Part shown: positions 1 through 41,927 of the stretch, piece by piece
Numbering within the stretch: position 1 is the stretch's first letter
Layout of the letters: each line of letters opens with the position of its first letter
Source of the DNA: Pararcticibacter amylolyticus
GTDB taxonomy: Bacteria; Bacteroidota; Bacteroidia; Sphingobacteriales; Sphingobacteriaceae
NCBI RefSeq assembly: GCF_003130405.1
Contig: NZ_QEAS01000001.1
Span: 443,793-485,719, forward strand
Reading direction: 5' to 3'
DNA length: 41,927 nucleotides
The notes under the pieces: generated by a model
Told to the model about the DNA's origin: nothing
Seen by the model: the letters and a program-made list of their open reading frames with translations, nothing else
The model's database searches: none
Made by a program: the position numbers and the translations under genes

Positions 1-1118
1 CCACTCTTCAAAAGAACCGCAACCTTCTTAAGAAAGAACTGGAATGGATGAGAAGACAGCCGCAGGCCCGGGCTACCAAGTCGAAAGCACGGATAGATGC
101 ATTTTACGATCTTGAAGAAAAGACTAAAAACTCCAAAAACAACCAGAAGCTGGAGTTAAGTACTAAAGTAAGCCGCCAGGGAAATAAAATATTGGAAGTT
201 CATCATATATATAAAGGTTATAATAACAAGCTTATAATAGAAGATTTTTCGTATGTATTTAAAAAGGGAGACAAGATTGGGCTTGCAGGAAAGAATGGCT
301 CTGGTAAGTCTACGTTTTTAAATCTGATTACAGGAGTTATAAGTCCTGATAAAGGAGTTATAGCTATAGGAGAAACCACTGTATTCGGTTACTACAAACA
401 AAGTGGACTCGAAAGCTATGATTCAGAAAAAGTCATAGATGTCGTTAAGGATGTGGCGGAGTTTATAACGATGGCGGATGGAAAAACCATCACTGCATCT
501 CAGCTCCTCACCCACTTTCTATTTCCTCCGGCAAAACAGCATAATATAGTAGGAAATTTAAGTGGAGGAGAAAAAAAACGGCTCCAGCTAATGAGAGTTT
601 TAATAAAAAACCCAAATTTTCTAATACTAGATGAACCTACTAATGATCTGGACATTGATACCTTAAATATTCTTGAAGAATTTCTTGAAAATTATTCAGG
701 AGTACTGGTACTTGTTTCTCACGATAGATATTTAATGGACAAACTAACTGACCAGCTATTTATATTGGAAGGGGACAGCAAAATAAAGATCTACAACGGA
801 AACTATACAGATTATAGAATTGAAAAAGAGAACTCCGTAAAGTCCAGGGAGACCAATAAAGCTTCGGCTGGCTCCACTCCTGTTTCTTCAAAGAAAAATA
901 AGCTTTCTTACAAAGAACAAAAAGAGCTTGACAGTATTGAGGATGAAATTCCAAGAATTGAACACCTCATTTCTGAATTAACAAGCAAATTAAATTCAAT
1001 TACTCATGACCATGCGGAATTACTGAGCATATCAGAGGAAATAGAACAAAAGAAAACTTATCTGGATGAGATAAGTATGCGCTGGCTCGAGTTAAATGAA
1101 ACAAAAGAAGGATATTAA
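1..1118 (+). CDS. ABC-F family ATP-binding protein, 5' partial
   Basis: This is the C-terminal half of a soluble ABC-F (Uup/EttA-like) ATPase. The reading frame is open back to base 3, so the true start lies outside the window. The first residues form the basic inter-domain linker (ending QARATKSKARIDAF) that joins the two nucleotide-binding domains. The second domain has Walker A GKNGSGKST (about 286-314), signature LSGGEKKRL (about 558-584) and Walker B LILDEPTNDLD (about 619-651). A C-terminal acidic/basic coiled coil ends the protein, as in Uup. There are no membrane segments, so it is not a transporter subunit. The family acts on ribosomes or branched DNA structures; which applies here cannot be told from the sequence. 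It runs in the same direction as mnmG. Confidence 0.93.
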   Translation, partial: TLQKNRNLLKKELEWMRRQPQARATKSKARIDAFYDLEEKTKNSKNNQKLELSTKVSRQGNKILEVHHIYKGYNNKLIIEDFSYVFKKGDKIGLAGKNGSGKSTFLNLITGVISPDKGVIAIGETTVFGYYKQSGLESYDSEKVIDVVKDVAEFITMADGKTITASQLLTHFLFPPAKQHNIVGNLSGGEKKRLQLMRVLIKNPNFLILDEPTNDLDIDTLNILEEFLENYSGVLVLVSHDRYLMDKLTDQLFILEGDSKIKIYNGNYTDYRIEKENSVKSRETNKASAGSTPVSSKKNKLSYKEQKELDSIEDEIPRIEHLISELTSKLNSITHDHAELLSISEEIEQKKTYLDEISMRWLELNETKEGY

Positions 1119-1124
1119 GTATAA

Positions 1125-1138
1125 GTTCCACGTGGAAC
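1125..1138. promoter_or_regulatory. parS-like centromere site 1
   Basis: A perfect palindrome GTTCCACGTGGAAC, which extends to 16 bp as AGTTCCACGTGGAACT. It matches the chromosomal parS family bound by ParB (Bacillus form TGTTTCACGTGAAACA) with the C/G variant at the inner positions. It lies in the ABC-F/mnmG gap, and a second copy starts 24 bp downstream. Binding by ParB is inferred from the motif. Confidence 0.8.
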
Positions 1139-1148
1139 TATTGAAAAG

Positions 1149-1162
1149 GTTCCACGTGGAAC
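1149..1162. promoter_or_regulatory. parS-like centromere site 2
   Basis: A second perfect copy of GTTCCACGTGGAAC, 24 bp from the first when counted start to start, and 12 bp before the mnmG ATG. Paired parS sites near the replication origin are common for ParABS segregation systems, and mnmG (gidA) is a frequent origin-proximal gene. No parA or parB gene is in the window. Confidence 0.8.
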
Positions 1163-1174
1163 AGAAAGCTAATT

Positions 1175-3037
1175 ATGTTTAAAAAATACGATATTATAGT
1201 AGTTGGTGCAGGTCACGCTGGATGTGAGGCTGCCGCTGCTGCTGCTAATCTGGGATCCTCGGTTCTCCTCATTACTATGAATATGGGGACAATTGCTCAA
1301 ATGAGCTGCAATCCAGCTATGGGAGGCGTTGCAAAGGGACAAATTGTAAGAGAAATTGACGCTATGGGTGGATATTCTGGTATAGTAGCAGACAAATCAA
1401 CCATACAATTCCGGATGCTCAACCTGTCTAAAGGCCCGGCTATGTGGAGTCCGAGAACTCAGAATGACCGTATGCGTTTCTCAGAAGAATGGAGGTCAAT
1501 GCTGGAAAAAACTCCTAACGTGGATTTCTGGCAGGATACTGTAAAAGAAATCCTGACAAAAGGAGACAAGGTCTCAGGAGTAAAAACATCACTCGGTATA
1601 GAAATTGAATCTGAAGCTGTCGTACTAACTAACGGTACGTTCCTAAATGGCATCATCCATATAGGAGAGAAACGGTTCGGCGGGGGTAGGACAGCTGAGA
1701 AGTCGTCTACAGGGCTCACCGAGCAGCTAGTGGAATTAGGATTCGAAGCTGGACGAATGAAAACAGGCACCCCTCCACGTGTAGATGGAAGAAGTCTGGA
1801 TTATTCTAAAATGGAAGAGCAGTGGGGTGATCCGGTCAGGGGCCGCTTCTCTTTTACAGATGTAGAGATGTCTTCAGATCAACGATGCTGCTGGATCACA
1901 TATACCAATCAGGCTGTTCACGATACGCTGAAAGAGGGTTTTGAAAAGTCCCCTATGTTTACGGGCAGAATAAAAGGTCTAGGCCCAAGATACTGCCCTT
2001 CAATAGAGGATAAAATTAACCGTTTCGCTGAACGCGAGAGACATCAGATATTTGTTGAGCCGGAAGGATGGAATACAGTTGAGATATATGTAAACGGATT
2101 TTCTACGTCCCTTCCTGAGGATGTTCAGTACCGTGCATTAACTCAGATTCCAGGATTTGAAAACGTGAAAATGTTCAGACCTGGGTATGCAATAGAATAT
2201 GATTACTTCCCTCCCACCCAACTGAGTCTCACACTGGAAACCAAGGTGGTTAAAAACCTGTTCTTCGCAGGACAGATAAACGGCACAACAGGTTATGAGG
2301 AAGCAGCAAGTCAGGGATTCATTGCAGGGATAAACGCTCATCAAAAGATAAAAGATCAGCATGAATTGATCATGAAAAGATCAGAATCTTATATAGGGGT
2401 ACTGATTGATGACCTGGTGACAAAGGGAACCGAAGAGCCCTACAGGATGTTTACATCCAGAGCAGAGCACCGTCTCTTGTTACGACAAGATAATGCAGAC
2501 ATACGTCTTTCCCCTATTGCTCATAAGCTCGGTCTCATAAACGATGAACGACTTGAGAAAGTAACCAAAAAAATAAAAGACTCTGACTTCCTGGTAACAT
2601 ATCTTAAAAATACCTCAATTGAAGCTTCGGAAGTCAATAGCTTCCTGGAAGAGTTAGGAACCAGTCCCCTCAGTCAAAATGTTAAAATGTTTTCTCTGCT
2701 TTCCAGACCCCAGGTAGATATGAGTGATCTGAGAAAAGCAATCCCAACATTTAATAATCTGCTCAACTCCTATGATAAAGAAACAATAGAACAAGCTGAG
2801 ATAAAGGTTAAATATGAAAGCTATTTTGAAAAAGAGCTTGAGATAGTCAACAAAATGAGAAAGATGGAGGACCAGGAAATTAATCCAGATTTCAATTATC
2901 ACAACATGGTATCTCTTTCAAAAGAGGCCCGGGAAAAGTTGATGAAGATAAAACCCAGAACCCTCGGTCAGGCATCAAGAATTTCAGGTGTTTCGCCCTC
3001 AGATATCTCTGTTTTGATGGTACATATTAGTAAATGA
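1175..3037 (+). CDS. mnmG: tRNA uridine-5-carboxymethylaminomethyl(34) synthesis enzyme MnmG
   Basis: A 620-residue protein, the usual MnmG/GidA length. With MnmE it installs the carboxymethylaminomethyl group on wobble uridine 34 of certain tRNAs, using FAD, NADH and methylene-tetrahydrofolate, in the cytoplasm. Visible marks are the N-terminal FAD-binding GAGHAGCEA (residues 11-19), the family segment MKTGTPPRVDGRSLD starting at residue 195, GPRYCPSIEDK around Cys274, and the C-terminal helical MnmE-binding domain ending in the usual QASRISGVSPSDI stretch. The ATG lies 12 bp after the second parS-like site, so that site overlaps the likely leader. No defects are seen. Confidence 0.98.
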   Translation: MFKKYDIIVVGAGHAGCEAAAAAANLGSSVLLITMNMGTIAQMSCNPAMGGVAKGQIVREIDAMGGYSGIVADKSTIQFRMLNLSKGPAMWSPRTQNDRMRFSEEWRSMLEKTPNVDFWQDTVKEILTKGDKVSGVKTSLGIEIESEAVVLTNGTFLNGIIHIGEKRFGGGRTAEKSSTGLTEQLVELGFEAGRMKTGTPPRVDGRSLDYSKMEEQWGDPVRGRFSFTDVEMSSDQRCCWITYTNQAVHDTLKEGFEKSPMFTGRIKGLGPRYCPSIEDKINRFAERERHQIFVEPEGWNTVEIYVNGFSTSLPEDVQYRALTQIPGFENVKMFRPGYAIEYDYFPPTQLSLTLETKVVKNLFFAGQINGTTGYEEAASQGFIAGINAHQKIKDQHELIMKRSESYIGVLIDDLVTKGTEEPYRMFTSRAEHRLLLRQDNADIRLSPIAHKLGLINDERLEKVTKKIKDSDFLVTYLKNTSIEASEVNSFLEELGTSPLSQNVKMFSLLSRPQVDMSDLRKAIPTFNNLLNSYDKETIEQAEIKVKYESYFEKELEIVNKMRKMEDQEINPDFNYHNMVSLSKEAREKLMKIKPRTLGQASRISGVSPSDISVLMVHISK

Positions 3038-3169
3038 ATAATAAGATACTGATTATCAATATTTTATAAATTAAAATATTAGACATAAAATAAGCTCATC
3101 TGAGACGTTATTTTCATAAATTCGACATATTCCTCACTGAAGAGAAAAAACTCGTTAAAACGCTTATAA

Positions 3170-4804
3170 ATGCCACATTTCTTAAATAAGTACTTAAAGT
3201 TAAATTTTTTTACTTTAACCACGCTGGTTTTACTGGTAATAGGGTGCGCAAGTATTCAACAGCCAACCGGAGGTCCCAGGGACAAAGAACCACCCAAGGT
3301 GATGAAAGAAAGCCCGAAGAACTTCACGCTTAATTTCAAAAGCAAAGAAATTAATATCGAGTTTGATGAATACTTCAAGATCAACAATGAATCTAAAGAA
3401 TTCAGCATGTCTCCCGCACTTGAAAAAACGCCATACTTCAAAATCAGAAAAAAAACACTAAATATAAAGTTTGAAGATACTCTGGCAGCTAACACAACTT
3501 ACACAATAAATTTCGGCCGTGGATTAGTGGATTACAACGAAGGAAACGTTCTTAAGAATTACGTATATGTATTTTCCACGGGGAACAAAATAGATTCCCT
3601 TTCGATATCAGGAACAGTGACTAATACATTAACAAAAAAGCCAGTACTCGACGCTACTGTATTTATAATACCGATATCACAGGATACAATTTTTGGTAAA
3701 AAGCGCGCCAGCATATTCACAACTACCGACTCTTCAGGGAACTTCAATCTCCGCTACTTACGCCAGGATACGTATCGTATATACGCTTTGAAAGAAGAAG
3801 GAGGAGACAGAATATATAATTCAACAAATGAAGAAATAGCCTTCTTAAAGGACTCTATAAAGCTTACCAAGGACACCACCGCAATTAAACTCGAACTCTT
3901 CAAGGAGGAACCGAAAGTATTCAGGATAACGGACAGAAAAATCGAGAAAGATGCGCGTATCATGTACATATTCAATCAAAAGCTCGAAAAGCCATCCATC
4001 CGGATATTAAAACCGGAAGAACTTGACAAGGATAAAATAGTTGAATTTAGCACCACTCATGATACAGCTCACGTATGGACAAAGAACATGGATTTTGATT
4101 CTATTCAGGTAGCCATACTTGATAAAGACGTCCCAATTGACACGACTGTTATCCGAAAAAACAGCCGCGACAAATACGACCGGGAGGTAAAAATCGCCGA
4201 CAACTTTCCTTCCAATAAAATAAAACCGGGGTCTGAGCTTATCCTCTCGCTTTCTTCACCAGCAGGATCAATAGACCCGCGAAAAATAAGCCTTCTTCAG
4301 GACTCTGTCCCGGTAAGCGGACTACGAATAGTGAAGGATACGCTCTCAAACAGAAAATATATATTCAGGTATCCCTGGCGAACAGAAAAGCAATATATAT
4401 TGAAGATTGATACTAACGCAATAGGCGGAAAATTTGGCGGATTCAACAAGCCCTTTACCAAGCAATTCACCCGCGACGAAGAAGTAAATTACGGTAATCT
4501 CACCCTCTCTGTCACAGTTCCCGACACGAGTAAGCAGTATATACTACAACTAATGAACGAACGCGATGAGCTGGTCAAAATGAATATCCTGACAAAAAAC
4601 GAGACAGTTCATTACACAACCTATTCACTTGGAAAGTACCATTTCAGGGTCATCTATGACGAAAACAGGAATAATAAATGGGATACCGGCGATGTTTCAA
4701 AGAAAATTCAGCCGGAAAAGGTATGGAACAGCAATACAGAAATAACTCTCAGGGCAAATTGGGACCTGGAAGAAAAACTATCTATTCCTCCTCCTGCTGA
4801 TTGA
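3170..4804 (+). CDS. Ig-like (Big_5 type) domain lipoprotein
   Basis: A 544-residue predicted lipoprotein. An N-terminal hydrophobic segment ends in a lipobox (LVIGC, Cys26), followed by the Bacteroidota-typical stretch beginning ASIQQPTGGPRDKEPP. Residues of about 40-135 form the Ig-like fold seen in this family (ISVEFDEYF-like and TYTINFG-like strands). A carboxypeptidase-regulatory-like segment follows at about 145-210, and the rest is beta-rich. It is probably anchored in the cell envelope. Its role is unknown. A shared 3' end with the gamma-carbonic anhydrase gene on the other strand overlaps it by 23 bp (4782-4804). Third codon positions look richer in A and C than in plus-strand genes to the right of 7.5 kb. 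Confidence 0.85.
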   Translation: MPHFLNKYLKLNFFTLTTLVLLVIGCASIQQPTGGPRDKEPPKVMKESPKNFTLNFKSKEINIEFDEYFKINNESKEFSMSPALEKTPYFKIRKKTLNIKFEDTLAANTTYTINFGRGLVDYNEGNVLKNYVYVFSTGNKIDSLSISGTVTNTLTKKPVLDATVFIIPISQDTIFGKKRASIFTTTDSSGNFNLRYLRQDTYRIYALKEEGGDRIYNSTNEEIAFLKDSIKLTKDTTAIKLELFKEEPKVFRITDRKIEKDARIMYIFNQKLEKPSIRILKPEELDKDKIVEFSTTHDTAHVWTKNMDFDSIQVAILDKDVPIDTTVIRKNSRDKYDREVKIADNFPSNKIKPGSELILSLSSPAGSIDPRKISLLQDSVPVSGLRIVKDTLSNRKYIFRYPWRTEKQYILKIDTNAIGGKFGGFNKPFTKQFTRDEEVNYGNLTLSVTVPDTSKQYILQLMNERDELVKMNILTKNETVHYTTYSLGKYHFRVIYDENRNNKWDTGDVSKKIQPEKVWNSNTEITLRANWDLEEKLSIPPPAD

Positions 4805-5306
4805 ACCAGCTTGAATACATAATATATCTTCCAGGCAATGACTCCAGTAACTCTCGTTGCCCGGCATTTATCGGCTTTACCTTGCGGGCAGGCATTCCCG
4901 CATATATAAAACCAGATTCGCATATTGTATTCTCCAGTACTACAGCTCCGGCTGCTATAATGCAAAATTCCTCTACAACCGCATGATCCATAACAGTAGC
5001 TCCCATGCCTATGAGAACGTTATCCTTCACTACGCAGCCGTGAACCAGGGCCCTATGTCCGATAGAAACATTATTTCCGATCACCGTAGGAGCCTTTTGA
5101 TAAGTACAATGGATAATCGCTCCGTCCTGAATATTAACGTTATCACCGGCAATAATATAGTTAACATCCCCTCTTACTACGGCATTAAACCAGACAGAGC
5201 AGTTTTTCCCAAGTTTAACATCGCCAACTATCGTAGAATTTTCGGCAATAAAACAGCTTTCGTCAAAAATTGGAAATTTTCCATTGACAGATAAAATAAG
5301 TGGCAT
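4782..5306 (-). CDS. gamma-carbonic anhydrase family protein
   Basis: A 174-residue left-handed beta-helix protein (hexapeptide repeats such as IVGDVKLGKNCSVWFNAVV). It belongs to the YrdA/PaaY gamma-class carbonic anhydrase-like group. The metal-ligand histidines are visible in IIHCTYQ, SIGHRALVHGC and the following HGC segment, and Arg in VVRGDVN matches the subunit-contact arginine. The family forms trimers with Zn or Fe at the subunit interfaces; many members have weak or unknown enzyme activity, so substrate is not assigned. I chose the ATG at 5306 (MPLILSVNGK) because it matches the normal family start; a start 24 bp further upstream is possible. It converges with the lipoprotein gene, overlapping it by 23 bp. 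Confidence 0.92.
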   Translation of the reverse strand: MPLILSVNGKFPIFDESCFIAENSTIVGDVKLGKNCSVWFNAVVRGDVNYIIAGDNVNIQDGAIIHCTYQKAPTVIGNNVSIGHRALVHGCVVKDNVLIGMGATVMDHAVVEEFCIIAAGAVVLENTICESGFIYAGMPARKVKPINAGQRELLESLPGRYIMYSSWFNQQEEE

Positions 5307-5332
5307 ATATTTACATCTCCATTCTAACAACA

Positions 5333-5405
5333 GCGGAAGTAGCTCAGTTGGTAGAGCATCAGCTTCCCAAGCTGAGGGTCGCGGGTTCGAATCCCGTTTT
5401 CCGCT
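5333..5405 (+). tRNA. tRNA-Gly (anticodon CCC)
   Basis: A 73-base cloverleaf. The acceptor arms GCGGAAG and TTTCCGC pair with one G-U, and the discriminator is U, as usual for glycine. The D arm contains AGCTCAGTTGGTAGAGC. The anticodon stem TCAGC/GCTGA closes loop TTCCCAA, giving anticodon CCC at 5366-5368. The T arm is GCGGGTTCGAATCCCGT. The CCA end is not encoded. It reads codon GGG. It stands alone between two minus-strand genes and no integrase or attachment-site duplication is visible beside it. Confidence 0.97.
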
Positions 5406-5434
5406 CGTTCTCTGTTTAACTATTCAAATAACAG

Positions 5435-5472
5435 TACTCACGAATACAGACAATTATCTGCAACCGTGAGTA
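5435..5472. terminator. hairpin between tRNA-Gly and nadB
   Basis: An inverted repeat TACTCACG / CGTGAGTA (5435-5442 and 5465-5472) with a 22-base loop. It lies between the end of tRNA-Gly and the end of nadB. Neither side is followed by a strong T run, so it may be a weak terminator, an RNA-processing structure, or neither. Confidence 0.35.
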
Positions 5473-5478
5473 TTCATT

Positions 5479-7065
5479 CTATAAAATTGTGTCGCGGATC
5501 TGTTCCTGGTGTCCGGGATAGTCCGTAGTATAATGTAAGCCCCTGCTCTCTTTGCGTTTCATGGCCGACCTAATAACAATGTAGGCAGTTTGAATGATAT
5601 TTCGCAGCTCGCATAACTTCACAGATAACTTAGTTTGCTTATAAAAGGACTCCGTTTCTTCATATAATAAGCCCAATCTCCGCATTGCTCGCTCAAGCCG
5701 GAAGTCAGATCTCACAATACCAACGTAATCGCTCATTATCTTCTGAGTTTCCCTTATATTATGAGTCACCAGGATATCCTCATTTGAAAGCCGGGTATTA
5801 GTTTCGTCCCATTCAGGAATATTATCCGGAATTACATTCAAAGAATGTTCCTCCAATGCTGACAAATATATTCTATGCGCAAAAACAGTAGCCTCAAGCA
5901 GCGAATTAGAAGCCAGCCTGTTAGCACCATGAAGACCAGTAGAAGAGCACTCTCCGCAGGCATACAGCCTCTTTATAGACGACCTGCCTAACTGATCGAC
6001 CAGGATCCCTCCGCACATATAATGACAAGCAGGGGTAACCGGAATCATATCCTTTGTCATATCGATCCCTATACTAAGACATTTTGCATAAATATTAGGG
6101 AAATGATTCAGTATCTCCTCTTTATTCCTGTGCCTTATATCGAGATACACAAAATCATCGCCGCTTTTTTTCATTTCCGAATCAATAGCCCTGGCAACAA
6201 TATCCCTTGGCGCAAGCGATCCCCGTTCATCATACAAGTGCATAAACTCATTACCATTCCTGTCTTTCAGCACACCGCCGAAGCCCCTTACTGCTTCCGA
6301 AATAAGAAAAGACGGGTACTCGCCCGGATTATAAAGAGCAGTAGGATGAAATTGCATAAATTCCATATTCCTAACCTTTCCCTTGGCCCGATATACCATT
6401 GCAATTCCGTCACCGGTAGCTATAGTAGGATTGGTGGTGTTAGAATATATATGTCCTGCCCCACCACTCGCCATAACGGTCACCTTAGAGAGAAACCTTT
6501 CCACATTACCTGTACGTGTATTCAATGCGTAAATACCATAACAGGTAATATCCTCAGTCCTCCTGTCTACAAAAGCGCCGCAATGATGCTGCGTGATCAA
6601 TTCAACGGCAAAATAGTGTGTTAATATCTCAATATTGGGATCTTTATGAACCTTTTCCAGTAAAGCCCGCTCAATTTCAAATCCCGTTATATCTTTATAA
6701 TGTAACACACGGTGCTCAGAATGACCACCTTCCCTCGCCAAATCATAGATTCCCTGCTGATTCTTATCGAAGTTTGTTCCGTACTCAATAATCTCCTGGA
6801 TACGAGCCGGACCCTCTTTCACTACGATTTCCACAACCTCCCGGTCACATAAACCATCCCCTGCAATAAGGGTGTCTTCTATGTGTTTGTCGAAAGAATC
6901 TTCTTTATCCACAACTACAGCAACCCCCCCCTGGGCATACTTAGTGTTAGACTCGTCTTCATTTGATTTTGTAACTATCAGAACTTTACCATGTTTCGCC
7001 GCCTTAAGAGCAAAACTGAGTCCCGCAATACCCGACCCTACTACGAGGAAATCAACATACTTCAT
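5479..7065 (-). CDS. nadB: L-aspartate oxidase
   Basis: A 528-residue flavoprotein. It oxidises L-aspartate to iminoaspartate, the first step of de novo NAD synthesis, and passes the product to NadA. The N-terminal FAD motif GSGIAGLSFA is at residues 10-19. The succinate-dehydrogenase-like active region shows REGGHSEHR (111-119), the MQFHPTALY stretch, and LYACGECSSTGLHGANRLASNS, which closes the FAD site. The C-terminal helical domain ends in the family pattern with SRGLHYTTDYP. It is divergent from nadA across a 404-bp gap, a natural arrangement for co-regulation. Its length is normal and I see no missing residues. Confidence 0.97.
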   Translation of the reverse strand: MKYVDFLVVGSGIAGLSFALKAAKHGKVLIVTKSNEDESNTKYAQGGVAVVVDKEDSFDKHIEDTLIAGDGLCDREVVEIVVKEGPARIQEIIEYGTNFDKNQQGIYDLAREGGHSEHRVLHYKDITGFEIERALLEKVHKDPNIEILTHYFAVELITQHHCGAFVDRRTEDITCYGIYALNTRTGNVERFLSKVTVMASGGAGHIYSNTTNPTIATGDGIAMVYRAKGKVRNMEFMQFHPTALYNPGEYPSFLISEAVRGFGGVLKDRNGNEFMHLYDERGSLAPRDIVARAIDSEMKKSGDDFVYLDIRHRNKEEILNHFPNIYAKCLSIGIDMTKDMIPVTPACHYMCGGILVDQLGRSSIKRLYACGECSSTGLHGANRLASNSLLEATVFAHRIYLSALEEHSLNVIPDNIPEWDETNTRLSNEDILVTHNIRETQKIMSDYVGIVRSDFRLERAMRRLGLLYEETESFYKQTKLSVKLCELRNIIQTAYIVIRSAMKRKESRGLHYTTDYPGHQEQIRDTIL

Positions 7066-7103
7066 GGAAAACTAATTTGTATAATGTAATCTTTTATCGT
7101 CAA

Positions 7104-7112
7104 TGTGGATAA
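7104..7112 (-). promoter_or_regulatory. DnaA box
   Basis: TGTGGATAA, the exact complement of the consensus TTATCCACA. It lies 39 bp upstream of the nadB start. Confidence 0.6.
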
Positions 7113-7350
7113 ACACGGTAAAGATGTTAATTTTGTATAAAAGCAAGTCTAATAATTTTTAATAACAAATCCTTGCTGTTAATTTGAAGCCAAATTAGAG
7201 GAATTTTGAGAAAGTTTTCATCACAGAAATCTGGAGTTTTTAACTTTTTTAGACACACGAAAAATTCACAGGATAAAATAACCAGGAAAAATTTGAAAAA
7301 TACATCTGCTTGCTTTCTAAGCTATTGATTAAATAACAATGTTAGTAAGA

Positions 7351-7359
7351 TGTGGATAA
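7351..7359 (-). promoter_or_regulatory. DnaA box
   Basis: A second exact TGTGGATAA, 247 bp from the first and in the same orientation, about 110 bp before the nadA start. Confidence 0.6.
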
Positions 7360-7469
7360 AAGCATGAAAACAAAAATTTCAAAGAAATTATACGCCATCT
7401 TCTTCACATTACTAACATCCTAATAAACCATAAAAAGATCTTATTTAAAAATAATTGTATTTTATTGAA

Positions 7470-8471
7470 ATGTCGAGAATGGATACTTTTGAGGAGTTAA
7501 ACATTAAGGGTTTTGTGGATGAACCTATAGATCCTGCTTTGGATCTTTTTGATGAGATTGAACGTTTAAAAAGGGAAAAAAATGCAGTTATTCTTGCGCA
7601 TTATTACCAGGAGCCTGATATTCAGGATATTGCTGATTACATTGGAGATAGTCTCGGGCTTTCTCAGCAGGCTGCTAAAACAGATGCTCAGATTATCGTA
7701 TTTGCCGGCGTACACTTCATGGCCGAAACAGCTAAGATTTTATCTCCTGAGAAGAAGGTGTTATTGCCCGACTTGAAAGCTGGTTGTTCTCTTTCCGACA
7801 GCTGTCCTCCTCATCTTTTTTCGAAATTCAAAGAGAATTATCCCGACCATCTGGTAATCACATATGTTAATTGTTCTGCAGAACTGAAAGCTTTAAGCGA
7901 TATTGTTTGTACTTCTTCAAATGCAGTTCAGATTGTCGATAGTCTCCCCAAAGATCAGAAGATCATCTTCGGCCCGGACAAGAATCTGGGACGATATGTA
8001 CAGAAAAAGACAGGAAGAGACCTGGTGATGTGGAACGGAGCCTGTATGGTTCATGAGATTTTTTCGCTCCAGCGAATAGTGAGGTTGAAGGAAAGACATC
8101 CACAGGCGAAGTTTATCGCTCACCCCGAATGTGAAGAGGCAATTCTGCAAATGGCAGATTATGCAGGTTCAACTACCGGCTTGTTGAATTATACGATGAA
8201 AAGTGATGCTCAGGAATTCATTGTGGCAACTGAAAGCGGTATCATACATCAGATGGAAAAGGAAAATCCCGGAAAGGTATTTATTCCAGCTCCTCCAAAC
8301 AACACTTGTGCATGCAATGATTGTCCTCACATGAAAAGGAATACATTAGAAAAATTATACTTATGTATCAAAAATGAGCTTCCGGAGGTAACAGTTCCGA
8401 TGGATATCGTAGAAAAAGCCCGTAAGCCGATAGAACGCATGCTGGAGATTTCAGCTAGGCTGGGACTTTAG
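7470..8471 (+). CDS. nadA: quinolinate synthase
   Basis: A 333-residue protein from the chosen ATG. It condenses iminoaspartate (from NadB) with dihydroxyacetone phosphate to give quinolinate, using a [4Fe-4S] cluster. Candidate cluster cysteines sit where the family expects them: Cys106 in DLKAGCSL, Cys192 in WNGACMVHE, and a cysteine in CACNDC (280-285). The HYYQ and ADYIGDSL segments near the N terminus are typical. The open frame continues 15 bp upstream to a TTG at 7455, but the ATG at 7470 ([10 protein letters not shown]) is the more likely start; another ATG lies at 7479. It pairs with the divergent nadB. Confidence 0.96.
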
Positions 8472-8652
8472 GGTCTATGGTTTTAGATTTACGATTTCGG
8501 TATATCAGGTAAGCTGATTTCTGAATCATGAGTATCTAAATTGGAGTAAAAGGTACTAGTGGCCGGCTGATGAAAGCTGACCCATATTAAAAAATGATGG
8601 TATATTGGGAATATGCTGACTTCTTATTCCTGATAGCCTATAGCCAGAAGCA

Positions 8653-9690
8653 ATGTTTGAAAATAAAGATAAAACGGAAATAGATAAACTCGGGGAGTTT
8701 GGTCTGATAAACTACCTGACAAAGAATATAGAAATTAACAACTTATCCACATTGAAGGGAGTAGGTGATGATGCTGCTGTACTGAATTTTGAAGGAAAGA
8801 AAACGCTCATTTCTACTGATCTTCTACTGGATGGCATTCACTTCGATCTGGCGTATACTCCTTTAAAACACCTTGGTTACAAGGCCATTCAGGTAAATTT
8901 GAGCGATATCTATGCCATGAACGGGACAGCTACGCAGGTAACAGTGTCGCTCGGCTTTTCCAGTAAATTCCCTCTTGAGGCTGTAGAAGAGTTATATGAG
9001 GGTATGATGCTTGCCTGTAAAAAGTATAATGTGGATATCGTTGGAGGTGATACAACATCCTCCAGGCAGGGGCTGGTCATAAGTGTCACCAGTATTGGCT
9101 ATGCTGACGAACAGGAGATCTGCTACAGAAACACAGCTAATGAAGGCGACCTTATCTGTGTATCAGGAGATTTAGGAGGAGCATATCTGGGCCTGCAGCT
9201 CCTGGAGAGAGAAAAACAAATTTTTCTTGAAAATCCTAAGATTCAGCCTGACCTGGAAGGTAAGGATTATATCGTGGAAAGACAGTTGAAGCCGGAAGCA
9301 AGAAGGGACATCGTTCTGCTTTTGAAAGATCTGAAAGTAAAGCCCACGGCGATGATTGATATCTCTGATGGCCTTTCTTCTGAAGTGATACACATTTGTG
9401 TAGGATCGGAAAAGGGATGCAATCTTTATGAAGATAAAATTCCTTTAGATCCTATGACCTATGAGACTGCCCGGGAGTTTAATCTTGATCCTACGGTATG
9501 TGCTCTCTCAGGAGGTGAAGATTATGAATTGCTGTTCACTGTTGCACAGTCAGATTATCCGAAAATTCAGAATAATCCGGATATTACAGTGATCGGACAC
9601 ATTACAGATAAGGCTTCAGGTATGAATCTGATATCGAAGTCAGGGGCTGTTCACCCGCTGAAAGCTCAGGGCTGGAATTCATTTAAATAG
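8653..9690 (+). CDS. thiL: thiamine-phosphate kinase
   Basis: A 345-residue ATP-dependent kinase that makes thiamine diphosphate from thiamine monophosphate, the last step of thiamine cofactor synthesis. The AIR-synthase/PurM-like fold is shown by GDDAAV (38-43), the STDLLLDGIHF segment, GGDTTSS, the DISDGLSSEV segment, and GGEDYELLF near the C terminus. It stands alone with a 181-bp upstream gap containing AGC-rich repeat-like sequence. A perfect DnaA box (8743-8751) lies inside the coding region. It converges with rmuC, with a shared hairpin between them. Confidence 0.95.
   Translation: MFENKDKTEIDKLGEFGLINYLTKNIEINNLSTLKGVGDDAAVLNFEGKKTLISTDLLLDGIHFDLAYTPLKHLGYKAIQVNLSDIYAMNGTATQVTVSLGFSSKFPLEAVEELYEGMMLACKKYNVDIVGGDTTSSRQGLVISVTSIGYADEQEICYRNTANEGDLICVSGDLGGAYLGLQLLEREKQIFLENPKIQPDLEGKDYIVERQLKPEARRDIVLLLKDLKVKPTAMIDISDGLSSEVIHICVGSEKGCNLYEDKIPLDPMTYETAREFNLDPTVCALSGGEDYELLFTVAQSDYPKIQNNPDITVIGHITDKASGMNLISKSGAVHPLKAQGWNSFK
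8743..8751 (+). promoter_or_regulatory. DnaA box inside thiL
   Basis: An exact TTATCCACA, in the opposite orientation to the two boxes in the nadB-nadA gap. It is the only other perfect copy I found in the window. It may be coincidence, as the codons (Leu-Ser-Thr) are unremarkable. Confidence 0.3.
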
Positions 9691-9692
9691 AA

Positions 9693-9722
9693 TATTGTGG
9701 AAGATCTTATTCTTCCACAATA
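9693..9722. terminator. bidirectional terminator between thiL and rmuC
   Basis: A perfect 12-bp stem (9693-9704 with 9711-9722) closes a 6-base loop. It starts 3 bp after the thiL stop, and its right arm covers the last codons and stop of rmuC on the other strand. It can therefore serve both converging transcripts. Confidence 0.7.
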
Positions 9723-11062
9723 AATCTTGAATCAATTTGCTTCGAAGCCTTTGCGCCTAGCTTTTTAAGTGCTTCGATCTTGCCGACAATATTACCGTTG
9801 CCGCTTGAAAGTTTGTTAAAGGCCTCCCCATAAGCATCACGTGCTTTATCAAGGCTCTCCCCTACCCTCTTCAGATCGCTGAGAAAAGAAACAAATTTAT
9901 CATAAAGAGCACCTGCCCGGGTGGCAATGTCTATTGCATTTCTGGTCTGTTTCTCCTGTTTCCATACAGAGGAGATCGTTTTTAAGGTAGCCAGAAGTGT
10001 AGAGGGTGTCACGATAACCACCCGTTTGTTCCAGGCAAACTCGAACAGTTCAATATCATGCTGAACAGCTATGGCGAAGGATGATTCAATAGGTATGAAA
10101 AGCAATACGAAATCGGGAGAGTTTACGGCATACAGATCACAGTAATTCTTGCTGCAAAGATTTTTAATATGATTTTTAATGGATGTGATGTGATCATTCA
10201 GGTAACTTAACCTTTCGCTATCTGTATCACAGTTAACCAGGCGGTTATAAGCGATGAGAGACACCTTCGAATCGATGATCAGGTGTTTATCGTCAGGGAG
10301 GTTAATCACTACATCGGGCTGAAGCCTGTTTCCACTTTCATCAGTAAAACTCGCTTGTTTTGAATAACTTTCGCCCGCTATCAAACCTGAAGCTTCAAGT
10401 ATTCTGTCCAGCACTACTTCACCCCAGTTCCCCTGCTTTTTGCTGTCTGCTTTCAGGGCTTTTGTCAGATTATTCGCTTCATCACTTATCTGTTTGTTCA
10501 GTTCGATCAGTTTAATTATCTCCCCTTTCAGTACATTTCTTTCCGCCGATTCAGCAGAATATGCCTTTTCAACCTTTTCTTCGAATGAACGGATATTTTC
10601 TTTCAGCGGATTTAAAAGCAGATCAAGGTTGAAACGATTGACTTCTGTAAATTTTTGTGTTTTCTCCTCCAGTATCCTGTTTGCAAGCAATTCGAAATCC
10701 TTGCTTAGTTTGATATGAAGCTTTTCTATCTCGTCTTTTTGCTCTGCAATTTTCTCCTGCTGGGTTTTGATGTAAATGCGGGTGCTTTCGTAAGAAATAT
10801 TAACAGCAGCCAGGTTCTGTCTTTCCTGATGCAGTTCTGATTGAAGTTTCTGTAGTTCCTGACGCAGAACGTAAACTGTATTTTCCTTTTCCTGCCATAC
10901 ATTGCCAAAGCGTTCTTCCGCTTTAGCTAGATCAATTTTTAATTGTTCGTTTTCCGACTTCAGTGATGCAACATCCTTCTTTAAGGAAGCATTTCCTTTC
11001 AGGAAGACGAGTGAGATGAATACTAACAAAATTAATATTAACCCTATATAAATAACTTCCAT
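9707..11062 (-). CDS. rmuC: DNA recombination protein RmuC homologue
   Basis: A 451-residue protein. It has an N-terminal membrane helix (residues of about 3-21), a long coiled coil (about 28-160), and a C-terminal RmuC domain with the conserved KKQGNWGEVVLDRIL and LIIDSKVSLIAYN segments of the restriction-endonuclease-like core. E. coli RmuC limits inversions at short inverted repeats; its biochemical activity is poorly defined. A TTG start at 11080 is possible, but it would fall inside a perfect -7 box (11078-11085), so the ATG at 11062 is preferred. It converges with thiL. Confidence 0.92.
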   Translation of the reverse strand: MEVIYIGLILILLVFISLVFLKGNASLKKDVASLKSENEQLKIDLAKAEERFGNVWQEKENTVYVLRQELQKLQSELHQERQNLAAVNISYESTRIYIKTQQEKIAEQKDEIEKLHIKLSKDFELLANRILEEKTQKFTEVNRFNLDLLLNPLKENIRSFEEKVEKAYSAESAERNVLKGEIIKLIELNKQISDEANNLTKALKADSKKQGNWGEVVLDRILEASGLIAGESYSKQASFTDESGNRLQPDVVINLPDDKHLIIDSKVSLIAYNRLVNCDTDSERLSYLNDHITSIKNHIKNLCSKNYCDLYAVNSPDFVLLFIPIESSFAIAVQHDIELFEFAWNKRVVIVTPSTLLATLKTISSVWKQEKQTRNAIDIATRAGALYDKFVSFLSDLKRVGESLDKARDAYGEAFNKLSSGNGNIVGKIEALKKLGAKASKQIDSRFIVEE

Positions 11063-11077
11063 TACTAATTTTTTTAT

Positions 11078-11085
11078 CAAATTTA
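11078..11085 (-). promoter_or_regulatory. -7 promoter element of rmuC
   Basis: TAAATTTG on the minus strand, an exact match to the Bacteroidota -7 form TAnnTTTG. Initiation a few bases downstream would leave a leader of about 10 bases before the ATG at 11062. No clear -33 TTTG is seen at the usual spacing. Confidence 0.5.
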
Positions 11086-11303
11086 GGCAAAAATATGTGA
11101 TTAAAGAATGTGTGTTATTTAATATGCGGAGATGCGGCCGGTTTTCAAGAACCCTGAATAGTTGTCTTTAAAAGTTTTTCGGGAATGAAGAAATGTCAGT
11201 GCCTTTTGTAACACTACCATTGATAAATGTGTTATATGTAAATTATTAGTGATAATTTCATGCAGGAATACTTTTTGAGATCGTTAAATAAAATTAATTG
11301 GAA

Positions 11304-12002
11304 ATGGGATCATTAGGTTTAATATTGATTATAGGCGTTGCATTGATAAGTTTTATAGTGCAGGCGCGTTTTAAAAGCAAATTCAGGGAATACTCAGAAA
11401 CACCTTTGTCATCAGGAATGACCGGAAGAGATATAGCTGAAAAAATGCTGCAGGATAATGGAATTTATGATGTGCAGATTATATCAGTGGAAGGCTCATT
11501 GACGGATCATTATAATCCGCAGAACCGGACGGTTAACCTGAGTCCTGACGTATACCATGGAAGAAGTATAGCTGCCGCCGCTGTTGCAGCACATGAATGC
11601 GGGCATGCCGTTCAGCACGCTAAAGCATATTCATGGCTCCAGTTCCGTTCAGCTATGGTGCCTGTGGTTAATGTGGCTGCAAATCTCCTCCAGTGGGTGT
11701 TTATGCTGGGTATTATCATGGCTGCCTCAAGTATGGGATATAATTTGCTTTTAATAGCCTTCGGCGCAATGATTGTTATGACATTGTTCAGCGTGATAAC
11801 CCTCCCTGTCGAATTTGATGCAAGTAACAGAGCATTAGCATGGCTGCAAACAAACCGCGGGATCATGCAAACCAGTACAGAACATGGCCAGGCTAAGAAT
11901 GCGCTTTGGTGGGCGGCTATGACTTATGTAGTTGCTGCTTTAGGCTCCCTTGCTCAGCTGTTATATATTGGTATGATGTTATTCGGCGGAAGAAGGGATT
12001 AA
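11304..12002 (+). CDS. zinc metallopeptidase, YugP-like membrane protein
   Basis: A 232-residue protein of the neutral zinc metallopeptidase family (Zn_peptidase_2, YugP-like). It has an N-terminal transmembrane helix (about 4-20), a conserved domain with the metal-binding HECGH (97-101) followed by AVQHAKAYSWLQFR, a pair of central helices (about 115-160), and a C-terminal hydrophobic segment. The family is membrane-bound with the active site thought to be cytosolic; its substrate is unknown. A TTG lies two codons upstream, but the ATG at 11304 is preferred. A strong terminator follows. Confidence 0.93.
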   Translation: MGSLGLILIIGVALISFIVQARFKSKFREYSETPLSSGMTGRDIAEKMLQDNGIYDVQIISVEGSLTDHYNPQNRTVNLSPDVYHGRSIAAAAVAAHECGHAVQHAKAYSWLQFRSAMVPVVNVAANLLQWVFMLGIIMAASSMGYNLLLIAFGAMIVMTLFSVITLPVEFDASNRALAWLQTNRGIMQTSTEHGQAKNALWWAAMTYVVAALGSLAQLLYIGMMLFGGRRD

Positions 12003-12035
12003 TATAAATAAGAAACTTGTTTAGCAAAAATAGAG

Positions 12036-12060
12036 GGGCACCCGGTGGTGCCCTTTTTTT
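12036..12060 (+). terminator. Rho-independent terminator after the zinc peptidase gene
   Basis: A 7-bp GC-rich stem GGGCACC/GGTGCCC with a CGGT tetraloop, followed at once by a run of T. It begins 34 bp after the stop codon. Confidence 0.9.
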
Positions 12061-12443
12061 ATGGCGAATTCCTCAATTCTTACAGTCTTTTTATAAGAAT
12101 TATTTCACCCTTGTTCTTCTATACAAGCGCAAGCGGTCGCTTTTACTTCTATTTCGCTGCCCGCAGATTGGATTTTGTAGTTTTGTTGCCGGAGAAAAGT
12201 CGTATGAAAGCCCCTGGACCTATAAATAAGAATGCAATGCCGAACGGACTTCTCTTAATAATTGGTGTGCATTCCTTTCAGGTGACCTGTCCTATTTGCA
12301 TAGACATACCTGATGATTATACTCTAGCAAAGAAGATGGATAATAGCCCGGCACTGGCAACGCCGACGGCCGTTTATTATTTATTAATCACTTAAAGAGG
12401 AAAGTAAGAAGAAATATGGTAGAATATAAGCAGTACCCTTAAT
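12061..12443. other. 383-bp gap without a convincing gene
   Basis: The stretch lies between the terminator of the zinc peptidase gene and the end of apaG on the minus strand. A plus-strand frame is open from 12045 to 12395, but its start lies inside the terminator stem, and the product is low-complexity and unlike a folded protein. On the minus strand, short hydrophobic stretches (for example GIAFLFIGPGAFIRLF) are interrupted by stops and could be a decayed membrane-protein gene. I see no RNA motif. I give it no function. Confidence 0.4.
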
Positions 12444-12830
12444 TTAGTTCATTTTATATGGTGCGATCATAATGAACTCAGGGATGTTCACTTCAAATTC
12501 TTCGCTGTCCACCAGACGTCTCATCGCATAACAGCCTTTCATGCTTCCTATGTCCGTTTTTAAATTACACCCTGAAACATATTCATGAGAGGCTCCTGGT
12601 TCAATAACGGGTTGTAAACCAACTACACCATCGCCTTCAATCTCACGGTGTGTTCCGTTTGAATCGAAAATTTGCCAGTGACGTCTCATCAGTTGCACGC
12701 TGTACCCTGTGAGGTTTTCTATATTGATTTTGTATGCAAACATATAGTGGTCATACAACGGATTGGAATACTCCGGTTGATAAATTGTTTCTACGGAAAT
12801 TTTTACGCCTTCAGTAATTTGTGTTACCAT
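12444..12830 (-). CDS. apaG: ApaG family protein
   Basis: A 128-residue, single-domain protein of normal ApaG length. The fold is a fibronectin-type beta-sandwich. Typical segments are YAYKINIEN-like FAYKINIENLTGYSVQLMRRHW, WQIFDSNG, EVEGDGVVG-like REIEGDGVVGLQPVI, and the GxxYEY-like SHEYVSGC. The name comes from an E. coli phenotype; the function is unproven, with links to Co2+ resistance and to pyrophosphate-containing nucleotides reported in the literature. Transcribed alone. Confidence 0.94.
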   Translation of the reverse strand: MVTQITEGVKISVETIYQPEYSNPLYDHYMFAYKINIENLTGYSVQLMRRHWQIFDSNGTHREIEGDGVVGLQPVIEPGASHEYVSGCNLKTDIGSMKGCYAMRRLVDSEEFEVNIPEFIMIAPYKMN

Positions 12831-12933
12831 AACTAACGTTTTTAATCATTTAACCAAAACACAAAAATCAAGCCAGCAATTCAAACTTGTCCAGCTATGA
12901 CTCATCAATTACCTTTCATACTGATGATAAGGA

Positions 12934-13929
12934 TTATACGTGGGCAGTTTCGAAAAAGTTTTCTTTTATTTCAGCAAGTACAGACGCAATTTCAGAAACG
13001 TTTTCCAGAGAAACAAGTCTCATCCGGTAATCTTTAAAGTTAGGAATGCCTTTAAAGTAATTAGAGTAGTGTCTTCTCATTTCAAAGATCCCTGTTTTTT
13101 CTCCCTTCCACTCTATTGATTTTTGCAAATGTGTGGAGCATACATCTACACGTTCTGCTATTGTGGGACCAGCTAAATATTCTCCTGTTTTAAAAAAGTG
13201 CTTTATTTCCCTGAATATCCAGGGATAGCCTATAGCCCCCCGCCCGATCATGATTCCGTCAACCTCGTATTCAAGTCTCCAGTTGGCAGCCTTTTCTACT
13301 GAATCAACATCACCATTTCCGAATACCGGTATATTTACGTACGGATTCCTTTTAATATCCCTGATGAGGGACCAGTCTGCATTCCCTTTATACATTTGTG
13401 ACCGGGTGCGGCCATGAATCGTCAGGGCCTTTATCCCAACGTCCTGGAGCCTCTCTGCCACTTCATACACGTTCTTTGTATGATCATCCCACCCAAGTCT
13501 GGTTTTTACCGTTACGGGGAGATGAGTGGCCTCTACAACAGCCTTCGTCATCTGGACCATTTTGTCGATATTCTGAAGAAGGCTCGCCCCTGCTCCTTTA
13601 CATGCAACATTCTTTACCGGACAACCATAATTGATATCGATGAGGTCGGGATTTGCCTTTGTAGCAATTTCAGCTGCCTCTCTCATTGAATCTATGTTAC
13701 TGCCGAATATCTGGATGCCTATTGGGCGTTCATATTCAAAAATATCCAGCTTTTGACGGCTTTTCGCTGCATCCCTGATCAACCCCTCCGAGGAAATAAA
13801 TTCGGTGTACATCATATCAACCCCATTTTGCTTACACACGTAACGAAATGGCGGATCACTGACATCTTCCATCGGTGCAAGAAGCAGCGGGAACTCACCT
13901 AAATTAATATTTCCAATTTTTACAGACAT
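12934..13929 (-). CDS. dusB: tRNA-dihydrouridine synthase, DusB type
   Basis: A 331-residue FMN enzyme that reduces specific uridines in the tRNA D-loop to dihydrouridine with NADPH. The TIM-barrel start LLLAPMEDVSDPPFR (15-29), the active-site NYGCP with catalytic Cys103, the KTRLGWDD segment, HGRTRSQMYKG, and the GNGDV and IMIGRGAIGYPWIF phosphate-binding segments are all present. The length is standard. The start (ATG at 13929) is 54 bp from the start of the divergent CPBP gene, and the two share an overlapping promoter region. Confidence 0.95.
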   Translation of the reverse strand: MSVKIGNINLGEFPLLLAPMEDVSDPPFRYVCKQNGVDMMYTEFISSEGLIRDAAKSRQKLDIFEYERPIGIQIFGSNIDSMREAAEIATKANPDLIDINYGCPVKNVACKGAGASLLQNIDKMVQMTKAVVEATHLPVTVKTRLGWDDHTKNVYEVAERLQDVGIKALTIHGRTRSQMYKGNADWSLIRDIKRNPYVNIPVFGNGDVDSVEKAANWRLEYEVDGIMIGRGAIGYPWIFREIKHFFKTGEYLAGPTIAERVDVCSTHLQKSIEWKGEKTGIFEMRRHYSNYFKGIPNFKDYRMRLVSLENVSEIASVLAEIKENFFETAHV

Positions 13930-13947
13930 CTCTTCTCTCCAATACTA

Positions 13948-13955
13948 TATCTTTG
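13948..13955 (+). promoter_or_regulatory. -7 element for the CPBP/DUF2007/cdsA operon
   Basis: TATCTTTG, an exact TAnnTTTG match, 28 bp before the chosen ATG at 13984. It faces right. A clear -33 TTTG is not visible. Confidence 0.55.
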
Positions 13956-13962
13956 CAAATTG

Positions 13963-13970
13963 CAAAAATA
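13963..13970 (-). promoter_or_regulatory. -7 element for dusB
   Basis: TATTTTTG on the minus strand, an exact TAnnTTTG match, 33 bp before the dusB ATG. It faces left, so the two predicted start regions cross within about 25 bp. The spacer carries a repeated TTGCAA. Confidence 0.5.
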
Positions 13971-13983
13971 CGAAAATAAAGCT

Positions 13984-14907
13984 ATGGTGTCTCCTCACAC
14001 GTCAGCCAGGCGTCATCCTTTTACATCGCTGCTTTTGCTGCTGTTAATTATCGCAATTTGCTATTTTGTGTTTGGCGTTATAGCGGTATTTCTAACAGTG
14101 TTCTTTTATGGCGGAAGCTTAACGGCACTTTCTTTTGATCAGATGAGCCCAGATGCGATCAGGATGATCCAGGGAATTGTTGCGACAGGAGCTTTTGTGG
14201 TACCTCCGCTCATTTTGTCGTGGAGCGAACAACACTATAAGAATCATTACTTCGGCCGTATCCGTAATCCGAATGTTTCACTGGTAGTCCTCACAGTTGT
14301 TATTTTATTTGTTTTTTCGCCCTTTGCCGAGTGGATAAACAGAGTGAACCAGGGAATGCATTTTCCTGAGAGCCTCAAATGGATAGAAAACTGGATGCGG
14401 ATGAAAGAAGACGGCCTTGCAGAGCTTACCAGCAAACTGTTGATTATGCGTTCTTTTCCCGACCTCTTAATTAACTTGCTTGTTATAGCGATTATACCGG
14501 CAGTAGGCGAAGAGTTGCTTTTTAGAGGAGGTTTGCAGAGTATTCTTGTCAGGTGGAGCGGAAATTATCATTTGGCTGTATGGGTTTCTGCTATTATATT
14601 CAGTGCGATCCATGTACAATTTTTTGGATTCTTACCACGGATGCTCTTAGGAGTATTATTTGGGTATATTTTTGTTTGGAGCGGCAGCATCGTGTTTCCG
14701 GTCCTTGGTCATTTTGTAAACAATGGTATGGCAGTAGCGGCAGCTTACTTCCTTCAAAAAAATGGCCGCTCTCTTGATGATCTCGACAATATGCAAAGCA
14801 GTTCGATATATGCAGTGATAGCGAGCTTCGTTTTTACTTTGCTGCTCATGCTGGTTTTTCGTACTCTTTCTGAGAGGATAAAATTAAATAGTTATGAAAA
14901 TGAATAA
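13984..14907 (+). CDS. CPBP family intramembrane metalloprotease
   Basis: A 307-residue, multi-pass membrane protein of the CAAX-protease/bacteriocin-processing (Abi) family. Hydrophobic segments occur at about 17-45, 60-75, 95-113, 155-172, 185-240 and 280-298. The catalytic motif GEELLFRG (Glu176, Glu177, Arg181) is followed by AIHVQFFGF (second motif) and GHFVNN (third motif), which together carry the expected metal-binding residues. The substrate is unknown. The open frame starts with TTG at 13960, but the ATG at 13984 is preferred because the TTG lies within the promoter. It overlaps the next gene by 14 bp and heads a three-gene operon with cdsA. Confidence 0.93.
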   Translation: MVSPHTSARRHPFTSLLLLLLIIAICYFVFGVIAVFLTVFFYGGSLTALSFDQMSPDAIRMIQGIVATGAFVVPPLILSWSEQHYKNHYFGRIRNPNVSLVVLTVVILFVFSPFAEWINRVNQGMHFPESLKWIENWMRMKEDGLAELTSKLLIMRSFPDLLINLLVIAIIPAVGEELLFRGGLQSILVRWSGNYHLAVWVSAIIFSAIHVQFFGFLPRMLLGVLFGYIFVWSGSIVFPVLGHFVNNGMAVAAAYFLQKNGRSLDDLDNMQSSSIYAVIASFVFTLLLMLVFRTLSERIKLNSYENE

Positions 14908-15103
14908 TGATTGGGTCAAGGTGTATACCTCAAACGATTATTACAAATCTGAAATAGTAAAACAGGTTTTAATAGAGAACGAAATTGAAGCCGTATTGCT
15001 TGATAAGAGCGGTTTTCCTTATCGTATTGGAGAAGTAGAAGTATACACTCACAAAGATAATTTTCAGCGGGCTACGGAGGTGATTTTAAGCTCTGAACTA
15101 TGA
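14894..15103 (+). CDS. DUF2007 domain protein
   Basis: A 69-residue cytosolic protein matching the DUF2007 pattern (putative signal-transducing protein, GlnB-like fold). It begins KVYTSNDYYKSEIVKQVLIENEIEA and ends with the KDNFQRATEVI helix. Function is unknown. It overlaps the CPBP gene by 14 bp and the cdsA start by 4 bp (ATGA), so the three are translationally coupled. This neighbour order is common in Bacteroidota. Confidence 0.9.
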   Translation: MKMNNDWVKVYTSNDYYKSEIVKQVLIENEIEAVLLDKSGFPYRIGEVEVYTHKDNFQRATEVILSSEL

Positions 15104-15909
15104 AGACCAGGGCAATAACAGGCTTTTTCTTTGTACTGGTGATGCTTTCCTCTGTTTTATTGGGAGAAATCACCTTTGTTATATTTTTCTCTCTCCTGGG
15201 ACTTCTGAGCCTCGATGAGTTTTACCGGCTGGTAAAAACAGATGAAATAAGACCTCTGCGGGCCGGGGGAATTTTACTCGGACTGACTGCTTTTATCGCT
15301 TTCATACTCCATTTAATTCTTAATAAAGACTTGTCTCTTTTGCTGGCGGTTATCCCGGTTTCAGTCATTTTATGTATCGCCGAATTATATAGAAAAGAAC
15401 GAAAACCATTTCATTCTGTATCATACACTTTTCTGGGAGTTTTAATGGTTATTGCCCCTTTCTGTTTTTACATAGGAGCAGCTTTTGCCGGTGGAGAATA
15501 TAATTATCACTATTCTCTTGGCTTTTTAATTCTTCTATGGTCCAGTGACACCGGTGCTTACCTGGCCGGCATGAAATTTGGTAAGAACAAGCTTTTTGAA
15601 CGCCATTCACCTAAGAAGACCTGGGAAGGTTTTTTGGGCGGGATGTTTATGAGTTTGCTGGCGGCATTTATCCTGAGTACTCAATTTACCGGGATTTCTC
15701 AGGTGAGCTGGGCCGTTATGTCCCTGATAATTGTTGTATGCGGGACTTTTGGCGATTTATTTGAATCAATGTTAAAGAGAAGTATGGAAGTGAAAGATTC
15801 AGGATCTTTACTTCCCGGACATGGGGGGCTTCTCGACCGGTTTGATGGTTTGCTTTTATCAGCGCCATTGGTTTATGTATATTTATATTGTGTTTTTCAA
15901 TATAATTAG
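15100..15909 (+). CDS. cdsA: phosphatidate cytidylyltransferase
   Basis: A 269-residue membrane enzyme that makes CDP-diacylglycerol from phosphatidate and CTP, the branch point of phospholipid synthesis. It has about eight hydrophobic segments. The family signature occupies residues 226-249, with KR at 226-227, KD at 232-233, PGHGG at 239-243, and DRFD at 246-249; all expected residues are present. SxDTGAYLAG-like SSDTGAYLAG lies earlier, and SPKKTWEG follows. It is the last gene of the CPBP operon, with start overlap of 4 bp. Confidence 0.96.
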   Translation: MKTRAITGFFFVLVMLSSVLLGEITFVIFFSLLGLLSLDEFYRLVKTDEIRPLRAGGILLGLTAFIAFILHLILNKDLSLLLAVIPVSVILCIAELYRKERKPFHSVSYTFLGVLMVIAPFCFYIGAAFAGGEYNYHYSLGFLILLWSSDTGAYLAGMKFGKNKLFERHSPKKTWEGFLGGMFMSLLAAFILSTQFTGISQVSWAVMSLIIVVCGTFGDLFESMLKRSMEVKDSGSLLPGHGGLLDRFDGLLLSAPLVYVYLYCVFQYN

Positions 15910-16052
15910 GAGCATGCATACTCCTTAAACGAAGCGAACAGGTATTTACCTGAAAAGCACTGTTGAAGCCAACCTTGCCGCGACGCCGGTCATCGTTAGG
16001 GTATGGAATGTTCAGCGGTTCACTGTCTATATTATGATAGCGGTTTTATAAA

Positions 16053-17066
16053 ATGAAAATGGAAGAAACTGAAAAAAATACTGAAGAAGATATCCCGGTT
16101 TATAAAGACCGTTCGCTCATGTATATGGGGATTGGCTTAGGTGTTGTGATCCTCATTATGGGATATCTTACCCTGTTTGTAGATGATCCCTGGAAATCTT
16201 TTCGTAAAGAGGAAGATAAACCCGGAAAAATAGAGGGGAGCCAAAACCCGTCTATCCTAAACAAAAGCCAGTCTATGAGTGAGGACCAGGTACGGGAATC
16301 ACTTGTGAAATTTATTGAAGCATTTTACTATGATCAGAAGAAGGGCTATTTTGACCCTCCAAGTTATTTCGCCAAGATAACGGAGACCTTTTACAACTAT
16401 CACAACCTGAATTATCAGCGTTTGAAAGATCTCTACTGGAAAAGGATGGAAGACATGCATAATTTCAGCAGAAACTGGATAGTATCATCCCTGGATTTTG
16501 AAAGGAGCGATTCCAGGATTATCGCTACGTATTGGGCTCGTGAAAGTTATTTCAGGCCTTCTCTCAATGAACAATACTCCGGAGATATTAAATATGAGAT
16601 GACTATTGATGAAGATGGAAAAATAGTTGCCCTAAAAGAGCTGGAAAAGAAAAATGAACAGGTAAGCAAGGTAGAGCCCGATTCTTCAATGCTTGTGCCG
16701 GCAACGGAAAATATGGAGGAGGAAAGCGGTCAGACATCTGATTCAAAGGTATTCGATATGAGTGTTGTTGAGGTTCAGCCTGAATTCAACGGCGGCCAGC
16801 GTGACTTAAGTAAATATATCTCAAACAATATAAAGTACCCTTCTGCTGCACGTCAGAACCATGTGGAAGGAAAAGTTTATTTGTCTTTTATAGTAGAAAG
16901 AGACGGAAGTCTGAATGATATCAGGGTAAAACAGGGTATCGGAAGCGGCTGTGATGAAGAGGCTGTTAGAGTGCTGAAAAACTCGCCTAAGTGGAAACCA
17001 GGAACAGTAAAAGGAACCCCGGTAAGAACTTTTTGCGTGCTCCCTGTAGCGTTTCAGCTTGAATAA
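16053..17066 (+). CDS. TonB-like energy-transducer C-terminal domain protein
   Basis: A 337-residue protein. It has a short acidic N terminus, one membrane helix (about 24-43), an uncharacterised periplasmic region (about 70-195, rich in aromatic residues and resembling an all-beta or alpha/beta fold), a low-complexity Glu/Ser linker (about 200-232), and a TonB C-terminal domain (about 240-337) with the usual YPSAARQNHVEGKVYLSF, GSGCDEEAVRVLKNSPKWKPG pattern. It probably reaches across the periplasm to an outer-membrane receptor. No exbB or exbD is next to it, and the 143-bp gap after cdsA suggests its own promoter. The middle domain is not one I recognise. Confidence 0.85.
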   Translation: MKMEETEKNTEEDIPVYKDRSLMYMGIGLGVVILIMGYLTLFVDDPWKSFRKEEDKPGKIEGSQNPSILNKSQSMSEDQVRESLVKFIEAFYYDQKKGYFDPPSYFAKITETFYNYHNLNYQRLKDLYWKRMEDMHNFSRNWIVSSLDFERSDSRIIATYWARESYFRPSLNEQYSGDIKYEMTIDEDGKIVALKELEKKNEQVSKVEPDSSMLVPATENMEEESGQTSDSKVFDMSVVEVQPEFNGGQRDLSKYISNNIKYPSAARQNHVEGKVYLSFIVERDGSLNDIRVKQGIGSGCDEEAVRVLKNSPKWKPGTVKGTPVRTFCVLPVAFQLE

Positions 17067-17153
17067 GCTAATAGCTTGAGTGAGATATGAGTTACGAGTG
17101 GAAAGAGAGGACGGAAGCTAACTGCTAAGCCGATAGCCGACTTCTGACAATTG

Positions 17154-20100
17154 CTATACGGCTGCCCCTATCAGCATGCTCTCCATGATTTCAATTGCCT
17201 CATTAAGGTCTTTAACATTTTCTACCGAAATCCGCAGAGTTTTCTTTACCTCTTTCAGATTGCAGCGACGGCCATTTGCCTGTACAAAAAGGAGAATATT
17301 ACTGAATTGTTCGCTTTCGAAATACGGTGACTGCTGGTCAGATACGAAGTATCCCTTCAGCGTATGTTTTTTGAAGGATATTTTTTCAAAACCGATTTCC
17401 TTCCCTATCCATTGCAGCTTAAGAGTATTCAAAAGCTCTTTGACTGCTTTTGGAACAGGACCGAAACGGTCAGCGAGGTTCCCGGAAAACTGCTCCAGCT
17501 GAGTTTCGTTTTCAAGCTTGGAGATTTCAGTATAAAGATTATACCGTTCGGTTATATTAGTGACATAAATGTCCGGGATCATCACTTCCAGGTCTGTATC
17601 GATCTGGGTAAAAGAAATGACCGGACGTGGTTTATCATCTTTAAACAGATCCTTGAATTCTTCGTCTTTTAATTCCTGAATAGCTTCGTCGAGTATCTTG
17701 TGATACATTTCAAAACCTATTTCGGCTATAAATCCGCTCTGTTCTGCCCCAAGTAGATTTCCGCTGCCCCGTATATCAAGATCGCGCATAGCCACATTAA
17801 ATCCACTGCCCAGGTCAGAGAACTCTTCTATTGCACTAAGACGTTTCCGGGCTTCGGGAGTAAGAGTTGATAACGGAGGACTCAGTAGATAACAGAATGC
17901 TTTTTTATTAGAACGTCCTACCCTTCCCCTCATCTGGTGAAGATCGCTCAGTCCAAACATGTGGGCATGATTGATCAGGATGGTATTCGCATTTGGAATA
18001 TCCAGACCCGCTTCAATTATCGTGGTTGCAACCAGGACGTCATACTCGCCGTTGATAAACTTTAGCATGACATCTTCCAGGTCATCCCCTTCCAGCTGAC
18101 CGTGCGCTATGCCTATATGAGCCTTTGGTACCAGTTTTTTGATCAACGCTCCCAGTTGCGCCAGATCCTGGACCCTGTTGTGAATAAAGAAAACCTGCCC
18201 GTTCCTGTTTACTTCAAATTCAACTGCCTCTTTAATCAGCTTTTCATTAAAAACATGAAGTTCTGTTACCACAGGCTGCCTGTTTGGAGGAGGAGTCGAT
18301 ATAATAGAAAGATCGCGGGCTCCCATGAGGGAAAAATGTAAAGTACGTGGAATCGGGGTGGCAGTCAAAGTCAGCGTATCTACGTCTGCTCTTATCTGTT
18401 TTAACTTCTCCTTTACACCAACTCCGAATTTCTGTTCTTCATCAATGATAAGCAATCCCAGGTCCTTAAACTTAACATCCTTACTGACAAGCCTGTGCGT
18501 ACCTATAATGATATCTATTTTTCCTTCCTGCAACTTTTGAACAGTCTCCTTAATTTGTTTGCTTGATTTGAAGCGGTTAACATAATCAATTGTACACGGA
18601 AACCCTTTCAGTCGTGATGTAAAGGTTTTGTAATGTTGTAACGCAAGAATGGTGGTAGGCACCAGTACGGCAACCTGTTTACTATCGGCTACAGCCTTAA
18701 AAGCAGCGCGGATAGCTATTTCAGTCTTACCGAAACCAACATCTCCGCAAACCAGCCTGTCCATGGGATTTGGCGATTCCATGTCTTTCTTCACATCTGC
18801 TGTAGCCTTTTCCTGGTCGGGAGTGTCTTCATAAATGAAGGATGCCTCCAGTTCAGTTTGAAGATAGGTATCTGGAAGAAATGCTGTACCTGTTTGTGCT
18901 TTACGCAGGGCATAAAGTTTAATCAGGTCCCTGGCTATGTCCTTTACTTTTTTTTTTGTGGTCTTTTTAAGCTTCTCCCAGGTGTCGGTTCCCAGTTTAT
19001 TCATCCGGGGCACCGTTCCCTCTTTTCCGGTGTATTTCGAAATCCTGTTAAGCGAATTTATATTAACATAGAGAAGATCATTGTCAGCATAGATCAGCCT
19101 TATCATCTCCTGTGCCTTGCCGTTTACTTCTACTTTTTCGAGGCCTGCATACTTTCCGATACCGTGATCTATGTGTGTAATATAATCACCTGGTTTTAAT
19201 TCGCGGAGTTCCTTAAGCGTGATGGCCTGCGATCGTGCATAGCCCTTTTTAAGTTTGTATTTATAATACCTGTCAAAAATCTGGTGATCTGTATAACAGG
19301 CAATTTTTTGACTATGATCAACAAATCCCTCTCTGAGTGCTATATTAACAGGGGTGAACTTTACAGTTTTATCAATGTCAGCGAAAATGGTATATAATCG
19401 CTCAACCTGTTTAGCCGAGTCTGTGAATATGAAATTGGTAATGCCCTGAGATTCATTCTGACGAATATTATGAATCAGCAGATTAAAGTCCTTGTTAAAA
19501 GAAGGCTGTGGCTTTATATCAAACTCAATCACCTGTACCGGCTCATAGAAGAACTGCTTGCCAAATTCCACTACAGCAAAATCCTTCAGCTGGTCAGCCA
19601 GTAACTTGTCGTCCGTAAAGTTGAATTTGGGATCGATCCATTCAGGGTTTCTCTGCTTATCAGCAGCAGGAAGCGCCTTCCATAACTCTCCCGCCTTTTT
19701 ATAACCATCCTTCAGTATGTCAAGGGTAAACTGCACATCTTTGAACCAGATGGAGGTGTCCTTATCGATATATTCCAGTAAAGAGATATTATGATCGGTC
19801 AGGAACTTCGACTGCACATTCGGAACAATGGTGATGCTTTTTATCTGTTCCTGGGAAAGTTGGTTTTCTACTTCGAACGTCCGGATACTTTCAATGAAGT
19901 CACCGAAAAATTCTATCCGGAACGGAAGATCATGGGAGAATGAAAAAATATCCACGATACCACCTCTTATAGAAAATTGCCCGGGTTCGTAAACGAAGTC
20001 CACCCTTTCAAAATCATATTCTATCAGGAACTCGTTGATGAAGTCAATTCCCAGTTTGTTTCCCGTGCTGATCTCTAAAGTGTTTTTTTCAAGAGAATCC

Positions 20101-20507
20101 CTGTTAATTACCCGTTCAGCCAAAGCTTCAGGATACGTGACGATCAGCTTTCCGAATTCCGATTCGTGGATAAGTTCGTTAAGTACCTCTGCTCTTTGCA
20201 ACACATTGGCACTGTCTGCCTGGGTAAAATCAAAAGGCTTTCTGTAAGAAGAAGGGAAAAGAAGGATCTCCTTATCAAAAAGATTCTCAAGATCGCTTTG
20301 GAAATAAGCCGCTTCTTCCCGGTCGGGCATTACGAATAAGATGTGGCGGTGCTGTAAAAAGTAGAAAGCACTCGCTACCATTGCATCGCCTGAACCGACG
20401 AGGCCTTTCAAATGGATCCTTGGACTTTTAGCCGAATTTAACGCAGCTAAAAGTTTTTCCACTGCCGGATCTTTTTTATACAGATCTAATATATCCCGGG
20501 CGTTCAC
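17154..20507 (-). CDS. mfd: transcription-repair coupling factor
   Basis: A 1117-residue superfamily 2 ATPase and DNA translocase. It removes RNA polymerase stalled at lesions and recruits UvrA. Regions in order are the UvrB-like N-terminal domains (about 1-330), the CarD-like RNA-polymerase-interaction domain (about 435-510, LKPGDYITHIDHGIGKYAGLE), the helicase core with Walker A GDVGFGKTEIA (Lys594) and DEEQ (Asp689), the second RecA-like domain with the TRG-like motif, and the C-terminal TRCF domain (about 940-1080). Length is normal. It is transcribed alone, with a -7 box close to the start. Confidence 0.97.
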   Translation of the reverse strand: MNARDILDLYKKDPAVEKLLAALNSAKSPRIHLKGLVGSGDAMVASAFYFLQHRHILFVMPDREEAAYFQSDLENLFDKEILLFPSSYRKPFDFTQADSANVLQRAEVLNELIHESEFGKLIVTYPEALAERVINRDSLEKNTLEISTGNKLGIDFINEFLIEYDFERVDFVYEPGQFSIRGGIVDIFSFSHDLPFRIEFFGDFIESIRTFEVENQLSQEQIKSITIVPNVQSKFLTDHNISLLEYIDKDTSIWFKDVQFTLDILKDGYKKAGELWKALPAADKQRNPEWIDPKFNFTDDKLLADQLKDFAVVEFGKQFFYEPVQVIEFDIKPQPSFNKDFNLLIHNIRQNESQGITNFIFTDSAKQVERLYTIFADIDKTVKFTPVNIALREGFVDHSQKIACYTDHQIFDRYYKYKLKKGYARSQAITLKELRELKPGDYITHIDHGIGKYAGLEKVEVNGKAQEMIRLIYADNDLLYVNINSLNRISKYTGKEGTVPRMNKLGTDTWEKLKKTTKKKVKDIARDLIKLYALRKAQTGTAFLPDTYLQTELEASFIYEDTPDQEKATADVKKDMESPNPMDRLVCGDVGFGKTEIAIRAAFKAVADSKQVAVLVPTTILALQHYKTFTSRLKGFPCTIDYVNRFKSSKQIKETVQKLQEGKIDIIIGTHRLVSKDVKFKDLGLLIIDEEQKFGVGVKEKLKQIRADVDTLTLTATPIPRTLHFSLMGARDLSIISTPPPNRQPVVTELHVFNEKLIKEAVEFEVNRNGQVFFIHNRVQDLAQLGALIKKLVPKAHIGIAHGQLEGDDLEDVMLKFINGEYDVLVATTIIEAGLDIPNANTILINHAHMFGLSDLHQMRGRVGRSNKKAFCYLLSPPLSTLTPEARKRLSAIEEFSDLGSGFNVAMRDLDIRGSGNLLGAEQSGFIAEIGFEMYHKILDEAIQELKDEEFKDLFKDDKPRPVISFTQIDTDLEVMIPDIYVTNITERYNLYTEISKLENETQLEQFSGNLADRFGPVPKAVKELLNTLKLQWIGKEIGFEKISFKKHTLKGYFVSDQQSPYFESEQFSNILLFVQANGRRCNLKEVKKTLRISVENVKDLNEAIEIMESMLIGAAV

Positions 20508-20840
20508 TTTTCAAAAATCAGCGCAAATATAATTTTTTCAATGAGCTATCGTCAGTGCTTTATGCTACTGTCTACAAATAAATGTCATCCGCGCATTTTT
20601 GTTTAAGGAGTTTTAAGATTGTGTTACCGATATAGATTTCAGTTTCTGATATGACTTGTATGAGCTTTAATCTTATCTGCGAAAAAGGCTTTCTTCAAAG
20701 GATTATTGCGCTGCTATAGCGCTTCTTCACTATCGTTCTGTATAACTCCGGTAAAAAAATTTCAACTAAGTTAATTTTCAGGGGGAACAATTTTTGTATT
20801 TTGGATGTTAAAAAGGCAATTACATTTAACCTTTTGAAAT
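20508..20840. other. 333-bp mfd/DUF4199 gap
   Basis: A divergent intergenic stretch. It holds the mfd -7 box at its left end, a small stem GCGCT/AGCGC (20708-20712 with 20718-20722), and at the right end T-rich sequence with TTTG at 20800-20803 and TACATTTA at 20821-20828 that could form a degenerate promoter for the plus-strand cluster. No gene, riboswitch or tRNA is visible. Confidence 0.35.
20524..20531 (-). promoter_or_regulatory. -7 promoter element of mfd
   Basis: TATATTTG on the minus strand, an exact TAnnTTTG match, 16 bp before the mfd ATG. The mRNA leader would be only about 10 bases. No clear -33 match is seen. Confidence 0.5.
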
Positions 20841-21254
20841 ATGAAAAATGCTATTAAATACGGGGTCATCATCGGCGTCCTGAGCGGGATATGGATTCTG
20901 ATTCTTCACTTTGCCGGTGCATACGAAAATGCATATCCGCAATCCGACAAATCGTCCTGGCTGGAATATGCTTCAATCATCATTCCTTTCATAGGTCTCT
21001 ATTTTGGGATTAAAAGCTTTAGGGACAACTATAACGGGGGAAAAATGGAGTTCTTTGAAGGAATTTTCGAAGGATTCAAGATCATGATCGTTGGTGGGAT
21101 AATCGCTGCTTTTTTCGCTACAGTTTATATTCAGTATGTGGTGCAGACATTGAAGATGGATGTAATGGGAAGGATTGGAGGAGCAGGACTGATTGGTGTT
21201 TTATTTACCCTGGCAATTTCATTACTTTTGATGAATAAACAAAGAAATCTCTGA
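20841..21254 (+). CDS. DUF4199 domain membrane protein
   Basis: A 137-residue protein with four predicted membrane helices (about 6-24, 44-60, 78-100 and 110-130). It matches the DUF4199 pattern common in Bacteroidota, including the conserved FxEGFxxGFKIM-like FEGIFEGFKIM before helix 3. Function is unknown. It opens a run of seven same-strand genes that ends with the zinc-ribbon gene. Confidence 0.85.
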   Translation: MKNAIKYGVIIGVLSGIWILILHFAGAYENAYPQSDKSSWLEYASIIIPFIGLYFGIKSFRDNYNGGKMEFFEGIFEGFKIMIVGGIIAAFFATVYIQYVVQTLKMDVMGRIGGAGLIGVLFTLAISLLLMNKQRNL

Positions 21255-21256
21255 TA

Positions 21257-21550
21257 TTGAACCCCAGGAACTATATCTTCGAACTGAGCATCTGGATTGC
21301 CGGCCTCACAAGTCTGGCTTTCAGTAATCCCGGGGATCATCATTTTACATTGTGCCCTCTTGCCAGTCTTGGAATAACCTGGTGTCCCGGATGCGGCCTT
21401 GGCAGGGCAATTGCCTGCATCTTTCATGGTGATTTTTTACAATCCTTTAAGTTTCATTGGTTTGGTATCCCTGCAATTGTTTTTTTATCATTCCGGATTG
21501 CCGGGCTGTCTAAAAAAACTTTAGTATATTTCGCAAACAAACCAAAGTAA
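21257..21550 (+). CDS. DUF2752 domain membrane protein
   Basis: A 97-residue protein of the DUF2752 family, identified by the conserved CPGCGLGRAI segment about residues 43-52 and two membrane helices (about 26-45, 66-80). The only usable start is TTG at 21257, 2 bp after the upstream stop; no internal ATG would leave an intact domain. The stop overlaps the next start (TAATG). Function is unknown; the family often sits beside TM2-domain genes, as here. Confidence 0.85.
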   Translation: MNPRNYIFELSIWIAGLTSLAFSNPGDHHFTLCPLASLGITWCPGCGLGRAIACIFHGDFLQSFKFHWFGIPAIVFLSFRIAGLSKKTLVYFANKPK

Positions 21551-21915
21551 TGGACTATCAAAATTTACTTTACAATCTTAAAGGATTAACACCCGAAGAA
21601 TTTTCTTTTCTTCAAAGAATAATGGAAGGTATGACGCCTGAACAAGCGCAGAGATTTGTTATGTTTTACTCAGGCAAGCGGCAAAGCCCGACAGACATCC
21701 TGTTATTTACATTGATCGGATTTTTCGGTGTCGCCGGCATCCAGCGTTTTATGACCCGTCAGATCGGAATGGGTATCCTCTACTTCTTTACCGGTGGATT
21801 GTGCCTGATCGGAACCATTGTAGACGCCATCAATCATAAAAGCCTTGCTATGGAGTTCAATCAGCAGGCAGCTATAGAATGTGCCCAGATGGTTAAAATG
21901 ATCCCCTATCAATGA
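21550..21915 (+). CDS. TM2 domain protein
   Basis: A 121-residue protein. A soluble helical N terminus (about 1-45) is followed by a TM2 domain: two membrane helices (about 48-66 and 72-88) with the short loop containing GxQRFMTRQIGMG, matching the family's GxHrFYlG-like pattern. The TM2 family has no settled bacterial function. It overlaps the next gene by 4 bp (ATGA). Confidence 0.87.
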   Translation: MDYQNLLYNLKGLTPEEFSFLQRIMEGMTPEQAQRFVMFYSGKRQSPTDILLFTLIGFFGVAGIQRFMTRQIGMGILYFFTGGLCLIGTIVDAINHKSLAMEFNQQAAIECAQMVKMIPYQ

Positions 21916-22127
21916 GCGGAGAAACCGGGAAATGGATAATACTTGCAGGTTTGGTCATCCTGCTTGCAGGTATTGTTGTATATTTCTTTCATGATAAATT
22001 ACATTGGATCGGAAATCTTCCGGGCGATATAAAAATTGAAAGGGAGAATTTCAGATTCTATTTTCCCTTTACCACGATGATCATCATCAGCCTTATCATT
22101 AACCTGATCATCCGTCTTTTTCGTTAA
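21912..22127 (+). CDS. DUF2905 domain protein
   Basis: A 71-residue protein with two membrane helices (about 6-25 and 52-69) and the conserved WIGNLPGDIKIERENFRFYF between them, the hallmark of DUF2905. Function is unknown. It is translationally coupled to the TM2 gene. Confidence 0.87.
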   Translation: MSGETGKWIILAGLVILLAGIVVYFFHDKLHWIGNLPGDIKIERENFRFYFPFTTMIIISLIINLIIRLFR

Positions 22128-22190
22128 GCGGTTTATCGCTTACTGAACATTCCAATAGCTTAGTTCTTTATCATTATGCCGGAAATTATA

Positions 22191-22198
22191 TAAGTTTG
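22191..22198 (+). promoter_or_regulatory. -7 element before the 22206 gene
   Basis: TAAGTTTG, an exact TAnnTTTG match, ending 7 bp before the ATG at 22206. If used, the transcript would be nearly leaderless or start at a later codon. No good -33 match. Confidence 0.35.
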
Positions 22199-22205
22199 TG
22201 TTCTC

Positions 22206-22703
22206 ATGCAAGAAAATCTGCTTACGTCCGGCTGGGGTGCTGTTGTGGCTTTTGCCGCATTGGTTATGACCATATTGTTTTATCTCACGCTTTATACTAC
22301 CCTTAATATCATTAAAACCGAAAACAGGAAGCTGCATCCCCTGACTGTATGGCTGCTCTTTATTCCCGGATTTAATCTCGTATGGAATTTCTTCGTCGTT
22401 TCGGGGGTCAGTGTATCTATAAAAAATGAATTACAAAGCCGGAATTACGATTTGATAAAGAGGCCGGCTTTTGTATCGGGGATAGTCTATGCTATCCTTG
22501 CAGCCCTTGGAATTATTCCGCTATTATTAAAAATTCCATTCAATCTGCAAATCCCTGAAACGTGGATGATGTTCTTTAGTCTGCTCGGCCTCCTTCAGAT
22601 CTTTTCTTTAATAGATTACTGGAGAAAGGTAAACTGGTACATGAAGATCATCAGGAACGAAAATAATCTTTTTAATAATGAAGAGGAGGACACTAAACTA
22701 TGA
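22206..22703 (+). CDS. four-helix membrane protein of unknown function
   Basis: A 165-residue protein that I do not recognise with certainty. It has four hydrophobic segments (about 11-33, 43-64, 88-107 and 118-135) and a positively charged cytoplasmic tail ending EEEDTKL. The mid-loop WNFFVVSGVSVSIKNELQ is the most distinctive stretch. It may be related to DUF4328-type proteins. It overlaps the Nif3-like gene by 4 bp (ATGA), which suggests co-translation. Confidence 0.8.
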   Translation: MQENLLTSGWGAVVAFAALVMTILFYLTLYTTLNIIKTENRKLHPLTVWLLFIPGFNLVWNFFVVSGVSVSIKNELQSRNYDLIKRPAFVSGIVYAILAALGIIPLLLKIPFNLQIPETWMMFFSLLGLLQIFSLIDYWRKVNWYMKIIRNENNLFNNEEEDTKL

Positions 22704-23794
22704 AATTAAGCAAAATAAGTTCATTTCTCGAATCTTTAGCCCCTCTCTCCTACCAGGAAGACTATGATAACTCAGGCCTGATCACCGGTAACCCCGATAT
22801 GGAGATAAGCGCTGCTTTAATTTCCCTGGACTGTACAGAACCAGTGGTAGATGAAGCAATCAGTAAGGGCTGCAATCTCATTATTTCCCATCATCCGATT
22901 GTTTTTAAGGGTCTTAAAAAACTTAACGGGAAGAATTACGTGGAGCGGGTTGTAATGAAGGCTATTAAAAATGATATAGCTATATATGCTATCCACACCA
23001 ACTTTGATAATGTTTTAAATGGCGTGAATGCCAGGATATGCGGGAAGCTGGGTATAAAGAATTTTAGCATCCTGGCTCCGAAGAACGGCCTTCTGAAGAA
23101 ATTGGTTACCTTCTGTCCAGTCGCACAGGCGGATAAAGTCAGGCAGGCTCTTTTTGATGCAGGCGCCGGTCACATAGGAAACTATTCTGACTGTAGTTAT
23201 AATACCGAAGGCTTCGGGACTTTCCTGGCTGGCAGCGACACCAATCCCTTTGTGGGTGAAAAAGGTGTACAGCATCATGAAAAGGAGGTGCGGATAGAGA
23301 CAATTTATCCGGCGGCTATCGAACGGCAGCTGTTGATCGCCCTTTTGCAGACTCATCCTTATGAGGAGGTAGCCTATGATTTGTATCCTCTTACAAATAC
23401 TTTTGAAGTAGGATCGGGGATGATCGGTAACCTGGATGAAGAGGTGGACGAACTCACGTTTTTAAAACTGGTGAAAGAACGCCTGAATGCTAAAGTGATC
23501 AGATACACATCATTACGGGGGAACAAGGTGAGAAGAGTAGCCGTGTGCGGCGGATCAGGAAGCTTTTTGCTGGGCAAGGCAATTGCTGCGGGCGCCGATG
23601 TTTTTGTTACCTCCGACTATAAATATCACGAGTTTTTTGATGCTGAAGGAAAAATAGTAATTTCCGATGTCGGACATTTTGAAAGTGAGCAATTTACACA
23701 GGATTTGTTATTTGAAATTATTACAAAAAAATTTCCTAACTTTGCACTCCATTTAACATCAATACATACAAACCCAATAAATTATTTAATTTAA
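22700..23794 (+). CDS. Nif3-like dinuclear metal-centre protein
   Basis: A 364-residue protein of the NIF3/YqfO (GTP cyclohydrolase I type 2 homologue) family. Metal ligands are visible in SHHPIVF (His64, His65), HTNFD (His99, Asp103) and near the C terminus in DVGHFESEQ. The length is that of the longer form with a central PII/CutA-like insertion (about 125-235, containing HHEKEVRIETIYP and HPYEEVAYDLYPL). The physiological substrate is unsettled. It is coupled on both sides, with ATGA upstream and TAATG downstream. Confidence 0.94.
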   Translation: MKLSKISSFLESLAPLSYQEDYDNSGLITGNPDMEISAALISLDCTEPVVDEAISKGCNLIISHHPIVFKGLKKLNGKNYVERVVMKAIKNDIAIYAIHTNFDNVLNGVNARICGKLGIKNFSILAPKNGLLKKLVTFCPVAQADKVRQALFDAGAGHIGNYSDCSYNTEGFGTFLAGSDTNPFVGEKGVQHHEKEVRIETIYPAAIERQLLIALLQTHPYEEVAYDLYPLTNTFEVGSGMIGNLDEEVDELTFLKLVKERLNAKVIRYTSLRGNKVRRVAVCGGSGSFLLGKAIAAGADVFVTSDYKYHEFFDAEGKIVISDVGHFESEQFTQDLLFEIITKKFPNFALHLTSIHTNPINYLI

Positions 23795-24546
23795 TGGAAC
23801 AAACCGTAGAACAAAAGCTGAAGGCTTTATACGAACTGCAAACCATCCATACTAAAATTGATAAAATCAGGCAGGTAAGGGGTGAACTTCCAATGGAAGT
23901 ATCTGATCTTGAAGATGAAGTAGCCGGCCTTGAGACCCGCATACAAAAGATTAAAGCAGAACTCGATGATCTCGAGGACTCGATTGTCACAAGGAAGAAT
24001 ATGATCCGTGATGCTCAGGCGAATATTAAGAAATATGAGACTCAGCTGAACGAAGTGAAAAATAACCGTGAGTACGATGCTATTTCGAAAGAAATAGAGA
24101 TTCAGGGTCTTGAGATTCAGGTATGTGAAAAGAAGATCAGGGAGCATGGTTTCGAAATTACCAATAAGACGCAGGTTTATGATAAGGCTTTAGCTGATCT
24201 TGAAGAGCGCCGTAAAGATCTTGATGCAAAGAGATCTGAGCTCAACAATATTACATCTGAAACCGAGAAAGACGAGCAGGAGCTGGCTTTGAAAGCTAAA
24301 GAAGCTGAAGAGAATATCGAAGAACGTCTTCTTTTTGCTTACTCAAGACTTCGTAACAATGCGAAGAACGGTCTCGCCGTTGTCACTATCCAGCGTGATT
24401 CATGTTCTGGTTGTTTCAATCAGATCCCTCCTCAGCGTCAGCTCGATATTCGTCAGCATAAGAAGATCATTGTTTGCGAGCACTGCGGAAGAATATTGAT
24501 CGATGAAGCATTGACGAACGAACACCAGGAAGAAGTGGTGGAATAA
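23794..24546 (+). CDS. zinc-ribbon coiled-coil protein (zf-RING_7)
   Basis: A 250-residue cytosolic protein. A long alpha-helical coiled coil (about 10-180) leads to a C4 zinc ribbon with Cys204, Cys207, Cys228 and Cys231 (CSGC and CEHC). It belongs to the CT398/zf-RING_7 family, usually found beside Nif3-like genes in Bacteroidota, as here, where the stop and start share TAATG. Its role is not known; nucleic-acid or protein binding is plausible. A long terminator follows. Confidence 0.92.
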   Translation: MEQTVEQKLKALYELQTIHTKIDKIRQVRGELPMEVSDLEDEVAGLETRIQKIKAELDDLEDSIVTRKNMIRDAQANIKKYETQLNEVKNNREYDAISKEIEIQGLEIQVCEKKIREHGFEITNKTQVYDKALADLEERRKDLDAKRSELNNITSETEKDEQELALKAKEAEENIEERLLFAYSRLRNNAKNGLAVVTIQRDSCSGCFNQIPPQRQLDIRQHKKIIVCEHCGRILIDEALTNEHQEEVVE

Positions 24547-24590
24547 GAATATTGAATGCGTAGCCTGGCTGGTTCAGGTTGCGGTACAGA

Positions 24591-24647
24591 GATACAAAAC
24601 GGAAAGAGGCCGTCATTTAATGTGATGGCCTCTTTCTGTTTTGTATC
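24591..24647. terminator. bidirectional terminator after the zinc-ribbon gene
   Basis: A long hairpin with a 10-bp outer arm GATACAAAAC (24591-24600) matched by GTTTTGTATC (24638-24647), and an inner GC-rich GAAAGAGGCC with GGCCTCTTTC. On both strands the A/T-rich outer arm supplies a T run after the GC core. It lies between converging genes and ends one base before the stop of the radical SAM gene. Confidence 0.9.
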
Positions 24648-25718
24648 TTAAAAAAGCTTTTCCTGCCTGCCTGCTGCCGGAACAAAATGACGGAGCTCTA
24701 AAGGAGGCAGGCTGCGGCCTTTAAGAAACCTGTTGACGGAGATCCTGAACAGCTGATGTATACTTTCAGCAACTTTACCATCACCCCTCATCCTGTTTCC
24801 CCAGCGACTGTCATTAAGCTTTCCATCATGGCATGAAGCTATCAGGTTTAATACTTTTTCCGCCCGGTCAGGATATGCTTTATGTATCCAGTCGGTAAAG
24901 ATCTCTCCTATTGCACCATTTAACCGGATCAACGTAAAAATAGCCCCCATAGCCCCTTCGTTTGCCGCTGCCTGGATCAGGGCAGGTATTTCGTCACTGT
25001 TAAGCCCGGGAATGACCGGCCCCATCATCACCCTTACCGGGATGTTCCCTGAAGCTAGTTTGTTTATAACCATCAGCTTGCTTTTAGCAGTTACCGTTCT
25101 TGGTTCCAGCTTCTGCCGGAGACTTTCGTTGAGCGATGTAATGGTTACATTCACATGAACCAACTGGAGTTTTGAGAGTTCAGTCAGAATATCGATATCC
25201 CTTAGTATCAGGTTATTTTTACTGATAATGCTGACCGGGTGCTTATATTTCAGGAAGACCTCCAGCAATGATCTTGTTATTTTAAGTTTTCTTTCGAGGG
25301 GTTGATAACAGTCTGTATTACCCGATAACATGATCGGCTCCGGCTTGTATCCTGGCTTGTTGAAGAATTTTTCGAGAAGCTCAGCAGCATTCCTTTTTAC
25401 TATGATCTTTCTCTCAAAATCCAGTCCCGCACTGAAGCCCCAGTATTCATGCGAATTCCTGGCATAGCAATACAAACAGCCGTGCTCACAACCCCGGTAC
25501 GGATTGATGGAATGTGAAAAGGCAAGATCCGGGCTGTTTGAAATACTTACAATCGATTTTGGGAACTCTTCTATGACCTGGGTACTGGTGTTCTCATACA
25601 GTATTTCATCGATCCCCTCTATATGATCAGTTACATATTTATTTTTAAGGAACTTGTTATGCGTGTTCACCTGCGCTCCTCTTCCCTTAAAGTAATCGTC
25701 GTTATTTTCAAAAGGCAT
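24648..25718 (-). CDS. PA0069 family radical SAM protein
   Basis: A 356-residue radical SAM protein, matching the PA0069/SplB-related group. The [4Fe-4S]/SAM motif is CEHGCLYC, with cysteines 77, 81 and 84. Segments such as SINPYRGCEHGCLYC, LSGNTDCYQPLE, KNNLILRDIDIL, and MGPVIPGLNSDEIP follow the family. Its substrate is unknown. I chose the ATG at 25718 (MPFENNDDYF), because the nine extra codons upstream are not family-like. It is divergent from the DUF3072 gene. Confidence 0.93.
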   Translation of the reverse strand: MPFENNDDYFKGRGAQVNTHNKFLKNKYVTDHIEGIDEILYENTSTQVIEEFPKSIVSISNSPDLAFSHSINPYRGCEHGCLYCYARNSHEYWGFSAGLDFERKIIVKRNAAELLEKFFNKPGYKPEPIMLSGNTDCYQPLERKLKITRSLLEVFLKYKHPVSIISKNNLILRDIDILTELSKLQLVHVNVTITSLNESLRQKLEPRTVTAKSKLMVINKLASGNIPVRVMMGPVIPGLNSDEIPALIQAAANEGAMGAIFTLIRLNGAIGEIFTDWIHKAYPDRAEKVLNLIASCHDGKLNDSRWGNRMRGDGKVAESIHQLFRISVNRFLKGRSLPPLELRHFVPAAGRQEKLF

Positions 25719-25795
25719 ATACAAATATGCTAAATATATTAGCAAACAACAAAGCCACTTTTAAGTTAATAGTATTAGATATAAGATCATCTGCT

Positions 25796-26065
25796 ATGAA
25801 CGAAGACAATAAAACGTCACAAGATCCGGAGAATACAGGATCTCAGGACAACACTGATAATTTGAAAGGCTCGAATAAACTGAAAGATCCGGATGACTGG
25901 ACAACAGGTGATGAACCGATGACCGGGGCTCAGGAATCTTATCTTAAAACGCTTTCAGATGAGGCTGGTGAAGACTTTGATGAAACTTTAAGCAAAGCGG
26001 AAGCCTCAAAGAAGATCGATGAATTGCAGCATAAGACCGGCAGAGGCCTCGGTAATAAGGAATAG
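25796..26065 (+). CDS. DUF3072 domain protein
   Basis: An 89-residue, highly charged, soluble protein. The C-terminal half has the DUF3072 core DDWTTGDEPMTGAQESYL and the AEASKKIDELQHKTGRG helix. An N-terminal low-complexity Asn/Asp/Gln segment precedes it. Function is unknown; the family is often found in stress-associated settings. The ATG at 25796 gives the family-like start; a longer frame from 25727 is unlikely. Confidence 0.85.
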   Translation: MNEDNKTSQDPENTGSQDNTDNLKGSNKLKDPDDWTTGDEPMTGAQESYLKTLSDEAGEDFDETLSKAEASKKIDELQHKTGRGLGNKE

Positions 26066-26155
26066 AAGCAGGAGGTCTGTGCTTTGCAACCGTGGAATCA
26101 TGACACTATTTGGTAAAAATGAGAATATAAATACGGATGTTTTTTATTTTTCCAT

Positions 26156-26163
26156 TAAGTTTG
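26156..26163 (+). promoter_or_regulatory. -7 element of the mla operon
   Basis: TAAGTTTG, an exact TAnnTTTG match, in the 234-bp gap before mlaE. It would give a leader of about 130 bases to the ATG at 26300. No clear -33. Confidence 0.35.
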
Positions 26164-26299
26164 CGCGGCGTTGCATGCACCGGACTTTCGGGGTCAAAAA
26201 GTCAGTAAAAGAAAAAGCAGTAATGCAGCAGGTGCTGAACAATCAATAGTAACTCTTATTGATGACGGAGATCCACATTATTTAAATGTTAGTATAAGG

Positions 26300-27082
26300 A
26301 TGAAAAGATCAGGTAGATATGTCATATCAAAGCGTTTTGATAAGCTCTTATTACAGCTAAGCGATATCTACCAGTTCATAATCCGTTTTTTTAAAGAGGT
26401 GTTCCTTCCCCCTTATGAATTTAAGGAGATGGTAAGGCAGTGTTATGAGATTGGATACAAGTCGCTGGCCCTGATTACACTTACCGGCTTTATTACAGGC
26501 CTGGTTTTCACCAAACAATCACGTCCTTCCCTTGCCGAATTTGGTGCTGCCTCCTGGCTGCCAAGCCTGGTCGCTATAGCTATTATAAGAGCGCTGGCGC
26601 CGCTTGTTACAGCGTTGATAGCAGCAGGTAAGGTTGGCTCCAATATTGGCGCTGAGCTGGGCTCTATGAAGGTGACAGAGCAAATCGATGCCATGGAGGT
26701 ATCAGCAACCAACCCTTTTAAGTTTCTGGTTGTTACCAGGATAATTGCTACTACCCTGATGATTCCAATACTGGCCATGTATACAGGTTTTGTCGGCATG
26801 CTGGGGTCGTTCATCAATGTAAGTCAGAACGAGCAAACCAGCTTGTCAGCCTTTTTGGAAGACGCTTTTAAGAGTATATCCTTTCTTGACTTGTTTTCTT
26901 CACTTTTTAAGGCAACTGTTTTCGGGTTTACAATCGGGGCGGTAGGATGCTATCAGGGCTATAATTCATCGAAGGGAACAGAAGGTGTGGGTAAAGCAGC
27001 AAACTCAGCAGTGGTGGTATCTATGTTCCTTATTTTTATTGAGGAAATTTTGGTTGTACAGGTTGTGAACGCTATAAGATAA
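26300..27082 (+). CDS. MlaE-type ABC transporter permease
   Basis: A 260-residue permease of the MlaE/YrbE (DUF140) family. It has an N-terminal amphipathic region followed by five or six membrane helices. Recognisable segments are ALITLTGFITGLVFTKQ, RALAPLVTALIAAGKVGSNIGAELGSMKVTEQIDA (the family core, about 105-140) and TIGAVGCYQGY. With the ATPase and MCE protein next to it, it moves lipid between inner membrane and outer membrane. The open frame reaches back to 26171, but those codons are not family-like; I start at the ATG at 26300. The stop shares TAATG with the next gene. Confidence 0.92.
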   Translation: MKRSGRYVISKRFDKLLLQLSDIYQFIIRFFKEVFLPPYEFKEMVRQCYEIGYKSLALITLTGFITGLVFTKQSRPSLAEFGAASWLPSLVAIAIIRALAPLVTALIAAGKVGSNIGAELGSMKVTEQIDAMEVSATNPFKFLVVTRIIATTLMIPILAMYTGFVGMLGSFINVSQNEQTSLSAFLEDAFKSISFLDLFSSLFKATVFGFTIGAVGCYQGYNSSKGTEGVGKAANSAVVVSMFLIFIEEILVVQVVNAIR

Positions 27083-27855
27083 TGGAAAAGAAGGCCGCAC
27101 CTATAGATAGAAATGATTGCGTGATCTGCATCAGGGGACTGGAGAAGTCTTTTGGAGAGCTTGATGTATTAAAGGGTGTCGATCTTGATCTCTATCAGGG
27201 CGAGAACCTGGTAGTTCTGGGACGTTCAGGTACCGGTAAATCCGTTTTAATAAAGATCATTTCAGGCCTTCTGAAGCCAGATAAGGGTGCGGTGAATGTT
27301 CTGGGTCAGCAGGTAGACAAATTATCGTCAAAAGACTTACAACAGCTTCGTTTGAAGATCGGCTTCTCATTTCAGAACAGTGCCTTGTACGACAGTATGA
27401 CGGTAAAAGAGAACCTTGAATTTCCTTTAGTCAGGAATTCAAAGCATCTGAGCCGGAAAGAGAAGGATCACGCGATTGAAGAGGTACTTGACGGAGTTGG
27501 TCTGCTCCAGGCGATAAATCAAATGCCCAGTGAGCTTTCAGGTGGTCAGCGTAAGCGTATCGGAATTGCCCGGACATTGATCATGCGTCCGCAGATCATG
27601 CTTTATGATGAACCTACTGCAGGCCTTGATCCGATTACATCTATTGATATCAATAACCTGATCAATGAGGTTCAGGAAAAATATAGTACATCATCCATTA
27701 TTATTACCCATGATCTCACATGTGCAAAGTCTACCGGGGACAGGATAATGATGCTGCTCGATGGTCGTTTTGAGCGGCAGGGTACTTTTGAAGAGGTTTT
27801 TCAGACTGACGATGAAAGAGTCAGAACATTTTATAATTATAATTTTACAACTTAA
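27082..27855 (+). CDS. MlaF-type ABC transporter ATP-binding protein
   Basis: A 257-residue ABC ATPase. It has Walker A GRSGTGKS (47-54), the Q-loop region FSFQNSALYDSMTVKENLEFPL (typical of MlaF), signature ELSGGQRKR (151-159) and Walker B LYDEPTAGLDP (174-184). It powers the MlaE permease on the cytoplasmic side. It shares TAATG junctions with both neighbours, so the three are one operon. Confidence 0.95.
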   Translation: MEKKAAPIDRNDCVICIRGLEKSFGELDVLKGVDLDLYQGENLVVLGRSGTGKSVLIKIISGLLKPDKGAVNVLGQQVDKLSSKDLQQLRLKIGFSFQNSALYDSMTVKENLEFPLVRNSKHLSRKEKDHAIEEVLDGVGLLQAINQMPSELSGGQRKRIGIARTLIMRPQIMLYDEPTAGLDPITSIDINNLINEVQEKYSTSSIIITHDLTCAKSTGDRIMMLLDGRFERQGTFEEVFQTDDERVRTFYNYNFTT

Positions 27856-28823
27856 TGGAAGCTACAGAAAATAAACGGTCTGTGATACTGGGAATTTTCG
27901 TTCTGCTCGGAATAGTCATCTTTATTGCCGGGATTTTCACTCTTGCCGGTCAGCAGAAGCGATTTGTAAAAAGCATCGAACTAACCGCTATATTTGATGA
28001 TGTTGCAGGTTTGAAAGTGGGCAATAATGTCTGGTTTTCGGGTGTGAAGGTGGGTACCGTGAAAAAAATTGACTTTTATGGTAATTCACAGGTGAGGATC
28101 AGGATGAGTGTGGAGGAAGAAGCGCAGAAATACATTCATAAAAATGCAATGGCGCAAATCAGCTCAGAAGGCTTTATCGGGAACCGGATCATTGTAATAG
28201 AGGGCGGCAGTGCCAATTTGCCCATTGTAGAAAACGGGGATAACATCCGTGTTAAAAGCTCTGTCGGGACAGATAAGATGCTGGCAGATCTGCAGGTGAA
28301 TAACAGGAACCTGATGGATATCACAGCCAACCTGAAGGTGATCACTGCCGGGATCGCAAAAGGCGAAGGCACTATCGGTGCACTTATGACCGACTCGGTT
28401 ATGGCACTTAATCTGCGCCAGACAATGGCAGGACTGCGCGATGCATCCGGTAACATTAACCAGACTGCGGTCTCTCTTTCCCGCTTCTCCTCCAAGTTAA
28501 ATACAAAAGGAGGGCTTGTTGATGAGCTTCTGACTGATACAACTATATTTCATGATCTTAAGAACTCTATGGCAGAGATCCAGAAACTTAGCGTATCCGC
28601 TTCTTCGCTATCAGCAAACCTTGATAATGCCGGTAAAAAACTGAATCAGACAGACAATCCTGTAGGAGTGCTTCTAAATGATCAGCAATCGGCCGAAAGC
28701 CTGAAGAGGACATTAAAGAATCTTGAGACCAGCTCGCAAAAGCTTGATGAGAATCTGAAAGCCTTGCAGCATAACTTTTTGCTCAGAAGATATTTCAAAA
28801 AGAATCCGCCTAAAGAAGATTAG
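27855..28823 (+). CDS. MlaD/MCE domain lipid-transport protein
   Basis: A 322-residue protein. An N-terminal membrane helix (about 10-28) is followed by an MCE domain (about 37-120, with VAGLKVGNNVWFSGVKVG, GFIGNRIIVIEGG) and a long helical C-terminal region (about 140-310) that ends KKNPPKED. It is anchored in the inner membrane with the MCE ring in the periplasm and delivers or collects lipid. No MlaA, MlaB or MlaC gene is beside it. It shares TAATG with mlaF. Confidence 0.92.
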   Translation: MEATENKRSVILGIFVLLGIVIFIAGIFTLAGQQKRFVKSIELTAIFDDVAGLKVGNNVWFSGVKVGTVKKIDFYGNSQVRIRMSVEEEAQKYIHKNAMAQISSEGFIGNRIIVIEGGSANLPIVENGDNIRVKSSVGTDKMLADLQVNNRNLMDITANLKVITAGIAKGEGTIGALMTDSVMALNLRQTMAGLRDASGNINQTAVSLSRFSSKLNTKGGLVDELLTDTTIFHDLKNSMAEIQKLSVSASSLSANLDNAGKKLNQTDNPVGVLLNDQQSAESLKRTLKNLETSSQKLDENLKALQHNFLLRRYFKKNPPKED

Positions 28824-28877
28824 GCAGATGACGATAAGATAAAAAAGAAATCTTGTCAGAAGGGGAAGATTTCCGAA

Positions 28878-29606
28878 TTAAATGCTGAGCGCTTCGCATG
28901 CTTTTTCCGCAGCAAGTTTCTCGGCATTTTTCTTGTTGTAGTCTCTCCCCATACCCTTGGTTTCCCCGTCAATTATAACGCAGATAGTAAAAAGCTTGGA
29001 GCTTTCGCCTTCCTCGTTTTCAACGAGCTCAAAGACGATTTCCTTGCCCTGCCGCTGGCACCATTCTATCAGTTTGCTCTTAAAGTTTGATTCGGTATTT
29101 TCGAGCATGATGATGTCAACGTGAGGCTTTATAATCCTGTTGATAATGAAACTTCTCGTAAAATTATAGCCCTTATCCAGGTAAATAGCCCCTATGAGCG
29201 CTTCAAAGGCATCTCCCAGCAAGGAACTCTGTTTATTCGGGAAGTTAACAATGCGGTTATCATACTCAATTAGTTCCCCCAGTCCAAGTTTTCTTGCAAG
29301 CTGATTCAGGTTGGCACGGCTCACGATCTTTGAGCGCATTTCAGTAAGGAATCCTTCAGTCTTATAGGGATATAATTTGAAAAGCTCTTCGGCAATAACT
29401 GAACCAAGCACGGCATCTCCAAGGAATTCAAGGCGTTCGTTACTGTTTTTGGTGCCGTTCTTCAGAATTATGGCTACTGAACGATGTCTGAAAGCCATGC
29501 GGTAGAGCGTCACATTACCAGGTACAAAGCCGAGGAGGTTCCTTAATATCTGAATGTATTTTCGTTTAGGTGAGAAATATAGCTTATAAATAGTTGAGAA
29601 AGGCAT
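28878..29606 (-). CDS. rnc: ribonuclease III
   Basis: A 242-residue double-strand-specific RNase. The signature NERLEFLGDAVLG (56-68) carries the catalytic acidic residues; GDAFEALIGAIYLDKG supplies the second set. A double-stranded RNA-binding domain occupies about 172-240 (NFKSKLIEWCQRQGK and KKNAEKLAAEKACEAL). It processes rRNA precursors and mRNAs. It follows fabF after a 191-bp gap, so it may have its own promoter as well as reading through from acpP-fabF. Confidence 0.96.
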   Translation of the reverse strand: MPFSTIYKLYFSPKRKYIQILRNLLGFVPGNVTLYRMAFRHRSVAIILKNGTKNSNERLEFLGDAVLGSVIAEELFKLYPYKTEGFLTEMRSKIVSRANLNQLARKLGLGELIEYDNRIVNFPNKQSSLLGDAFEALIGAIYLDKGYNFTRSFIINRIIKPHVDIIMLENTESNFKSKLIEWCQRQGKEIVFELVENEEGESSKLFTICVIIDGETKGMGRDYNKKNAEKLAAEKACEALSI

Positions 29607-29797
29607 TGCTAAAGGAGAGTCAAAAATAAAGAGCCGGAAATCCGGTCTGATTTTTTTAATTGTTGCATAATAGTATATAGCTAATCATTAAAATCGAATA
29701 TTGTTTTATTCTTTTGCTAAAACTATAGTCTAAAGTTAAATCGTAACAGTAAACCCTGCTGCAAAAACCAGATCCTTTTCCAGCTCCCTATTGAAGT
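29607..29797. other. fabF-rnc gap with a small hairpin
   Basis: A 191-bp gap between fabF and rnc on the minus strand. A small stem CCGGATTTCCGG-type hairpin (about 29644-29658) followed on the minus strand by CTCTTTATTTTT lies about 40 bp before the rnc ATG. It may be a weak terminator for acpP-fabF or an RNase III-related leader structure. Most of the rest is AT-rich and featureless. Confidence 0.3.
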
Positions 29798-31051
29798 TTA
29801 TCCTTCGTATTTCTTAAAGATCACAGAAGCGTTGTGTCCGCCAAATCCAAAAGTGTTGCTTTGAGCAGCCCTTACCGTGCGCTTTTGAGCGACATTGAAA
29901 GTAAGGTTCAAACGAGGATTAATTTCAGGATCGTCAGTAAAATGATTGATCGTCGGCGGAACAATATCATGTTTCACTGCAAGTATTGCAGCAATACCTT
30001 CTACAGCTCCGGCTGCGCCAAGCAGGTGACCTGTCATCGACTTGGTCGAACTGATATTCAATCTGAATGCATCTTCTCCGAACAAATCAATAATCGCTTT
30101 GGATTCGCTGATATCTCCAAGGGGGGTAGACGTTCCGTGAACATTGATATAATCAATATCAGCAGTAGTCATACCAGCATCTTTCAGAGCATTAGACATC
30201 ACCAGTCTGGCACCAAGTCCTTCGGGATGAGGGGCAGTAATGTGATTCGCATCAGCACTCATACCTCCGCCTACAATTTCAGCATAGATCTTAGCTCCCC
30301 TGGCTTTTGCATGTTCCAGCTCTTCCAGGATAACAGTACCCGCACCTTCTCCTGCAACAAAACCATCACGATCTTTATCGAAAGGCCGTGAAGCCGTTGC
30401 CGGATCTTCGTTACGGGTAGAGAGGGCGTGCATGGCGTTAAATCCGCCGATTCCAGCCTCATTAATAATAGCTTCTGATCCTCCGGAGATAATGATGTCG
30501 GAAACACCAAGACGGATGTAATTAAAAGCATCGATCAACGCATTGGTAGATGAAGCACATGCAGAGACAGTCGAAAAATTAGGACCTCTCAAACCATACT
30601 TCATCGAAATATGTCCGGCTGCGATATCAATGATCATCTTGGGAATGAAGAACGGGTTGTAGCGCGGAGTGCCGTCGCCTTTAGCAAAACTGCTTACTTC
30701 ATCCAAAAATGTTTTTAATCCTCCGATTCCGGCTCCCCAGATCACTCCGATGCGGTTGGTATCCAAATTTTCAAAGTCGAGGGCTGCATCTTGTACAGCC
30801 TCGTCTGTGGAAACCAATGCATACTGGACAAAGGGATCTAGTTTCCTAACTTCTTTCCTGTCGAGAAAATCCTCGGCTTTAAAGTTCTTTACTTCACAGG
30901 CGAACTTTGTTTTGAAGTTAGTAGCATCAAACCTTGTAATCGGAGCAGCACCGCTCACCCCATTTATCAATCCGTTCCAGTATTCTGTTAAGGTATTGCC
31001 GATTGGGGTAAGCGCACCAAGTCCTGTTATTACAACTCTTTTTAGCTCCAT
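29798..31051 (-). CDS. fabF: beta-ketoacyl-ACP synthase II
   Basis: A 417-residue condensing enzyme of fatty-acid elongation. The active site is Cys165 (in SACASS) with His305 (NVHGTSTP) and His342 (MTGHLLGAAG). FGFGGHNASVIF closes the protein. It condenses acyl-ACP with malonyl-ACP. The acpP gene ends 20 bp upstream, and the order acpP-fabF-rnc is conserved in many bacteria. Confidence 0.97.
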   Translation of the reverse strand: MELKRVVITGLGALTPIGNTLTEYWNGLINGVSGAAPITRFDATNFKTKFACEVKNFKAEDFLDRKEVRKLDPFVQYALVSTDEAVQDAALDFENLDTNRIGVIWGAGIGGLKTFLDEVSSFAKGDGTPRYNPFFIPKMIIDIAAGHISMKYGLRGPNFSTVSACASSTNALIDAFNYIRLGVSDIIISGGSEAIINEAGIGGFNAMHALSTRNEDPATASRPFDKDRDGFVAGEGAGTVILEELEHAKARGAKIYAEIVGGGMSADANHITAPHPEGLGARLVMSNALKDAGMTTADIDYINVHGTSTPLGDISESKAIIDLFGEDAFRLNISSTKSMTGHLLGAAGAVEGIAAILAVKHDIVPPTINHFTDDPEINPRLNLTFNVAQKRTVRAAQSNTFGFGGHNASVIFKKYEG

Positions 31052-31071
31052 TTATAGTGTGGCAGCGTGAT

Positions 31072-31308
31072 TTACTTTACGTTTTTTTCTAAATAAGCGA
31101 TAGCCTGGCCAACTGTACCGATGGTCTCAGCCTGGTCATCAGGAATAGCAACGTTGAACTCTTTTTCGAACTCCATAATCAATTCTACAGTGTCCAAAGA
31201 GTCTGCACCCAGGTCATTAGTGAATGATGCTTCAGGTGTCACTTCACTCTCATCTACACCTAATTTTTCAACGATAATTGCTTTTACTCTTGAAGCGATA
31301 TCAGACAT
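31072..31308 (-). CDS. acpP: acyl carrier protein
   Basis: A 78-residue acidic protein. The phosphopantetheine attachment serine is Ser37 in [14 protein letters not shown]. It carries acyl chains in fatty-acid synthesis and lies directly upstream of fabF. The sequence is typical of ACPs in length and charge. A promoter lies just upstream (31342-31372). Confidence 0.98.
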
Positions 31309-31341
31309 GATTTTTATATTTTAATGGTTAAAAATTCTGTG

Positions 31342-31372
31342 CAAAGAAAAATAAATTCTGGTAAATATCAAA
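31342..31372 (-). promoter_or_regulatory. promoter of acpP-fabF(-rnc)
   Basis: On the minus strand, TTTG (31369-31372) is followed after 19 bp by TTTCTTTG (31342-31349). This fits the Bacteroidota -33/-7 arrangement TTTG-N19-TAnnTTTG with one mismatch. The leader would be about 25-30 bases. Confidence 0.5.
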
Positions 31373-31454
31373 CCTTTTTGTTTTTGGTTAAAAATGAATA
31401 ACATGCATCTACAATTGGTATTCTTTTGTACCTTCGTGCCGTTTTTATTTTATT

Positions 31455-31874
31455 TTGAACAGGCTTACACTAAAATACGAACCAGACCTCGATTTTGTTT
31501 TGATAGCGGTTACCTCTTCTTTGAAGGATTATCTGCTATGTTTCAAGATCAACAGGGCGCTTTCTATCGATTTTGTTCGTATTTCAGAATTATCCCTGGA
31601 GCTAACTTCCTCTGGGGAACCAAGTTACTTTTCAAGATATCATTACAGGATTCCTGAAACAGAAACAGATTTTTTCCTGTTAGCAAATAAAGGTACAGAA
31701 GGATATTTAATTCCCGAAATGAAACAGACAGATTATTTTATTCTCATCAAAAATTACCTTGACGAGGAGGATACTGACAATTTTATGGAAGGCTTAAACA
31801 GGATACCGGAGATAGTAGTTGCCGCAGAAGTAAATCCCGGAAAGTTAAAATCTAAAGAAAATCTGGTATTTTAG
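31455..31874 (+). CDS. IPExxxVDY family protein
   Basis: A 139-residue soluble protein of the Bacteroidota-specific IPExxxVDY family. Here the motif reads IPEMKQTDY (about 95-103), a small variation of the usual end. The start has to be the TTG at 31455, as there is no in-frame ATG before the preceding stop at 31395 and the family normally starts about this far from the DF segment (EPDLDFVLIAV). Function is unknown. The family sits beside pyk in many Bacteroidota genomes, as here (90 bp). Confidence 0.85.
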   Translation: MNRLTLKYEPDLDFVLIAVTSSLKDYLLCFKINRALSIDFVRISELSLELTSSGEPSYFSRYHYRIPETETDFFLLANKGTEGYLIPEMKQTDYFILIKNYLDEEDTDNFMEGLNRIPEIVVAAEVNPGKLKSKENLVF

Positions 31875-31963
31875 CAGAAATATACGCACAATAAGCAAAA
31901 TTAAACGGACAGTTAATAAAGGTGCGCCTGCACCGGTTAAACAGATATTTATAATTGGTTAAG

Positions 31964-33394
31964 ATGAGACAAGTTCACAAACGTACAAAAATAGTGGCAA
32001 CATTAGGGCCGGCATCGGCCAGCAAAGAAACACTGTTAAGTATGATCAAGGTCGGCGTAAACGTTTGCCGCCTTAATTTTTCACACGGAAGTCAGGCAGA
32101 TCATCAGAAGGTGATCGATTTGATCCGTGATATCAATCAGAAGTATAAAATCCATGTAGGGATCCTTGCCGACCTTCAGGGTCCTAAGATCCGTATCGGG
32201 ATGGTAAAAGACGGCGGTATCCAGCTGATAAACGGAAATCAGATCGAAATTACCACCAATGAAATGGTCGGTGACGACAAACAGATCTATATTACCTATC
32301 AGAATTTCCCCAAAGATGTAAGAGCAGGAGAGATCATCCTTCTCGACGACGGAAAACTTCAGCTTCGCGTACTGGATACCAATAATAAGGATACTGTTAC
32401 CTGCGAAGTAGTACACGGAGGTATTCTGACTTCACGCAAAGGGGTGAACCTTCCGAACACCAAGATCTCTATCCCAAGTCTTACTGAAGAGGATTTGAGC
32501 AATCTTGAATTTGCTCTTAAGAATGATGTAGAATGGATCGGCCTGTCATTTGTTCGTACAGGAGAAGATATTATCGACCTGAAGCGTATCATTAACCGCA
32601 GCGGGAAAGTTGCCAGGGTGATTGCAAAGATCGAAAAACCTGAAGCTGTAGAAAATATCGACGAAATCATCCGTGCTACAGACGGAGTGATGGTTGCCCG
32701 TGGTGACCTCGGTGTGGAAATGCCGATGGAGCAGGTTCCGGTATTGCAGAAGATGATCGCAAGGAAATGCCGTGAAGCTTCCAAGCCGGTGGTAATTGCC
32801 ACTCAGATGCTTGAAAGTATGATCACTACACCGCGCCCAACCCGTGCGGAAGTGAACGACGTAGCTAACTCTGTTCTCGATGGTGCTGATGCTGTTATGC
32901 TTAGCGGTGAAACCTCTGTTGGTGAATTCCCCGTGATCGTAGTCGACACCATGAGTAAGATCATCCGGAATATCGAAGAGACTGCTTATCCTTATTATAC
33001 ACCTAAGAAGTTACATCCGGATTCAGCAACTTACATATCCGATGCGGTGTGCGGTTCAGCAGTATATCTTTCTGAAAAGACAAACGCCTGTGGTATCATC
33101 TCTATGACATCATCCGGTTATACTGCTTTTGAAATTTCCAGCCACCGTCCGAAAGCCACTACTTATATCTTCACGAATAATAAGAACCTGCTGAATACTC
33201 TCAGTCTTCTCTGGGGTGTAAGAGGTTTCTATTACGACAAGCAGGAAAGTACAGACAAGACTATCAGCGACGTTAACCGTATTCTCAAAGAAGAGAAAAT
33301 GATCGTTCCCGGCGATGCAGTAATCAATACCGCAGCCATGCCTATCGAGAAGAGAGGCAAAACGAACATGATCAGGGTAACGATTGTGGAATAA
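31964..33394 (+). CDS. pyk: pyruvate kinase
   Basis: A 476-residue protein, the usual bacterial length. It transfers phosphate from phosphoenolpyruvate to ADP. TKIVATLGPAS opens the barrel; the signature IAKIEKPEAVENIDEI contains the catalytic lysine, and MVARGDLGVE follows with the metal-binding residues. The B-domain and the C-terminal regulatory domain are present. A TTG lies three codons upstream, but the ATG at 31964 (MRQVHKRTKI) is preferred. A strong terminator follows. Confidence 0.97.
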   Translation: MRQVHKRTKIVATLGPASASKETLLSMIKVGVNVCRLNFSHGSQADHQKVIDLIRDINQKYKIHVGILADLQGPKIRIGMVKDGGIQLINGNQIEITTNEMVGDDKQIYITYQNFPKDVRAGEIILLDDGKLQLRVLDTNNKDTVTCEVVHGGILTSRKGVNLPNTKISIPSLTEEDLSNLEFALKNDVEWIGLSFVRTGEDIIDLKRIINRSGKVARVIAKIEKPEAVENIDEIIRATDGVMVARGDLGVEMPMEQVPVLQKMIARKCREASKPVVIATQMLESMITTPRPTRAEVNDVANSVLDGADAVMLSGETSVGEFPVIVVDTMSKIIRNIEETAYPYYTPKKLHPDSATYISDAVCGSAVYLSEKTNACGIISMTSSGYTAFEISSHRPKATTYIFTNNKNLLNTLSLLWGVRGFYYDKQESTDKTISDVNRILKEEKMIVPGDAVINTAAMPIEKRGKTNMIRVTIVE

Positions 33395-33442
33395 TGCCTT
33401 CAGCTGTCAGCAATCAGCAGTCAGCAGGAATATAATAAGTTA

Positions 33443-33482
33443 CAGAAAGAGGTTGTCTGAACCATCAGACAGCCTCTTTCTG
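33443..33482 (+). terminator. terminator after pyk
   Basis: A stem of about 18 bp, starting CAGAAAGAGG and ending CCTCTTTCTG, with a 4-base ACCA loop and one G-U/mismatch, followed by GTTTTT. It lies about 50 bp after the pyk stop. Confidence 0.88.
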
Positions 33483-33554
33483 GTTTTTAAAGCGATGAGT
33501 AGATGCTGACGCCGAAAGCTAACAGCTGATGTCGGGCTTCCGCAGGAAGCCCTA

Positions 33555-33643
33555 GTTTTCCACAAGACAATTCTTTATAAATCAGGCCTCTTTCCTGCAT
33601 TTTATGCAGTGAGGGCACATTGTTCATATACCCTGTGGAAAAC
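33555..33643. promoter_or_regulatory. 10-bp inverted pair upstream of nrdJ
   Basis: GTTTTCCACA (33555-33564) and its exact complement TGTGGAAAAC (33634-33643), 79 bp apart (start to start). The right half lies 28 bp before the -7 box, a normal operator position. The halves resemble the variant DnaA box TTTTCCACA; they do not match the NrdR-box form I know. The bound protein is not identified. Confidence 0.45.
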
Positions 33644-33671
33644 GAAAATTCATCATAGGTAACCTTAGTAT

Positions 33672-33679
33672 TAAATTTG
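33672..33679 (+). promoter_or_regulatory. -7 promoter element of nrdJ
   Basis: TAAATTTG, an exact TAnnTTTG match, giving a leader of about 90 bases to the nrdJ ATG. A clear -33 is not present at the normal spacing. Confidence 0.45.
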
Positions 33680-33775
33680 GATAAAAACCCCTGAATTTTA
33701 CAGTGGTTCTACCTGTGACGAGAATACCGAAGAAAGAAAACTTAAGAAATTATTGTATATAAATAAAGTCAAACT

Positions 33776-36700
33776 ATGGGCAAAAGCACAGCAGCAAAGA
33801 CAGTGAAGGGGGCCGGCAGCGGACTGCGGTTCCAGCGTTATTTCTCGAAGGAGGGAGTGAACGTTTATGACCTTTTTACATACGAGAAGCGCTCATCGGT
33901 CATCCGGAATCCAGCGGGTGATGCAGTTTTTGAAATGAAGGATGTCGAAGTTCCGGCTTCATGGAGCCAGGTCGCTACAGATATCCTTGCGCAAAAGTAT
34001 TTCAGAAAAGCGGGAGTGCCGCAACCTGATGGCACAACCGGATCTGAAAAAAGCATAAAGCAGGTTGCCCACCGGATGGCCGACTGCTGGAGACAATGGG
34101 GACAACGCTACGGGTATTTTGCTACAAAGGAAGACGCAGATATTTTTTATGATGAATTAGTTTATACGATTGTCGGTCAGCTTGCTGCACCTAATTCACC
34201 TCAATGGTTTAATACCGGTTTACATACAGCATACGGAATTACAGGAAAGCCGCAGGGACATTATTTTGTGGATCCTGAGACAGAAGAACTAAAGAAGTCA
34301 ACTTCGGCTTATGAGCGTCCTCAGCCTCATGCCTGTTTCATCCTGTCGGTTAATGACGACCTGGTAAACGAAGGAGGTATTATGGACCTCTGGGTACGTG
34401 AAGCCAGGATCTTTAAATACGGATCAGGAGTAGGAACAAACTTCTCTTCGATCCGCGGAGAAAACGAAAGACTTTCGGGAGGCGGTTATTCTTCCGGCCT
34501 CATGTCCTTCCTTAAAATAGGAGACCGTGCTGCCGGCGCCATTAAGTCTGGCGGAACAACCCGTCGCGCTGCGAAAATGGTCTGTCTTGACCTCGATCAT
34601 CCGGAAATTGAAAATTTCGTTAACTGGAAAGTTGAAGAAGAAAGAAAAGTTGCAGCGCTGATCGCTGCGGGTTATTCATCTGACTACGAAGGAGAAGCCT
34701 ACCGCACCGTAGCTGGTCAGAATTCAAATAACTCTGTTCGTATCCCTAACGCTTTCTTCCGGGCACTGGAAGAAGGAAAAACATGGGATTTAAAAGCCCG
34801 TACTGACAGTAAGATCATGAAGTCGATCTCTGCTGAAAAACTCTGGCAGGATATCGCGTTTGCCGCATGGGCTTGCGCTGACCCCGGGGTACAGTACGAC
34901 ACTACCATCAATGAATGGCATACATGTCCTGAAGGGGGGCGGATCAATGCATCCAACCCTTGTTCAGAATATATGTTCCTGGATAACACTGCATGTAATC
35001 TTGCCTCTATCAACCTGGCTCACTTTTTCAATCCCGATACCTTTATTTTTGATGTAAAGGGATTTGAACATGCCTGCCGTGTGTGGACAGTAGTTCTGGA
35101 GATCTCCGTGCTGATGGCTCAATTCCCATCAAAAGAAGTAGCCCAGTTATCCTATGACTACCGCACTCTCGGACTCGGATATGCTAATCTCGGCTCTATG
35201 CTGATGGTTGCCGGTATCCCTTACGACAGTGAAAAGGCAAGAGCCATCGGCGGAGCTATTACAGCTGTTATGACGGGTACTGCTTATGCTACCTCAGCCG
35301 AGATGGCAAGGGAACTGGGAGCATTCAAACGTTACGAAGACAATCGTGAGCACATGCTCCGGGTAATGCGGAACCATCGCTTTGCTGCATATAACTCAAC
35401 CGGGAACTACGAAGGACTTGAAATAGCGCCTCCGGGAATTGATCCGAAATATTGCCCGGATTATCTTCTTTCTGCCGCCTGCAACGCATGGGATAAGGCA
35501 GTAGACTTTGGAGAAAAATATGGATACCGCAATGCTCAGACTACAGTAATTGCGCCAACCGGAACTATCGGCCTGGTGATGGACTGTGATACTACAGGTA
35601 TAGAGCCTGATTTTGCATTGGTCAAATTTAAGAAGCTTTCAGGTGGCGGTTACTTCAAGATCATCAACCAGGCGGTACCTGCTGCATTGAAGAACCTTGG
35701 ATACCAGGAGCATGAGATCGAAACGATCGTCAATTACGCAAAAGGTACTGCTACTTTAAAAGGAGCACCGCATATTAATTTCGATACGCTGTTAGCAAAA
35801 GGTTTTAAACAGGCAGAAATTGAAAAGCTCGATAAAGCAGTGATTTCAGCTTTTGAAATTGGATTTGTGTTTAACCAGTGGACCCTCGGAGAAGATTGTC
35901 TCAAGCGCCTTGGATTCAAACCGGAGAAATACAATTCACCTGAATTTAACCTGTTAAGGGCTCTTGGTTTCAGCCGTCAGCAGATTGCTGAAGCAAATGA
36001 GTATGTCTGCGGAACGATGACCATTGAAGGCGCTCCTTATTTGAAGGAAGCCCACTACCCTATTTTTGATTGTGCCAATAAATGTGGTTCTAAAGGACAA
36101 CGCTATATCCACGCTCACGGGCATATCAAGATGATGGCAGCTGCTCAGCCGTTCCTTTCAGGAGCGATCTCCAAGACCATTAATCTTCCTAATGAAGCAA
36201 CTGTAGAAGAAATAAAGGATTGTTATGAACTGTCATGGAAGCTTGCTCTGAAAGCAAATGCTCTTTACCGCGACGGCTGTAAATTATCCCAGCCTCTTTC
36301 TACCAAAGCTTCTAATAACGACGAAGAATCACTGGATAGCGTAGAAGAAGTTCTTGGTGAAGCTGCAAATGTAAAACTAAGCGATCTTACTCCTGAGCAG
36401 GTGCTGGAAGCAGCCCGTGCTATTATAGAGAAATCTACAGATACTACATTCAAGCGTCAGCTTTCTTCGGTAGTACAAAGGAAGGTGCTTCCGGGCAAGC
36501 GCCGCGGCTTTACACAAAAAGCTGCCGTTGGTGGCCAGACCATTTATGTTCGTACCGGTGAATACGAAGACGGAACTTTAGGAGAGATCTTCGTCGATAT
36601 GCATAAGGAAGGAGCAACATTCCGTTCTCTGATGAACTGCTTTGCAATTGCAGTTTCCATTGGCCTGCAATATGGTGTTCCGCTGGAAGAATTTGTTGAT

Positions 36701-37090
36701 AAATTTGTGTTTACACGGTTCGAGCCATCGGGTATGGTAGCCGGGCATGACAATATCAAGAGTGCGACTTCCATCATCGATTATATCTTCCGCTTACTGG
36801 GTTATGATTATCTCGACCGCTCTGATCTTGTTCACGTGGTAACAGAGGGGAATGCAGTTCTGGGTAATCCGCAGCTGGAAGACGAGGATGAAAATCCTTA
36901 TGAAAATTCTTTCGCAACCGAAGCTCCCACTGAGAAAGTTGCTTCAGATAAGGTATATAAGCCAGTTCTTGATATTTCAGGAGGTGCTCAGTCTGACGCT
37001 CCTGCGTGTACAAATTGTGGTCATATCATGGTTCGCTCTGGTACATGTTATAAGTGTCTGAACTGTGGTACACAGGGAGGATGCTCTTAA
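33776..37090 (+). CDS. nrdJ: adenosylcobalamin-dependent ribonucleotide reductase
   Basis: An 1104-residue class II ribonucleotide reductase that makes deoxynucleotides with a cobalamin-derived thiyl radical, in the cytoplasm and without oxygen. Radical Cys396 and Glu398 lie in NPCSEY; Cys187 (HACFILS) and Cys407 ([11 protein letters not shown]) form the expected redox pair, with the 11-residue spacing of class II enzymes. [11 protein letters not shown] lies near the substrate site. The C terminus has a four-cysteine zinc-like segment (CTNCGH and CYKCLNCG) and a final Gly-Gly-Cys-Ser tail with a redox cysteine. It is the long form with an extra C-terminal domain (about 860-1104). No cobalamin riboswitch precedes it. 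A terminator follows. Confidence 0.96.
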
Positions 37091-37137
37091 GGAGTGGAAC
37101 GTAAAGTGTTAAAAGTTTAAAGTAAATAAATAGTGAG

Positions 37138-37167
37138 AGCCCGGGTCGGAATGATCCGGGCTTTTTT
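37138..37167 (+). terminator. terminator after nrdJ
   Basis: A 10-bp stem AGCCCGGGTC/GATCCGGGCT (one G-U) with a GGAAT loop, followed by TTTTTT. It starts 48 bp after the nrdJ stop. Confidence 0.9.
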
Positions 37168-37244
37168 GCTTTAGGGAGTGGATGAATAACAATTACCTCA
37201 TAAGGCAAATAGCTATTCCGTGATAAAACAGTTCCAGCTCTTTT

Positions 37245-37402
37245 CCGGGACAGTTCCGGGACAACAGGCGGGAGGCTACGTGTTTTCTGCGTGTCTTCCG
37301 CGAGTCGTGCTCGTGTCGGCCTCGGGTTTGAGTCGCAGCCGACTCGCAGAAGACACGTAAAAAAGTCGCAGACCACTGCGAATCATCCCGATACTGTCCC
37401 GG
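37245..37402. repeat. nested inverted repeats (nrdJ-receptor gap, left block)
   Basis: An outer perfect pair CCGGGACAGT (37245-37254) / ACTGTCCCGG (37393-37402) encloses a strong hairpin: CGTGTCTTCCGCGAGTCG (37290-37307) pairs with 37340-37357 in 17 of 18 positions, around a 32-base loop. A near-copy of the arm (ACGTGTTTTCTGCG) lies next to it, so either can pair with the right arm. The stretch is GC-rich against AT-rich surroundings. No coding frame is credible. Confidence 0.8.
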
Positions 37403-37459
37403 TATTGTCAGGGATTGGTCTTCAGATTACTTTGGCATGTCCTGATATCCGGGTTGTCT

Positions 37460-37594
37460 CCTGATTGGCTTCGGATCTGCAACGCTTTCCCTACGCTTTC
37501 GGAACGCTTTCCCTACGCTTTCCGTTCGGGAATTGTCGAAGCAAAAGCGTAGGGAAAGCGTTGCAGTAGCGTTACAGATCAGACGCCAATCAGG
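37460..37594. repeat. 11-bp phased repeat within a long hairpin
   Basis: The 8-mer ACGCTTTC occurs four times at exactly 11-bp steps (starts 37482, 37493, 37504, 37515), forming two 20-bp direct copies (37481-37500, 37503-37522). The complement lies at 37543-37550 and 37554-37561, again 11 bp apart, so 37479-37499 pairs perfectly with 37544-37564 over 21 bp. Outer arms GATCTG/CAGATC (37474/37575) and CCTGATTGGC/GCCAATCAGG (37460/37585) extend the hairpin. It lies between two converging genes. Family and function unknown to me. Confidence 0.85.
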
Positions 37595-37704
37595 CGAATG
37601 CCGGGGAGCAAATTTAAAAAGCTATACAAGAGCCAAGCCTGACATGCGCAATTTTATTGCCTTTTTCTTTTCATTTATTGCTTTTACTCAAAATGCGCAA
37701 CGGG

Positions 37705-40146
37705 TTATTTTTTAATTCTGTTTGCCTCAGATTCAAGTCCGGTAGAGCGCTGTCTGCTTGCCTTTATCTCATTGCTTCCGAAGCGGTAGGATAAGCTCAG
37801 ACGCACCACCTGTGTTTCACGTTTCTGACTCAAAGAGTAAGAAAGGCCGGGATAGGCGCTGGATATTTTTTGGGTCCTTGTGTTAAAGACATCATTCAGC
37901 GCGAGCTTCACATTGAGCTTTTTGTTGTAAAGAGACTGGCTTAATCCCATGTCGATGCCATATTGGGGTTCTATTTTGATTGTCCCGTAGATCAGAGACG
38001 ACTGGTAATCGCCGTTCAGCTCAAGCGAAGTAGTCTTTCCAAGTTTTATATTCTGACTCGAATAGATCTGAAATGCAGTTTTCCCATTGTCTATTTCCTG
38101 GCCATTCAGGTTGGGAGTCTTAAATCCGAGGTAAAAGATGTTTATATTATTATTACTGCTCCACCATTTTGTAAATGTAAAAGGCGCACTGACAGTAGCG
38201 CTGTAAGCGTTTTGCTTAGCCAGATTCTGATTGGTTTGATATAATGCTCCCTTTTGCGGATTAGGCAGCAGTACCTCCGTGATCAGATCATTGGTAATAT
38301 TGTAGCCAAAGGAGACAGTATATGCTTTTTTGTAAGTGTACGAAAGCTCAAATGCATTGGTATACTCAGGTTTAAGGAAAGGATTTCCCTGGTTGTAAGT
38401 GTATTTGTCGAGATAATATTCAAAAGGGTTCAATGCATCGTAACTGGGCCTGTTGATTCTCCTGCTATAAGAAAGTCCTATTGTGTGATTATCGGTAAAA
38501 TTATGGCTAATCACACCGCTCGGAAACAGGTTGAAATAGTGACGGTTCACAACAGAGTCGGTGGTAACGAGGTTTCCTTTAGAGTTTGTCTGTTCTCCCC
38601 GTAAACCAGCCTGAAGAGTGGTTTTCTTCCATTCTATCCGGTAGTTTATGTAAGCCGCATTGATATTTTCGTCATAGATGAAATGATTGCTGCGGCGAGG
38701 GTCGTTCTGCCACGCTTCCTCCAGAAAGCGGTTAAACTGGAAGTTATTATCAGTCTTAACCATACTGCTCTTAAGCCCGGTTTCCAGTTTCATCCGCTTC
38801 GAAAGCGGATAGGTATAGTCTGCTTTTACTGAGTAAATATGAATTTTTGAAGGTGTATGATTCCGGAGGAGTTCCGGATTTCCATTCGTAGCTGAAGGAT
38901 TGTAGTAATAGATATTATCGTATAAGGTGTTATCATTCCCATAATAGTTCGAGTAATCCAGATCCACCTGCAGTTCCTGTCCTGAAGTATCCAGCACCGA
39001 CTTGAGATTTACATTGTAGCTGAAGTTGCGGTATTTATAGTTGCCTTCATTCAATGCCACTACAGAAGAATCGTTCGCACCGCGGGTAGCTCCGATCAAG
39101 GTATTGTTGCCATACAGCTCACCCCCGTTATTAATGTAACCGGTCATTAATGCTCCTATCGTATTGTTCTTATCAATGAAATAGTCGGCACCCAGCTTAA
39201 AATTATTGTCCTGATTTTTTCTGTCAGAATTACCAAATTGGTAGAAGTAGGTGTTTTTACCGGCATCAGAATTGATCCGGTCGATTTTCATATCCTGGAA
39301 GCGCTTATTATTGGAATAATTATAGCTGCCGAAAATATTAACGGTTTTGTTTCGGTTGTTAAAAGAGATTCCGGCGTTGGATTTATATCTTTTGCCGTAC
39401 CCCCCGCCTGCATTTAACGTCCCGTTGGTTCCGTAACTTTTGTTTTTCTTCAGCTTAATATTGATGATGCCCGCTTTCCCCGCTGCTTCATAACGGGCAG
39501 AAGGATTATTGATGATTTCAATGGATTCGATCTCATTGCTCTGCATGTTGCGCAGAAAGTTAGCCAGGTCGGCATTGCTCATATAGGTCTGCTTCCCGTC
39601 TACCATGATCATCACGCCCTGTTGTCCTTTCAGCGCGATGTTGTCATCTTTATCTACACTGACGCCAGGTGCCTTCTGAAGAACTTCGAGAGCGGTAGAG
39701 CCAACAGAGACACTGCTATTCTCAACATTCACGATCAGTTTGTCAGCTTTGCGTTCAATAAAAGGCTTCTGAGCTGTGATACTCACTTCTTTAAGTTCGC
39801 GGCTTTCAGGCTGTAACTGTATCGGCTCCACGTGGAACTGAGGGTTTTGAGACGACAGGCTGAACGATTTACCAGTAAACTTTTTAAATCCGACGGAGCT
39901 TACCGATACAAAATATTCAGACTCTTTCAATCCCCTGAAGTTAAAATGTCCTTTATCGTTTGTAAACATTGTTTTAACAACGCTGGAGTCTGCTTTCGTC
40001 AGAACAGAGACCGTAGCATAATCAAGAGGCTTTTTACCGGCATCTGTTACGGTTCCTGATACGCTCAGTTCCTGTGCTTTAAGCGGAAGATGGAACAGAA
40101 AATTGATGGTCAGTGCAAATAAGAGCTTAAATAATGTTGGTTTCAT
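37705..40146 (-). CDS. outer-membrane beta-barrel receptor
   Basis: An 813-residue outer-membrane protein, TonB-dependent-receptor-like. A signal peptide (about 1-24, cut near LKAQ) is followed by a CarboxypepD_reg-like domain (about 26-110, VSGTVTDAGKKPLDYATVSVL), a plug (about 120-235 with VLQKAPGVSVDKD and MIMVDGKQTYMSNADLANFLRNM), and a C-terminal barrel of the OMP_b-brl_3 type (about 400-800). The final strand ends with the RLSLSYRFG pattern. The substrate is unknown. It is on its own, with no SusD partner. The last codons abut the repeat-rich gap. Confidence 0.92.
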   Translation of the reverse strand: MKPTLFKLLFALTINFLFHLPLKAQELSVSGTVTDAGKKPLDYATVSVLTKADSSVVKTMFTNDKGHFNFRGLKESEYFVSVSSVGFKKFTGKSFSLSSQNPQFHVEPIQLQPESRELKEVSITAQKPFIERKADKLIVNVENSSVSVGSTALEVLQKAPGVSVDKDDNIALKGQQGVMIMVDGKQTYMSNADLANFLRNMQSNEIESIEIINNPSARYEAAGKAGIINIKLKKNKSYGTNGTLNAGGGYGKRYKSNAGISFNNRNKTVNIFGSYNYSNNKRFQDMKIDRINSDAGKNTYFYQFGNSDRKNQDNNFKLGADYFIDKNNTIGALMTGYINNGGELYGNNTLIGATRGANDSSVVALNEGNYKYRNFSYNVNLKSVLDTSGQELQVDLDYSNYYGNDNTLYDNIYYYNPSATNGNPELLRNHTPSKIHIYSVKADYTYPLSKRMKLETGLKSSMVKTDNNFQFNRFLEEAWQNDPRRSNHFIYDENINAAYINYRIEWKKTTLQAGLRGEQTNSKGNLVTTDSVVNRHYFNLFPSGVISHNFTDNHTIGLSYSRRINRPSYDALNPFEYYLDKYTYNQGNPFLKPEYTNAFELSYTYKKAYTVSFGYNITNDLITEVLLPNPQKGALYQTNQNLAKQNAYSATVSAPFTFTKWWSSNNNINIFYLGFKTPNLNGQEIDNGKTAFQIYSSQNIKLGKTTSLELNGDYQSSLIYGTIKIEPQYGIDMGLSQSLYNKKLNVKLALNDVFNTRTQKISSAYPGLSYSLSQKRETQVVRLSLSYRFGSNEIKASRQRSTGLESEANRIKK
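39825..39838. promoter_or_regulatory. parS-like site with one mismatch, inside the receptor gene
   Basis: GCTCCACGTGGAAC, 13 of 14 bases of the perfect parS-like form at 1125 and 1149; the inner TCCACGTGGA is intact. It lies in coding sequence, so it may be chance. See the finding. Confidence 0.3.
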
Positions 40147-40180
40147 TTCCGTGCGATTAGTGTTTTGAAAGGAGCATACT

Positions 40181-40215
40181 TATCCTGTAAGGGCCGTGAG
40201 GCCCTTTTCAGGATA
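40181..40215. terminator. hairpin between the PspC gene and the receptor gene
   Basis: A stem with outer TATCCTG/CAGGATA (40181-40187 with 40209-40215) and inner AAGGGCC/GGCCCTT (40189-40195 with 40200-40206) around a GTGA loop. It stands in the 164-bp gap between two minus-strand genes and may end PspC transcription or structure the receptor leader. Confidence 0.45.
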
Positions 40216-40310
40216 TCTTTTAAATTTTATTGTTTATTTAAGATGTTATCTTCTTTCAGTACTATGACGCGTTGCCTGGGGGTAAGGTTACAGGATATTT
40301 GGGCAAAATT

Positions 40311-41909
40311 TTATTCGGCTTCTCTTTTCTTCCTTAAGCTGTCTATCGCACAAGTCATTCCATCTGTCGTCATTATCCACTGAGAGGGTGTTTCCCATTT
40401 GCTTTCAGAAGGAACACACTCATCCAGATTATAATTATGAAGACGGCCATTCAGCTCCCGGTCAATCACCAGTTTGGTATTTTCCGGTACCCGGAGGATC
40501 ACTTTTACCTCGTGTCCGCGGTATGGTGTGTTGTCACTTAAATAGAAATATTTGTCGAAGGTGATGACGGAATCCGCCTGTACAAAGCGGTACAGCGTCT
40601 TCTGGGCCGCTTTGAGTGCCGCTTCGAAATTTCTGCCGCGGGCAGTGATCTCCTTTGTAACCGAATAGGTGCCATCGGTACTTTTTTCGATGTAGAAGTC
40701 GAATTTTGTAGCCATTCCGATCTCATTGTCCTCATCATCGATCAGGATGCGGCCTGCAAAACGGTCTTTTGCAATATCATACCGCAGGCTATCCTCATGT
40801 GTCAGGAACTTCGCTGAATTTTGACGGATATACAGCACAGGTTCGGGCTTCAATGCAGTAGTTTGCTCAAAACGGGCGTCTTCCTGGAATTCAGATCCTA
40901 CTTTTGATCCGTAGAACACAGCCATTCCTAAGCCGGTGATCCATAATATCAGCAAAGCGAATGAACCGGTTCTGGTGATGACCTTGCGGTTGAACAGCAC
41001 ACGGATGGCGAACAGCACCAATGCGATTAAAGGGATGAGCAGGAGTAAAAAGGCGCTGAAAAATATAGGATTCCGGTATTCCGGGTTGATTACATTGATC
41101 GGAAAGACCTGGAAGCCTGTGGTGTCCCAAAATCCAACAGCGAATATCAGTCCCATAACCAGGAAGAACAGAGACATCACCCCACTGAAGATAATGATCC
41201 CCCCGATGATTTTGACAAATAATACAACCACTTTTCCGATCACATCACCGGTATTGCGGAAAAATTCCGAAAAGAAATCTCCTGTTCTCCTGATTCCGGG
41301 TTTGGCGGAGTTATGCAAGTCGTTGAGGTTTCCCCTGACAGCTTCAAGCTCTTCGTCGAAATTCTTCTTAAAATTCTGAAGATTGATGGGTTCACCTTTC
41401 ATCGCCATCTTTTCTGTACGCGTTTTTGCAGCGGGCATGACGATCCAAAGGATGATATAAACAATCAGGCCGGTTCCCCATAAGAGTGTAATAATCAAGG
41501 TGATCACTCTGATCCATTTCGCTTCCATATCAAAGTAATGACCGAGCCCGGAGCATACTCCTCCTATTATCCGGTCGTCTGTGTCGCGGTAAAGCTTTCT
41601 TTCTGCCCTGAAGCCGGACGTATTATAGGAACTATCTTCATCCTGCACGTCAAAATCGTTGGCACTTCCCATCCGGGCAGTAATTTCTGTTACATCCTGG
41701 ACGACGATCACCTGTTTATTCTGCTCCGCGAGCCGCTCATTAAACATCTCGGCAAGCCGGTTCTCGATGTCGGTGACAATTTCTTCACTGTCGGCTGTAT
41801 AGGCGAAATGGCGCTTGACATCGGTCATATAGGCCCTGAGCACTTCGTAGGCATCTTCTTCAATATGGAAAACCATGCCGTTGATATTGATAATAATGGT
41901 TTTGTTCAT
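40311..41909 (-). CDS. PspC domain membrane protein
   Basis: A 532-residue protein. A cytosolic N-terminal domain (about 1-95, with IEEDAYEVLRAYM and DIENRLAEMFNERL) precedes a PspC domain (about 103-160, LYRDTDDRIIGGVCSGLGHYF, then the membrane helix). Further helices lie at about 225-252, 275-305 and 320-338, and a periplasmic domain of about 345-520 follows. PspC domains are known from envelope-stress systems; the N-terminal piece may interact with a regulator. The normal family start is at 41909 (MNKTIIINI), 18 bases from the window end, so any upstream regulator gene is out of view. Confidence 0.9.
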   Translation of the reverse strand: MNKTIIININGMVFHIEEDAYEVLRAYMTDVKRHFAYTADSEEIVTDIENRLAEMFNERLAEQNKQVIVVQDVTEITARMGSANDFDVQDEDSSYNTSGFRAERKLYRDTDDRIIGGVCSGLGHYFDMEAKWIRVITLIITLLWGTGLIVYIILWIVMPAAKTRTEKMAMKGEPINLQNFKKNFDEELEAVRGNLNDLHNSAKPGIRRTGDFFSEFFRNTGDVIGKVVVLFVKIIGGIIIFSGVMSLFFLVMGLIFAVGFWDTTGFQVFPINVINPEYRNPIFFSAFLLLLIPLIALVLFAIRVLFNRKVITRTGSFALLILWITGLGMAVFYGSKVGSEFQEDARFEQTTALKPEPVLYIRQNSAKFLTHEDSLRYDIAKDRFAGRILIDDEDNEIGMATKFDFYIEKSTDGTYSVTKEITARGRNFEAALKAAQKTLYRFVQADSVITFDKYFYLSDNTPYRGHEVKVILRVPENTKLVIDRELNGRLHNYNLDECVPSESKWETPSQWIMTTDGMTCAIDSLRKKREAE

Positions 41910-41927
41910 GACGGATATTTTTTGAGT

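Follow-up and report, generated by a model that had tools for sequence, protein, structure and literature searches.

What holds a short motif at exact 11-bp steps along an intergenic stretch of DNA, and sets it again in mirror image on the far side of a dyad? We met this arrangement in the genome of Pararcticibacter amylolyticus, within a stretch of 41,927 nucleotides (the window: the whole of the DNA analysed at this locus). The upstream gene, which we take to be nrdJ (33776–37090, + strand) and whose relatives we compared, would encode an adenosylcobalamin-type ribonucleotide reductase. It is followed by an intrinsic terminator-like hairpin with a T-run, recognised by eye (37139–37167, +), then by an 11-bp-phased hairpin that we call element B (37243–37410, +), and then by element A (37450–37605, +), an imperfect palindrome that is 156 bp long, is made of 11-bp units and contains the array. 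A convergent gene, presumably for an outer-membrane beta-barrel protein, closes the locus (37705–40146, −). Terminator-like hairpins similar to that at 37139–37167 also stand after the nrdJ genes of G005 and G003/MAG bin_267; nrdJ was found in three of the six genomes of the genus.

The array was first described, in an earlier note on this DNA, as lying at 37479–37564; the array is real, but these positions enclose just the core of the palindrome. In the left arm core (37482–37522, +), ACGCTTTC occurs four times in exact 11-bp steps, with starts at 37482, 37493, 37504 and 37515, as that note had it. The right arm core (37543–37572, +) holds complementary units in phase. Two further exact complements had been counted there; the unit at 37554 is exact, but the other, at 37543 (AAAAGCGT), carries one mismatch, and a third at 37565 (AGTAGCGT) is indeed degenerate. 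Pairing over 21 bp without mismatch also holds, 37479–37499 being the reverse complement of 37544–37564; the minimum-energy fold of element A favours a different register, with 19 unbroken pairs. Within the window ACGCTTTC is found seven times against 1.39 expected, a number attained in none of 100 shuffles. A protein-coding origin of the array, already thought unlikely, can be set aside because the region around the core has few open reading frames of at least 60 aa, all of them short, and 11 is no multiple of three.

Folding had been proposed as a check, and as RNA the segment 37445–37605 reached −86.8 kcal/mol (z −9.3); the z-score for element B was −7.2. In a sliding scan, the best 77-bp stretch matched itself at lag 11 with a score of 0.64 in A and 0.65 in B, values that none of 2000 dinucleotide shuffles reached in either case; in both elements the 11-bp repetition extends over almost all of the palindrome. 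The two elements are nevertheless unrelated in sequence, with no blastn match between them at E ≤ 1. A known structured RNA was rejected: all 14 Rfam matches in 36900–38300 fell under the gathering score, the best being mir-4520 with 27.2 bits against 90. Elsewhere in the window, an almost perfect inverted repeat of 26 bp, closed by a loop of 7 nt (24590–24648), is without 11-bp phase. At 1114–1173 the palindrome GTTCCACGTGGAAC occurs twice in exact form, at a distance of 24 bp and directly ahead of an open reading frame starting MFKKYDII; a third such palindrome, with one mismatch, lies at 39825. We take GTTCCACGTGGAAC to resemble the core of the ParB parS consensus and the reading frame to be MnmG-like; the pair perhaps indicates that the chromosome origin is near.

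Element A belongs to a dispersed family of palindromic, non-coding repeats. Copies occupy nine near-full and two contig-cut places in its own 6.31-Mb genome, with a degenerate relative at L047; compared with the window copy, five copies are 91–96% alike (subgroup 1) and three 76–78% (subgroup 2). The earlier note had reasoned that a unique and unconserved array with no transcript would be a local duplication, and had suggested a search in this and related genomes. The search showed that the element is not unique but multi-copy in the own genome, though it was found in none of the five congeners (E ≤ 0.001) and in none of 300 other genomes sampled from the family, these five among them (E ≤ 1e-4, with the best two candidates per genome scored). 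Element B has seven places in the own genome. At four places (the window, the start of C74, C106 and C95) A and B stand no more than 3 kb apart, where our arithmetic gives about 0.07 expected.

Several copies have neighbourhoods of their own. In two exopolysaccharide-like loci, A copies lie beside genes that are presumably XRE-type regulators (L035:7663–8070 and L037:6731–7117), alike at 97 of 129 positions. Three B copies at contig ends (L038, L042 and L044) are followed by a common sequence, GTCTTATCCTAGAATGGCTATACACC, so that B there adjoins a longer repeat cut by the contig ends. One A copy sits at the extreme end of a 6.8-kb contig with long unread stretches and doubtful origin (L040, G000:C104).

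We then searched the six genus genomes with three hairpins taken from stretches chosen by position, and this revealed families C, D and E. Family C has 14 places in the own genome and five in G005, with a diverged member in G001 (L226); family D has 13 in G005 and five in G003, where two may belong to a single locus; family E has four in G005 and a relative in G003. The own genome has one more 11-bp-phased hairpin (L057:12541–12691), which shows just a weak match of 18 bases to B and possibly represents a sixth family. At least five families of the genus, without a common unit sequence, follow one design: about 110–200 bp of degenerate 11-bp units around a central dyad, in intergenic DNA. Both sides of the stem consist of degenerate tandem repeats. 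When copies were re-oriented, the single arms of A–D scored 0.47–0.63 at lag 11 and 0.36–0.60 at lag 22, with all other lags from 3 to 30 at or below 0.36, and in C and in D the left-arm units and the reverse-complemented right-arm units share one consensus per family. This suggests that a common rhythm rather than a common sequence is what is kept, and a phase common to at least five families favours there being a reason for it.

How conspicuous the 11-bp lag is depends on where one looks. Across the 207 kb of loci selected for carrying A or B, 17 regions were recovered at lag 11 and 16 at lag 22, with no other lag above four. In 20 position-chosen stretches of the own genome (400 kb), three regions scored at least 0.5 at lag 11, other lags giving up to four; two of the three were judged new hairpins (L057 and L059) and one is A+T-rich. 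In 400 kb of G005 there were four lag-11 regions, three judged hairpins, against 27 at lag 7. By count alone, therefore, 11 is not singled out in position-chosen stretches of either genome. No lag-11 region at 0.5 appeared in 100 kb of G002, the one in 51 kb of G004 is A+T-rich, and the sole one in 17 stretches (340 kb) of ten other genera is not an evident hairpin. The 80 nrdJ loci of relatives (1.64 Mb) gave eight lag-11 regions against 54 at lag 7. Two of the eight were judged 11-bp arrays: L099, which folds poorly, and L088, whose 700 bases 3′ of nrdJ are identical to those of G003 and whose locus holds no match to the outer-membrane protein gene at E ≤ 1e-20. Hairpins in these 80 loci tend to another phase: of the 23 long enough to measure, 13 showed a clear lag, which in 10 was 7 or 14 bp. 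Degenerate 7-bp-phased arrays are common in other Sphingobacteriaceae (for example L119:2911–3003, L142:21540–21610, L147:1800–1888 and L108:2624–2800), and 15 of 37 lag-7 arrays in the nrdJ loci score as hairpins, compared with 3 of 37 random stretches.

The reading that we prefer, with a probability of roughly 0.42, is that these are dispersed palindromic families of mirrored 11-bp units, which spread non-autonomously near older hairpins and are read by a protein as duplex DNA, one unit per helical turn. Element A and its kin would then probably constitute a new variety of dispersed palindromic repeat. The earlier note had left the choice between a protein that meets repeated sites on one helix face and an RNA hairpin with register freedom, and is partly borne out: the 11-bp phase common to at least five families speaks for a reason behind that phase, and the RNA hairpin is weakened by observations considered below.

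The dispersal of A might instead be that of a selfish miniature palindromic repeat (MITE- or REP-like) with no host role, whose 11-bp step was required by its transposase or copying enzyme. The close likeness of subgroup 1 copies at unrelated sites, the absence of A from congeners and family sample and its clustering with B are as expected for such a repeat, but other features are not. The Y1/RAYT transposase domain (PF01797), the one type of transposase searched for, gave no match in the own genome, which is 97.7% complete, and was present in 5 of 14 control genomes. Copies end at differing points and similarity declines outward; no fixed, sharp ends of the MITE kind were seen and no target-site duplication was recognised by eye, the empty-site comparison (panB, rplM and three D sites) being rough. 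Carriage by phages or plasmids was rejected, because the exact patterns of A, C and D are absent from viral contigs and A has no blastn match in plasmids or phages at E ≤ 1e-5. A purely selfish origin thus seems to us possible but doubtful.

REPs measure 20–40 bp, with stems of 5–13 bp and a GTAG or CGTC tag, and are dispersed, largely intergenic, palindromic and often clustered (PMC3733652). In the latter respects they resemble A–E, but these span 110–200 bp and have an 11-bp phase. A REP/RAYT palindrome was rejected for element A, which has 156 bp and 19–21 unbroken core pairs and lies in a genome where no Y1_Tnp was found. GTAG, the one tag sought and in family A alone, occurs within 30 bp to the left of the arm in five of nine A copies, the window copy not among them.

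Neighbour orientation is unselective. Among the A–D copies with both neighbours (35 of 41 examined), 15 lie between tandem, 13 between divergent and seven between convergent genes, compared with 110, 50 and 25 for background gaps (800 kb, gap length 150 bp or more), all called with a simple ORF caller. A preference for sites between convergent genes, which had been thought worth checking, was not seen (7 of 35 copies). Six open reading frames cross copies; they are short (90–167 aa) and look spurious.

Comparison of the genes flanking the elements gave three orthologous gaps with one family here and another elsewhere. The gap after nrdJ holds A and B here, E in G005 and an E-like hairpin in G003; that before rplM holds A or B here and D in G005; that before bamD holds A or B here and D in G003. 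Against these three family swaps, chance would give about 0.3, on a reckoning from some 16 A/B gaps here, 22 C/D/E gaps in G005, five D gaps in G003 and a scaled figure of about 1450 gaps for each genome; the chance figure would be higher if the elements favour long gaps. The same family can also hold an orthologous position where the flanking genes are 64–68% alike (L172/L179 for D, L211/L218 for C). For two D sites of G005 the corresponding gap in another genome (L055, L090) is without lag-11 array or hairpin, with no exact junction readable; for a third, the gap in G000 is partly unread (L052).

One could see in the swaps a genus-wide system of certain chromosomal sites that keep mirrored, helically phased 11-bp units while their sequence is replaced wholesale between species, the specificity of a putative binding protein probably changing with it: a DNA element defined by phase and indifferent to sequence. 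We consider this unlikely. The sharing of sites has its limits: at rplM, where the species differ in gene order, three congeners (G001, G002 and G004) are without such an array, and none of the five congeners has a lag-11 array at the panB site, the place of a B copy here, though gene order differs there too.

Comparison of units within and between copies bears on how the arrays arose. They might be a neutral by-product, tandem repeats grown by slippage, mirrored by template switching and later mutated; the many degenerate 7-bp arrays of the relatives, with 15 of 37 mirrored, agree with this, as does a slight excess likeness of units to their own neighbours in the outer bins of C (0.48–0.50, against 0.40–0.42 for other copies). 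In B and D, by contrast, a unit is no closer to the neighbouring unit in its own copy than to that in other copies, out to the outer units, and a single period has been kept in five families. Slippage should also have altered unit number, which is constant from copy to copy in the A and D cores: the D core aligns without gaps and that of A varies just by a 1-bp loop difference, which disturbed the comparison of right-arm units in A. Copies of D are 100% identical at the centre and 33–38% at the edges, while the 11-bp phase persists about seven units out. We therefore regard a neutral origin as distinctly improbable.

These comparisons cover nine of the eleven A places (the near-full ones) and eight of the 14 own-genome C places. 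Early alignments and mismatch counts of C and D mix strands; the unit, pairing, orientation and per-arm lag tests use re-oriented copies and leave out L173, which is without the exact centre motif, and the other D copies of G003. L185 was left out of the first version of the per-arm lag test, and L008, at a contig end, of the orientation and folding tests.

If selection acted on the hairpin, the two arms of one copy should fit each other better than the arms of different copies. In ungapped pair counts the fit within copies was worse for D (z −3.2) and for own-genome C (z −2.7), and for A and B overall it was no better; the positives among the sub-tests were the outer arm of A at 0.009 and the inner arm of C at 0.022. 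When each left arm was folded with the right arm of another copy, the fraction of shuffles at least as stable as the real arrangement was 0.036 for A, 0.18 for B, 0.82 for C and 0.98 for D. The arms of A thus go together slightly better than redealt ones, which would fit some pairing constraint, whereas those of C and D overall pair no better within a copy. Counts of G.T and A.C mismatches, from copies in mixed orientation, were similar (D 42/51, C 51/34, A 36/32, B 28/43). Compensatory change is not consistently seen, and unit phase seems better kept than pairing. Because the ungapped and folding results are mixed, we claim neither selection for pairing nor selection against perfect palindromes.

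A structural RNA or transcript-end hairpin (a terminator, mRNA stabiliser or RNase III target, with 11 bp as one turn of A-form RNA) accords with the very stable folds and the slightly better pairing of the A arms, but we judge it improbable, since divergent genes flank 13 of the 35 copies, the arms of C and D overall fit no better within a copy than when redealt, G.T and A.C mismatches are about equally frequent, and nrdJ already has its own terminator-like hairpin ahead of the elements. What argues instead for recognition of duplex DNA over an RNA fold is that the families differ in sequence and not in phase or dyad, that arms follow their consensus without special fit to each other, and that divergent gaps are used.

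On the preferred reading, then, the elements would spread as non-autonomous mobile repeats and settle near older hairpins, and a putative protein, which could be either the mobiliser or a host protein, would contact one 11-bp unit per helical turn from both sides of the dyad. The 11-bp step would be kept owing to this reading of the duplex, and pairing into a hairpin or cruciform would follow incidentally from the mirrored layout, or be of use in mobilisation alone. Several points count against it. Not all sites are shared, lag 11 does not stand out by count in position-chosen stretches, the copies have faded ends without a recognised target duplication, and the A arms pair slightly better within a copy. 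A turn of B-DNA is 10.5 bp, so that sites spaced 11.0 bp apart would drift round the helix across seven units. Furthermore, the 7-bp-phased hairpins of relatives are unexplained by a helical-turn reason, and argue against a purely helical-turn cause.

Some known repeats share part of this design. The heptanucleotide STRRs of cyanobacteria are short tandem repeats. TAACTGA repeats occur in Beggiatoaceae, Cyanobacteria and five Bacteroidetes, with long arrays in some Bacteroidetes; they are, like A–E, short, intergenic and patchily distributed, but as 7-base direct repeats of one motif they are unlike mirrored 11-base arrays (PMC4679880). The nearest known design is the P6b stem of the Nostoc trnL (tRNA-Leu UAA) group I intron. 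There, unrelated Class I and Class II motifs of 7-base degenerate repeats form a similar stem structure and Class II has repeatedly been replaced by Class I at one site (PMC4476775). That stem is confined to a single intron locus and varies in length by repeat units (PMC4476775), whereas the families here are 11-base, dispersed and intergenic, with no change of unit number in the A and D cores. Plasmid centromeres offer another comparison: a 22-bp fragment of R1 parC, the partner of ParR, contains iterons 1 and 2, which are 11-bp repeats (PMC4949242), and the ribbon-helix-helix protein omega sits on heptads in parS of pSM19035 (PMC5016525). Such repeats are likewise bound along the duplex (PMC4949242, PMC5016525), but at one or a few plasmid sites and not at scattered chromosomal copies of several families. 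Ribbon-helix-helix proteins, known on both 11-bp iterons and heptads, may by analogy bear on the contrast between 11- and 7-bp hairpins. Among the titles and abstracts of the matches listed, we found no printed 11-bp counterpart.

Dispersed palindromic repeats are usually defined by their sequence. Here it is the sequence that varies, and the 11-bp period and dyad that are kept, so that the class would escape ordinary repeat searches. If the families are merely selfish, they are still a type of repeat that has spread in a genome in which no Y1 transposase was found. If the phase is selected, the arrays indicate that Bacteroidota have an undescribed protein that binds or mobilises DNA, and would provide a natural test of the use of helical phasing.
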